This document shows, one piece after another, positions 1 to 64,000 of a DNA stretch of 64,000 nucleotides. Source of the stretch: Mycoemilia scoparia (taxonomy: Eukaryota > Kickxellomycota > Kickxellomycetes > Kickxellales > Kickxellaceae); assembly GCA_027575805.1 (NCBI GenBank), contig JANBPU010000053.1:23275-87274 (forward strand), read 5' to 3'. Numbering within the stretch: position 1 is the stretch's first letter; each line of letters starts with the position of its first letter. Below the pieces are notes generated by a model that had not been told where the DNA came from, ran no database searches, and saw only the letters and a program-made list of their open reading frames with translations. The position numbers and the translations under genes are program-made.

Positions 1-1527
1 GCCAATATCGATACATCATTAGTGCTGGTTGGCACCGAAGTACTAGTTGGTGCTGTGGTTGGCTATATATCTTGGAGGATATTTTACGAAAGAGTAATGT
101 CGCCACTCAGGGATGTTCCTGGCCCTTTTCTAAACTCAATCACATCTCTGGTATCAAATATACAAGGAGCGCTGGGAAAAAACCACAGCTATCCTATCGA
201 GCTTCATGAAAAGTATGGGCCAGTAGTTCGTATTGCTCCAGACATAGTTTCGATAAGCGATCCCAAAGATATACGGACTGTGCTAGCAACCCATGATTTT
301 CGAAAAAGCCAGATTTACAAGGACATGGAGTTGGTCGAACCAAACACATTCTCGGCCCAAGATCCCAAGCTGAACAGCGAGCGTCGTAGACAGATTGGCC
401 CTACATTTACCTGGAGTGCTATGAGTAAGATGGAATCTCTAGTATACAAATCAGGACCGGGTGCGCTCATTGAAAAGATTGAGCAACTTATTAGTGAGAG
501 CAAAGATGGAGTTGCCGAGATAAATTAACACACTTACTTTCACCGTATGGCGTTCGATATAATAGGAGAGCTTGGGTTTGGAAAGAGCTTCAAGTCTGTG
601 CTAGTTGGGCATCATGATGTTATCAGGTGGGCTCATGAAACTGTGCAGCTCTGTATCATGTACTCGATCTTCCCATGGCTTCGTAAATTGCCCATGGTAT
701 TTCCAAAGTGGCACGAGAGCGAAAGGAACCTTTTGAAGTTCTCGACAAATACAATAAACGAGAGGATTGAATTAAACAAGAATGCAGAGAAGGCCAAACT
801 GCGTCAAGATCTCCTCCAGGCCTACCTGTTTGCTACCGATCCACATACTAACATCAAGATGACTCAATCACAGGTAATGACCGAAACGGCTGTAATGTTG
901 ATTGCTGGCACAGATACTTCTAGTGAAACCCTTACATGGGCAGTGCGCTACCTGATGAGCAAGAAGGACGTTTTAGCAAAACTGCTGAAGGAAATTGACG
1001 CAGCATTTCCTGACAAGTCTGTTCCAATAGCATTCCAAGATGCTAAAGACAAGCTGCCATATCTTGAAGCCATTATCCTCGAGACTCTTCGAATTAGCCC
1101 AGCTGTTCCTTCCAGGCTTCCCCGTGATGTCCCACCCGGAGGTGCCAAGTTTGGTGGGGGAGATAATGATGGCTACTTTTTACCCGAAGGGGTCTGCGTC
1201 GCACCTCATGTTATGGCCTCGCACTATGATCCAAAGACGTGGCCCGATCCCCTAGATTTTAGACCAGAAAGATTCCTTGGTTCTGAGGCAGAAGCCAACA
1301 AGAAAAACAATTTTGGGTTTTCGTGGGGTGTCAGAATATGCCCAGGCAGAAGGTTAGCGTGGATTGAAATGATGCTTACCTTAGCAAACCTGTTCCACAA
1401 GTATGAGCTATCTATTCCAAAGGATCTTGAACACAATTATAAGAATATGGATTCAGTTTGTTATCTTATGTTGTCACCCAAAAATGCACAAAATAATTGT
1501 CGCATTTCCATTAAAAGACGAGAATAG
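1..1527 (+). pseudogene. Cytochrome P450, 5'-truncated by the window, with an in-frame stop
   Basis: Membrane-anchored haem monooxygenase of the fungal P450 superfamily; substrate unknown. The frame is open from base 1, so the start lies upstream. In order: a hydrophobic N-terminal anchor (22-81), a proline-rich hinge with DVPGPFL, the helix I motif AGTDTSSET (codons near 904-930), the ExxR motif ETLR (about 1081), RPERF (about 1261), and the haem-ligand loop FSWGVRICPG (about 1318-1347) with its Cys. All core motifs are intact. A TAA at 526-528 lies in the same frame between VAEIN and HTYFHRMAFDII, in the middle of continuous P450 sequence, and no plausible GT-AG intron removes it. What is seen is a single nonsense codon in an otherwise intact frame. 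It is either a recent pseudogene or a base error. A downstream ATG at 547 could only give a headless 326-aa product. Confidence 0.85.
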
Positions 1528-1670
1528 CAGCAATAATAAAGACGCATTCCAAGCTATAGGTAATGTCTTTTTTGAAAAGTTTTTAGTAGATTAGTTGGGT
1601 TGCTTTATATCTTTTTTAAAACTTTGTGGTAATCTCTCTTAACTATTAAAGAAAACAAGTCATCTTATCT

Positions 1671-1791
1671 ATATGGGAGATAATTTTCGAAGGGTGAAAG
1701 TTTACTAGTAAAACTGGACATTCATTTAGCTGTGATTGCCCCTATAATCATTGGTCACCAAAATTCACCCTTCAAAAAATATTACCCATAT
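1671..1791 (+). mobile_element. Family A inverted-repeat element, copy A1
   Basis: A 121-bp non-coding element with terminal inverted repeats of about 25-28 bp: it starts ATATGGGAGATAATTTTCGA and ends with the complement, CCCTTCAAAAAATATTACCC then ATAT. The interior contains the family core CATTTAGCTGTGATTGCCCC and CATTGGTCACC. Size, inverted ends and lack of an ORF fit a MITE. Its last four bases (ATAT) are also the first four of copy A2. Confidence 0.85.
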
Positions 1792-1908
1792 GGGCAATAA
1801 TTTTTGAAGGGTGAATGTTTGCTAGTAAAACTGAACATCCATTTGGCTGTGATTGTGCCTATAATCATCAGTCACCAAAGTTTATCCTTCAAAAATTATT
1901 GCACATAT
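1788..1908 (+). mobile_element. Family A inverted-repeat element, copy A2
   Basis: A 121-bp copy in the same orientation as A1 and directly abutting it. It starts ATATGGGCAATAATTTTTGA and ends AAAAATTATTGCACATAT. The core is CATTTGGCTGTGATTGTGCC. A1 and A2 differ at several positions, so this is not a very recent tandem duplication. Confidence 0.85.
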
Positions 1909-2145
1909 AGTGGTAGTGGTAGTAGTATAAATATTAAAAATGTATACTTTCCAGAAAGTTGACACCAATGAAATAATAATAATAATACATAGGAATTTAG
2001 ATGCATGGGACATGCTTCTTTCCATCATAAAGTCGATATTTTCAATTCCTTATATGTTTCAATTTTTTATCAGCATCAATTTGACTAATCTCTGACTTTT
2101 AATAGCCTCTGATATTGACATATATTAATGTGTGCTGATAGTGAT

Positions 2146-3843
2146 TTATTCTAGAGTGATAATATTATCACTATCATGACATGATTTAGGCGTGTTGAAC
2201 AGCTTATGTAGACTAGCGCCAAGATCTTTGTTAAAAGGTTTTGGCCCGCAAATCACAGAAACAGCACTATGACTGTCCATAATGTCATAGTTTGATTGAT
2301 CCAAAAACCTTTTGACTATTTCTTGTAGTGATTCTGTAGTCAGTCGACAAAATTTCATGTGAACCAGCGGCCCTTCATTATTACGGCGGGTATTACTGTT
2401 TGCTTGGTGCTCAAGAAGTCTCGAGCTTACTGGCATTTGACTTCGTGCTCCCTACACACACAGTTTTTCAAAGCAAAGTAAATGGAATAATTAGCATTGG
2501 ACAAATGATTTACCACTGCATTTATCATAGAGATGTATGTTGCCTACCTGGGAAATGAACAAATAAAGCTGACATCCATATTGTTGGGATAGCATGTGGA
2601 TTAGTCGGTCCTCTAGCCACACCTGGTCCATAGTTTGGCAACAATAGATCAAAAGCACTTTGCCCTTTTGATTATCAGATGCATTGGTATGTCGAGATCT
2701 TTGATCGAGTATCTGATATAATGGTGCAATTCCGGAACCAGCGCCAAATAGCAATAGATTTTCTGTATCCACAATCTATAAAAAGTTAGGAATATATGTT
2801 AGAATATCAGAAAGATACATCATAATTTAGCTTTTTTATAAACAATAAGTCCTGTATTATACCTTTCGCGTGTCATAGTTTGTCCTTAACGGCCCTCGCA
2901 CCAGCAATTTATCTTTTTCAGTCATAGCTTTGAAATGTGTCGACATGGCATTGTTATCATACAGCCTGATATACAAACAAGCCCTTCTACTGGTTTCGGA
3001 TATGGGGACAAATACCGGCGTAAATGCACGGGTGATCAAAGAAGTATGGCTACTACCATTCTGTGTCCCTGATGTTGGCTGGGTACGGTGAATAGGAACT
3101 CTAATATGAATATGCCATCCACATTCTAAAGCTTTTGAGCTGACTACATCATCAATGATCCAATCGAGCTCGATAATGATTGAAGATGGTGATGGGTTAT
3201 GAATTGAATGGATCGATAGTGAACGAAACGTTAAAGGATTTATGGGAAACTCGGGCCTTCCATCAATTTTGCCGTCCTTGTTGCAAGCACATGATGCCGT
3301 TGACTCTCCACATTCGCATAGAAGACAGCCATCATAATTTTCACCTATGTCCTCCTCATCGCAATGAATAATCTCATTCTTTGGAACCTGATCAAAAGAG
3401 CCACTTGTGCCAGTAGCTGTATCTCGATCGACAATTTTAGCAGGTCCAGAAGTGGTGGTACATAGCTTGGCATATTCGGTTTTTAATTTTGCAACCTTGG
3501 CTTCATACTCTTCAAGTGTTTCTCGATATGTATCCATTATACATGGTACGCAACCATTTTGGCAGCAATCCTCTGGGCCCGGCCTTTGAGGTGGGGGTGG
3601 AAGTCTTAGCTCATATTTTGAATCCGAAGTTTTTATTATCCCGTACACAGGTCTTAGCTTTTTTCCTTCTTTACTAACAGCGCTTTGATTATTATATTCT
3701 ATTTTAACCTTGGTATCAAATGCATCTTTTAAGAGTGTTTCCTGCTGTTTCTTTTCTTCGGCTCGCTTTTTGGCCCTAGCTACTTCTGCTAAATATTGCG
3801 CTATAATAGGGTTTTCATTCACAGCCATGGCTATAATAAACAA
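2146..3843 (-). CDS. Oxidoreductase-like domain / cytochrome-b5-reductase fusion protein
   Basis: Three exons on the minus strand: 2863-3843, 2548-2775 and 2146-2451. Both introns (87 and 96 bp) are GT-AG and phase 0, giving 504 aa. A Lys/Glu-rich N-terminus leads into the oxidoreductase-like N-terminal motif (residues about 82-117: PPPPQRPGPEDCCQNGC followed by VPC...TYRETLEEY). Next come a short Cys cluster (CLLCECGESTASCAC), then an FAD-binding module with RAFTP and the VRGP segment, then an NAD-binding module with FGAGSGIAPLYQIL and ICGPKPF. Known: FNR/b5-reductase modules pass electrons from NAD(P)H through FAD. Inferred: a flavoprotein reductase, possibly mitochondrial; the electron acceptor is unknown. 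A second ATG at 3828 (MAVNENP) is an equally good start. Confidence 0.85.
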
Positions 3844-4882
3844 TCTCTCTAGTCAACCAAAACCATTTATTTATTTTATTTTCTAGTATAATTTAGTTGG
3901 ACTATCACTAAAACTCAGTTATGGGTGTGACTGTTGTTTCATTTGGGCGCTGTTCATTTTCATGGGGTTCACTCAGTTCATTTAGAGAATACATAGCGCC
4001 CATCTATTCAGCTTGTATATAATTACTTCTACAAGCGCACTTGAATCATACTGAACCCTGTCATTTAGGTTGCTTACATTTAGAGGCTTTAAAAACAAGT
4101 GAATCGTATAAATACATATTTGCCACTATAAGCCATTTTATTAATCTAGATATATTTAAAGGCTAATACAACCCACTATTTAAGCCATCTGGGGTTAAAT
4201 GTAGATTTTAAGGCTTCAATACACGTTCTTTGAGTTATTTCTAAAGAAATAAAAGAATTCAAACCAAAGATTAGATTGGATTTTGGGATCTTCGTTTGGT
4301 TGCAATGTCCTTTTTAAGTGTTTATTTCAGTAAGGGATCAAGCATAAGGTTAAAAGTCCACAAATACCTTTTTATAGTTTATTGTAGCACTGAACTATAA
4401 ATGTGGTAAGAGTTCATAAGGTCTTAGACAAATATGGTGGGTTCCCAAGAGCTGGAAATGAGATGGTTGGTGATTGAGCCAAAATCCGAGGACACATTTT
4501 TGTATACCATACATCCAATCCCAAGTAAATTTTGACTATATCTGCAGTTTTCAATATATGTAAATTAAAACTATCAACATACTTTGAGTTTCTTTGTAAG
4601 GGTATTATAGGAATAACATTTCTTTGTATTGAGGCTACAAAGTCTCTAAAAAGCGGCTATTGTAATTTAAAATTATACGATTTGACAGTATAGAACTGAA
4701 AATAATGGCATCCAGAGAATTGCACATAAAAATCTCTACAGAGCCTGACATCACTTTCCTATATAAATATATAATAGCATAAATTGCTTAACCATTTGTT
4801 CTTTTATAAAGATTTTAGTTTATTTTCTCTAAATAGCCAACTTTAATTGAAAATTTATATTTGAGATTCAAACTTTTATCAC
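3844..4882. other. Intergenic spacer between divergent genes
   Basis: AT-rich region upstream of both the reductase gene (-) and the F-box gene (+), presumably holding both promoters. It contains a diverged family C palindromic repeat near 4433-4502, listed separately. No coding frame of interest. Confidence 0.5.
4433..4502. repeat. Family C palindromic repeat, diverged copy C1
   Basis: About 70 bp with complementary ends: TGGTGGGTTCCCAAGAG at the left, and a right end ending CGAGGACACATTTTT. Read on the minus strand, it shares TCCTCGGATTTTGGCTCA with the copies near 39345 and 44813. Confidence 0.4.
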
Positions 4883-6244
4883 ATGGCGTATTATACGCCG
4901 CTATCACTACCATTTGAAGTCAGACTTAAAATATGCAGCTATCTGGATCGAAGTATTGATAAACACACACTAGATGAACTTTCCGGATTGTCCCCATATT
5001 GGGAAAGAACCGTTAACCAATACAAAGCTGAAAATATAATAAACGGAGAAGTTCACTTTCCAGACTATCTCAACTACTCGCTAGCAAGCAATGTCAATTT
5101 GGATGATTTTTATACGGCCACAAAGAAAGTTGTAGTGAGATCAATTCCTGAACCTTCTTCAGATTACTTTGAAACTATGACAAGGCATTTTCCCAATTTG
5201 AAAGAGATAGAGGTTGAGTGCAACAAAATCAATCTGCCTGAAATAAGGAGATTTTTACATTTTGGCCATCAAATCAATGTTGAAAAATTAATTCTAAGAT
5301 CATATGGATTGAATGTACCTGAAGATATAATCATACAGGGACATTACAATAACCTGAAAACGTTAAAAATAGTAGCCCGTGGCGGTTCAATATCAATAAC
5401 CTCGATTTTGGATCACTTTCCAGATTTAGAAAATCTTTCAATGAATTCAAACGTTATTGACCATTCAATGGCTATGGAATTCCTATCAGAGAATTCTGAA
5501 CGGTTTGGCAATAAGTTATATCCGAAATTAAAATCAATCAACTTTTTTTTCAGCATGTTTATAGATATAAACAATTACCAACTTGAGGGCCTCAGAAAAT
5601 TAGGAACTGTATTCCCAAACCTTGAATCGCTCGCGCTTGACTCAAATTTAATTTTTATTGGACGACAAGATGCGATTATAAGGAATATATTCAACTCTTT
5701 CGATACTATTATTTCAGGATCCAATAACTTGAAAAGCTTACGCCTGTCACTTATCAATGATACCATTGTTTATGTAATTGAGCAACATTGCCCTAACCTT
5801 GAAAGCTTGTGGTTGGATTTATCTAATATTGATTACCCAATAGATCTACCCTCTACATTACAAGGATTTTTAGGACTATCGAGTATGACTGGTTTTACAA
5901 ATTTACAATTTTCTCCGCCTTTTTATAACCAAGATACTAAAAGAAACGAGTCTTTTTTTATAAAATCGGGGTTTGGTTGGCAAAATATTGGGTTGACCCC
6001 AACAACAGTAATAGATATCGGTCAAACGAACATCAAATCTATCAGTTTTTCCCAAATTGCTTTTAGTCCCCGAATACTTTATTTTCTCAAAAAATTTCCA
6101 TTGCTTGAGAAGCTTGAAATAGAAATGTCCAACTTCTTTGACATTGAGAATGTGGCTATGAGTGTATCACTACAAGGTCTCATCATCCTATCTATAGATA
6201 TTCTGACACGCTATAATATATGGGCAATAATTTTTGAAGGGTGA
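4883..6244 (+). CDS. F-box / leucine-rich-repeat protein, 3' end replaced by a MITE
   Basis: 453-aa single-exon frame. An N-terminal F-box-like segment (LPFEVRLKICSYLD, residues about 9-22) is followed by repeated leucine-rich units such as FPNLKEIEV, FPDLENLSM, FPNLESLAL and CPNLESLWL. Known: F-box proteins are the substrate-recognition subunits of SCF ubiquitin ligases, with the LRR binding the target; such genes are commonly multicopy in Mucoromycota. The last eight codons (IWAIIFEG) and the TGA stop come from the terminal repeat of family A copy A3, not from the gene. The severed original end lies at 6341-6472. The present product therefore lacks its last LRR turn and may be non-functional. 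Target unknown. Confidence 0.85.
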   Translation: MAYYTPLSLPFEVRLKICSYLDRSIDKHTLDELSGLSPYWERTVNQYKAENIINGEVHFPDYLNYSLASNVNLDDFYTATKKVVVRSIPEPSSDYFETMTRHFPNLKEIEVECNKINLPEIRRFLHFGHQINVEKLILRSYGLNVPEDIIIQGHYNNLKTLKIVARGGSISITSILDHFPDLENLSMNSNVIDHSMAMEFLSENSERFGNKLYPKLKSINFFFSMFIDINNYQLEGLRKLGTVFPNLESLALDSNLIFIGRQDAIIRNIFNSFDTIISGSNNLKSLRLSLINDTIVYVIEQHCPNLESLWLDLSNIDYPIDLPSTLQGFLGLSSMTGFTNLQFSPPFYNQDTKRNESFFIKSGFGWQNIGLTPTTVIDIGQTNIKSISFSQIAFSPRILYFLKKFPLLEKLEIEMSNFFDIENVAMSVSLQGLIILSIDILTRYNIWAIIFEG

Positions 6245-6338
6245 ATTTTGGGGACCAGTGATTATAGGGGAAATCACAGCCAAATGGGTGTCCAGTTTTA
6301 CTAGTGAACTTTCACCCTTCAAAGATTATTACCCATAT
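6218..6338 (-). mobile_element. Family A element A3, inserted inside the F-box/LRR gene
   Basis: A 121-bp copy in reverse orientation relative to A1, starting ATATGGGCAATAATTTTTGA and ending AAAGATTATTACCCATAT. It is flanked by AT on both sides (6216-6217 and 6339-6340). Removing the element plus one AT (123 bp) joins the upstream LRR frame to the downstream LRR frame with no shift. This is the clearest proof in the window that family A is, or was, mobile. Confidence 0.92.
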
Positions 6339-6340
6339 AT

Positions 6341-6472
6341 CAGCTTATTGCCTTTATTAGGATATTTCCTAATGTCAAAGTGCTCAAGTTGCGTAGCATC
6401 AGAAAAGCAGATCTAGCCAGACTTAGAGCTGAATTTCCAAACATTGCATCATTCGAAATTAGGAGCATTTAA
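6341..6472 (+). pseudogene. Severed C-terminal part of the F-box/LRR gene
   Basis: Reads in the same frame as 4883-6217 and gives 43 residues plus TAA. It contains two further LRR-like units, IRIFPNVKVLKLRSI and EFPNIASFEIRSI, matching the style of the upstream repeats. It has no start of its own and is cut off by the stop at 6242-6244 inside element A3. The ancestral protein would have been about 488 aa. Confidence 0.85.
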
Positions 6473-6969
6473 GCATCATTAATATTTGTTTTTAACAAGT
6501 TTACTTGTTATGTTCAGTAGCAGATCTGACTTTGATTTTGGCATCCATCACTTAAACATAGTTCAATCTTTTACATTTGGTGTTTTACTTTTACTGTATT
6601 TAATACATACATGTTTGTTTGAATAAAATTCTTTTAAAGTGCAGAGATAAGTTGTAATCATTAGTCTCTTGTTAATCCAAATAAGGTGATATTTAGATAA
6701 TTTAATCACCGCCTTTATGTTTAATAAAGTATAGCAAAACATTAGTCAAGGTGTGATTTATTTTTTATTCGCTGTGACTTAATAAGCCATACATGACACC
6801 GCCAGTAGCATTCCCTTATTCAGATTCACAGCTGATGTTGTTTCAAAACGCATTTGTCTTGTGAAAATTATTACATATTTATAGAATTTACACTACTCTC
6901 CAGAAAACAAGACACCTGGAAGGATCGAGGCAACGTTGATAACCACGAAATTTATATACTATATACAAG
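6473..6969. other. Intergenic spacer, promoter region of the small secreted precursor
   Basis: AT-rich, no coding frame. A TTATATA-like stretch at about 6951-6958 lies close to the start of the next gene and could be its TATA element or part of the 5' UTR. Confidence 0.4.
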
Positions 6970-7158
6970 ATGAAAATTCAAGCTGCAACCTTGCTGCTTC
7001 TAGTCTTTGTCATCTCCTTTACTTGCGCTGTACCCCAAGGAAACAATGTCCAGGATACTTCTAACCATCACCCGACTGCTTCATATGGTGCCAAACCAAA
7101 TAATAAGCGGACGAAGATCCCAGTCTTTTTCTTCAGCTGGCCAAACCCTAAAGGCTGA
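6970..7158 (+). CDS. Small secreted peptide precursor with a dibasic site
   Basis: 62-aa frame. A typical signal peptide (MKIQAATLLLLVFVISFTCA, cleavage expected near residue 20) is followed by a polar Asn/His-rich stretch, then the dibasic pair KR (residues 47-48). The C-terminal 14 residues, TKIPVFFFSWPNPKG less one, are hydrophobic and proline-containing. Seen: the layout signal peptide, pro-region, KR, short tail. Inferred: a secreted protein that a Kex2-type protease might cut to release a short peptide. No family recognised. It could equally be a small effector-like protein used without further processing, or a chance frame; the strong signal peptide argues for a real gene. Confidence 0.6.
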   Translation: MKIQAATLLLLVFVISFTCAVPQGNNVQDTSNHHPTASYGAKPNNKRTKIPVFFFSWPNPKG

Positions 7159-8248
7159 GTTCATTTACCAATCAACCGCTATAATAATTCTATTATCAAA
7201 ATTACATTTATAATAACAATGTATATATATATATATATCCATTACAATTCCCATTCTTTGGGAAACAATTGAACTTGTGTGTAGTTTTAAGTAATATCAT
7301 GGGAACTGTAAAATTAATTATGAATCCTGAATACCAAAATATATCTCTTGGAACAAAAACGTACAAGTTACTAATGCCGACTCTTGGCAAAAAAAGCAAT
7401 CAAATAATCATTGTTCGACACATTATTTCTTCAAATGCTGACATTGATATTGTTAAAGAAGTTAGAGCGTGGATTTCTGACAAATCCTGTATGTGAAACC
7501 CAGGACATACCCATAAATAATGAAAAATGACTAAAGTGGCTCTAACAAATACTCAGGCTCCAATAGACAACAACCTTCGAAAGTTTGTTTAAAGGATGCG
7601 CTTATTCCTGATACACACACTCTCTCTCTTTTTAGGATATATTTAAAATCTGTACGTTCTTGAAACGTTGCATAAAAATACAATCCGCTGTATGTGAATG
7701 CCTGGGCGTGAGAAATCTGAATAAAAGCTGTAAAGGTAATAATGAAAATTTTAATAAAGGAATTGTATTTGTATGGGGTGTATGTGCATCCATAATGACA
7801 ATTTGTGTTCAAACTCCCATTATTGCATGAGAAAGGCTTTAACTTGGGGTTGAGATAACAGCGTGGGAGAAGGATTAGGGGCAGAGAATTAAAGCAAAGA
7901 AATTTGTCAGATAATGACAATAGACCATTATTGTCTTAAGCTCAACAGGGCAAGGATAACAGTCAGGGGAGATAGATAATTAGAGAGAGGCTGAAATTAG
8001 CTAAAGAGGTCCACGTGTTCAGCTTGTTGACTGCCAAGCACAAATCTGATTTGGTCTTTTTGTCTGTATGCGTGCGTGTGTGTGTATATATATATAGAGA
8101 AGGAGAGAATACAATAAACGTGATGAATGTATCAATATTCTACAAACACCCCTCTTTTCTTACTTCCACTCTAAAGAACCCAATTTCGAGACATCCGATA
8201 CTTTATCCTGTTTTATATAATAAACACCGCCAAACGATCAAGACCAAA
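7159..8248. other. Intergenic spacer upstream of the pterin dehydratase
   Basis: Holds AT and GT microsatellites (about 7219-7238 and 8068-8095) and a CT run near 7619-7632. An open frame of 75 codons at 7269-7496 has no recognisable features and is not called. The last ~250 bases are the presumed promoter and 5' UTR of the next gene. Confidence 0.45.
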
Positions 8249-8584
8249 ATGACCAAGTATCCTTACGTAAAGCTCACGGAAGAAGAACGCAAGACTCAAC
8301 TCGAGCCACTTCTTGTTGAAGGTGAAGAAACTGATTCTGCCAAATGGAAGATTGTCGAGTTGAATGGAAACGAGGCTATCAAGAGAACATTCAAGTTCAA
8401 GGATTTCAAGGAGGCATTTAGTTTCATGACTCGTGTTGCACTCCAGGCCGAAAAGATGGATCACCACCCTGACTGGTTCAATGTCTATAACAAGGTCGAT
8501 ATCACCTTGACAACACATGCTGTCAAAGGCTTGTCCATGAATGATGTCAAGCTTGCCGAATATATCAACAAGTCTGCCAATTAA
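8249..8584 (+). CDS. Pterin-4a-carbinolamine dehydratase
   Basis: 111 aa, single exon, the usual length for the family. The signature [16 protein letters not shown] (residues about 71-86) contains the catalytic paired His and the following Pro/Trp/Tyr positions of the PCD/DCoH family, and a later conserved His lies in [11 protein letters not shown]. Known role: dehydrates 4a-hydroxytetrahydrobiopterin formed by aromatic amino acid hydroxylases, so regenerating the pterin cofactor, probably in the cytosol. The ATG at 8249 is chosen because the family starts within about 10 residues of this point; the same frame is open further upstream to 8015 but reads low-quality sequence there. No neighbouring gene belongs to the same pathway. 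Confidence 0.93.
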
Positions 8585-10080
8585 CTACATTGAAACCGGT
8601 AGTAATGGTATAGTGGTTGTTTCTGGGATATTTGATCCGCACTTGTTTGGTATCAAAGACATCCACGTTTCCAGTATCTTCGCATTGATTGCTTTGCTTT
8701 TTACGTTGAATCCATTGTACTGCTTATTATAATAAATTGTGCTTTTTATACATTTGAATTGAGTAGATTTGACCTTTATTTCAACAGATCCATAACATTA
8801 CTTACTTTCATTAGTTAGTATATTTACTCTGGACATTTGCAAACACTTTGCATATTTCTCTGCGACATCTAGACAATGAAATGACATTAACAATTTCGAT
8901 ATAAATCAATAGCTGGTCATATTTGAACAACAAGCTAATCTAATACCAAGAAATTAACAAAAGTTGCCAGATGTGTGTGTGATTTACACGTGGCTAAGAC
9001 GTTGAGCAAAAGGATGATATAGTGTATTGCAAGACACTTTGAGTTACAAAGAAAGCACAAAGAGCAATTTATGCAGGATCCCAATAAATTGGAAGAGGTG
9101 ATTGATAAGCCCAAGTCTCTGCCATCACAAAGAAAGCAATACAAAGAATCGACATCAAGGAAATTTTGTGTGTATTTCTACAATAGGTCAAGAATAGATT
9201 TTATGTGCTCTGTGTCGAAAAAACTGGTTTAAAAATGGGGCCAATTGTTTCTACAAAAAGCCCATTATTTGTATCAAACTATATGAAAAGAAGAGGTATG
9301 CTGCATTCGTTTTCTTGATTAATACCAAAAACCTCGCCAACGCAGAAATTTGGCTGTGAATAATTACTGATTTCTGGCAAGCCAAAATATTTTATAGACC
9401 AGTCAATTTCAAATCAACACACCAAGATAACTCGTGAGTATACACACACTGGATATGTTTGGTTCATAGAGGATGAAAGAATGTCTAATGTCATTTAACA
9501 AAGCGAGACAGGAATCAATTCTTGAATTTAGGGTTGATTTCAAAGGAGTTACAACCATTATATCAATAATCGAATAGAGATGAATAGATAGATAGAGAGA
9601 GAATGTGTGTGTGTGTGTGTGTTTATATTTATTTTTTGTAGAGAAGGCATATTCTGGTATAATCAAAGACGTAGAACAGTATAAAAGGGAGAAGAAATGC
9701 GAACATGAACTTGGAAAGTTTAAAATTTTGTCTATACAGATTATCATTATTATTATCATATTTCTTCAACTATAACACATATATTTATATATCTATTTCC
9801 TAATAAATAGCAACAACTATAGTTGTAGTTTAGGATAAATCCATTGCAATATCAATTATTTGGATTTAAACCTGGATATATAGGGATTTATATATATTTA
9901 TATACACGATAGAAGCATATCGTCAACACAAATCACCAACTCCAATTTCGCATCACAGCAACTGGTAAATATCAATCCAAGACAAGAAGAAAAGCCGCCA
10001 CTAACAAAACAACATTGGTTAGTAAATTACAACTCCTAACAGAATTTGTTTTGTGTACATGGTATATCTGAAAGATTAGG
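8585..10080. other. Intergenic spacer with simple repeats
   Basis: 1.5 kb with no convincing coding frame. It carries a (GT)n run at about 9605-9622 and AT-rich stretches near 9780-9905. The 3' part is the likely promoter and 5' UTR of the low-complexity gene that starts at 10081. Confidence 0.45.
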
Positions 10081-10827
10081 ATGTTCGATTTGAGATATTT
10101 GTTACCCAGCTGCTTTGGATCGACAACGAAATCACACGACAGAACAAGAAGCATCGACTCTACTACTGCCACTATTGACACTACTTCGATTATAAATAAC
10201 AATAATAGCGGAGATAATAGTGTATCACAATACAACGCCTTGAAATCAAACATGACCGTCCAGCAAACCAATAATACTTCAGTAGCAGGTGTTTCTACTT
10301 CATTGTCGACCATGGCAGCATCATCATCATCCCAAGCAGAATCCGTAAATAACAACAACAATACGGAGTATCAATCCACATCCACAACAAATGTGTCAAA
10401 GCCACCTCCTCGACCAACTTATGCAAACATTGCGGCATCTCAGCCACCACCACCAACGACATCATCATCTACATCCACAAATCTAAATAGTAAATTCAAA
10501 ACATTGGGAACAAATCCAGATAAATTGGCTCAACAACAACAACAACAGCAAAGCCTTAACAAAACAACAGAACTTGAATTTGTAAAATCAAAATACAAAA
10601 TTGAAGCTACACCAGAGCGCCGTGAAGCCCAGGTCCGTGCTCGTAGGAGATATCCGGATTGTCCAATTGTTGCCCAGAACTTTGGCGGATCACTTATCGC
10701 CGCCAGAAGATTACATAGTAACAGCAGTAGTACTATGGTCAGTGCAATGAAATTGGATATTTCTCAATCCGGACTATCTAACGATAATAACCATGTAGCT
10801 CAATCTGTTCCTCCAACTTCTTCATAA
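10081..10827 (+). CDS. Low-complexity protein with a conserved-looking C-terminal block
   Basis: 248 aa, not recognised. Residues 20-140 are Ser/Thr/Asn/Gln-rich with proline patches (PPPRPTYANIAASQPPPPT) and a Q7 run (about residue 157). The only dense, non-repetitive block is residues about 172-218: YKIEATPERREAQVRARRR followed by YPDCPIVAQNFGG and SLIAARRLHS. This basic/aromatic block is the part to search with. The N-terminus MFDLRYLLPSCFG contains a Cys after a hydrophobic stretch. No membrane segment. Single exon as read. Function unknown; I would not guess beyond a possible regulatory or scaffold role. Confidence 0.65.
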   Translation: MFDLRYLLPSCFGSTTKSHDRTRSIDSTTATIDTTSIINNNNSGDNSVSQYNALKSNMTVQQTNNTSVAGVSTSLSTMAASSSSQAESVNNNNNTEYQSTSTTNVSKPPPRPTYANIAASQPPPPTTSSSTSTNLNSKFKTLGTNPDKLAQQQQQQQSLNKTTELEFVKSKYKIEATPERREAQVRARRRYPDCPIVAQNFGGSLIAARRLHSNSSSTMVSAMKLDISQSGLSNDNNHVAQSVPPTSS

Positions 10828-10987
10828 AGATAGTTGGTGATATTTTGTAATGATTGTAGAACAGGTTTCTTTAGACAAAAAGGCTGCATTTGATTCAAGC
10901 ACTTGGTTAGCCATTGCGATATGGATATAAACATATATTATATAAATCTAGTTGTTTTATTTAAATTTTTATCTTTTGTTTATTTTT

Positions 10988-10990
<3 letters not shown>

Positions 10991-11023
<33 letters not shown>

Positions 11024-11024
11024 C
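10991..11024. repeat. (AAT)n microsatellite
   Basis: About eleven AAT units in the 3' flank of the gene ending at 10827. Confidence 0.9.
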
Positions 11025-12087
11025 ACATTAAATGCTGTAAATAAATATTTGAGTCGAAATAATGTGATAAGATGTTTGATATGTGTGGAAAATACAAAAT
11101 ATTGAAAAGTAAACAAACAATTTGTGAAAATCAAATGTTTGTTAATGAAAAATGGGTAAACAAACAAATTGGGATATAATGGGGTTAATCTCATGTTGAA
11201 CGAAACAGTGAGTGGACGATGAGCGAAATAAAGGGGGTTGGGAGGGAAGGGATATGGTACAGAGTCAAAAAAACTGTAGTAGTTGTAGAAAGAGGGCTTG
11301 TGGGTGTAACCATATAGTAATGTAACACCAACTATTGCTGCAGAAGCAAGGGCCAGTGACATACATACATACATACATATATGCAAATGTGCCTACGGAA
11401 AAAATAGTACATTTGTATAAACAAACCACGCCGATAAATTGAGAAAAAAGTCGCTGCAAAGTAATGGCAGTAGAAGCGAGTGAGCTTCTGTGATGTTGAA
11501 GTTGTGGTGGATCCGAAATATAAACAAACCAAATCCAATTAACCCATTGTCTTTAAAAAGGTTGGGCTGCTGGGTGGAAAGATTGGAAACTCCTCCTATA
11601 CACATAAAGCAATTCTTTGAAATGGTTTGTTTTATATAAAAACAAATCGGACCCAGGAGAGACTGACTGGCAGGGATGATCATTCGAGCTGAAGTAGAAT
11701 TGTGTGGTTTAGTCTAGCCTGAAGGTAGTTTTGAAGGAGAACATATACACCATACTACTCAAGCTGACAAAATAATAGCAGAGCGGGAGTAGTTTTACCC
11801 ATTCAACAGGAACAATACGGAAAAGACCTAAAGCTACATTCCAAGCCAATCTTTGATTCCCATTATTATTTGATCCTTTGTTCTCGTGTGTATCACTTGG
11901 AAGATCGAAGCAAAGAAATCGACCGAAAAAAAAGAATAAAAAGGATGAGTGAATGATCTAAAACAGCGATGATATTGGCAATTTGTGCACTCGCTGACTC
12001 ACACAATCGTTCAGTTGCGCTTTGGAAGACCTTTTGGAGCCAAATCACGTTCCCTTTAGCTTATTTGTTGTTTATCATCGGGATTGG

Positions 12088-12252
12088 CCAATTTGGCAGA
12101 GTCGCCTTTAAAGGTGTACCAGGATGTTACCTTGGATACTAGCCAATCATCGCCATGATTCCAGCTGAAATGTATGGGTTATGTGCCGATTCGCAGGGAG
12201 TGTGGGAGAGTATACATGTCTGTTCCCTTTTGGTAGATAATTAGCCATTTGG
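12088..12252. mobile_element. Family B inverted-repeat element, copy B1
   Basis: About 165 bp. The left end CCAATTTGGCAGAGTCGCCT is matched imperfectly by the right end, which reads CCTTTTGGTAGATAATTAGC then CATTTGG and whose complement begins CCAAATGGCTAATT. The interior motifs GCCAATCATCGCCATGATTC, AAATGTATGGGTTAT and TGTTCCCTTTTGG recur at 18491, 56113 and 56477. No ORF. Confidence 0.7.
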
Positions 12253-14154
12253 ATAGATTATAGTGAATCATACCAAATGCCAAAGAAGAGCTGCTGGCGG
12301 TGGTGCTTGGGCATATGTGCGATGAAGCCTTTAACTGCACATATATAGCAATCCAAGCATGGTACTGATGGTGGTAGGGGTGGATTGACAGGATCTCCTG
12401 GCTTACTTTGTATTTCGAGCTCGAGGCGATGTATAATCAGTATAATGAAGCTTGGTTTGGTATCCTCAGCGGCTGAATAGATGCAATGTAATGCGTGTGT
12501 GGTGAGGCTGTACATTTATTTACATTGCAAGTTAACACAACGCAGATTTAGAAACATGGCACCACCAGCACCAGCGCAGTGGTGGATGCAACGATGGTAG
12601 CAGCAACAACGGTAATTGTACTAGAAAAGACACTTTTAACAACCACAGATACACCACACCATGTGCATAGATACATACAGGCACAGAAGGCTTAATAAGC
12701 CCCCAATGTAGCTTTTTTTGAAGCAGAAACATGCTGGTTGATGCATATGATTGGCCACAGACAACTAAAGCAGAGAGAAGGCGCAGTGGATCCCAGATTT
12801 GAAGATGCAGTGTGAGAGTGTGAGTTTCAGAGTGCTCTTGCTCGTCGTCTCTGACTGTAATCTCGCCTCGGTTCTTCACTCTTCTTTAACATGATTGTGA
12901 GTGCAGTGTGGAGACACTTTCTTTCGTTCAGCGCGCACACACACACACACACCACACTGTCCATGAATGTGCATAATAACAGTCGCAAACCTCAAAAACA
13001 AAGGCATATATAATCACGTCTACTGGCTCGCCCACTCATACCTATTCGCACATTCGCACATCTCACATGTGTTTGCAAGAACAATAGAGAAATAAATGCT
13101 GTCCTCCTATTTAGCCAATATATGCATTATGCGTGGCTGGCAGAGGAGAGAGTGGGAAGAAAGAAAAAGATATTTAGCTCAGATCGTCATCGTCATTATT
13201 ATCACCATCACCATCACCATCATCATTATGTATCATCGTTAGAGGAGCTGCTGTATTTGTTGGCTGTCTGAAAAAAGTGCGAGACTTGGTGAATTTTAGA
13301 ACCCAGAAAAGGCTCCAGAAGTCCTAAAAGCCATTCATTCTTTTTAGTTACGCCTTTTTAGGCATGTATGTATGGCTGCTATTCGATGGTGTTTCTGTGC
13401 TATGACCCAGACAGGCAGCTGGATAGATAATGATACCCACGTTTGTGGGTGCAATTGGAATCCTTTTATCCACCCCTCCTCCTTTGCTACCTGCCTCTCA
13501 GGTTGTTTGTGCGTGTTTACTCATGCATCAAGTGCCTGCCTAACAAAAACACAATCAGCGTCTCCCCTGCTTTGTAGCCGCTTCCGTTGCTGCCTCAGAA
13601 GCATGTACGTTCCTCTACTTTGAGCCTGGCTCACACGCGCACATTCGCTAGCCCCATCCCCCCCACTCGTTGGCTTTTCTGCTTACTGCAAATGTCCCTA
13701 TGTTCTTTTTGCACTCACACCCATAGCATTCTTATTTTCTGCCCATGGTGATGCACCAATGCTAGGCGCTGTAATGCATGTGTCAAAAATATTAATTACT
13801 TAAAAGCCTTGTCTTGGCCCAGCCCCCACAAATATCCCATCAACGCTCGCTTCAACCCCAAGCGCTTTCCCCTATCTTTTTGATCTTCCTTTTCTATTCT
13901 CTGTCTTCTGTCTTCTGTTTTCGCCTTGGCCCATATGTGCTACAGCTGATTATCAGTACACATTATATACAAGTACATACACAACTCTGTATCGAGAACA
14001 AATCTCTCCCTTCAATAGTACAATCGTTACAAAATATTGGCTAATAGCCTGTGATCTTTATTACACTTCATTTCCTTCCTATAAACAATCCTATCAATCC
14101 AAAAAACACCATCACTCCATTCTTTTATATCCTTCCACCAATCTACCACTTGTT

Positions 14155-14178
14155 CTCTCTCTCTCTCTCTCTCTCTCT
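14155..14178. repeat. (CT)n microsatellite
   Basis: Pure CT dinucleotide run in the leader region of the Q/N/S-rich gene. Confidence 0.9.
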
Positions 14179-14523
14179 GCTTGTCCATCATTTCCACCTA
14201 TTTAATCCTAATACTACTGCTATTTACTCCACTCTTATATTTAGACCCAACTATCACTACTACTTTCTTTTTGCCTTTTACACATCATTTATCTAAAACT
14301 CTATACATAATTGACCCTTCTAGTTAGTGTATTGGCACAACCGTTAATATTTACTATATACCATCCACACATTTATAAACTTACACATATACTATCCGAC
14401 TACTCATCTGTGGCTTATTAACGCACAACTGTGACGATATAAAAATCTAGACGAAACTCATGATTATATGCGAGTTAGCTGTCCACTAATTTATACCACA
14501 TTCTTGCTGAAACCGTGTTGATT

Positions 14524-16827
14524 ATGGCCACCCCGGATATCAAACTATCTGTCACTTCTATGCCTTCTCATCACCACTACAACCACCAATTTAACCACCA
14601 GTTTTTATCTCAACAACCACAGTCCCAGCAGGAGCGGCAACAACAGCTACAGGCCCAGCAACCACCTGTATCTGTACCAATGTCTATTAATCCAGTCATT
14701 GCAAATAATCCACAACTTAGTGGTCTTTCTTTGGCTACTGCTAGATTCGGTAGCGAAAATACCAACAACAGCAATAATATGAATGCCAATAACTCTACTG
14801 GTTCTTATAGTGTTCCCCTATCGGCCCCGATATTCCCAACATCAAGCTCAGCATGGCCCAATGCGAATCATATATGGCAGGGTTTTAATCACCAAACATC
14901 GTCTGCGGCAGCTTCAGCCAATACTACCATTGCGACCTCAACATCTATTAGCAATGATGCCGAAAATAACAACAACAGCAGCAGCAATAGTAATATTGAT
15001 CTCCAAACATTAATGCTTGCCCAACCCATGAATCATCCAAGCATTAGCACGGGTAGTTCCAATACTTCTAACACCAATGACATTCAAAATGTCAACAATA
15101 ACAGCGGGAACAGTATGTATGGGAGCCAAGTGCTGGATAATAATAAAGCACAGAATCCTTCTGACCAGATTCAGCAACAGCAGAGATTAATGATGTTACA
15201 AAGACAGTTAATGTCTATGATGTCTGCTGGAAATTCTGGCAATAGCAACAGCAACAATATTTCCAACAAGCAGCAAGCCACCGGCGCAATTCCCAACAAT
15301 AATATAGCAAATACCGACTCACAGCTTGCACTTCTCCGTAATGCCTATCTTAACCAGCTGTTTTCCTCCACAAGCCAAAATTCTGGCGCTACTTTAGCCC
15401 GAAACGCATCTACTTCAACTAAATCACCTTCGGTAGCTTCCACATCCTCACAAACATCATCTAACAGCAATACCAACAACACTGCTAATTCAAACAACCC
15501 TATAAATACTCAATTCCAACAGCAGCAACATCAGTTCATGGTTAATTCTAACCTAGCAGCGGATAATAGTAGCAATGAGCAACAGCAACGACAGCATTAT
15601 TTACAATTCATTTCGAATTTCTCGGCAGCAAACGGAGGTGTTAATGGACAGCAGCACGGTCTGTATAGGCGCCACTCGACGCCAGTCGCAACAGCCGCCA
15701 ACACTTCTGGAACGACATCAGCATCATTGGGACCGGGTGGTCTTGATCAAACGGCTTCAACATCAAGCTTCATGTCACCAATGGGATCTGTGGACCCTGT
15801 CATTCCACGCAGGGCCTCATCAAATTTTGTCCCTAGAAGGAATATTAGCAATAGTAGTAATGGTAACACAACATCGGCAATTAGCCTTGGTGGCGGTATA
15901 GCAACATCGTCATTATCCGAGAATAACAGTAATAACAATGATGGCAATGTGGCTTTTCCTGCATCAAAGAGACATAAAAGTGTAACACCAAACAATACAG
16001 CTGGCAGTGCTGCGGCTTCATCTACGGGTGCAGCAGGTGGAGGTGGAGGAGGTATTTTTGGAGCCGCGGCTGCAGGGCCAATTAATAGCGTCAGTAACAC
16101 CAGTGCTACTGGAAATATTTCTAATTGCTCGCTGTTTTTGGCAAATTGTGCAGGAGAGCCGAGTAAAACACTCCTTGCATCAATGGTTGACTTTGACAAG
16201 CTGATCCAAAATCCATTCTTGATCAACAGTATATGTTTAGAAGATTTGAGTGCAGCATTTGGCAAACCTACCGGTGACAGTGGCAACGCCGATAGTGATA
16301 GAGACAGCAGGAATGGAAGAAATGGACTCAATGAGGGCAGTCCTATCAAGAAAATAAAGTCCGAATTTGATGATAAGCCACCACTTTCGTCATCATCTTC
16401 AACCCCCGACAAAAAGGCCAGAAGTTTAGTAAATGATAACACCAACAACAGCAGCTCAGCAACAGCTGAGGGGGCAGTGATTAGCAAAAAGAGCGCAAAA
16501 AACCCATGCAGATTCCCTAGTGCAAATCCTATTGTCTCAGCGCTTCAAAGACAGATTGGGTTACTATCACAAGGCGTTGTTTTGGTCCGTCAGCAGCAGC
16601 AGCAGCAGCAGCGCCAATCTTCTTCTACCCCGGTTCCACTGGTCGTTCCTTCACAAAATAACAGTAATGGTCAGTTCCAGCGTTTTATTAATTCTTCCTC
16701 TGGTGGAACCGAATTGCTAAGGAGAGCTAGCGGGACTCCACTCAGCAACGCCACCTCATCAACAACACCAACGCCCTCTTCATTGGTACCAGGTGTAGTC
16801 GGTGGAATAAAACGCAAAGACCGGTAA
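14524..16827 (+). CDS. Large Q/N/S-rich protein, putative regulator
   Basis: 767 aa, single exon, starting at the ATG at 14524 (MATPDIKLSVTS). Mostly low complexity: His/Gln-rich at residues 15-60, then Asn/Ser-rich, Gly/Ala-rich near 500, and a Q7 run near 695. Short basic clusters that could be nuclear localisation signals are ASKRHKSVTP, SPIKKIKSEF and the C-terminal GGIKRKDR. A compact ordered segment (around residues 535-585) reads CSLFLANCAGEPSKTLLASM then VDFDKLIQNPFLINSICLED. A second short conserved-looking piece is PSANPIVSALQRQIGLLSQG. No DNA-binding domain is visible. The composition and the 3.7-kb upstream region suggest a transcriptional co-regulator or RNA-granule protein, but this is only an inference. 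Confidence 0.75.
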   Translation: MATPDIKLSVTSMPSHHHYNHQFNHQFLSQQPQSQQERQQQLQAQQPPVSVPMSINPVIANNPQLSGLSLATARFGSENTNNSNNMNANNSTGSYSVPLSAPIFPTSSSAWPNANHIWQGFNHQTSSAAASANTTIATSTSISNDAENNNNSSSNSNIDLQTLMLAQPMNHPSISTGSSNTSNTNDIQNVNNNSGNSMYGSQVLDNNKAQNPSDQIQQQQRLMMLQRQLMSMMSAGNSGNSNSNNISNKQQATGAIPNNNIANTDSQLALLRNAYLNQLFSSTSQNSGATLARNASTSTKSPSVASTSSQTSSNSNTNNTANSNNPINTQFQQQQHQFMVNSNLAADNSSNEQQQRQHYLQFISNFSAANGGVNGQQHGLYRRHSTPVATAANTSGTTSASLGPGGLDQTASTSSFMSPMGSVDPVIPRRASSNFVPRRNISNSSNGNTTSAISLGGGIATSSLSENNSNNNDGNVAFPASKRHKSVTPNNTAGSAAASSTGAAGGGGGGIFGAAAAGPINSVSNTSATGNISNCSLFLANCAGEPSKTLLASMVDFDKLIQNPFLINSICLEDLSAAFGKPTGDSGNADSDRDSRNGRNGLNEGSPIKKIKSEFDDKPPLSSSSSTPDKKARSLVNDNTNNSSSATAEGAVISKKSAKNPCRFPSANPIVSALQRQIGLLSQGVVLVRQQQQQQQRQSSSTPVPLVVPSQNNSNGQFQRFINSSSGGTELLRRASGTPLSNATSSTTPTPSSLVPGVVGGIKRKDR

Positions 16828-17993
16828 AATATAATTCAGCTGACAAGACCAAGACCATTGCTAAATCACGCCGCCACACTATTTACCCGCCTAAACTTGG
16901 CCCCACGGTAATAGTATAACATCAAAAGACTTATTTGAATAACTAATAATAACAAACAATAATTTATGAAGCCTTTTTATAGTAACATTTACAAGCTTCC
17001 CTTTATTTTTTGAAGCCATACATTTATGCGCGTGTATTTTTAATAATAAACAACCCAAGCATTTAATAGTTGCATAAACTATGTTTTTATAACCGGGCAA
17101 AATGAGTAAATAGAAATCCGAACTTTCTAAATGGAGTATGGTGATTATGTCGGATAAAAGAAAAAAGTATGATTATATGAATGATAGTTTTTGAAGGGTA
17201 CCTTTTACTGGTCAATGATTATAGGCGCAACCACAGCCAAATGAGCGACTAAGTCTTCAAAAATAGTCTCACATATGGAAGAGTTTAGTTATGATAGAGG
17301 TCTTCTTGGGCTATATTGTCACACGACATACGGACCAAAGGTCTGAATGAAGGAGTGGGAGCCACATGTATCAAATCATAGGTTCTGATGAATGAATTAG
17401 CCACCATTGTGCATTAAGTGAGCTATAAAGAGATTAGTGATACTATCAATCACTCAAAAGCTTGATGTGCTGTTTTAGTGAATTTGAATATGAGATGCCA
17501 GAAGATCAGCTGAATGTAAACGTTTGTTTACATTTCGGCAGTTGAATAAAGAATGTTTGAAAGCGTGGTTTCCGTTTTTACTCCTCTATTGAGGTTATCA
17601 ATACTCTATTGTTGATTCGGATTTGTTTACTTGGCCATGTCTCCGAACATCACCCTTTTAATGCCAATGTGTCAGTATGTAAAATTGCGGTAGCTAAATG
17701 GAGTAAGAGTGTGCAACCATTAAACTCCGGTTTGAAATTGTGTACCATGTTCATAAATTATTTCGTAAAAAATTGTAAAATTTCGAGATTGTAATAATAA
17801 TTGTATAATCTGGGTTTATATCACTAGCTGGGTTTCCAAATATTAAATTGTATACCTACACCTTTGAGGCTATGTATATATAAATAAGCTCTGCTATTGG
17901 TAATACTAATGATCGTAGTGGAAGAGGGGGGAGGGAGTGTAGATTATCTTTGTACAGAACCAGCAAATGCATCAAGATAGGGTATATTAATTT
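16828..17993. other. Intergenic spacer
   Basis: Contains family A copy A4 at 17175-17276. Otherwise AT-rich with no coding frame that I can support. Confidence 0.5.
17175..17276 (-). mobile_element. Family A element, diverged copy A4
   Basis: About 102 bp. The left end ATATGAATGATAGTTTTTGA and right end AAAAATAGTCTCACATAT are degraded family A termini. The core GCAACCACAGCCAAATGA is the family core in reverse orientation. Shorter than the 121-bp full copies. Confidence 0.75.
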
Positions 17994-18266
17994 TTAAACC
18001 AACGTCAATGAGAGATTACATCGATGTTGATACCTTTTTCTGTTCAAACCACCAATGAGATTACCAGTACTAGGGATAAAACTAGCGTCACCAAGGGAAC
18101 TATTAATAAGATCAGGAGTATCAGGAAGGCCGTTGTCTAAGCTGGGAGGGAGTCTGAGATCATTGCCAAGTTTCTTGTTTGAACCAGAGGAAGGATTATT
18201 GTCAGTTGCAATAGTGGTAAGAGCAAAAGCAGAAACATATATAACAGCAAATTTTGTAAAATGTAT
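17994..18266 (-). pseudogene. Relic of a small secreted protein, paralogue of the 47419 gene
   Basis: Minus-strand frame whose first residues, HFTKFAVIYVSAFALTTIAT, align with the signal peptide of the gene at 47419 (HFIKFTAISVLAFALATVAA) at about 12 of 20 positions. The expected start codon is ATA instead of ATG (18264-18266), and a stop lies just upstream in frame, so the start appears lost. The frame then runs about 90 codons through a Ser/Asn/Leu-rich stretch with RKR before TAA at 17994-17996. After the signal peptide there is no clear similarity between the two, so the relation may be limited to the leader, or the bodies may have diverged quickly as in effector families. Confidence 0.55.
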
Positions 18267-18490
18267 TCGGTGCTATGGTATTATATTGTCTGTGCAAATA
18301 TATAAAAATGTATAAGAATCGTAATGCTAGTAGTGGTGGTGGTGGGAGAAAAGAAGGTTAGGATAATAAATGTTCCTGGGGGTGAAGACACGCCAAATTA
18401 TTTTAAAAATGTAGCTTGTTTATCTGTTTTCAAAGGGAAAGAGAGAGATGTCACATTAATGAATAAAAATGCCAGAATCTTCCTTGAAGA

Positions 18491-18583
18491 AAGTGTACTA
18501 GAATGATTCCCTAGATAATGGCCAATAATCTGTCATACTCCAGCTAATTTGTATGGGTTGAATTGCAGGGAATGTACAAGGGT
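18491..18583. mobile_element. Family B element, partial copy B2
   Basis: About 93 bp matching the 5' half of family B: AAGTGTACTAGAATGATTCC, GGCCAATAATCTGTCATACT, CCAGCTAATTTGTATGGGTT and AGGGAATGTACAAGGG. The 3' half with the CCTTTTGG end is missing. Confidence 0.6.
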
Positions 18584-18808
18584 ACTTGAAATAGCATTAC
18601 TTTCTTTTTATTATTACTATTTGATCTACTCATCACCCATAAGCTAGTTAGTATATTTTTATTAGTAGTACTATAATATGATATAATAAAAATAAAATAA
18701 TAATGAATTTTTGACTATGCATTTATATTTCACTTCATATTTATAGACAATCTTTTTACAAAGTAGAAAACCTTCCCAAGGAGAGAAATGGGAAGAAATA
18801 ATTTATAG

Positions 18809-19745
18809 GTTTATATTAATGACACAGTCTTAGTCCCAAAACTAGAGGATAAGAATCCTTATGCTGTCAAGGAGGAGGTCTGTACAAGGATATTAAATAC
18901 CCTCAGCAAGGACCTATACTACAAATACATCGAGATAGAAAGCCCAGTAGATATATTAAAAAAAATCAAAAAGGACTTTGACGACTCCACTACAAAAAAT
19001 TGGTACAACACCTTTAACCAATTCCTTTGCTTAAAGGCTCCATTGAACAAAAAGGTTGCCCAATTCTGCAATAAACTAATAACCCTGGTCTCCCATCTGC
19101 CAAAGAGCACTGAAGTTAACCAGCTATTCGTCACCAAGCTGTTTACACATCTTCTGCCCTGATACTCTAGCATCACCTTCGAAATCTAAGATAATGAAGA
19201 TGACTTTAACACAGCCATTAACAGAATCATGGAAAGAGTAAATGCAAAAGAAAGGAGAAGGAAATTTATGAATGGTCAATACATACAAAGTGGGAGACCC
19301 CAGAGACCCCCAAAATCATCTGATGGTAGCTATCATACAACCAGTCCAAACTCTTAAGACCAAGACATAGCTTCTCCTACCATAAAAAAGGAAACACACA
19401 CTGCAAAGAAGGTTGTGCATTCTTCAAAGAATGCATAGCTTTCTAGCACTGTGGAATGGCTTCTAGACTATGGTTCTTCCCATCACTACTGCAACAGTAG
19501 ATCTCTCTTCTCAATGTACACTAAATGTGACCCAGTAGAGATCCAGATGGCATCAGGTACTAAAATTATTTATGACTCAGGCACAGTAGACATACAGATC
19601 AATGGCAACACAGTAACACTAAACAATGTGTACTACACTCCTTCATTCGACAGTAACCTTTTCTCTTTCTCATAGCTTGTCAACAGTGGATACAAGTCAG
19701 AACTCACAGAGTCTGGTGGCTCCATTGTGATCAATGTAAAGTATA
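18809..19745 (+). mobile_element. Degenerate Ty1/copia retrotransposon fragment (gag to protease)
   Basis: One continuous frame with several internal stops (TGA near 19160, TAAs near 19188 and 19354, TAGs near 19436 and 19673). The 5' part encodes a copia-type gag segment (KIKKDFDDSTTKNWYNTFNQ, then LKAPLNKKVAQFCNKLITLV). The 3' part encodes a retroviral-type protease start, EWLLDYGSSHHYC, followed by VNNVYYTP-like sequence (NNVYYTPSFDSNLFS). The normal catalytic motif is D-S/T-G, so the Ser/Thr here has become Tyr, on top of the stops. No integrase, reverse transcriptase or LTRs are visible nearby, so this is an old truncated relic with no activity. Confidence 0.8.
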
Positions 19746-20348
19746 AAATAATGTATATAATAAACAAGTCTTTGAGAATCTTTATATTAAAATATAAATT
19801 AAAAATATTCCAAAGTTACTATTAAAATGATAAAAGTAAGCTATTGTTATCAAAACTAGAAAAAGGGGTAATTATGGGTAATAATATAAAAATAATGTTG
19901 TAATAATACAACAGTATTTTTATTATGGGTTTTCTTGGGTGTCTATACTAAACTTTAGCTAATACTTTTTTGGTGTAATGATACTAAATATACAAGAGTA
20001 CACAACCTTACTAATTTAGATTGTTTCATATTAAAATCACTATTTACTATTTAATTTTAATGACTAAGCTGTACACCATTTATTCTAATAGCCAAAAACA
20101 ATTATCACATTGAAAATTAATTTGTTTAGGGTAAAGAAATGATATAATTTAAATCTCCCATAACTTTTAAGTTACTAAAGTATCATCAATCAACAAAGAA
20201 ACTAAACCGAATAGAACAAAGTACCATTACTTTCTGTAAATCCTTTCTCATATCTTTTTATTTGTCTCAATCATAACTATCCAAGAATACATTGAACATA
20301 AAAACATAGACAGCATCCAGTGCCAATAAGAGATCAGTCAAGTAAAAA
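19746..20348. other. Intergenic spacer, promoter side of SND2/TMEM208
   Basis: Very AT-rich, no coding frame. Confidence 0.45.
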
Positions 20349-21051
20349 TGGTAAGCTATAATAATTATTTAACACGCACATTCACTATATATATATATAT
20401 ATATATATTACCAAGCCCCTAACAGTATCTAAACTAAACTTACACATATGCATCAATCCATTCATTCATTCATTCATTCATTTGTATAACACTACAATAT
20501 AGGCAAATTCATCAGCCAAAAGGATTGTTTCAGAAAATGCCGAACGAATGCAAATAATGCACATCTCTTACATCTCCATAAATCTGTTCGTATTCATAAT
20601 CCGTTTTATATTCCAAAGATCCACTGTAACTTATGGAACAACATTCCTATACCTATCAACCTACTTGATCGAAAGCTTCCTTTACCTACAAATTTATCAA
20701 ATTTCTCGACCAGTATATGGTGGACAAGGTCAACTCTTAGATTCAGGCCAGGATTTGAGCTCACCTGGAATAACATCAAATATGTTTGATGTTATCTATA
20801 TAACTTGGTTAGTCCACTTGTTTTCCCTGATTTCGAGATATGCTTGGTCAGTTTATTTGCTCATCCCTGGATATGGATTGTATAAGATTTGGGGATTCGT
20901 AAAACCCTTTGTTATGCCAGCCTTGAGTGGATTGTTGCAATCAAGTGGTAGCAGTGGAAAAGAAATGACAGAAGAGGAAAAGAAACAGGAAGAAAAGAGA
21001 CAAAAGAAAAAGGAACGCAAACAACAACAAAAGGTTAAATATGTTCGCTAA
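20349..21051 (+). CDS. SND2/TMEM208-family ER protein-targeting factor
   Basis: Two exons: 20349-20351, which is only the ATG, and 20503-21051, separated by a 151-bp GT-AG intron. Translation is M|ANSSAKRIVSENAERM..., 183 aa. Hydrophobic segments lie near the N-terminus (ISINLFVFIIRFIF), at about 47-65 (FLYLSTYLIESFLYL), and a pair around 105-135 (VIYITWLVHLFSLISRYAWS). The conserved stretch PGYGLYKIWGFVKP and the Lys/Glu-rich cytosolic tail are typical of fungal Snd2/Env10 and animal TMEM208. Known role: part of the SRP-independent SND pathway that brings proteins to the ER. Without the intron the first good Met would be residue 17 and would lose the conserved N-terminal segment, which supports the split start codon. 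The intron holds (AT)n and (ATTC)n repeats. Confidence 0.9.
20387..20409. repeat. (AT)n microsatellite in the SND2 intron
   Basis: Pure AT run inside the first intron of the SND2/TMEM208 gene. Confidence 0.85.
20459..20482. repeat. (ATTC)n tandem repeat in the SND2 intron
   Basis: About six ATTC units close to the 3' splice site of the first intron of SND2/TMEM208. Confidence 0.85.
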
Positions 21052-21386
21052 ATTGAGTGGGTTTCTCTATTCAGGGTGTAATTATTAATAATAGTAATAA
21101 TAATAGATTTTGAAAATCAATATATATATATATGTTAAGATAGCTTTTGTATTTTTTTACAACAGCTACTATTATTACTCCTAGAGAGGTAGCTGAATGC
21201 CACATACACATTTATGCATAAAAATTTATGAATTAAAGCCATATGATTTGTACCATAATCCAGATGCTAATTCCGAATTTACAAAGATAAAATCTCAACC
21301 ATTATTTATCATGTTTTTGTGTTCTTGTTACTGTTGTTTTTAATACTGCTCACCACCAGATATCTATATTGTTATATCCTTTAATA

Positions 21387-22214
21387 ATGGAGTTTAAACA
21401 TATAACAGCAAATATATTCCACAAAATATTAAATCTTTTAACGATTCTGCCGCTATTGGGATTATTGATTGCATCAGTAATACCAGCAGGATCACATAAT
21501 AATAATAACAATAATGATCTAAATATACGTGGTGGTGATGGTGGTGGTAATGATGGACAAATGGGATATCAAAACCAACATTCTGTAAGTAACCTTAAAA
21601 TAGGCACAAGAATATATAATAGATATACCACAGAATTAACTTCAATAACTATATTCTATGACTGTAGAATATGCTGCTGTTGGGAGTAAATGCCAAACGC
21701 CTAACTTCGTTTTGTAAATGCAGTTGTGGACAAAATTCAACGATTGTTGAATTGACACGAAAGGGGTTAAGCAATTTACCCAATGTCATTGAGCCAATTG
21801 ATTTGGATACATTGTCACCTATTGCTTGTATGAATTGTACTCGCGCATTGTGTTCGAATATTGAACCGGACTTGTGTGAAGGTGCTGCTAAAGAGGATGA
21901 AGTTGTGCCATTATGCTTTCAGAGGGATTCGGTTCAAGATGAAACTATAGTTATCGGGTTTTTGATTCTGGTTGTTGGGTTGTTGGGATATTCGATATTC
22001 AAAACCAAGATAAATAGACTCATCGAAGTAAGTAATGTTGACTAGCATTATATAAAGATAATTTCATGAGTGAGTGAGTGAGAAAAGTATAGTTAGATTA
22101 TATAGTGCATATTGACGGATATATATATATATATATATATTTCTCTATTTATTTTAGATTATTCGAGAGCGATACAATTATAGGTTGTTGAGACCAGCAG
22201 ATACTCCGAATTAA
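21387..22214 (+). CDS. Unknown single-pass membrane protein with a Cys-rich lumenal domain
   Basis: Three exons: 21387-21584, 21668-22027 and 22158-22214. Introns are GT-AG, phase 0, of 83 and 130 bp; 204 aa. Layout: a hydrophobic leader (residues about 15-36, ILNLLTILPLLGLLIASVIP), an Asn/Gly-rich stretch, then a Cys-rich domain (FCKCSCGQNSTI, ACMNCTRALC, DLCEG, LCFQRDS; about eight Cys), then one membrane segment (IVIGFLILVVGLLGYSIF) and a short cytosolic tail ending RPADTPN. Topology is inferred as type I, with the Cys domain lumenal or extracellular. I do not recognise the family; the spacing of the paired Cys looks conserved rather than random. It ends 96 bp from the convergent Ctf8 gene. 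Confidence 0.75.
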
Positions 22215-22310
22215 TTACAGCAAACAATTATGATTTTAAATGAATGGAATATGTATACTACCAGCATTACTATTTTGAATATAAAAAATGTTGACACAGC
22301 AAAACCTCTA

Positions 22311-22883
22311 CTATATAAAGCTAGGCAAGTTTTTGAGGGTATTAGCCAAAACGATATCTGGTCTGGTAGAAAATATAAACTTATATTTCAGTATTGCTTC
22401 TATATCGTAATGGATCTTTTTGAATATTTGCGCCTGATCACCTTCACCTTCACCATTTTCTTGACGCATCTCGGTTTCTGGTGAAGACGACCGGGTATGA
22501 TCTTTTCGTAATACAGCAATTGGCTTCGGCAGTTTAACTATTTTGCCTTTTAAACAATGCGAACCGATTTCAAAATATGCTGCTTCGTTTTCCTACATAT
22601 ACAAAAATATAATTGAATGACTTGATGCATTAATATATAAACCAGCTTATGAAATTTAATACAAACGATAACACTTTACTTTAATTTCTTTTGGATTAAT
22701 GCTTTCATCTGTTCCTGGTCTAATATCTCTTCGTACCTTTCCTATCCTCAACCCTCTAATATCACCACAACCACCACCTTCCTCTTCATCTTTACTTGTT
22801 TTTATGCTCCCTTGGGTTTCAATCAAACAGTATAGTTCTTGGTCAATAATATCTTTACGGTAATGCAAAACAATCTGCGACAT
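22311..22883 (-). CDS. CTF8: Ctf8, sister-chromatid cohesion clamp-loader subunit
   Basis: Two exons on the minus strand: 22680-22883 and 22311-22592, with an 87-bp GT-AG intron, phase 0; 161 aa. The start is MSQIVLHYRKD. The Ctf8 family core is clear: ELYCLIETQGSIK near the N-terminus, and FEIGSHCLKGKIVKLPKPIA then VLRK at the exon 2 start, matching the family pattern of a Gly-His-x-Leu-x-Gly-Lys loop followed by KPxAVLxK. The C-terminal KYKFIFSTRPDIVL fits the family's last strand. Known role: with Dcc1 and Ctf18 it forms an alternative RFC complex that acts on PCNA at the replication fork and supports cohesion. An acidic insert (DEEEGGGCGDI) is unusual but is only a loop. Confidence 0.88.
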
Positions 22884-23673
22884 GTTTTCCTTATATTTGT
22901 CTAACTGTGATCGTATGCCAGTATGTATTTTTCCAAGGATATTTATAAGAGCGCCAGGATTTATATAATTGTAGAACAAAAGCAATTGGTTGTTTTAAGT
23001 TATTTAGGCTATATAAAGCGAATTTTGGGTTTTGTACATCAAATGAAAGCAATGGTTTTTGTAAACAATCACTTGTTATGAATATTTATAAAGCGAGATA
23101 AAAGTAAACACTGGCAAAGTCACGTGGATTATTTGATTTCACGTGATATCAAGTGATCTGATTTGAGCAAACCTTTGATCTCTCGAATTTTTCCCCCCTC
23201 AACCTCAACCACACACACACACGCACAATTTCGCTCACTCATATTCTTCAATACTGATTCAAGATACAGGCAGGAGGCATATAAGATAACAGATATTTGG
23301 ATTGTAAAAATAAGGAAATAAAATCAGAGTAAGCTGGTATGAGCCCTATTATTGGAGCAGAAAAAGTTGAAAGCGAAGCAATCAAATTAAACAGGAGGGC
23401 GGTATAGAGAGGAGGAGGAGGAGGAGGGATAAATCAAAGTAAAAGAGAGAGGAATTCTAAAACAAGAAGAACCTATACAATAGTAAACTAGCATAGGGAG
23501 ACAGAGAGAGAAGGAGGGGGAGTGGTGGTATTTTTGGGAAAAGTTGTTGGCAGAAAGGGTAGATTCCTTCTCTTTAGTTCTCTCTCAAGATTATAAACTC
23601 TGAGTTGTGGTTGAATTGACCTATTTCCTTTACAATATATACAAGGAACAGCATATAACAACGGTATAACAAA
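22884..23673. other. Bidirectional promoter spacer, Ctf8 (-) / uS14 (+)
   Basis: No gene. Contains a short (AC)n run near 23210-23224 and a GGA run near 23411-23426. The palindrome-like pair CACGTGGATT / CACGTGAT near 23123-23144 includes two CACGTG/CACGTGA-type E-boxes in the shared upstream region. Confidence 0.45.
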
Positions 23674-24213
23674 ATGACTCACACCAACGTCTGGTTCTCT
23701 CACCCCCGCAAGTACGGCAAGGGTTCTCGTCAATGGTAAGAGAATTTCCGCTGCTTCAATTTGGTGTTTTATGATGGTAATTGGCAATCAATTTGGTGTC
23801 TTTATGTGGGATTTCGAAATTGACCAAATTTTTCTCAGGAGGGAAATAGGTCCCTTTATAGATGGACACAAATGAAGATTGGTGCCAATTAAGCAATGAA
23901 ATCTATGTAGAGAAATTTTTTTTCTAAATGGTTATTATTTTATGTGTTGTTTAGCCGTGTCTGCACTCACCGTGCTGGTCTTATCCGCAAGTACAGCATG
24001 AACATTTGCCGTCAGTGCTTCCGCGAGTACGCCAAGGATATTGGCTTCAACAAGGTAAGAAGGCTGCCAAATGCTTTGAATTTAAATCTTGTGGCTATGA
24101 ACATTTGTTCTCAATGCCAATAAATGAGAATCGATTCACATTTTGACCAGCAATTTACCAAAGTCATTGATTAACCTCAATTCCCATGTTTTATGTAATT
24201 ACAGGTCCGCTAA
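23674..24213 (+). CDS. RPS29: Small-subunit ribosomal protein uS14 (S29)
   Basis: Three exons: 23674-23735, 23955-24054 and 24205-24213, with GT-AG introns of 219 and 150 bp; 56 aa, the normal size. Starts [20 protein letters not shown]. The four zinc ligands form two CxxC pairs (CRVC at 21-24 and CRQC at 39-42), as in eukaryotic zinc-ribbon S29. Exon 3 encodes only Val-Arg and the stop. The first intron splits the first zinc Cys codon (TG|C). Known role: a structural protein of the 40S head. Introns in a very short ribosomal protein gene are typical of fungi. Confidence 0.96.
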
Positions 24214-25259
24214 GAGGCTTTATGGTAATGACTGGCCGCAATTAGCAGGGGAATACTTTAAAATTCGTGTATTTAAAGGGTGTTTGCCTTTAGTTGCTCA
24301 AAGTCAAGACTTAATGGAGCATACTGTTCTTATACACAAACATATTGTATTGGGAGAGTCAATCACAAAGCGACGAGAATACTAGTTGACAAGGCAAGTA
24401 TATAACATTGACATTTAGCTTTATTATTTAAAGGATGTCTTTGGGTTAGTACCAAGTACCACTGCTACTGCTACGTGCTTTGTATATGCAACATTGTTAA
24501 CTAATATTACGATGCTGTTATGCTCTGTGGGACTATAGATCATCTTTTGACCTCACATTAATGGTGATGGCGGTTTGTGCAGACTTTGTTTCTCTCAATA
24601 ACAAATAAAAGTATTAAATAACAATTGGGATTTTGGTATTAAATGTTGTTTTGTGTGTGCGCGGGGGTCATTAGTATTATTTACATGTCAGATGTTTTGA
24701 ACAATTTAATGCGTGGTTGTCGCCACCACTTTTATCAATACCATATCCATAGACATAGAAAAGAGGCCCTTCATGGTTTTAGTCAACGCCTGGGCTTATT
24801 GCCGGCAATATATGAAGACCCAATACGTTTTAATACATTTGCCTGTTAGTCTGATCGCTGATATCTCCGATTATGATGAGTCTCTGCGGCATGAGAACAC
24901 ATGCAATGTTCTGGTACCAAGAGGACCAAGTTTCCTCCACCCCCCCTCTCCCTATCCCTTCTCTCTGCCTGTATGAAGCATAGGCGACATGAGACCAGTG
25001 AAATGACTACTATTGACGCAGCCACTGAATCACAAAACAAAATGACTGGTGGTCTTGTGACTACTTTATGGGGGGAAATATAAAAGCTTAATGCCTAAAT
25101 TAATAAAAATAAAAACAGCCAAGATGTCTTGGAAGAATGGAAGTCTAGAATAACCAGTTTTTGCATGATACCAAAGACCAGCAACAATACCGCTCAATGG
25201 ATATGCAATACTTGAACAGACAGAATGATGAGGGCTATGGAGGGAGGTTCTGTATACAT

Positions 25260-25384
25260 ATATGGGTAGCTATTTTTGAAGGGCCAAATTAATACTATCA
25301 ATGGCAATATAGGCTTGATCGGTATGCAGGCTGGGACTGGCCTACTAGTAAAACTTAGTAGCCCTTCAAAATAATCACTCATAT
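25260..25384. mobile_element. Family A element, diverged copy A5
   Basis: 125 bp. The ends ATATGGGTAGCTATTTTTGA and TTCAAAATAATCACTCATAT are recognisable family A termini. The interior retains only ACTAGTAAAACT and otherwise differs from the other copies. Confidence 0.65.
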
Positions 25385-26920
25385 ACGTACAAAAAGAGCT
25401 AGATGTTTTTCAAGATGTCCTGGTGGTAGTATGGTAGTACTGTTGGAAGTTATGCTCCCAAACCCAGCAGCATAGCGGCAGCAGCCACACATGACTCTTT
25501 CTCAAGCACATCCCTTTCAAATGATGCAGTGGGACTAAATGATGATCCCAACAATGGAACAAGAGGTAACGGGGCACTCTTCTGTTACATACATGACCTT
25601 CGTTCCATGCGGCTTCTGTCTGTGTCCCTTGGTATATCAATATGAATAATGTGAGACCGAGGGAAACTACTGATGCAAACATCAGGTTTTCGATGGATAC
25701 TAAGAAGCCCCTTTAAAGTTAACAGAACCTCTCGATATGTGCTCGTATGCAAGAAATCAGTTCTCTCAAAGTAGCTGTTGCTGCTGCTGCTGCTGTTATA
25801 AAGAGAAAAGGACAGTTGCAGCCACAATTGGGCACAGTTTATTTTTATGTGTATGGCCAATCCAGCATCAACGGCTTCATAGAGAGTTGGTTGAGCGAGA
25901 CTATGCCAGCCAGTATCACAAATACTCGAAGCTTTCATGTGTCAAATTGAATCCTTGTTTTTTGGGGCCAGGCCAAGTTGCGGCTAAGAGGACATGTGGC
26001 ATGGCTAAGGACGGTCATTTGCTAACCAAATGATCCAATAGATTCTGCCCATAGACTCTATGCCAAGCGAAAGGACCTGCAATCACATTCAACAAAAAGG
26101 TCCGTAAAAAACGAATAGTAGCAGACTTTGGTGGCGGAGATGCGCCTGGTAGTAGAATCTTTTAAGCTTCTGTTGTGGGTTTGTTGTTATTGTAGCCCCC
26201 TCCACTCCACTGTCTTTGCGCAGGCTTGGAGAAAGGAAGTTTGTGTGCGTATGGTGGTGGTGGTGGCAATTCACACTGGGACTGCCCACTGACTGAATCT
26301 CATTCGTGACTTGCAATACTAACAAAGGAAAATGTATCCCTGTTACCAAGGAAAAAAAATACATGGCTCTATAAATACTTGTTATTCGGGACTGTCTCTT
26401 TTCCTTCTTTATTGTCTCACAAACATATTATATATTTTTTCTCTATCCCTTATTTCTATCTCTGGTTTATCCGTTTTGAGGGGTTAAAGATAGAGTTTCT
26501 AGACCTTGATTATACATAACCACCCACTCTTTTTACAAGCATTGATTGGAACAGGTGGCAGCTAGTCTTTACTTCAAGCCCTGCTGCAACTATTATTACT
26601 ACCGCCGCTACGTCATAAAGTGGTCATTTCTTTATATTCCTGCCACCAGTAACCTCATATTTCGATCTCTCAGCTGTAAGCGTGTGAGAAAGGTATTGTA
26701 GCTCATTCCTTGTTTAAGTAATAGTAGCCGGCCCGTATCTGTGGTACTCTCTTTCCCCCCTGCTTTTTGGAACTCACCAATCGCTCTTTATATTAACTCA
26801 TCTTTATTGATAAACGACACTCTCTCACTTTCTCCGACTTTCTTTATCCCTCACTCCCCCCTGACTATCCCTCCCCGTACTTTCACCTGACTCTGGCTCC
26901 AACTCTGTCAACAAAAACCT

Positions 26921-26927
26921 TATATAA
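26921..26927 (+). promoter_or_regulatory. Candidate TATA element of the cytidylyltransferase gene
   Basis: TATATAA about 130 bp upstream of the ATG, within a pyrimidine-rich leader. Position only; not tested. Confidence 0.35.
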
Positions 26928-27056
26928 TACGCCTATCTGTTTGCTTACCAAACACTTTTTGTTCTTTGTTTCTTTGACTAGCTTTCCTAATACGTCTCAA
27001 ATTTACAACGAACCAAACGAGCATTTGCATTTCAACCTATAAACACCAACAGCGCA

Positions 27057-28031
27057 ATGTCGACCAACAACAACAACAACAACACCACCTCCAACACTAC
27101 TGCTCCTGTTGCCGAAGCTGCTAGCAATAATGGCAGACAACAACAGCAACCAAAACCACCATCACCCAAATTCCCATTGAAATCCGATTCACTAAAAGAA
27201 GGCGCAAAGCTATCACCCTGTGGGACATACTACATCAACCCACCGCCAACCGATCGCCAAGTCCGTCTCTACTGCGACGGTATCTACGACTTGTTCCATT
27301 TCGGCCATGCACGTGCATTGGAACAGGCCAAAAAGTCCTTCTCCAACGTGTATCTGATGGTTGGGTGCTGTAACGACCAGGACACCCACAAATACAAGGG
27401 CCGTACCGTGTTAACCGACGAAGAGCGCTACGAGAGCCTCAAGCATTGTCGGTGGGTCGATGAAGTAATCCCCGATGCGCCATGGGTAATTAACCAGGAG
27501 TTCCTGGACAAGCATCGGATCGACTATGTGTGTCACGATGATATTCCTTATGCTAGTGCAGGTGGGATCAAGGATGTATACGAGTTTGTGAAAGCCCAGG
27601 GTCGATTTTTACCAACTCAGCGTACCGAAGGAATTTCTACATCTGATTTGATTACTCGGATTGTGTCGGATTATGACAACTATTTGAGACGGAACTTTGA
27701 GCGCGGGATCTCTGCCAAGGAATTGAATATTTCTTTCCTTAAGGAGAAGGAGTTGGTGTTCCAGAAACAGATGGCGAACTTCAAATCGAATCTGTCGAAG
27801 AATTTGAAGGATGCTCGAGGAAATATCATTACCGAGATTGGCGATCTTAAACGCGAGTTCCATGAGATGCTGGGTTTCTGGGATGGTAGGCGTAAAGAGT
27901 TTATTAGGGGATTCAATTCGTTGTTTGATAACCAAACTGTTCACCCTCCTCCTTCACAGGCTCCTTCGTCGAGTAATTCGTCCGAACCTTCGTCTCCTGT
28001 TCGTAAAAATCTAAAGATCTCTTCCTCATAG
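27057..28031 (+). CDS. PCT1: Choline-phosphate cytidylyltransferase
   Basis: 324 aa, single exon. After an Asn/Thr/Gln-rich N-terminus comes the nucleotidyltransferase domain (about residues 65-200): [20 protein letters not shown] contains the HxGH motif, and [14 protein letters not shown] is the CTP-binding signature. The segment from about 205 to 275 ([20 protein letters not shown] and the following amphipathic helix) matches the membrane-binding region of the family. The C-terminus is Ser/Pro-rich. Known role: makes CDP-choline from CTP and phosphocholine, the rate-limiting step of the Kennedy pathway to phosphatidylcholine; activity is set by reversible membrane binding. Shorter than many homologues, mainly in the C-terminal tail. 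The start at 27057 is the first ATG of the frame. Confidence 0.96.
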
Positions 28032-29241
28032 GATTTTTTTGTCACCAGTAGTAATCACTTCAAATATATTACAACAGCGACAAATCAATAGCTAAGCAAT
28101 TGGTCGTTTATGTTGCCGCTCTATTCCTATTATCATGAATTATATAACGGCCTTTTATTTTGAGATCTTTATATATATATATATATATATGTATCCCTTT
28201 TATATTTACTTGGTCTCTTATCCCTAACCCTTTTTGCTTTTATTTTTTATGGTGTTTGTCGCACTACTATTATCTTATTTTATACCTCTAATACATAATA
28301 TATCTGTCTATTTACATTTTACATGAAAACTGAATTAGTAGTGATAGGGCGAGGAGAAAGAGGGTATAGAGGATTTGGTATATATAATTGATGTCTTCTG
28401 GGGGCTGTATGCTAGATTAACTTTTGTACATTTTATAGAGAATCTGACAGACAAATGTTTTCTTGTTTTTATTCTTCAAAATAATGTTTTAACTATAAAA
28501 TAGTAAATGTTGATTTGGTGTTTTTAAAGATACATACACCCTTGGTTTCTTCCAGAGTCCTCTTGAACACACATTCGACTGATTTGAAGAACGGTATTCA
28601 GTATATTTGGGTTTTCAATTCATGGGCACATTTTAGGGAGTTATCCTTTTTCATACCTTCACTTCTCATGGAGCTTTACAAAGTCTTCAAACACTGGCAA
28701 TACCTTTTGGAGTAGCATATATGTAAAGTCCTTACTTCATCAACCCCACCCTGAGGCTGCCTTTGACTATCACATCTGTCTCTCTTTCATGGTGGACATG
28801 TGGTCCTCTGCTCTATTAGCCTCTATTATTATAATGGGAGAATTGTTACCATGTTTATTGAGTACGTGGCAAGATTTCACAAAACCTTGGGTAAAATGGG
28901 AGTCCCCAGGATATTGAATATAGACTGGCTTATGATTGTTTCAAAATCTGAGAGCCAATATCTATCTACCATAGATTCGATAACTAGTGGGATCTTCCCA
29001 TTTGCAAAGAAAATAAAATTGATTTTAGGTTAATTAAAACTCTCTATAACATTATTTAAGGTTGCATTTATAAATAAAATATAATTAAAACACACTCAAC
29101 AATAATAACACTGCTACTACGAATATAAAAACAACAATTATAGGGTATTGTAGTAAAAGTAGTATCAGTTACACCTGAAGTTAAATTTATAAAGACCAAA
29201 AAAACCAAAAAAGAGACCACACATAAAGATAGTTGTCACAA
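28032..29241. other. Intergenic spacer between convergent genes
   Basis: AT-rich, with an (AT)n run near 28171-28190. Frames at 28515-28715 and 28800-29033 are open but have no recognisable content. I see no gene. Confidence 0.45.
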
Positions 29242-31296
29242 TTATATATCCCGAACATAGTTTGCTATATAAACAGAAATATGGATAGAAATTTAGAATA
29301 AACACCACCCAAATAATTTAGTAAGTGCTCATAAATTCATACATATATTTATTAAAGTGTGCTTACCTGGGAATATTCCAACAGTGCCATTTAGTTTACC
29401 AGTCCACCAATCATTGTTATTATTGGTACGGTTAACAATCTCAATTCGATCATTTTCTTTAAATGTCAAATCTCCTTCAGCTTGTGCATCGTAGTCATAC
29501 AGTGCAATTACGTATTGGGGAGCTTGGGGTTGAGGGGGTGGTGGTGGAGGCTGTGGAACCGAAGCTGTAGCTGCTACGGGGGGAGGGCGATTAGTATGTG
29601 CATGGGCAGCAGGTGGAGTAGCAACATTTTGAGGAATTGGCGACTTGTGATCTGATCCATATCCACCAAAGTTTGGTGTACTTCCACGTCCTGGAACTAC
29701 TGCTTCATATGGAGGGGGTTGATAATGGCCACTGCCAGTGCTTGATGGTATAGATGGCATTTTAACAGCTGGAATTGGTCCAGATCCTCCGACTGCAGAA
29801 GCAGCGGCACCAACGCCAGCAGCAGTACCAGCAGCATTGTGATGGTGATGATGGTGATGTGAGGTTGGGGCAGGAGGCAAAGGTGAAGGCCCAGCAGCCG
29901 CAGTAGCACCACCCTTAGATCCAGTATTACTACGCTTAAAGGTACGACCGATACTTCCAGCAAAGCCAGATTTACCTGGGTTGTAAGGTTTGGTTTCCAT
30001 AAACCCATTGTCCCAAAGATCCAATCCTCTAAGTGTAGCCTCAGAACTTGACCAACGATCCATCCATCCCGAAACAACTGGTCTGCTGCCATCGATCTTT
30101 GGGTTCGTTTTAACAATCTGATCGATAAGTCTGTACATTGTCATGTAAATTTCTTGCTGGATGCGGAAGAACGACAAGAAAATTGGATCTGCCAGTGCCT
30201 GTACAAGACTGAAGAACTGTTCAAGTTCAGTCTTGAGCATGTCATTGTAATAGTTGTACTGTCTTTCTGATTCTTGGTATTGGGCCATATTCTTGTGATA
30301 GCTCTTTTCATCAGACAGACTACGACCGCCCTCATTCCCTTTGGCTTCAAGTTTAGTAACAGAGTTCTTGAATCGGTCAAAGTCAATGAGTTTGTGATCT
30401 CTCTTATCCATGACTCTTCTTACATTCTTCATCATTGCCAGAACTTCTTGGAGTGGATAGACAACACGCTCTTCCATCTTTTGTAGGTGAGGCATAACCT
30501 CATTCTGAAGCTGGTTAGTTTCAGTAAACAGTTGTTGGGCTGCTTGGATCATTTCTGGCGATGCCTCACGGTTCTGGATAGGTTGTCTTTGTTCGGGTCC
30601 ACCAGCTGCATCAGTTACTTTTCCACCATTGCTACTAGCGATAATTGGGCAATATAGGTCCTTGATCAATTGCAAAAAGTTCTCCTGGTACTTTAGCGCA
30701 TCTACACAGGGTTTAATATTTATATAGTTGTATTATAGACACATGCTTGTTTGTTGACCAGATCTAAATCGATATGTTAGTGTTTTTGCTGTTGTTGTTG
30801 TTGAACTTACTGGTGATTCCATCGCGGAACTTCGAGGCATCTTCAAAGATCTTTTTTATAATGGTTTCAATGTCCTTAAAGCGCTCTCTTTGTACCTCGT
30901 AGTCATCATCAATAGTCTCTATAAGATACCAAATTTTTAAATATATTTAACACGTTGTTTCTACTATCATAACTAGTCACCCTTGGGCAACTAATTTTGA
31001 AGGACCAAAAGCATAGTATAAATGATAATATAGATTGGCCAGTATACATGATGGAACTGGCACTTCAAAAATAATGATCCGCTTGTATTATACATATATA
31101 CACATATATATAGGGGATGGTTGATACTTACTACTTCCTTTGCCCATCTTGGAAGTGACCTGATGGGGAAGCCTCTCCATGGCTTTCTTGAATCCTTTCC
31201 TAATAATGCAAACAGCGTAAATTCATTGTCAGCATTGAATTGGCTGCAGTCAAGCTTCTACATTGTGTTGTGAATTTAATAAGCTTACCAGCTCAT
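29242..31296 (-). CDS. BAR-SH3 endocytic protein, Rvs167/Hob1 family
   Basis: Five exons on the minus strand: 31289-31296, 31132-31199, 30811-30918, 29367-30701 and 29242-29264; all introns GT-AG and the phases sum correctly to 513 aa. The first coding exon is only ATGAGCTG; joined it reads MSWKGFKKAMERLPHQ, the typical Rvs167/Hob1 start. The BAR domain covers about residues 1-250. A Pro/Ala/His-rich linker follows, with a His run and polyproline. The C-terminal SH3 domain starts YVIALYDYDAQAEGDL, continues NDWWTGKLNGTVGIFP, and is finished by the last 23-nt exon (ANYVRDI). Known role: senses and bends membranes at endocytic sites and binds actin regulators through SH3. Intron 2 contains a diverged family A repeat. 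Confidence 0.94.
30983..31080. mobile_element. Diverged family A element A6 inside an Rvs167/Hob1 intron
   Basis: About 98 bp between exons 2 and 3 of the BAR-SH3 gene. GGGCAACTAATTTTGAAGG at the left, and GCACTTCAAAAATAATGATC at the right, are degraded inverted ends. The interior is only weakly similar to other copies. Confidence 0.5.
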
Positions 31297-32051
31297 TGTG
31301 ATGAATGGCTAATGTGCTACGAATAATACAAGTAAATACTACAATAATTGGGTTTAGAAACAAAGGCCGTTTTGCGAAGCAAAATTACAGGTATTGAGAT
31401 GTAGATAAGAAATAGGGAGTTTAAATGCGAAACAAAAGAGGGGTTCAGGAGTAGATAGAAAAGAAAAAGGTGGTGTTCCTGTATAATAATGCGGGGGGTC
31501 TGTATGTGACTTTGTGCTTGGCAAAGTGTGAAGCTTGATAAAGCAGCAACCGCAAGTTCTGTACAGAAAGGCTAAAGGGAGTGACTTGATGAAATAGATT
31601 GACAGTAACAAAGCAGCGCATAGAATGCAAATATGTTATATATCCGTGTGTGTCTAAAGAACAGGGTCTCCGGTACACTTGCGTTGGCGGTGGCGTTGGG
31701 AGTCGTGCTCTGGAAGGAATAGTAGAAGGTTGGCAGATTGTAGAGGTGCATTCGTGATGATCTACAAAGCTCTTCTGTATATTTTTCACTGCGTCACTGC
31801 ATTTGTACGTCATCATTTTCTTCAAGAAAGTGACTCGCAGGAGGATAAACAAATATATGCTGGCTTGTGTGATATCACAGGATGGTATCGCCGTACAAAT
31901 TAAAACTGTTTTTATTCTCAAATCCTCTAGTATCGTCAAAAGAATGAAGAATGTATTCAAGCCCTGTGACTTGTAAAAAAACAAGCAATGCCAGTGAGAG
32001 GGAGACATGGTTAGATAATCAAATGGGATCTCGCACAAAAAATTACAAAAA
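31297..32051. other. Intergenic spacer, Rvs167/Hob1 upstream region
   Basis: No supported gene. A 203-codon minus-strand frame (31445-32056) runs into the tRNA 3' end and lacks any motif, so it is not called. A T-rich stretch just 3' of the tRNA on its own strand (32035-32051) is its expected Pol III terminator. Confidence 0.45.
32035..32051 (-). terminator. Pol III terminator of tRNA-Gly
   Basis: Read on the minus strand, the sequence immediately after the tRNA contains TTTTTG and then TTTTTT within about 17 bases, as expected for RNA polymerase III termination. Confidence 0.7.
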
Positions 32052-32122
32052 TGCATCGACCGGGAATCGAACCCGGGCCACTTGCTTGGAAGGCAAGTAT
32101 TCTACCATTAGACCATCGATGC
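32052..32122 (-). tRNA. tRNA-Gly (anticodon UCC)
   Basis: 71 nt on the minus strand. The acceptor stem GCATCGA pairs with TCGATGC, discriminator A. The anticodon stem CTTGC/GCAAG encloses the loop CTTCCAA, giving anticodon TCC. The T arm CCGGG TTCGATT CCCGG is perfect. Internal promoters are visible: A box TGGTCTAATGG and B box GGTTCGATTCC. No intron. A T-run follows the 3' end on the same strand. Confidence 0.97.
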
Positions 32123-32693
32123 TTATTTCTGACTGATTTTTTAAAAAATAAATTGTACAAGTATGAAACGATAATATTAGTTTTCTAACTCTGCTTGAAA
32201 CCCTAATACTACATCTTCTAATTATATCTATTTAACATAAACACATCAGACATAGCTTGCTCTTTGTCCTTTAATATGTATTATTGCCTAGATTTTTTTA
32301 CCATCATCATTCGAACCCATCACTACAATATATATCTACTTTGTCAATTCCTCATTTTTACCATTACTGTTAGCTTTCAAGTATGATCATATTATATTGA
32401 TCTTTGTTCGGTCGCGATTAAAAAGACAAACTCTATACATGCTCTTCTATAAAGTTACGGTTTAAAGATAATAAATGTTGAAGTGATTTAATACTCCTAG
32501 TGAGATGGCTATATGCCATATACACTAAAAATTATTACCCATACTGTTGGTGTGGTTTGAAGAAAATGGTATTGTTTACATTAGATCTCAAACCCACAAT
32601 TATCGTAAACAAACCTTTTAAATTGTAAACAATATTGGTTGTTGTATTAAACACAATAACCTTAGCATAAAGAAACGCATACTATCATATAAA
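32123..32693. other. Spacer between tRNA-Gly and the Chl1 gene
   Basis: AT-rich. Around 32500-32545 there is a fragment ending AAAAATTATTACCCATAC that resembles one family A end without its partner. No coding frame. Confidence 0.45.
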
Positions 32694-35426
32694 ATGGTCG
32701 AGCTAAAGAATGACTATAACGACAACAACAACAACCTAAAATTTGCCGAATTGTCTACTGTAAAGAAGCTGGAACCACCCTCTACTGGAAACGAGTTTTC
32801 ATTTCCATTTAATCCATATAGTATCCAAATCGATTTTATGCGAAATCTGTATGAAGCACTTGAGAATGGATACTTTGGGATATTTGAGAGTCCAACTGGA
32901 ACTGTAAGTACTACTACTACAACAACCACTGATGATGATGATGATTTATTCAAATATTATAAAAGCATAGCATGTGCGTGATATATAAATAAATGGAATG
33001 TGGATCTTGTTTTTATAGGGAAAATCCTTGAGTTTAATATGTGGAGCACTCACTTGGCTCAATCATAACCAAGAAAGAATAGAAAAGCAGAGTATAGAAT
33101 TAGCAGAAGAGGGTGAAGGCAATTCCTCGAATAGAAATACTAGTGCATCAAAAGGTGAATTATACTGATGACTGCTATTGTTATTGATGCGCAATGTATC
33201 TATGAGAACCAAGAATAACAAATTCCTTGCACCAATGTTATCGTCGTGACATAGAACCAGATTGGGTTAGGAAGTTCAAGCAAGAAAAGAAAAGAGAAAA
33301 GGTGTTGGGAGAAAAGGAAAAGGCTCAACAAAAGTATGATGATTGGGTTAAATGGATCAGACAGAAAGAAAAGAATGAGTCGAAAAAGAATACGGTCGGG
33401 TGGTCGACATCTTCAAAACCAACTACAGTGGAGAAAAAGGTATAGTTTTAGCTTAACATACACAACATCTTTGACAATCAATATTTGATAGACCTTATGA
33501 TAATAACATAGTTTTTACTGTGATGTAATAGAGAAAGCCCGAGTGTGATGAGCAGGGTTTGGATGATGACGAGAATGATATGATTGTGGATGAGTATCAA
33601 AGTGAGCCTGAGATGGGAGGAAGACTTGGTGCATCTTCGGGTTATTCTGATCAAGTCAAAAAGCTACTACAAAAGTATGCGATCTCTTTTGTATTTGAAT
33701 TGATAACCAATATCATTTCTCAAAGAATTACCTAAGCAGATCAATTTTATGTCTGTAGATATGAGGCTGGAGGAATTATATATGACGATCTTGATGATGA
33801 GTATTCCAGCTCATATGGAATGAATGAAAAGCCCGAGGAACCAGAGGTCACAAAAGTAATTATAACAATATATTAGAATGAAATATCTAAATTCTACAGC
33901 AAAGCAGCTCAATTTAATGATATATTCTATAGATAATCTATGCATCAAGAACTCACTCCCAATTATCCCAATTCATGAGCGAGCTTAAAAAGACCAAATT
34001 TTGGACAAAAGACAAGATACCAGCAGTTCCACTTGGATCACGAATGCAATTATGTATCAATGACACTGTGAGAAGGCAAAGCACATCAGTGACAAGAATG
34101 AATGAAAAGTGTCTAGATATGCAACAGAAAGGTGGTTCACATCGTTGCAGATTCCTTCCAAAGCAAGAGACTCCGATGCTGGATCTAAAGGACCAAATAA
34201 GAAGCGATCTTATGGATATTGAAGACCTGGCGCGAGCAGGAAGAAAGATGCACACGTGTCCCTATTATGGTGCTAGGAATAGCATCCGATCCGCCAAGGT
34301 TGTCACATTGCCTTATAATTTGCTGTTGCTGGATTCTGCCAGGGAATCATTGGGAATATCGCTAAAAGATAACGTAGTTATTGTTGATGAAGCACACAAG
34401 TAAGAGCATTATACCAATTCATCACATATTTTTTGTAGTCAAAATACTTGTCCACATAGCTGTATATTTTCTTTTTATATAGTCTTATAGATTCCATAAC
34501 ATCGGTTCATTCGGTTAGTCTAAGTGGGCATACCGTAGATGTGGGTGTCAAATTATTCAAAGCCTACTATAATCGGTACTGGAATCGACTCAAGGGCTCC
34601 AATGTTATATATATTCAGCAGATCATCTCAATCCTCAAAGCTCTTCAAAAGTATATTCAAAAAGAAATAGCGGCTGAACTTGGTTTGCTTCAATCTGATG
34701 GAAACAATAATAAAGATGGTTCGTTTAGTAAGATTATGACTACAAATCGGTTGCTACATGAAATAAGAGTCGATAATGTAAATGTTTACAAATTGGATCG
34801 GTATTTCAGAGAAAGCAAGATTGCACAGAAGGTAGTTAAATCTTTGGTCTATACTCTCAACTCTGGCTATCATCCTCACTCTTAATGTATAATAACACTG
34901 TGATTTTATCGTTTAGTTGAACATGTTTGTTGACAGATTCAACAAGCTATCACAAAAAGAAGCATCTGCCAACTCTAATGCTTCTGGAACTCCCACAAAT
35001 GACAAACGAGCAAAAGCCTATGGCAAACGTAACCCTAAAACAACAACAACAATATCTTATGGACATAAAGGACCTAGAAACAACGAAAGAACCAATGACT
35101 CAAACAATGAAAAGAACCCCAAAAATAACGACGCAGTGACAATACTATCAGGATCTGCTACAACCCATGTTAGTACAATCGAATCATTCTTTAACTGCCT
35201 AGGTCGACCAAACACAAATGATGGGAGACTGTTTTTAACCATCCACAAGAAATCCCCAGGGAAAACAGGACCAACAACTTCTGAAGACCCCGAAATATCG
35301 GTAGATATAAAGTTTGTATTGCTTGATCCTTCTGATTCTTTTAGTGGGATATTGAAAGAAGCTCGCTCGGTGATATTGGCCGGAGGTACTATGAAACCTG
35401 TTGATGACCTAGTGAATCAACTATCG

Positions 35427-35457
<31 letters not shown>

Positions 35458-36431
35458 ATTTGGATGGATTAACTGAGAAATCCAATTCCAAAAACACCAA
35501 GAAACCGGTCAAACAATTTGAATGTGGACATGTAGTTCCATCCCATCACATAAAACCTATAGTCATGAAATCAGGGCCTATGGGCAAACAATTCCACTTT
35601 ACATTCGAGAACCAGTCTAATCCCGATATGATCAGAGAGGCCGGCCAGGCCATAGCCAACCTGACGTCAGTTATTCGTGGCGGTATAGTCGTATTTTTTC
35701 CATCCTATTCGTGTCTTGAACGAATGAAACAGCAATGGCAAAAAGAAGGAACTATCGAAAGGATGGAAAAGAAAAAGAAAGTATTCTGTGAACCAAATTC
35801 CAATAGCACCGACAATACTAGCACTACTCGTCTTACTACTGTGGAGCAAGTACTAGAAGCCTATTCAAACCAAATCAAACAGACCGGTGGTTCTATGCTG
35901 TTCAGCGTAGTTGGTGGGAAGATGAGTGAGGGTATAAACTTTTCGGATGATATGGGACGAGCCGTCATCATGATTGGGTTGCCATTTCCTAACTTGAGAT
36001 CCCCAGAATTAATGGAAAAGATTCGATTTATTGAAAACCAATTTCTGATGAATAACAACACCACTACTGGAAAAGTAGAAGAAGGTGGAGGCGGAGGAAT
36101 TGAATCGCCTCGACAACAACAACAACAACAAGTACAACGTGGATCCTCATCAAGGATGATTACAACTCAAAAGGGTCAACAGTTTTATGAAAATTTATGT
36201 ATGAAGGCTGTCAACCAGTCAATTGGAAGGGCTATTCGCCATGCCAATGATTATGCGACTATCATTTTCTTTGACCACAGGTACGCCTCATCAAGAATTG
36301 CACAAAAATTGCCTGGGTGGTTGTTGCCAAGTAGTAGTAGTGGTGGTGGTGGTAACCATAGGATTGAGGCTGTGGACTTTGGTAGAGGATTTTCGGAAGT
36401 CGCCAAATTCTTTAGAAATTTCAAGTCTTAG
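32694..36431 (+). CDS. CHL1: Chl1/DDX11-family Fe-S DNA helicase
   Basis: Eight exons: 32694-32903, 33019-33154, 33207-33439, 33532-33674, 33759-33855, 33933-34399, 34483-34831 and 34917-36431; all GT-AG, phases consistent, 1049 aa. Superfamily 2 XPD-like motifs in order: Walker A SPTGTGKSLS (split by intron 1), motif Ia IIYASRTHSQL, an Fe-S cluster region with four Cys (QLCIND, EKCLDM, HRCRF, HTCPYYG), DEAH box VIVDEAHNLIDS (split by intron 6), TILSGSATTHVS, VILAGGTMKP, VVGGKMSEGINFSDDMGR and motif VI NQSIGRAIRHANDYA. Known role: a 5'-3' DNA helicase that supports sister-chromatid cohesion and replication of difficult DNA. The intron 2 acceptor (33205-33206) has a weak pyrimidine tract and is the least certain boundary. 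Low-complexity inserts (SSSSS, QQQQQ, GGGG) lie in the C-terminal half. Confidence 0.95.
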
Positions 36432-37630
36432 ATTTGACTCTGTAGTAACATTTGAGGCCTTTTTTGTATACACATTTTTAAAGAGTTTTATTAGAAACAT
36501 ACGGTAATAATAGTTGTTTTAAAAAACCATTCAAAGGACACACAATTTTTCATTAGATTGGTTGAAGTGTTGCTAATTGCATTTGGAGTTTTATGCCATC
36601 TGCTTTATCTCTGGGGGAGACTTGTAAATATCCAGATAAATGGTCATTGCCATTTCTAGTTCTGGTGTGGCTTTTAAAAATAAAGAGTTTGGACTGTAAA
36701 TTGTATACACACAAGACCAGATCAAGCCAAGTCAATAGCCCCAAGGTATCTGCCCATGACAAATGTCATATCATAACGGAGCCGAAAAATATGTGTGCTG
36801 TAGACTCTCACCCTCTCTCATAAATGCATTCCAAAACACCTGATATTGTTTGCAGTTGCAACCACGCAGCCTCATTTAATTAATATGATGGTTCTTCGCA
36901 TTTGGGGCTTTATAAGATATATCCACAATTTAAAAGAGCCACCACTACAAGGTTCATAAAGGCATCGCTGATACACCCTTTCTGTATATTTTCCTTTCAC
37001 CGCGGAGATTCATTGTCGCCATTTGAGGAGGAGACTATTTTGTACAGATTTTTTCTCTGTACACGATAGTGGCTAGTAGTAGTCTATCCTGGAGAGGGGG
37101 GGGAGAGAGAGAAGTATAGAGGCTTTTTGTAGGAATGACAATGTTATTTAACTTTTTGGAATGTCCAAAAATGTAGTTATCCAGATTTGGTTAACCAAAT
37201 TTCATGCATAGATATTTGTGTATTCTATTTTAGGAGATAACCAGCACTACTATCAGCCATCATTATCTGAATTTAATAATAGACGGACCAACAGTCAGTC
37301 GGGCATGCCGGATTGCGGATTACTCTCATTATGGATAAAATTCCATCCTTGAGGGGAGAAAGCCTATTACTGGTGGTACCTCAGGTATTTTATGTTTGGT
37401 TAAAAGCAAAGTTTGAGCACATATTTAATTTTGGTCAAAGTGCTGTGAAATATCCACAAAAACAACAACGTATTTTTATTTCATAAATACACAACATCTT
37501 GGAACCCAGATTTCCAAGTTTCATCAACATGTCTTTGATTTCTTTAATTTATTTTATTCTCTTATGAAAATACTATTGTTATTGTTATTATTATTATTAT
37601 TATTAATAGCACAACAACAAAAGCGAAAAA
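36432..37630. other. Intergenic spacer upstream of the 7-TM gene
   Basis: No supported gene. A poly-G/GA stretch lies near 37095-37112 and an ATT triplet run near 37584-37600 shortly before the next start. Confidence 0.45.
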
Positions 37631-39082
37631 ATGCTTGAGGGAATTAAAAAGCCTGATGGCATGTCATACCAACAATTCTATGACTCGCTCATCAAACTAA
37701 TCCATAAGACTGCACCAAGCATAGGATTCAAAGTCCAATACTGGAATATGGGTGAGAGTGCAAGTTTAGTATATACCCTAAACATAATCTCGCTAATTCT
37801 CTCATCAATCGTCCTCATAACCGTGTTGCTATGTAATTTTCGAAATCGAGGATTTTCCAAAAGACCGTCATTTCGTTTATCCGGGTCCATTGCTCTGGCC
37901 GATATCATCCATTCAGTAATGATGATAATTATGCATGAACCAAGCACTATAGACAATATGACTGAACTTCAGCTACGAATTTCATGGTTTTTTGTAATGG
38001 GGTCGTTATTTGCTTCCTTGTTCTTGACTGACTGTATTGCGCTACAACTGCATTTGACTGTGATACTAAAGAAAGAGAGACTGGCCAAGAAGTTGAATCC
38101 TTGGTACGAGCTGATCGGATGGTCGATGGGGTTTATTGTTGTTCATCCTATCCTGTATATATTTGATAACATGTATTGGTCCAAATATTTGGGCGTTTTG
38201 GCTATATTTGATACAACATTTACAGCCATTTCGTTAAAGATTTGGGCAATATATGCATGGCTGCTGATTGGGATTGTGTATTGTATGGGGATATGTGTTG
38301 TTGTCAGTATTCGACTTATTTCTATGTTGAGGGGGACTAGAAGAACGCTTATACATTTCCAGGAAGGAAAAATAAGTTCTAAAGATAGTGGCAACGTCGT
38401 CGGTCATAGCAACGGTATGGTTGGTTGTGTTGATGAAATAAAGAAAGCTGTTATGTATCATGATTCAGTTGGCACGGAAATGGGTCTGAGGGAAGATGAA
38501 GACTGTGGTGGTAGTTTGGCTTCAAAGCCTTTAAACAATACTTTGACATTCGATACGGATTGGAAGATGCATGGTGGTGGCTGCTCTGTATTAGACGAAA
38601 GTACAAGGGTTAATCAAATATGGCCAGTCAGTGGGAATGGCGATGACATGGTGGGTTTGGCTACAACTAACGTGACCAACCAAGTACCAAAATACATCAT
38701 AAAAAGACGTAGAAGTGCAATGTTGGCCATATTTCGAATAATGCTATACCCTATTGTTCCACTAATAACTATTGTAGCCAACCCTATTTTTGTGTCTATC
38801 AAATATCCAAGCTATAATTTTGGAATGGCTGTTCTGGCACTTGCTGCATCTCAAGGAATTATCGAGTCGGTGGTGTTTTTTATGAACCCATTATTGGATC
38901 CGATGTGGGGCAAAGTGTTTAGCTATATAAGTCAAAGAGTATTTGCAAAGAAAAAACAGCAACCTGTTGCCAGTGGAGAAGTAGGAGAATTTCGTGTTTC
39001 ATTTAAAGAAGATTTGAGGTTAAAAGGTGTTGGAAAAGTCAGAGAGAGATATGAAATTGGTCACTCCAATTTATTAGTATGA
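37631..39082 (+). CDS. Seven-transmembrane receptor-like protein
   Basis: 483 aa, single exon, no signal peptide. Seven hydrophobic segments are visible: SLVYTLNIISLILSSIVLIT (about 44-66), IALADIIHSVMMIIM (about 87-101), FFVMGSLFASLFLTDCIALQ (about 119-140), WSMGFIVVHPILYIF (about 163-178), IWAIYAWLLIGIVYCMGICV (about 202-224), FRIMLYPIVPLITIVANPIF (about 363-385) and GMAVLALAASQGIIESVVFF (about 397-417). A long loop of about 130 residues between TM5 and TM6 and a basic C-terminal tail fit a G-protein-coupled receptor of the cAMP-receptor/Git3-like fungal type. Ligand unknown. The topology is read by eye. A metabolite or pheromone receptor is possible but not shown. Confidence 0.8.
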   Translation: MLEGIKKPDGMSYQQFYDSLIKLIHKTAPSIGFKVQYWNMGESASLVYTLNIISLILSSIVLITVLLCNFRNRGFSKRPSFRLSGSIALADIIHSVMMIIMHEPSTIDNMTELQLRISWFFVMGSLFASLFLTDCIALQLHLTVILKKERLAKKLNPWYELIGWSMGFIVVHPILYIFDNMYWSKYLGVLAIFDTTFTAISLKIWAIYAWLLIGIVYCMGICVVVSIRLISMLRGTRRTLIHFQEGKISSKDSGNVVGHSNGMVGCVDEIKKAVMYHDSVGTEMGLREDEDCGGSLASKPLNNTLTFDTDWKMHGGGCSVLDESTRVNQIWPVSGNGDDMVGLATTNVTNQVPKYIIKRRRSAMLAIFRIMLYPIVPLITIVANPIFVSIKYPSYNFGMAVLALAASQGIIESVVFFMNPLLDPMWGKVFSYISQRVFAKKKQQPVASGEVGEFRVSFKEDLRLKGVGKVRERYEIGHSNLLV

Positions 39083-39202
39083 TGGTGTTTTTTGTAGTAA
39101 ATTCTGAATAATAAACAAGCTATTGGAAATAACTGTGTGTAACGATAACAAATTAAATGAATCCCTTCAAATGATACAATGGTTTTCAATTCCTATAATT
39201 AA

Positions 39203-39306
39203 TTATAAGGGTAATAGTTTTCGAAGCGTACCTCCTTTTGGTTGCCAATGATTATAGGAGCAATCACAGCCAAATGAATGACTAACCGTTCAAAAATAAT
39301 CCCCCC
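39203..39306 (-). mobile_element. Family A element, diverged copy A7
   Basis: About 104 bp. AAGGGTAATAGTTTTCGAAG at the left and GTTCAAAAATAATCCCCCC at the right are degraded ends. The core AGCAATCACAGCCAAATGAA is the family core in reverse orientation. Confidence 0.7.
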
Positions 39307-39344
39307 AAAAGGTCAGGTTCCAACCAGAATTTAATGTATAGAAT

Positions 39345-39415
39345 ATAGAAATGGGTCCTTGGATTTTAGCCCAGTCACAGGCTATTTAATATGCAACTTC
39401 TGGGGATTTGGTTTT
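39345..39415. repeat. Family C palindromic repeat, copy C2
   Basis: About 70 bp: GAAATGGGTCCTTGGATTTT, then AGCCCAGTCACAGGCTATTT, then ATATGCAACTTCTGGGGATT. Clearly related to the copy at 44813. Confidence 0.55.
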
Positions 39416-39659
39416 GCTTAAGGGACTTGTGAACTTTGACAATGAAAATTCATCCAAAAATACCACATTTAAATGACTTTATTTTAACTTTACACGACAA
39501 CAACTATTAAAATTTCACATGTAGAAACATACTATGAATATAAAATATATATCCAGGGAGTATTTAGAAACCTAACCGAAGATATAAAAATAAAAGAAAC
39601 CACGAAAAGAAGAAAACCACAGAGAGAAAGATTGAAAAGAGCAAATAATAAAAGTAATT

Positions 39660-40469
39660 TTAACAGTAAGGAGTGAACCGAATAGTATCGATTTGTGCAA
39701 CAAATGGAGCAAGTGAATAGTCAACAGTACCAGCCCAACCGCTAGTATTCGAACCATCCCAAACGCCAAGAGCCAGTTTGCCAAGAGTTGCGGGGAATTG
39801 TCCATTGTTGTTATTGGTGATGGTACGTTTAACAGCACCATCAAGGTACCAATTAACGTAATCCTTATTATACTCGATACTGTAGGTATGGAAAGTGGTA
39901 GCCAAGTCTTGGGGAGGATTAGAACCAAAGGTAACTTCCCTCTCAGAGCCAGGAACACGCTGCCCGTTAACAAAGAACATGGACTGGACGTTGTTGGTGT
40001 TCTTTCCGACCCATTCAAAGTCGACTTCGTCGGTTGAACCTGGAGCACCGCTGCCGTACATTACAAAGGCGGTTACGACACCACTGGTAGGAGCGGCCTT
40101 GAGGTTAACATCCCAAACACCACCCTCGCCCTTGAATTCGTTGAAATGGATGGTGGGGTTCTGCTTGCTTGGGTCACGGTCCTGTACGATGTTGAGAACA
40201 CCATTCTGGACAGAGAAGCTGTTTGGCGACATCTGAATGGAGAAGTTGTTGAGGTCAGCAGCAGAATCAAAAGTGATGGTCTGTGATTTATCGTAACACA
40301 GTTTACGACCCTGAGGTGGCTGAATCTGAGGAAGACTTGCACCTCCAGCTCTCTTGGCAAGGATTCTGTCGTTTGCTGGTAGAGCATTGGTTTCGGCGGT
40401 TCCGACAGAGAGTATGGCGATGGCGCTCAAAAGAAGCCCGCTTTTGAATGATGAAGTTGAAAGATACAT
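39660..40469 (-). CDS. Secreted GH16 glycosidase/transglycosylase, CRH type
   Basis: 269 aa, single exon. Signal peptide (residues about 1-28, core SGLLLSAIAILSVGTA) followed by a short pro-region ending in a dibasic KR (LAKR, about residue 40). The GH16 catalytic motif is GSTDEVDFEWVG, where the two acidic residues flanking the second Asp are nucleophile and acid/base. The surrounding sequence (VVTAFVMYGSG, FHTYSIEYNKDYVNWYLDG, WAGTVDYS) is typical of Crh1/Utr2-like enzymes that join chitin to beta-glucan in the cell wall. Unlike many yeast Crh proteins it has no Ser/Thr-rich stalk and no GPI tail; it ends in TPYC. Inferred: a soluble wall-modifying enzyme. A TATA-like box lies about 180 bp upstream. 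Confidence 0.9.
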   Translation of the reverse strand: MYLSTSSFKSGLLLSAIAILSVGTAETNALPANDRILAKRAGGASLPQIQPPQGRKLCYDKSQTITFDSAADLNNFSIQMSPNSFSVQNGVLNIVQDRDPSKQNPTIHFNEFKGEGGVWDVNLKAAPTSGVVTAFVMYGSGAPGSTDEVDFEWVGKNTNNVQSMFFVNGQRVPGSEREVTFGSNPPQDLATTFHTYSIEYNKDYVNWYLDGAVKRTITNNNNGQFPATLGKLALGVWDGSNTSGWAGTVDYSLAPFVAQIDTIRFTPYC

Positions 40470-40646
40470 ATTGCTCGAATGCTAATGTGGTGATTATTCT
40501 TCTTGGGTATGCGGCGATAGTTTACTAGAGCTATCGGTTAAATGGTGGGCTCGATATAATGAAAAATACACGAAGAAATGCAACAGAGGATAACGACGAC
40601 TAAATTTTACACAATTCCTAGAAATTTTAGAATGCGCCTGCTCACC

Positions 40647-40656
40647 CCTTATATAC
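40647..40656 (-). promoter_or_regulatory. Candidate TATA box of the GH16 gene
   Basis: On the minus strand GTATATAAGG, about 180 bp before the ATG, in a locally GC-richer stretch. A good consensus match; the transcription start is unknown. Confidence 0.5.
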
Positions 40657-42159
40657 CGTACACGCCTGATATCGAGAACTGATTCACAGCAATAGGTGTG
40701 CTATAGAAAAAGAAATATTACCTTCACGTATATGTACGATTGCACAGATTCGTGTATGTGAATCAAACTTCTTTTTTGATATAAGTAAGGCGAAGCCAAT
40801 GGGTATTTTTTTAGTAGGCAACAAGAATAACAGGATTTTACTAAAGGAAGGGCAGAAATTTTAAAGAAATCGTAGGTAAAGGACAATCAATTTAATCAAA
40901 GGGCAAAGAATATGGCAAATATCGCGTCTCTTTTATACTAAAGCTCTGTAGGAATGCTAGAGCGTTATAAGTGGAATCAAACTTTACAAGATGCTTGGTG
41001 AGGAAATGCTATGTTGTCACTGTTGAGAATTCTATTGCCCAAGATGCAGAAAAAATGCTAGCAATGAACGTGAAATTCAAAAATATATGCTAGATGGATC
41101 TTTGTAAAGCCCAATTGTGAGATTCGCGTTACATGATCTTCAAAGACCATTGGGAGAAGTGAGGGCATGGTAGACAAAACCCACATACACACACAGTAGA
41201 AGAACTCGGAGAAGCAGCGTTCACTCTCTAAAGAAACCAAGAATAGCGCAATGAGCAGAAACAAACTAAACAGGTATGCAGCCTGGGGTTCCAGATTATA
41301 TTCGAAATAGAATTACGTGCTCTTCCTCAGTCAGTAAGTCAGCCATTCTGCCAAGTGACATTGAGCGTACACTATATAGTTCACAATCGAATATGGTAAA
41401 GACTGAACAGGGTTCAACCCGGCAAATAATACATTGGTCCACATAAAGATTGTTTTGATCTGCCATGTGCAATCCCAAGTGGGAAAACTGTCATTAATGC
41501 CACTTTTCAATATTAAGCCGGTTAGCTGTGTGTTCCACAGGAACCCCACCATCACACCCAGAGCCCGCCACTCATTATGATGACGATTCTTCTTATGCAG
41601 GACTATTGGTTATTAATTGACTCAACTCAAACCAACAGTCTGAGTCTATAAATGCCAACAAGCATGTCTACATCGATGTTTGTAATCCCTGGGTGGCTTG
41701 GCCTCTAGAACAGCCAAACCTCAATATTAGTAGCCACACCATTCCTCAATAATATTAGATTGAAGAGCTTTAATATGAGTGCGATTAAAAAGATTTAGAT
41801 GCTACCTGTATCAAAGACCATCTATAAATTTCAAAAGACAATAAGTGCATATGAGATTTATTGGCCGAAAAAGTGGCATTCAGCCCATCTATCAACCAGC
41901 AATGGTCTTTTTGAATTTTGCGACCATCCCGGCCAACAACCGTGTGAATTTTGCCACAATAACTTCAAGATTTGCCTGAGTAGTATAGCGTATCTTTAGA
42001 GACAATGATTCACTTTTGGTCACGGGTTGGGCGGCTGGCGCTTATTCCCAGCCTTTCTATGGATACATGCGTTTGGATCGAGGATTCAGACCTTACTACG
42101 TGCCTATAACCCGATAGATAGACAGACAGAAAAACAGAAAAAAAGATTAATGCGCGCAA

Positions 42160-42271
42160 ATATGGGTAGTAGTTATTTTTGAAGTGCTATAGAGTCACTC
42201 ATTTGGCTGGGATTGCTGTCCCTATAATCTTTGGCCACCAAAATTTACCCTTCAAAGATTATTACCCATAT
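42160..42271 (+). mobile_element. Family A element, copy A8
   Basis: 112 bp, ends ATATGGGTAGTAGTTATTTT and AAGATTATTACCCATAT. Core CATTTGGCTGGGATTGCTGT, same orientation as A1, with a small internal deletion. Confidence 0.8.
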
Positions 42272-43075
42272 ATACTCGTATTGCTTGAAAGACGAGACAA
42301 GAGACTGCGATATCTTCTGATGCCAGAGAGATGGTATTGGATATCTGCAAAGCATCCTGGCATACAGGTCTTTTCCAATGCTTTACATTTCCATGTATAC
42401 ATGTATGTGTGGGTGTGGGTGGGTCTATTCCAAGAAAGAACAAGAGTTCTATTGTCCGATTTTTAACTGTATTAAAGAGATGAAAGGGTATTTTAGAAAA
42501 CCCCTAGAAAAAATGCACCGAGTTTGCTCTACAGTTATTGTATAAGCCACATTGTGACTTTGTAACAGTGCAATGGTGATCAGTGTTAGATTTTAACTCC
42601 TAAAATGTTGTTTTTGCTAGTGCCCTTTAGTAACTTTCCCATTGATTAATTTTATATATGGGCTTTTTGAGTATCTTGCCATGAATACTATTCATACCAT
42701 TTAAAAGAAAGTATAGTATTGGCATAAACTTCTTTTTTATTAATGAAGCTGGGAGTTGAAGGCGTGTGTGTGTGTGAACACGAATATGAATGTTTAGATG
42801 TCCTGATATCCCCATTTGAAGTATATTAAAAGCACCATACTTTTTTCCCGGCTCTTGGCCCCGCCTCACCTTGGCTGTAAATCGGGCGCAGCACTAGATG
42901 GAGACAAAATTATCTCAGTCTTAAAGCATGTATTGTATAACCCCCATGAAGCACATCTCGCTGAAATAGGAAATGTTCTCAATCTCAACTCAACACCATC
43001 CGCCTCTTTTAGAGCCAACTACCCTACTTCCTTCATTGTATTACTAGTTGTAGTTATTCGCACTGCTAAACATGC

Positions 43076-43223
43076 ATATGGTCAATAATTTTTGAAGGAT
43101 GAATATGGATCATAATTTTTGAAGGGTGAATTTTGGTGGCCAAAGGTTATAGGGGAAATCACAGCCAAATGGATGCCCAGCTGTACTAGCAAACTTTCAC
43201 CCTTCAAAAATTTTTACCCATAT
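43076..43223 (-). mobile_element. Composite family A element A9 (end fragment plus full copy)
   Basis: A 27-bp lone end (ATATGGTCAATAATTTTTGA then AGGATGA, 43076-43102) is followed directly by a full copy that starts ATATGGATCATAATTTTTGA at 43103 and ends TTTTTACCCATAT at 43223. The full copy is in reverse orientation and 121 bp long. It suggests insertion of one element into, or next to, the end of another. Confidence 0.8.
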
Positions 43224-43567
43224 ATCTATTCCTATAACAAAAAGCCTCATATACACTTGTTGATCAACACCAAAGAGTATTTTGCAACCTAGACTAGGAG
43301 CCATAATTTATCTGATTACACGATCACCTAATCAAATCTACTCAATCACGAATAATTTCAAAATATTTTTTTTAAATTTTTAATGTGACGTTTTTATTAT
43401 TATGTCTAGAATTTGTGTACTTGAGTGCCAAGGCGCAGATGAAGGGTATGCAACCAACTTTACCAAAACTTTTTTTCCTTCTATAATAACATTAACAATA
43501 TCTATATATATAATAACTATTAACACGCCCGATCCTGAATATATACATTTATATAAATCAAGAAAAT

Positions 43568-44701
43568 ATGGCACCAAAGAGACCTCATTCCGAAGTAACA
43601 GTGGCCGACACAGCAGGACAAAAAAGTACCAAAAACAAGGAAGATGAAGGGAAAAATTCTACCACCACCACCAACATAGTTGACCAAAAAGAGGAAGAGG
43701 ACTCTGCTTCTGACTATTCAACAAGCGAGAGTGAATCTGATTCTGATAAAAGTAACGATGATGATGATGATGATGAGGAGGGAGACGAAGATGAAGGCGA
43801 TATCGTTAATGTAGATTTTGATTTCTTTGATCCCAAAGAATCAGACTTCCATAGCATCAAAAAACTACTTGAAGCAATGTTTGACGAAGATTCACCAGAA
43901 TTCAACCTTTCTGAATTATCTGACATTATTGTGAATCAGCCCGAAGTTGGTACCACAGTTAAGGCAGCAGACGAAGAGGATGATATTTATGCATTCTTGT
44001 CGGTTGTTAACCTTAATGCACACAAAGATAAGCAAGTCGTGAAGCAGATTAAGCATTATCTTTTGGAAAAAATAAAGAGGCATTCAAGCGCCAAGGGCAG
44101 TGCAGCTACTGCTAATAGCAAGAAGGAGGATTTGACAGCTTTTGAAGAAATCATGAATGGAAGAGACCAAAACAAGGGCGATATCGGGTTGCTTATAAAT
44201 GAGCGATTTGTTAATATGCCACCTACTATTGTTCCACCGCTGTTGAAATTGTTCTTTGAGGAGGTGGGATGGGCAGTTGAAGATAAAAAGCCATTCAAGT
44301 TTGAATGGTATTTGTTGATTTCACCGATCTATAAAGAGGTTATATCTTCTAATGCTGATGGTGATGATGAAAAGGAAGAATCGACAGAGGTAAGTACAAA
44401 ATAATTTCTAAAATGAATCTATATCAAGTTGTGGTTATAACTAATAATTGTTAATTTGCGTTTATATTTATAGTCCGATACCACATTCTATTTCCATGCT
44501 GAGGATGAATTGATTGAACCACTTGTTAATTACAAATTCGATTACAAGCTGTCAAGAAATAATAGACAATCAGAAGCACGCAGCATCTTTTTCGAATCAG
44601 GAATCAAGCCTTATCGCAGATGCTTTGTTATTCATCAATCTAAACTTAAACCTATCTATGAAGTTTTGAAAAGGGCACTTGGAACTGAAGATGGCCAATA
44701 G
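43568..44701 (+). CDS. BCP1: Bcp1/BCCIP-family nuclear protein
   Basis: Two exons: 43568-44389 and 44474-44701, with an 84-bp GT-AG intron, phase 0; 349 aa. N-terminus MAPKRPHSEV followed by an acidic Ser/Asp/Glu-rich region with a Asp run (residues about 45-80). The family start motif VNVDFDFFDPKESDFHSIKK and the segments LLINERFVNMPPTIVPPLL and VIHQSKLKPIYEVLK are typical. Known role: yeast Bcp1 chaperones and helps export ribosomal protein uL14 and Mss4; the animal homologue BCCIP acts in ribosome maturation and genome stability. Length slightly above yeast Bcp1 because of the acidic N-terminus. Confidence 0.93.
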
Positions 44702-45053
44702 GAATATCATTATTTTTTGAAATAATTGAAGCTTTTTTCTGTCTTTTCTGATTATGATGATAGTAATAATAAAACGTGTGGTGAGATTTCATTTGGGATC
44801 GGATGTATGGTAGGTAAAAATGGGTTCTCTGATTTTGGCCCAATAGCAGGCAAATTTGTATGCAACTCCAGAGGACCCATCATTTTTGCCTAATGTCATA
44901 TGATATCAGACTATTTAAAACAAAAGCTTTCTGACTAAAATCCCTAACATTCTTTCAGACTTTATTGTGTATCAACCCTAAAGAAAAATCCTAATAAATC
45001 ACACTAATTATATACTCTCCTATACAGGGATTATACTTCAACACAAAAACAAA
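44702..45053. other. Spacer between convergent genes
   Basis: Contains family C copy C3. Nothing else seen. Confidence 0.5.
44813..44890. repeat. Family C palindromic repeat, copy C3
   Basis: About 75 bp with complementary ends: AAAAATGGGTTCTCTGATTT at the left and CAGAGGACCCATCATTTTT at the right. Best-preserved family C copy. No ORF. Confidence 0.6.
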
Positions 45054-45905
45054 CTAGAACCACAATTGCTTCGCTGCTTTTTCTTCTATAATACTCCAAA
45101 GGAAAGAAGTAAAGATTTTTTCAATCTTCCCAGGTTTGCCATTTCTGCAAACTTCATCTGGTTTATACTCTCTGAAATAAACCTGGTAATTTTGGGACTT
45201 AATAAAGTCATCATCAGGGTCATACATTCTATCAATCAATGTTTCATGGCACACATAGATTCGGTTATACAAAACTAGCTGATCATCTTCTTCAACTGTC
45301 TTATAAAACTTTATGACTGAGTCGGTCTTTTTAGACAGATATCCCTCGAAGAACTCCAGGATTTTCTGTTTACCTTTAGCTTCCGAATCAATAGCCTTAC
45401 CACCTGTATCTTGGCGAAAATAGTTCACATTGGTGATGACATCAATGAGACTACGAGAAAAATTGCAATAGCTATTGAATGTCTTTTTTAAGCCTCTACG
45501 ACTATTTTCATGTTTACTTTCAACCATAAGGAGAAGGTCCAAAATGTAATCACGCTTTGTATTAAGAGATAACCGGGTTTCACCAAATTCGGTCCAACCA
45601 AGAAATTCAAAGTGCATATGAATTAAACCAGAAAGCACGTTTTTGTGATAATCAGTCAAGATGGCCCTGAATTGGTCAGCTGGAATATCTCCTTTAATGA
45701 AATCTTTATAAGCATATTTTAAGTCATTGAAGGATGATTCAAGGAATTTTTCGAGGATGTATTTAAGGTCATCTAGAGAGTCTTTGGTGACTCCATGGCT
45801 ATTGATGCTGGTATGGTTCAAAAGAACACACATGCAGTACTGGAACTGATCGAACAATTCCTGACATGTAATGCTATTTATGGTTAGGAGCTTTGGGGCT
45901 TCCAT
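45054..45905 (-). CDS. Unrecognised 283-aa protein
   Basis: Single-exon frame of 283 aa with ordinary, non-repetitive composition, rich in Tyr, Phe, Asp and Lys and predicted by eye to be mostly helical. No signal peptide or membrane segment. N-terminus MEAPKLLTINSITCQELFDQ. Other recognisable stretches are GLIHMHFEFLGWTEFGETRL and FFEGYLSKKTDSVIKFYKT. Its length and composition make a chance frame very unlikely. I do not recognise a family or catalytic motif. It is convergent with BCP1 (352 bp apart). A CATA/TGTG-rich leader lies upstream of the ATG. Confidence 0.75.
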   Translation of the reverse strand: MEAPKLLTINSITCQELFDQFQYCMCVLLNHTSINSHGVTKDSLDDLKYILEKFLESSFNDLKYAYKDFIKGDIPADQFRAILTDYHKNVLSGLIHMHFEFLGWTEFGETRLSLNTKRDYILDLLLMVESKHENSRRGLKKTFNSYCNFSRSLIDVITNVNYFRQDTGGKAIDSEAKGKQKILEFFEGYLSKKTDSVIKFYKTVEEDDQLVLYNRIYVCHETLIDRMYDPDDDFIKSQNYQVYFREYKPDEVCRNGKPGKIEKIFTSFLWSIIEEKAAKQLWF

Positions 45906-46161
45906 TGTGTATGTTTGGGTTTACGCAATCGGGGGCTTAGGATTGTAGTGGGTTTGTGTGGGTATGCGGGAGCTGTGGAGAAGTGAACTGGCGTGGGGTA
46001 GGGAAATATGTATGTATGTGTAGTTGATGGAGTCAAAAGATGAAGAAAAGCAATCATTAGAGAAAACAGCTGGTTATATAGACTCTTGAAAATGTAAGAA
46101 AACTCACAAAAATATTTTTGCAAATAATAATTTTTTCACATTGCAAAGTCTAAAAACAACT

Positions 46162-46282
46162 ATATGGGTAATAATTTTTGAAGGGTGAAAGTTTACTAGT
46201 AAAACTAGACATCCATTTGGCTGTGATTGCCTCTATAATCATTGGTCACCAAAATTCACCCTTCAAAGACTATTGCCCATAT
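46162..46282 (+). mobile_element. Family A element, full-length copy A10
   Basis: 121 bp, the best consensus-like copy: starts ATATGGGTAATAATTTTTGA, then AGGGTGAAAGTTTACTAGTA; ends TTCAAAGACTATTGCCCATA then T. Core CATTTGGCTGTGATTGCCTC. Same length as A1-A3. Confidence 0.9.
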
Positions 46283-46458
46283 TTTATACAAAAGAAAATT
46301 GTGGCTACAAGATTATGACAATGATGACCATGATTTTGAAATTTTTTGGAAATAAAAATATTGGTAATCATAAATATTGTAAACTATTTTTTGCAACATT
46401 TGGTCAGAGTTCACATGTGGGCTTAGGCAAGAATGGCTCCCCAGGAATTATATGTTGA

Positions 46459-46580
46459 ATATGTGTGATGATTTATGAAAAGTGGTAATTTTCTAATAAA
46501 TGGTGGCTATCCATTTGGCTGTAATTGCTCCCTTGATAACTGGCCTCCAAAAATCACCCTTCAAAAATTATGATCCATAT
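46459..46580 (+). mobile_element. Family A element, diverged copy A11
   Basis: 122 bp. The left end is degraded (ATATGTGTGATGATTTATGA); the right end is CAAAAATTATGATCCATAT. Core CATTTGGCTGTAATTGCTCC. Confidence 0.75.
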
Positions 46581-47262
46581 GGATTTTGGGGACCTGCTAT
46601 TAGCCAAAAACTACTCTTTCATCGGAACATTATTTGTGAATTACACGACATGAGTGTGCAACACAGAGCCATGTAAACGACATATATGCCACAAATAGCA
46701 ACAGTTGCAACTTCATACAAAGATAAAAACAAATCCCTTTTTTGCTCATTTTTGCTGAAAATGTTGAGAGTTATCATTGCACATGTCTGTACACAATATT
46801 CAGCCCAGCAGCCACATATTCTCAATCTCATTTATTTGTAAACATAGTCCCTCATGTTAACATCGGTGATAATTTTTGAAAGGCCAATGCAAGACTCTGG
46901 TGAGTATGCCTACCTTTTTATTTGTTGCTACTTGGCAATTCTGGAGATTGTCAATTATACAAGAGAAGAGATCACCTCCATTGTTGCAATTGCACTCTCA
47001 TCTCAAAACAGCCAGATGTATAATTGAGCTTTCTCTTCTTTGTTCAAGTGGTGGCGCAGCCGAGTGTATTGCCAAAACATTTATGGAACAACACTCATGC
47101 TTATTTGGGTTCTAGTTTGAGCAGAATGAATGGTCTGTAGTTGGTTAGTTGAGACCGTTGGCTTGAGTTTTGTCAGACCACTCGGAATTCCAAGTTCATC
47201 ATATTCAAAGCCCCTACTGCTAGTGCTGTTTCTCCATGAGCCAGATCCCAGCTCAGAATAGC

Positions 47263-47270
47263 ATATATAA
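47263..47270 (+). promoter_or_regulatory. Candidate TATA box of the small secreted protein gene
   Basis: ATATATAA about 150 bp upstream of the ATG at 47419. Confidence 0.4.
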
Positions 47271-47418
47271 GCTGGCAACTGGAAAGCATTTTCCTTGATT
47301 TGTACAAGTTCCCTTTCAACTACCTTTCCTATATAATCTGTCCCCCCAAATTTGATAGAGCACAGTTATTGTATAATTATTATCTGATTTATTTTATACA
47401 TACACCCTCACGTATACA

Positions 47419-47797
47419 ATGCACTTCATCAAGTTCACCGCTATCTCCGTCTTGGCTTTTGCCCTCGCTACTGTTGCTGCCCCAGTCGATAATGGGAGCA
47501 ATGCTGTTGCTGCTAACGTCAAGCAACAAACTAACAATGTATCTGGAGACGACAAAGAGCTTTTGGTTGCTAAACTCAAGAAGAGTATTGCTAAAGTCTT
47601 TCGCCATATTAATGTATCGCATTAAGTTTGACAAAGGCAATGCCAATCTTGCTAGTGTCATTGATCAACTTTTTAACTCCGAAGGTTTTCTTTATAAGCT
47701 AACTACTATCATCGACAGGATCCTTGATCATATTCCAATCTTTTATGGTTATATTAGAAATTTAATAGAGTTCTTGAACACACACAATTCAGCCTAA
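47419..47797 (+). pseudogene. Small secreted protein, reading frame broken near 47620
   Basis: Signal peptide MHFIKFTAISVLAFALATVA followed by APVDNGSNAVAANVKQQTNN and DDKELLVAKLKKSIAKVF; the frame then stops at 47623-47625. The next frame continues without interruption as IKFDKGNANLASVIDQLFNS ... LIEFLNTHNSA, stop 47795-47797, a helical, hydrophobic pattern that fits the same protein (about 115 aa in all). Two readings are possible: a one-base frameshift, or removal of a 31-bp GT-AG segment (47591-47621 region, GTCTTTCGCC...ATTAAG), which would join the frames but is shorter than any other intron seen here. No known family. A leader-related relic lies at 17994-18266. Confidence 0.6.
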
Positions 47798-48437
47798 TAT
47801 ACCGGCAATACAAGATGTTTTGTCCAAGTTATTATTAAAGTTGACTAAAGATTATATTGCTAACCTATCTTCTGCCTGATATCCTTGATGGGCCAAAATG
47901 GGAGCACCTGGATGTTTGTGGTGGTCACTACTTTTACTCCGTTAATATTTCTGTTATTTGAACTAAATTTTTACTGTTCTCCCTAATCTACAAAGTTCAC
48001 ATGGTAATATTTTTCTTGCTACACATAAATTTGAAATCCAAAGTTCTCTCTCTATCTACAACTCTTTTGGGTTACTAAAAATCACTCCCTCTATATTGAA
48101 TATGGATCATAATTTTTGAAGAGCGCCTTTTGGAGACCAATGATCAAAGGGGCACAGTTATATAACCAAAAGAGTGGCCACACAACACAGTCTATTAGAA
48201 AATGGTTGTCCTTCAAAAACTATTACCCATATTTTTGTTCGAGTTTTTGGATTATTAGAGAAAATCCAAAGTTGGGTTTATTAAACCATAATTGCTATCT
48301 GGATTGATGGATAGTTGGTTGGTTGAAATGGACCATGATATTAATCTACATTAAAAAAGCTTAATTATTGGTTTAGATATATTCGACTCAACTTTTTAAC
48401 AACCACCTAGATACGGATATACTAATATTTAAACATA
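47798..48437. other. Intergenic spacer with family A copy A12
   Basis: No gene. Contains the element at 48100-48232. Confidence 0.55.
48100..48232 (-). mobile_element. Family A element, diverged copy A12
   Basis: 133 bp, ends ATATGGATCATAATTTTTGA and TTCAAAAACTATTACCCATA then T. The interior is strongly diverged but keeps GGAGACCAATGATCAAAGGG in reverse orientation. Confidence 0.75.
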
Positions 48438-50181
48438 ATGGTCTTGGCACCAGAATCACTAGCTTCACTTGACACTGAACTAAACGCCGATTGTGTTGAA
48501 TTCTATCCATCCTTATTAAATGAGGATATCGATGATCCTTCAGTAAACCAAAGGTTTGTGATCGGAACATATCAACTAGAAGAATCCAATGGACAAAGAT
48601 ATAACACAAATGAAGAAGAAGAAAAAGAAAAAGATGGGGGAAGAGGGCGTGAGAAACAGCAGAGAAAGGGAAGGTTATTGGTTTGTGATCCAGTCCCACA
48701 ACAAGATGATAAGCAAAACTATAAAATGTAAGAAAGTGCTGAAAATTGCAAAAAGCTCTATTCAAATTCTAAACTAATTGTTATACCAATGCTGCTAATG
48801 GTGATGACAGTGTAGAGCGTCAAAGAATCGATACATGCGCGATATTTGATATCAAATGGTAACAAACTATTTGTTTGATATTTATACAACATAACAGCTC
48901 AAGCATCGAATTAATCCTAATCGTTTAAATTTAAATTTTTGCAGGAGCTATCAATTGATTAATGGGAAAATGGTTCTGGGTTTAGCAGGTGCTGATGGAT
49001 ATTTGCACTTGTTTTCCGTAAATGAACAAACCAGATTATTAGAAAAGCTAGATTGCTTTGGAGCTATGCAAGAATGTGTTGATGATGGGGCATTGTGTTT
49101 ATCGCTAGATTGGTCTAATCGTGTATTTAAAGGGCAAGTAATTATAACTAGATCAATACATGTATGTGTATTGTTGGTATTTCATTAATTTAAAAAGTAA
49201 ACTAACTGGATATTTTTTATTTATATTGTAGTGAACAAACTGAGATTGCAGCATCATATAGTAATGGGAAGATTGGTGTATATTCACTAGAAACAGGACA
49301 GACCACAGGATCTTTTAATATTAAGACCACATGCAATAGTGAAGAAGATGAGGCTGGAGATTGTTTATGGAGTGGACATGATTTCGAAGCCTGGATTGCG
49401 GCTTTTGATTATTGGTCACCACATATTGTATATTCTGGTAAGTAGTTTCACAATTTATCAAGTGAACAAACAAACAAACAAAAAGATAAAGTATAAATAC
49501 GAATTTTAAATAAATTATATAAAAATAGGCGGTGATGACGCCAAATTAAGAGGTTGGGATCGTAGAATCAGCCCAAGGTCTCCATCCTCAATGTTTACAT
49601 CACGAAAACATGAAGCCGGGGTTTGCAGTATTCAGTCCAATTTCCATTGCCAATATTTGTTAGCAACCGGAAGGTAAGAATCAACCAGTTTTGGGGTTTT
49701 TTTGCATAATAGTGAACTAGCCGCACTAATCATATTTTGCATTATGTATACTAACAAAAATATCATTTACAAACGTTTTAGCTATGATGAACATGCCTTG
49801 ATATGGGATACTAGAAATATGAAACGTCCATTGGGGGATTGGCATGTTGGTGGTGGAGTTTGGAGATTAAAATGGCATCCTACCGATCCATCATTGCTCT
49901 TAGCTGCCGGCATGCATAATGGATTCCATGTTGCAAAGATCAATCCCAACATGCAGTCAATTGATATTGTGGTTGATAATGCTAATGTTGAAAAGAAATC
50001 TCTTGTTGACGGTGATATTTCGCAGAGTACTTTAGTCAATCCAGTAGCCGAGTTCATGGATCATGAATCATTAGCTTATGGAGTAGATTGGTGTCAAAAT
50101 AATAATGCTGGTAGAGATCCTTGTTCGCTTATAGGATCCAGTTCTTTCTATGACCATATTTTCCATCTGTGGAAAGTTTAG
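48438..50181 (+). CDS. DPH7: Dph7, diphthine methyl ester hydrolase (WD40)
   Basis: Six exons: 48438-48727, 48811-48858, 48945-49133, 49232-49437, 49529-49673 and 49782-50181; phases consistent, 425 aa. The intron after exon 3 is GC-AG (donor GCAAGT at 49134), the others GT-AG. WD40 repeats are visible: GLAGADGYLHLFSV, ASYSNGKIGVYSL, the family signature SGGDDAKLRGWDRR, ATGSYDEHALIWDTRN, and GSSSFYDHIFHLWKV at the end. Known role: a demethylase step in diphthamide synthesis on elongation factor 2, the residue recognised by ADP-ribosylating toxins; it removes the methyl ester so the final amidation can occur. A charged Glu/Lys-rich insert lies in exon 1 (about residues 58-75). Convergent with Dr1, 226 bp apart. 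Confidence 0.93.
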
Positions 50182-50407
50182 TGCTCAAAAAAATCATGCT
50201 TGTCAAGTATGATCATAGTCATCTTTGGATTGGGATTATTACTAGCATTTACTTTAATTTATAATAAATAAACTGGAATACACAGTAGTTGTAACAAAAA
50301 TATGTATAGATGTATGTATTTAATAAATGAAATTACAAATGAATTGGGCTTGATATAATAAGTTTGGTATATTTCCTTTTATGTTTGTTCTGTGTGTAGG
50401 TATGAGG

Positions 50408-51328
50408 CTACTGTGGTTGTTGCTGCTGTTGTTGGAATTGTTGACGTGCTTGTTTAAACAGCTCTTCTTGGGCCTTTCGAAGTTCTTCGTCCGACATTCC
50501 CGAATTGTTATTTTTGGCATTCTTTTTGCTCCGATCCTATAACAGTTGGCATTTATATAAGTGTATAGAATTTTAATAAGTAAACCACTGCATAAATGGA
50601 TATATATATATAGTTTATAACATTGTGAGAAGGGTTAATACAAAAGAGAATGCAATTAGTATACAAACCTTTTTCTGTTGTTTTTGATGCTCTTCATAAG
50701 CCTCTTTGACTTCTTCTATGTATTTTTCAAATCCCAAGTCCTATAATAATAATGATAAAGCAGTCATTAAAATCAATTCATAAATATACATATTTATTTA
50801 CAATTCAAGCAAACGTTTGATAACAACGATTATAGTTACAGCTTACTTTCAAAGCGGATAATACATGCTCAGGCGCAATAGTTTTTTTGGATTCTTTTTC
50901 ACAAATATCATTAGATTCCGATGCAACCAAATGAATAAACTCTAAATGTAAAATAGTAATATTGTCATTCATTATATACCCCAAAGTTTATCGTATTACC
51001 TTTCTAACATTATTCATGTATATTTATAGAATACACATACCATTACAACAGTCAATTAACATATCCCTCGTTTCCTTTGTGCATGCAATGTCTTTGGGAA
51101 GCATTTCTCCAATAAGCTTGTATACGGTGGCTAAATTAAACACATACACAAAAAAGGCAAGTTGGAAATTGGTATAAATTTGGGAGTGTGTTTGTGTGGC
51201 GGAAGGTATATATATATATACACTACTAATGCTTATTATAATATAGTAGTTATTGTCGTTTTTTATATACCTCTTGGAAGTGAAAGCTCGTCATCGACAC
51301 CTGCGCCAGAGTTCTCGTAGTCACTCAT
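50408..51328 (-). CDS. Dr1 / NC2-beta, negative cofactor 2 subunit
   Basis: Five exons on the minus strand: 51271-51328, 51041-51130, 50847-50941, 50669-50740 and 50408-50536; all GT-AG, phases consistent, 147 aa. Starts MSDYENSGAGVDDELSLPRA. The histone-fold domain (about residues 18-95) contains IGEMLPKDIACTKETRDMLI and NEFIHLVASESNDICEKESK, then KTIAPEHVLSALKDLGFEKY. The C-terminal part has basic DRSKKNAKNNNS, then MSDEELRKAQEELFKQARQQ and a Gln-rich end. Known role: pairs with NC2-alpha (DRAP1), binds TBP on promoters and blocks TFIIA/TFIIB entry, acting as both repressor and activator. Close to yeast Ncb2 and animal DR1 in length. Confidence 0.95.
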
Positions 51329-51770
51329 TTTATAATATCAATAGGTAGAAATGCTGTTATTTAAAAAAGAGAAAGTAAAATAAAGTTGTAACACTGGGGC
51401 TTTTACAAAAATAATCAATTTAAACTCTCATTTTGTGTTTGTTCTTTGTTGTGGTGAGAGAGAGAGTGTGTGTGTCAACTGATCAAAAAACGTATAATCA
51501 GATTAGATTATCATTAAAAATGCCTTTACTTTCTTAGTGTAGTAGTAGTAGTAGTAAAGCAGTTGTTTGGCATAAATAAGCAAAATGAATTTTATAGATA
51601 GAGAGAGAGTTAAAAAAGTAAATGGGGGATAGTAGAAGAGATAAGAGGGGAAGTGAAGAAAATATCAAAAAGAAAGTATGAATTATATATAAATATATTT
51701 CAATTTATTCTAAAAAAACAAAATACCATCAGAATAATTATTATCAATACTATATAATAATCGGGTGCTA

Positions 51771-54257
51771 TTACTTGTAGAGCCAAGGATGCATTAACGC
51801 AACTTCAGCTTTAACTCTATTCCTTGGATTAATAGCCAGCATAGGCATCAAGAAATCAGTCAATTCGTTGGCATCGGGTCTCGAAAATCCGTATTCTTCA
51901 TACAACAAATCTTCCAAGTACAATGGATTTAATCGAGGAATGTGCCTTAATTGACCATGTCGATTAAAGAACTCTGAGCTATAGCGACCAGATCTAGCAA
52001 AAGGTTTAGAGAAAGGACCCAAAGTTTCCATGATCTGGGCAAGATGGTCCTCATCCTTATCAAATCTATCCCCAGAGTGAGGCTCAAAGAGATACTCGCC
52101 AGTCAGGAGTTCGAAAATTAGACAGGCGCATGACCAGATATCAGCAGTCTCGTCCCATTTCGCGCCGATTATCACTTCGGGTGATCGATATTGGCGTGTT
52201 TGGATGTCCTCTGTGAAATGCTTTTGTTTCCAGGTTGCGTTACCCAGATCGGCTATTTTTACACGAAGACCTCGACTTGATGCGACTACGCTGGTGCCGT
52301 TGTTGTTATTGTTGATATCGGCAGTTATGGCTGTAGCTGGGTTGTTGTTGTTATTATTATTATTGTTAAATTCTGGAGGTTGTTGATTTTTGTTGTTCGA
52401 CGTGTTGATGATATGTGTTTGTGGATTTAATGTAGACAATTGGTCACCAACATTGAATCCATTGAAATTCCTTTCGAGTGATCCAAGTTGCGAAGAGGGT
52501 TTTGTTACATTTGTAGGAGATTCAATATCCATTTTGTTTTTGGATCCACTGCTGTTGCTATCATTACGAAGTCCACTGCCACGTGCAGGAGTAGTTGATT
52601 TTGAAGATTTGCTGCCACCACCAACAGTATTGCTATTGTGTCGGGGAGATCCTGGAGGCTCGGGTGAAGGCTCAATCGAATGGGCTCTAGAAACTGCCCC
52701 GCTGTTTGAAACACTCCAGCTTTCTTGAATAAATTTATGAGGCTGTATTTCAGTACCAAGCTGGAAGCTTCCACTAGGATTATTAATATTCGCACTTGAT
52801 TTCTTCTTTGTTGGAGTGCTTATTTTCTGTGTTGTTGTTGTTGTTGTTGTTGCTGCTACTGCAGCCGGTTGGACGAGTTGATTCTTTTGGGCCAGTTCTC
52901 TTCGAATAACATCTTCAACATTATCGATACACACCAAAATGTTTTCCGGTTTAAGATCAGTGTGGATTATGCCACATACCCCGTGCATGTAAGCCAGGCC
53001 GCGTAATATTTGTCGACTAATTTTCTTTACGAGTGGAACAGGCAAACCTTGGACTTTACTATCTGTTGGTCCACTACCACCACCACCACCACCTCCTCCT
53101 CCTCCTGAAGTTGTGTGTTTTATATTAGCGGGATAAGATGAGGAAGAAGCAGTATTGATCCGCATTTCACCATTTTTAGAAGCATCTGGGTTATGTGGGA
53201 TTTGGGAAGATTGGCCTTCACCAACCATTTTCGGATCATTTCTGGCCGCATTGAGAGCAGCTGTAAGCGAATGGTACTGTTCTGAATTCCTCAACAACGA
53301 TAGCAAATTTTCGCCCAAAACCTCAAATACCATACATACATGGCGACCATGGGGACCCGAATGCTCGAAATCGTCGAGCAATTCAACAACATGGGGCCGG
53401 CCATAGTGAGTTTCCGAGGCAACGGCCACACGTGCACACAGCTTAACCTCGTCTTTAGCCGCCTCAGTATAATGGCTGGCGGACTTGACGACTTTTAGGG
53501 CAACGTGGATATCGCGATGGCTGTCATAGGCCAGCCACACAGTTGAGAAATGGCCCCAACCCAGTTTCCGAACGACTATATAGCGATGGTCCTTGAATCT
53601 GTCACCGATGCTTATTGGGTGATATCCGCCCTTCCGATAGTCGCTGACATCCTCCTCGTCTGACAAATGGCTTCCGCCGCCGTTGTTGCTGTTAATTTCA
53701 CCTTCGTCGCTGGTAATCGGTCTTGAATCGTCATTATCATCGCATATATTACTGTCGTTGCGGTAGTAATGGTGGTTATGGTGGTGTTCAGACGGGTGCT
53801 GAGAATAGTGACCGTTGTTTAATTTGTTATGGCTCGAGATGCCATCACCACTCTTTTTGGTGCCACCATGGCTGCTGCTATGATGGTGTGGCGATGAGTT
53901 ACTCAATTGGTTTCCTTTGCTACTACATAAATGCGTGTATACAAGGTTAGAGCTATAACACAAATAGAAATGTGCCTAAAGAGAGGGGGGAAAGAGAGAG
54001 AGAGAGATAGAGACTTACGTATTTTCATTGCGATCTTTTTGTGCATCCTTTGTTTTTAATAATTGTTGTTGTGATGGCGGTGGAGGAGGAGGAGGAATTT
54101 TTGGCTTGATCTTTTTTGCCATAGCTCTTCGTTTAGCATTAATAACTGCGCCTATACATTATTCATCAAATTGGTAAGCTCATGACTATGGAATTGATAA
54201 TTTATTAGCATGACTACTCCTCTGTATACAATAGTCTAATTGACACTTACCATTCAT
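51771..54257 (-). CDS. SRPK-type SR-protein kinase (Dsk1/Sky1 family)
   Basis: Three exons on the minus strand: 54251-54257 (ATGAATG only), 54019-54151, and one large exon starting at 53952 or 53922 and ending at 51771. Both acceptors keep the frame and differ by ten codons, giving 773 or 763 aa. N-terminus MNGAVINAKRRAMAKKIKPK then polyproline. Kinase motifs: GWGHFSTVWLAYD (P-loop), ALKVVKS, IIHTDLKPENILV (catalytic loop), KIADLGNATW (DLG), TRQYRSPEVIIGA, DIWSCACLIFELLTGEYLFE. As in other SRPKs, a long low-complexity spacer (about 200 residues) splits the two lobes after the catalytic loop. A second, Gly-rich insert lies in the N-lobe region. Known role: phosphorylates RS domains of SR splicing factors and controls their nuclear entry; the spacer governs localisation. 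Confidence 0.94.
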
Positions 54258-56112
54258 TATGTATATATATATATATATATATGTCTGTAAGGGTTTGCAA
54301 ATATTGAGTGTGTCCAATATAAATATAAGTATCTATGAATAACAATAACAATATGAGGCATAGAGAGAAGAAATGGGGGTGAATGAGGTTAGACAGGAGA
54401 AATGCAGAAATTCAGAATTGGCTTAAACCAAAAATAACAGATATGCGCATACATATTTGTATGTATGGTGAATGAACATGAATTTAAACAAGTTGGTTTA
54501 GACATACCTGTTGTTCTTTGTGTTTCCGTAGTCACTTGTTTGTGTATTGAATTTTAGAAGCGCTAACTGTTGTGGTTTTTGTGGGAGCTTATGTTTTGGC
54601 TGTGTCTAGCGACTATTCTTCCTGCTTGCTGGTGGTGATTATGGCAAAAGTCAAATGAAATTTAAATTCAAAATACTGTATGCTATACGCAGGCGACTTT
54701 TGGACAATATATATGATATATATATATATATGTATGTGTATGGAGACAGAGAGGTTATAAATGTACAGATAGGGATAAATAACTCAAAAGGTCACTTTTT
54801 GTCGTTGATTGAAGGGTTATAGGTGTATGTATGTTTTATCAAGTTAGTAGCTACTGTTGATAAAAGCAAAGTGACGAAAAGGAGAGAAAGAGGGACGGGC
54901 AATAAATAGAACAAAGAAGGACGAAGATAATTTTTGTCAAAGTGGGGGAGGAGGATTGGTTGGGTGTGTAAGAGAAAAAAGTTTGAGACTATATTGAAGT
55001 AAAAAGCCAGCTTGTGTTTGCAGAAAAAATTGTTGATGATGATGGGTGGAGAAGGGCAGGGCAGTAGTGGCCACAAGCAGCAAAATAACCAGAGCTTGTG
55101 ATAATGTAATATTGAATACAGGCAGACAAACTTGGGCTCTGCTTTGTGTACTTTAAAAATCTACCGTTTTAATTGTGTTTCGACTCTGATCTACAGCCAA
55201 AAACTACCCCTCTCTTTATTGTTTAGTCTCCCTCGCTATGATATTTTATGTGTCCCTTGTCTTGAAATTGCTGTAACAAAACTGAGAGCGAGTGGGGCTT
55301 TTTCTTATCGATTTGCAAGCTTACAAATAGAAAATTATGTTGGCTTGTGCAATGAATGTGCGGAGGAGGTGTGAGAGGGGCACAAGTAGTTTCCTTTTAG
55401 CAGTAATGGCGGTGGTGATGTGTGTTGCGGAGAGAGAGATTCTGGTAGTTTTATTATTGGCTGGACCAGTAAACTGCTTATTCAAAGCTACTGATGATGT
55501 TAGCAGGGAGATGACGACGACAACAACAACAACAGCAACTAGCCCTTCTCTTCTAAGATTATAAGGACGAGAGCAAATTTTTGGTTAATTTTCAAAAACT
55601 AAGCTACACAGAAAATAGACAGATCAACAGTTAATGCCCAGCGCTTACTAGACCCAAATTATTGTTAACATAGTCGTTGGTAATACCACACAGACACATA
55701 CAACAATTCATTTGCTATGAAGAGGACAATCAGGAGACGCTCCTAATCTAGCGCAGATCACTTTATAAATAACAATGCCTACTATGCTTGAGCTATGATC
55801 ACATATTATATCGACTATTAACTGGTGTAATATGGAATAAGCAAGCATAGGCCCTTTAACCAGTAGTATGGACCCGTGTATAATAATTTATGCGCATAGA
55901 GATGGATCGAGAGTGAGAGAGAGAGGCAAAATAGTACTGAATTGATAACCTCTAAGGTCGATCCAATGACAAACAACAAACTGTGGAGAGTGAATGGTTT
56001 TTAGCTTGTTACCCAAAAAAATAAGACACAGATGTCTTCACAAGTAGCCAAAGATTTCGATTAGATTGAACAAAGGCGCTTTGGCGCTACTCAATCATGT
56101 GAATGTGAATAC

Positions 56113-56285
56113 TTATTTGGCAGAGTAGTAGTCACCTCTAAAAGGGTGGTACTAGGATATTCCCTTGGATACCAGCCAATCATCACCGAGACTCCAGCTA
56201 AAATGTATGGGTTATTGGCTAATGTTCAGGGAATGTATGAGGGCGTATGTTTGTTCCCTTTTGGTGGAGAGCTTGTCATTTATTT
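56113..56285. mobile_element. Family B element, copy B3
   Basis: About 170 bp. Left end ACTTATTTGGCAGAGTAG with CCTCTAAAAGG; right end GTTCCCTTTTGGTGGAGAGC then TTGTCATTTAT. Interior CAGCCAATCATCACCGAGAC and CCAGCTAAAATGTATGGGTT match B1. Confidence 0.7.
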
Positions 56286-56476
56286 GTAATAAGCGCTTTA
56301 GCACCACCCATCCAATAAATCTTTTTCTTGCCAGCTGAAGACCAGATAAGTTCGTATAGTTTCCCCATGACAAGACAGCAATAATTAAAACACAACACCC
56401 ATGACCTGTCAATTTTGACTATTGCCGTTTCCTACATCACCTATGCGCTGGCAAATGGCTATAAAAGACAGAAGAA

Positions 56477-56625
56477 TCTCCTTTGAAGGTGTATTAGAAT
56501 AATTCCCTGGAATATAGCCAATAGTCCGTCGGGTTCCAGCCAAAGTGTACGGGTTATGGACCGATTTGCGGGGAATGTATAAGGCCGCCAATTTATTTCC
56601 TTTTGATGGAGAGCTTGCCAAATGG
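56477..56625. mobile_element. Family B element, copy B4
   Basis: About 150 bp, only some 190 bp after B3 and in the same orientation. TCTCCTTTGAAGGTGTATTA at the left, CCTTTTGATGGAGAGCTTGC then CAAATGG at the right. Interior TAGCCAATAGTCCGTCGGGT. The outermost left end is uncertain. Confidence 0.65.
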
Positions 56626-57245
56626 ATGACGCTGATAGTGATGGCTGAGCAAAAGCCTATTCAATAGTGATCGAGTATAGTGAGTGTGACGCAATCTTCT
56701 TGGCTCATCATGATCATCTACTCGAAATGTTACTAAAGAGCAACTAGCTTATATGTTTCTGTGTTGGTTCTATTGTTGACGACGTAATTCAATTACAACG
56801 CTATGCTTTGTTAGCATTAAAAGGTGTATTCTGGGCGGTCGATAAGTCATGGAGGATACACAAGCCAAAATCTATCCTGACTGAACTGACTACATAGATA
56901 GATGTCTGCACATGGCGCTTTTGAACTGCATCGTCGATTGTTAAGGGCCTTTTGCTTGCCTACATGATTGTGCTTTGGCTTTCTTGTCTGAATTACTCCT
57001 TTTTCCCACAGACTATACAATAATAAGTTATAAGCCCTTTCCTTTTTCCTTTATTTATCTCTTGTCTCTTGTTGTCTATTATCATTTATAATTTTCGGCT
57101 TAAGCTATACACATACGATTATCACACAAGCCTATTATTTTTCCTATCGTTAAATACTGGCTTTCATAATAGCCATTGCCTGAATTTCTCCTTCTTTTGA
57201 CTCTATTTCATCAATTACTACACTCCAGTAATTACTTGAGCTACA

Positions 57246-60200
57246 ATGGCTGGAACCGAAGGTAGTTTGAGGGGCAGAGCCAAGCTGTCACCTCCATTGT
57301 CACCTTCAGCCTCACCTTCTTCCGTAAACGAACAACCACTAAGGTTCATGAAACAGTGGTTACTTCAATCCTATAATATTAGCGAAAAGCAGTTTGAGAT
57401 CAATACTCCTAATAACAAATCTCCTACTACTACGGCAGCAGCGGCAGATATTCCCACTACATCATCAAATGTAGACAACCAAACTTCTGCTACCAATATA
57501 AGTGAAGAAAAGTCATATGCCGATTACGTTATTCATTTTCAATATACCCCACCATCACGCGATAGTGTCCTCAAGCAGGTTAGGGAAGCTGCCTCTGGCG
57601 AAGCCAAGGCCCAGGCTCATCGTGTTGCAAAAGAGGATAATGTCATCAGTGCTTTCTCTAGCTTGATGCTCCGTCTAAAAAAGGCTGGATTGGATATTGA
57701 AGTCCGCGAAGCGTTAAATGTTAGATGGTTTGATTCAATCAGTTATAATGTCAGTGAAAATGCCAGCCCCACCAGTATCAACAGCAGCCATAAGGATAGC
57801 GACGAGAATCGTAGGGTTAGTAAGAGAGTCGAATATGTACCAAAGGAAGGTGAATTGCTGTTGTTTGTTAGCTGTCCTGAACGTCGTTTGTTAAGAGAAT
57901 TGGCGTATTGTCGTGTTAATGATTGGTTGAATGGAATTCATAGTCACAATGTTTCTTTGGGAAGTACTACTGGTCTTGGTGATGTCGCTACTGGGTCTTC
58001 TCCGCCAGTTACAGCTGTGCCTCCAACTACTCCCATTGATCCAAATATGGCTAGTAGATCCGGTGGTAACGGTAATTCCACTTCAATTGCTGGTGGCAGT
58101 GGCATTCCAAGACCACCACCACAACCATCATCAGTATTTGGTCATCATTATCACAGACCAAACCTTGATATCTTGCAAAGTGAAGAAGAGGAAGATTTTG
58201 AATATGATGTGTTTTCAAGTAACCCATCGATTGTAATGGACAATCCCAATGCTGGTGGCAATGCTTCAACTACTACCACAAACGCTACTGGCGCCGCTAG
58301 TGCACCGACGCCATTCCAATTATTTGACATCACCCCAGAAACATTAGACAAACTCGATTCAGCCGAAAGAAAACGCTTGGTCTACCGCATAATCACTGGT
58401 CCCGAAAACGAAATGGGCGCCGCCGTCAACACCGATACTGAGCGTTGGATAAAATCCATAGTCCCATTGCATGACCGTAAATTCAACAAACAATGGTTAC
58501 GCAGATGGTCAGTCAAATGGCTGATCGATTACAGCGACCTCAACAAGATCCGCGCCAATTTCGGTGACGAAATCGCCATGTATTTCGCATTCCTTCAAAA
58601 CTACTTTTTATGGTTAATTGCTCCTACCGTATTTGGAATACTTACCTATTTGAGAGGAACCGCATTTTCATGGGGATTCGCAATCCTTATTGTAGGTTGG
58701 AGTATTTTCTTGACCGAAACGTGGCAAAGAAGACAAACCGATTTGGCATCGTATTGGGGAACCAAAGGAATAGAAAAGAGTGATGCTGATGAAGGATGGA
58801 GACCACAATTCCAACCTGATCGATGGGTAATTGATCCAGTTACTCAAAAATCCGTACCATATTTTTCAAACAGAAAGAGGTGGGCTCGTCGTGCATTTGG
58901 ATTCCCAATTTTGGTGTTGGTATCTGTTGCTATGGCTGCGGTTGTTTCCTTTATGTTTGCACTCCAAACTTTCTTTGAAGAGTATTACGAAGGTCCATTC
59001 CAGCTTGCTTTGGTATATTTCCCAACTGTGTTATATTGTGCCTTTATTCCGGTGTTTACATCAGTTTGCCGAAAAGTAGCCAGACGACTTAATGATTACG
59101 AGAATTATGAAAAGGAGTCCGAATATATTGCCCACTACACCGAAAAGATCTTTATATTCCAGTTCCTTCAAGATCAATTGTATTTGATATTGACTGCATG
59201 GGTATTTATTCCATTCCGTGATAATTTCGAAACTTGGCTGAGATCTCTTTATGGATTTATTGTTACTACGTCGTCAGGAGATACCTTGTTGATGAAGGAT
59301 GCTGATGGTAAATATTTGTACCAGATCAAAAAGAGTCATACGCCTGCTCCAGAGAAATTGCAGAGTCTGCTTTTGTATTTCATTATTACTGGACAAGTTA
59401 TTAATTTGGTATTGGAGACTATTGCACCGATGGTTATGAGATATTGGAAGAGCCGCAAGGAAATGAAAATAAGACGTGAAAGAGAACGCATTACTAAATT
59501 GGCATTTAATAATGCACGCAAGGTCAATCAAACAGAAGAAGACCAGCAATTATTGCAGGATTATAAAGACGCCGAGGGTATGATGCAAAGAATGGCTTCT
59601 TTTGCGGATCTTGATAGCCATAGTAGTGAGGATGAAGAAAGTTATGATGATGATGATGATGATGACGAGGATGATGATAATGAACAAGAGAAGAATTCTC
59701 AAGGATTTGAAAATGTAGATGGAAATAGTCCAATAACAACATCATCGGTAGCAGCAGAAAAACCAAGCATTAGTCGTAGTACTTCAAAACAATCAACTCC
59801 AACTAGACTAAGATTCACGTATTCTGGAATCCACCGCAAAATCAAATCATCTAAATACGAACAAAAGTTCATCGCTCGTGTAACCACTGAAGTTGAATTA
59901 CCATCATATGATATTTACGAAGATTATGCTGAAATGGCCTCCCAATTTGGCTATGTCACATTCTTTTCAATAATCTGGCCTCTTGCGCCGCTTTGTGCCT
60001 TCATAAACAACTGGATTGAGCTACGTTCTGATGCAGCCAAAATTTGTTTAACCGTGAGGAGGCCAATTCCTTCAACTCGAGTTGAATCAATTGGCCCTTG
60101 GTTGGACACTTTGAGATTTACTTCCTGGTTAGCATCTATCAGTAACGCTCTTCTTGTTTATCAATTCAATACTCAAGCCAGTTGGCTGCCTGCTACAGAT

Positions 60201-60821
60201 AAAGAGTCAATGGACAGATACGGTCGGACTGATATGGTATTGGCGTTGGTTATTACCATTTTGTCAGAGCATTTGTTTATGGTTGCTCGCTATCTGTTTA
60301 GACAAGTATTGAAATCTTGGCCATGTGCTTCTGAAAAGAGGGAGCAGATTGCTAAAGCTAAAATGAAGCAAAAGTGGTGGAGAAAGTTTTCAAAGATTCT
60401 TGATACTAATGGTGGTAGAGATTTTACCTCATCAGTAGTTGGAGGTAGCGGTGTTCATTCAGCCGGTATTGGTGCTAGTGACGCTGGGTTAAGAAGAAGA
60501 CCCGGTCTTAGAGGCAAGAGAGTAGTTGCTGGAAGAAGCGATAACGAGCATGCTATTAATGAATTTTACGAAGAATTTGGTCATGATACCGACAATGATT
60601 ATGTTGAAGAGGATCTATCAATACGCTTATCTGATATTGATGTTGCAAATGCTGGAGATGTAAATAATAGCATTGCTGCTGCGGATAATAAAAGCAAAAG
60701 AGGTAATTCGCCAGGCATTTCTAGAAACAACAATAATAATGCTGGCTCCAAGCATACCCAGTATGTTCATCAGCTCCAGAATGGGTTGGAAATTATTCAC
60801 AATTCATTTAAATCTTTTTAA
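57246..60821 (+). CDS. TMEM16/anoctamin-family membrane protein
   Basis: 1191 aa, single exon. A long N-terminal cytosolic domain (about 1-450) with Ser/Thr/Gly-rich inserts is followed by the anoctamin membrane domain: FGDEIAMYFAFLQNYFLWLI, FGILTYLRGTAFSWGFAILI, AFGFPILVLVSVAMAAVVSF, then the YFPTVLYCAFIPVFTSVCRK region, EKIFIFQFLQDQLYLILTAW, and later FGYVTFFSIIWPLAPLCAFI with NNWIELRSDAAKICLTVRRP (the last is a classic anoctamin segment with Ca-site acidic residues). An acidic, Ser-rich loop (about 790-830) with an Asp/Glu run lies between membrane segments. Known: fungal members include lipid scramblases and the yeast ER-plasma membrane tether Ist2. Which activity this one has cannot be told from sequence; it lacks the obvious basic C-terminal sorting tail of Ist2. 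Confidence 0.95.
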   Translation: MAGTEGSLRGRAKLSPPLSPSASPSSVNEQPLRFMKQWLLQSYNISEKQFEINTPNNKSPTTTAAAADIPTTSSNVDNQTSATNISEEKSYADYVIHFQYTPPSRDSVLKQVREAASGEAKAQAHRVAKEDNVISAFSSLMLRLKKAGLDIEVREALNVRWFDSISYNVSENASPTSINSSHKDSDENRRVSKRVEYVPKEGELLLFVSCPERRLLRELAYCRVNDWLNGIHSHNVSLGSTTGLGDVATGSSPPVTAVPPTTPIDPNMASRSGGNGNSTSIAGGSGIPRPPPQPSSVFGHHYHRPNLDILQSEEEEDFEYDVFSSNPSIVMDNPNAGGNASTTTTNATGAASAPTPFQLFDITPETLDKLDSAERKRLVYRIITGPENEMGAAVNTDTERWIKSIVPLHDRKFNKQWLRRWSVKWLIDYSDLNKIRANFGDEIAMYFAFLQNYFLWLIAPTVFGILTYLRGTAFSWGFAILIVGWSIFLTETWQRRQTDLASYWGTKGIEKSDADEGWRPQFQPDRWVIDPVTQKSVPYFSNRKRWARRAFGFPILVLVSVAMAAVVSFMFALQTFFEEYYEGPFQLALVYFPTVLYCAFIPVFTSVCRKVARRLNDYENYEKESEYIAHYTEKIFIFQFLQDQLYLILTAWVFIPFRDNFETWLRSLYGFIVTTSSGDTLLMKDADGKYLYQIKKSHTPAPEKLQSLLLYFIITGQVINLVLETIAPMVMRYWKSRKEMKIRRERERITKLAFNNARKVNQTEEDQQLLQDYKDAEGMMQRMASFADLDSHSSEDEESYDDDDDDDEDDDNEQEKNSQGFENVDGNSPITTSSVAAEKPSISRSTSKQSTPTRLRFTYSGIHRKIKSSKYEQKFIARVTTEVELPSYDIYEDYAEMASQFGYVTFFSIIWPLAPLCAFINNWIELRSDAAKICLTVRRPIPSTRVESIGPWLDTLRFTSWLASISNALLVYQFNTQASWLPATDKESMDRYGRTDMVLALVITILSEHLFMVARYLFRQVLKSWPCASEKREQIAKAKMKQKWWRKFSKILDTNGGRDFTSSVVGGSGVHSAGIGASDAGLRRRPGLRGKRVVAGRSDNEHAINEFYEEFGHDTDNDYVEEDLSIRLSDIDVANAGDVNNSIAAADNKSKRGNSPGISRNNNNNAGSKHTQYVHQLQNGLEIIHNSFKSF

Positions 60822-62742
60822 TATCCATTGTCATAATTATTCTTTTATTCGTATTGATCAAGTAGCTGGTATTAATTCATTTTTATTTTCATAATTATGT
60901 TTATTATCACATTACAATAAAATAAATTTATTACATAGTAACATATTGAGCAAATTTTGCCAAAATAATGTGTATGCTAAAGAGGATGAGAGCATTTTTA
61001 CCGGCTCTTTTGGTACTGTGGATTGCTATATGAACATTATTTGCTTAATATTAATGTTTGGACATCAATTTAGCCTTTTTTAGAACTTCATTCCTTGCTA
61101 TTATTAAGAGTTTTATAACAAGAAAGAGAGAAGTCTAATGCAGCTTGATCGCTTGCACGCATTTGCTCGTGTGCCATCTTATTCACGTGGATCTTGTATA
61201 CCAAAATGGTAATATTGGCAATATTTTTATAATAAAGTTTGTTGAAATAGTTACGCATAGATACACGTTTTCTGTTGAAATTGGGGTTAAGAATTGGGTG
61301 AGCGATTTTTCTGTTTCTACATCAATTATCGAAAGCAATGTTTCTCCAATAAAGAGCCTTTTACTGGATATGATGGCCAGTGCACCACGCATCATTTCCT
61401 GTTTTATTTTGTTAATGCGTATGATGTCTATTTCTTATTCCCCATGTATGCGTGGTCGTGCACAGAGAGATATAGGAGCTGCCTTATTAAGCCATATATG
61501 GAAATCCCTTGAAATAAGTCATGTGAAAAGGAAAAATTGTGTGTCTTCTAAAATAGGAAATTATTTGTTATTAGCAAGTACACTGGAAAAGCTTGTAAGG
61601 TAATAAACATGTTAGTGAACATACACTGTCGATAAGGTGCTGGGGGAAGTTTAGCAGCATTGACAGTATGTTCAAGGAAAACATCTCAATCCCTTTGGCT
61701 TGGGCTTTTGCCAAGAAATGGTTGAAGGAAGTTATGGTAGCAGCATGAGTAACGTACAATTCCAAGAATGCTAGAACCGATCATGTAAGTGTGAGCCGTG
61801 TTGTGCATAATAGAACTTTGTTAATGGCAGATAAAAAGTCTAATTATAATGTCAAAGTGTTAAACAATCATTTTGCAGACATACATATTTCCACACACAC
61901 ACATAGGGTTGCTATCATCTAGTTTGTGTGTGTAATATAATGGTAGCATTGGGAGATAGGAAGTTCGAATATTTAGATTTGACACATTATTTTTGTTGTG
62001 ACCCTATGGGCAATTGTATGTGTATATGCGTATATTTGGGCTTCCAAAATTGTTGTAATTTTTAGATGGGGGGTGTCAAGCGAATCAAGCCCATCAGACC
62101 CTTTGGGCCCCAGCCGTAAGCGAACCCTTTGTGGAAACAATGTGTACCTAAGGGAGTAGGGAAGTAGGGATGAGAAAATCCCCAAACTCCTAAGCAAATT
62201 CCAAAGCTGCTGATGAATGTATGCGTTTGCATGGTGAGAAGGCTGTATGCAGAGACAGAGCGCATGTTTCTAAGCTCTCTCATGCCTCTGTAACACATTC
62301 TTTGTAGTACTAATCGCGGTCTTGGATGCCATTTTTATGGAGCTAAATGTAATGGCTGGACGAAAAATTGTACAAAGTAAATGATGGTATATATCACGAG
62401 AAAATTTGGCCCTGTGTATGTGTATGGAAACATGTATATGCGTTTAGTCTGTAGAGAAAGATTATGGCGCATATACGCAATAACTCGTAGTCGCCATAGC
62501 TACAAACTCTGTATAATATTTGTAGCCTATTTATTTTATTTTTGCAAACAAAAATTATTTAAAAGGATGTTTTCGACCTGACAAAATTTCGAATCCACAC
62601 GATATACAAAAAAACTATACTTTACTTTTCTATTACTTTTAAACATCTTACTTCCTATTAATCTTTAATACTACTAATACTACTACTACTACTAATAATA
62701 TTACTCTTTTATAATATTCACTAATTTTCTACCTTTGTTATA
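60822..62742. other. Intergenic spacer, 1.9 kb
   Basis: A 152-codon frame at 61145-61603 has no motif and is not called. Short (AC)n near 61890-61905. The last 100 bases carry (CTA)n-like triplets before the chitinase start. No gene supported. Confidence 0.45.
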
Positions 62743-63669
62743 ATGAATTTCACTAAATTCCAATTGTTTAATATTACACTTTTTGCCGCCTTGGCTCTAA
62801 TTGCCATTGTCTCTAGTCAAGATGGTAGCGATGGCTCTCCAACTCCTGCATCCACCCCACCCGGAGTCTCTGATGGGAATGCCCCTGTCACTAAACCTGC
62901 TGTAGTCGGTGGTGACAATAGCGATGGAGGTCAAAGTGACGATAGCTCGGACGACAGTAGTGCTCCTAGCAATGGTACTCCTAGCAGTGGGGACAGCTCC
63001 AGTGGCGGCAGCAGCGATGATAGCAGCAGCAGCGGTGGGGGAGATGGCGATGGTGGTAGCAGTGGAGGAGATAAATTTGGACTCGATTGCGACAAGTTTA
63101 CCAAGGCTGTTACAGATGCTGGTTATGAGTCTCCTGCCAGTGAAAAGTGTGACCACTTCCTCAACAACCTAGGCAAGGGAAGCATCTCTTCTGCTCGCGA
63201 GGCTGCCATGTTCCTTTCAGAGATTTTGTGGGAGTCTGCTGGTTTGACTGCTACATCTGAAATCGCTTGCAAGGACAACGGGTGTCAAGGATCCTACTCG
63301 ACTGCAGGTGACCCTGCAGGCAAAAGCTACTACGGCCGTGGATACATCCAGCTCACTTGGTCTGCCAACTACAAGATGTGTTCTCAGAAGCTTTATAATG
63401 ACGATCGTCTATATCAGGACCCTGATGTTGTTGCAACCGACGATAATGTTTCTTGGCAGGTTAGTTTCTGCTTCTGGGCTGAAAATGTTCACAATGCTGC
63501 GGGTGTTCAGGATGGCAAGTTTGGTGCTGCTACCAAGGCTATTAACGGTGCATTGGAATGTAATGGTGGTGGTGCTGTGGACAAGGCCAAGAAGCGCTAT
63601 GAAATTTACAAGAAGGTCCTGGCCGTATTCGACTCTGGCTCGACTCCTGACGAATCTGGCTGCTACTAG
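62743..63669 (+). CDS. Secreted GH19-type chitinase
   Basis: 308 aa, single exon. Signal peptide (residues 1-25, core ITLFAALALIAIVSS), a Ser/Gly/Asp/Pro-rich linker (about 26-108), then a GH19 lysozyme-fold domain. Key features: AMFLSEILWESAGL, where the Glu after Trp is the likely catalytic acid, and YYGRGYIQLTWSANYKMC, which is the hallmark GH19 segment (normally FYGRGPIQL/YGRGxxQLTxxxNY). VSFCFWAENVHNAAG and the end KRYEIYKKVLAVF follow family order. Even Cys number suggests disulfides. Known role: endochitinase acting on chitin; GH19 is common in plants, bacteria and some early-diverging fungi but rare in Dikarya. No chitin-binding module is seen. Likely acts at the cell wall or on other fungi or arthropods. 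Confidence 0.9.
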   Translation: MNFTKFQLFNITLFAALALIAIVSSQDGSDGSPTPASTPPGVSDGNAPVTKPAVVGGDNSDGGQSDDSSDDSSAPSNGTPSSGDSSSGGSSDDSSSSGGGDGDGGSSGGDKFGLDCDKFTKAVTDAGYESPASEKCDHFLNNLGKGSISSAREAAMFLSEILWESAGLTATSEIACKDNGCQGSYSTAGDPAGKSYYGRGYIQLTWSANYKMCSQKLYNDDRLYQDPDVVATDDNVSWQVSFCFWAENVHNAAGVQDGKFGAATKAINGALECNGGGAVDKAKKRYEIYKKVLAVFDSGSTPDESGCY

Positions 63670-63889
63670 ACACCTGTTTGATGGCGGTGACCCTTGCTGT
63701 TTAGCCCAGCAGAACATCTTTACTCTCACAGCTCTTTCCAAATTTAGTTAGTTCCTCCGAACAATCTTCCCCCCTAGGTTTTTAAACATAATTATAAGTT
63801 GTAGCCTAGGATTGTTCTTTACTAATAAATGATATGACTATTGTTAAGCTTGACGCTTCAATAGCTCTTTACAAATATACTACTTTAAT
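63670..63889. other. 3' flank of the chitinase gene
   Basis: Short AT-rich flank; AATAAA-like sequence (TAATAAATGA at about 63823) is a plausible polyadenylation signal. Confidence 0.4.
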
Positions 63890-64000
63890 ATATGGGCAAT
63901 AATTTTTGAAGGGTAAATTTCAATGACTGATGATTATAGGGGCAATCATAGCCAAATGGGTGTCCAGTTTTACTAGCAAACTTTCGCCCTTCAAAAATTA
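63890..64000 (-). mobile_element. Family A element A13, cut by the window end
   Basis: Begins ATATGGGCAATAATTTTTGA with AT immediately upstream. Core GCAATCATAGCCAAATGGGT in reverse orientation. The far end (CTTCAAAAATTA) runs off the window about 10 bases before the expected terminus. Confidence 0.85.

Follow-up and report, generated by a model that had tools for sequence, protein, structure and literature searches.

A family A MITE at an ATAT target very probably interrupts an LRR gene of Mycoemilia scoparia and truncates its product without a frame shift

In the 64,000-nucleotide stretch of DNA analysed here (the window), an LRR frame runs into a short inverted-repeat element, which raises the question of whether the element was inserted into a formerly continuous gene and, if so, which bases were duplicated and what became of the protein. 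The frame starts at ATG 4883 on the forward strand and remains open until TGA 6242-6244. Its host part (4883..6217) comprises 445 codons and is followed at 6218..6244 by a new C-terminus, IWAIIFEG plus TGA, which is derived from the target together with the element. The translation bore out an earlier sequence-only reading of this locus, according to which the frame enters a repeat unit at 6218-6338 and there gains eight codons and a stop. The same reading held that insertions in this frame always end in IWAIIFEG; this is true of the left end of the present copy, but the right end, read likewise, gives IWVIIFEG. The severed host tail lies behind the element at 6339..6472 and consists of two bases of the split codon, 43 codons (QLIAF...EIRSI) and TAA. 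That the sequence at 6341-6472 still encodes protein in a sensible frame was also confirmed, as the frame continues there without a change of phase and, once translated, matched the C-termini of paralogues in tblastn searches. The genome contained no second copy of the tail DNA (6341-6700), the single match being the query itself. The Pfam scan gave 27.6 bits for LRR_4 in the window protein (cut-off 27), and the F-box profile produced a sub-threshold match (E 0.02) in the paralogue L033 only, among four proteins scanned. The N-terminal pattern of the window protein, which we take to be F-box-like, adds to the F-box label, and the interrupted gene is probably of the F-box/LRR type.

The element, copy A3 of a repeat family referred to as family A, has a core of 113 bp (GGG...CCC, 6222..6334) framed by two ATAT tetranucleotides, the left at 6218..6221 and the right at 6335..6338, each one copy of the duplicated target. 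Positions 6216-6245 pair with 6311-6340, with 28 of 30 bases identical, and the part of each inverted repeat that belongs to the core spans 24 bp (6222..6245 on the forward strand and 6311..6334 on the reverse strand). Folded as RNA, the copy was predicted to form a single long hairpin (-47.1 kcal/mol, z = -6.0). In each of the six reading frames, 2 to 8 sense codons precede the first stop. The family A inverted ends read ATATGGGYAATAAT, and the end pattern of the unit occurred 1,011 times at no more than one mismatch (504 forward and 507 reverse) in the 21.16 Mb assembly of 466 contigs, while the control, the same pattern read backwards, was found 0 times. A genome search with the unit 6218-6338, in which the best 40 of 1,354 first-look candidates were scored, returned among the matches listed a copy at C276:1334-1454 that is identical to A3 over 121 of 121 bases and has unrelated flanks. 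The core was 112 or 113 bp long in 48 of 62 distinct full-length copies, and the core plus four bases was divisible by three in 29 of them. Family A elements are thus short, non-coding, bounded by inverted ends, present in high copy number and homogeneous in length, and target duplication was seen through an unoccupied site at two places, in paralogues or repeat copies rather than a true allele. Family A is a previously undescribed MITE family of a known kind.

Family A copies were also observed in company. At window positions 1669-1908, two copies stand head to tail with a single ATAT in common (CCCATATGGG on the reverse strand, near 1790). At four further loci (L007, L016, L042 and L063), family A copies adjoin other repeats that start with ATATGG and continue like GGTCAAANTTCACAAG; family A is apparently accompanied by a second family of repeats bordered by ATAT.

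The identity of the duplicated target was read from the flanks of the whole family. In 56 distinct full-length copies, ATAT stands on each side of GGG...CCC with every column conserved at 96-98%, the outer A and T as well as the central TA, and the bases beyond it carry only 0.2-0.4 bits. Of 62 such copies, 57 had a left ATAT, 56 a right one and 53 both, and nine lacked it on at least one side; both sides had it in 30 of the 38 copies that lack an element-like neighbour. The left ATAT was preceded by CC in 17 of the 62 copies, and the right one was followed by GG in 14. The dinucleotides outside the 121-bp unit were equal in three of 62 copies (all AT), when 3.0 were expected by chance. Because 53 of the 62 copies have ATAT at either end and the outside dinucleotides agree only at chance level, the duplicated target lies inside the unit, and the 2-bp AT duplication outside it that had been proposed was not borne out. 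The AT on either side of A3 is a coincidence, since the element landed in a host run of (AT)3. Either ATAT itself was duplicated or TA was, the latter with an A-TA-T context that is near-obligatory; both fit the data alike.

Within the AT run, the net length of the insert could be 117, 119, 121 or 123 bp, of which 117 and 123 keep the frame. An AT-rich target of this kind permits several in-frame excisions, and only the family-wide flanks and the paralogues decide between the lengths. Removal of 117 bp (6222..6338, equivalently 6218-6334) creates the junction RYN-IY-QLIAF, and removal of 123 bp creates RYN-QLIAF. The four closest paralogues (44-45% identity), located on contigs C416 (upstream of the window), C106, C149 and C269, read YYTIRDIIKF, EYTTNEIVMF, CYTLDELVMF and EYNVEELVTF, respectively, at this position, and all of them carry two residues more than the longer excision allows. 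Alignment scores at the junction were compared in 19 of 29 matches; the window itself (L031), the second pieces of genes already represented (L037, L052 and L057) and six broken, short or weak matches (L047, L048, L049, L055, L058 and L059) were left out. The 117-bp junction scored higher than the 123-bp junction in 14 of the 19 paralogues, lower in four and equal in one, and the closest four gained 14, 3, 10 and 13 points. Lengths of 119 and 121 bp fell below 117 in 18 of 19 paralogues and tied with it in one, L054 being tied for all four lengths. At the DNA level, L034 and L035 aligned over the 117-bp junction without gaps there, and the alignments of L032 and L033 contained small gaps near it that cancel out. 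The reading in which a 121-bp element duplicated an outside AT, for a net 123 bp and an old junction RYN-QLIAF, can draw on the preserved frame, on the AT present on both sides at this site and on four distant paralogues (L039, L042, L045 and L050) that favour it by 3 to 5 points; set against the two additional residues in all four closest paralogues, the chance-level agreement of outside dinucleotides and the second insertion site described below, we consider it highly improbable. The claim that excision restores the frame therefore stands in that the frame is kept, but the length is 117 bp rather than 123 and the predicted empty site was off by 6 bp.

An uninterrupted allele was sought in this genome, and neither an allele nor a close copy was found; only paralogues are uninterrupted, the nearest about 45% identical. 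No allele or close orthologue was detected in the public protein collection at E 0.001 (7,993 candidates scored). The arrival of the element by insertion into a continuous gene was nevertheless upheld by the uninterrupted paralogues and the many unlinked copies of the family. L036 (C38) and L044 (C98) are close LRR paralogues (87% over 1,246 DNA columns), and L044 has a family A copy 3' of the gene. This pair was considered as an empty site and rejected: the homology stops exactly at the left ATAT, but the right side is unrelated.

A second insertion site was provided by the family A copy L029 (C418), which sits inside a dispersed repeat. It was one of the two sites used from a screen with joined flanks that gave 91 rows for 71 copies, some of which fall within more than one locus, and the rows were mostly AT-rich, repeat or tandem-copy matches. 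The L029 search listed 40 matches of 122 candidates, of which 10 besides L029 itself begin at most nine bases from the junction (nine new loci and L056). These ten unoccupied copies of the host repeat align over the junction when one ATAT is kept, and the junction was gap-free in nine of them, L080 having about 20 extra bases. ATAT is absent from this position in all ten, five of which read ATCT there, and we therefore infer the ATAT target at L029. The occupied repeat copy would presumably have drifted to ATAT before the insertion, and L029 gives better support for the size of the duplication than for its sequence.

Taken with these two sites, the most coherent account, which we regard as very probably correct, is that a MITE was inserted at an ATAT of an intact LRR gene and duplicated it, adding 117 bp net, and that the TGA in the element truncates the protein. 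A member of a high-copy family with a 113-bp core would have moved by cut-and-paste transposition, presumably with a transposase acting in trans, and landed at an ATAT towards the 3' end of the gene. Since the net insert equals 39 codons, no frame shift arises, and it is the stop within the element end that truncates the protein; because all six frames stop early, this copy would truncate any open frame in either direction. The old protein would have had 490 residues (445 + IY + 43), in comparison to 453 at present (445 + IWAIIFEG, the first I being the same). The frame would now end after eight codons of element and target, the last LRR units would be lost, probably together with the C-terminal function, and the tail would effectively serve as 3' UTR. 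The lost segment spans a repeat of the FPNVKVLKL type, which most of the 19 aligned paralogues carry close to their ends. Truncation of genes by MITEs is well known, and the event is ordinary in kind and the core observation sound. It offers a concrete case in which a MITE truncates a gene without shifting its frame, and the empty site, backed by paralogues, establishes the target rule for an abundant family of MITEs in a group of fungi that has received little study.

The truncation would be avoided if the element were removed from the mRNA within an intron from GT 6241 to AG 6324 or AG 6360, with a normal C-terminal LRR still being made. Two in-frame, stop-free GT-AG pairs (6241-6324 and 6241-6360) do exist if the acceptor may lie as far as 25 bases beyond the insert, the resulting introns of 84 and 120 nt would be of a suitable size for a fungus, and a wider search including GC donors found 13 in-frame pairs. 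However, at least one such pair was present in 1,237 of 2,000 dinucleotide-shuffled inserts (mean 2.2), the donor reads GTGAAT rather than the consensus GTRAGT, and an AG was found in the last 20 core bases of only six of 62 copies. Splicing would be possible on paper, with in-frame options that appear no more frequent than chance, and we judge it very unlikely. The gene could also have been non-functional by the time the element arrived, in which case the insertion had no effect. The close paralogue L032, in whose match an in-frame TAA was reported, speaks for such a history; against it, no stop interrupts the 445 codons of the head or the 43 of the tail, and comparison with the paralogues reveals no frameshift, the element being the only lesion seen, and an earlier death of the gene is accordingly unlikely.

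The insertion into an intact gene had been called recent on the grounds that the tail has no stop yet. This argument proved weak: of the 387 single changes possible in the tail, only 12 create a stop, and the probability that it would stay open through 20 random changes is 0.53, so the open tail says little about age and was dropped as a means of dating. Recency itself is likely, and the identity of A3 to the unlinked C276 copy over 121 of 121 bases is the better evidence for it.

Profile searches for a transposase partner matched the genome 15 times with PF13358 (DDE_3), four times with PF10551 (MULE) and once each with PF03184 and PF18759. PF13359 had no matches in the genome, nor did the piggyBac domain (PF13843), whose control also matched nowhere, so that its null result shows little. 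No family A ends framed the DDE_3 (8 of 15 places), DDE_1 (1 of 1), MULE (3 of 4) or Plavaka (1 of 1) loci. Seven of the DDE_3 loci (L066-L072) are Tc1/mariner-type elements with inverted ends of about 214-239 bp starting with TACAGT or TACACT, unlike the TGGGYAATAAT of family A (0 of 7 match); the eighth locus examined (L065) had no clear ends. One MULE locus (L090) has family A fragments to one side of it but is not framed by them. Longer elements with family A ends were sought as well, and the four end pairs obtained (C5, C45, C21 and C33) were each rejected as two separate short or partial copies. On C5 (33000-35700, L061), a family A copy apparently lies within an intron of a gene that we take, from its exon reading too, to be like a mitochondrial dehydrogenase kinase. 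On C45 (600-3800, L062), a 749-codon ORF that reads like another F-box/LRR-type protein stands between one full and one partial family A copy. We offer only tentatively, as a rather doubtful proposal, that family A represents a lineage with an obligatory 4-bp ATAT duplication and a transposase outside the tested families, which repeatedly inserts at the ATAT edge of existing elements and so forms chains that share a single ATAT. An obligatory ATAT, if true, would be analogous to TTAA for piggyBac.

Among known systems, family A resembles the coral CMITEs, as described in excerpts of PMC2872659, in being about 100 bp long with inverted ends, in its palindromic target duplication of 4 bp and its tandem copies, and in sites with and without the element (an allele there, paralogues and repeat copies here). 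The coral elements are of the piggyBac/TTAA type, with TTAA as the target and CC[C/T]T as the end motif, whereas family A has ATAT and GGG ends, and the excerpts ascribe the CMITE arrays to replication slippage rather than separate insertions (PMC2872659). The silkworm BmMITE-10 shares the ATAT target duplication and is listed as 'Novel' with a length of 258, but its ends (CGTCGC...) are unrelated (excerpt of PMC2997013). A phrase search of the literature for an ATAT target duplication gave no match, which means little since the excerpt of PMC2997013 lists one such MITE. The Drosophila LTR retrotransposons 297 and Transpac also make a 4-bp ATAT duplication according to the excerpted text of PMC3276498, but family A is an inverted-repeat element. 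Stowaway-like and Tc1/mariner MITEs have TA at the target centre, as does the ATAT of family A, and DDE_3 genes are present in this genome; yet the family A ends differ from those of seven of the eight DDE_3 loci examined, and the outer A and T are kept equally.

Elsewhere in the window, the ORF at 62725-63669 contains a serine/glycine-rich stretch followed by a chitinase-like domain, which we presume to be of family 19. A fungus of the Kickxellomycotina is indicated by the choline-phosphate cytidylyltransferase that the window encodes, whose best named match was from Spiromyces aspiralis (66% identity), ahead of Coemansia and relatives.
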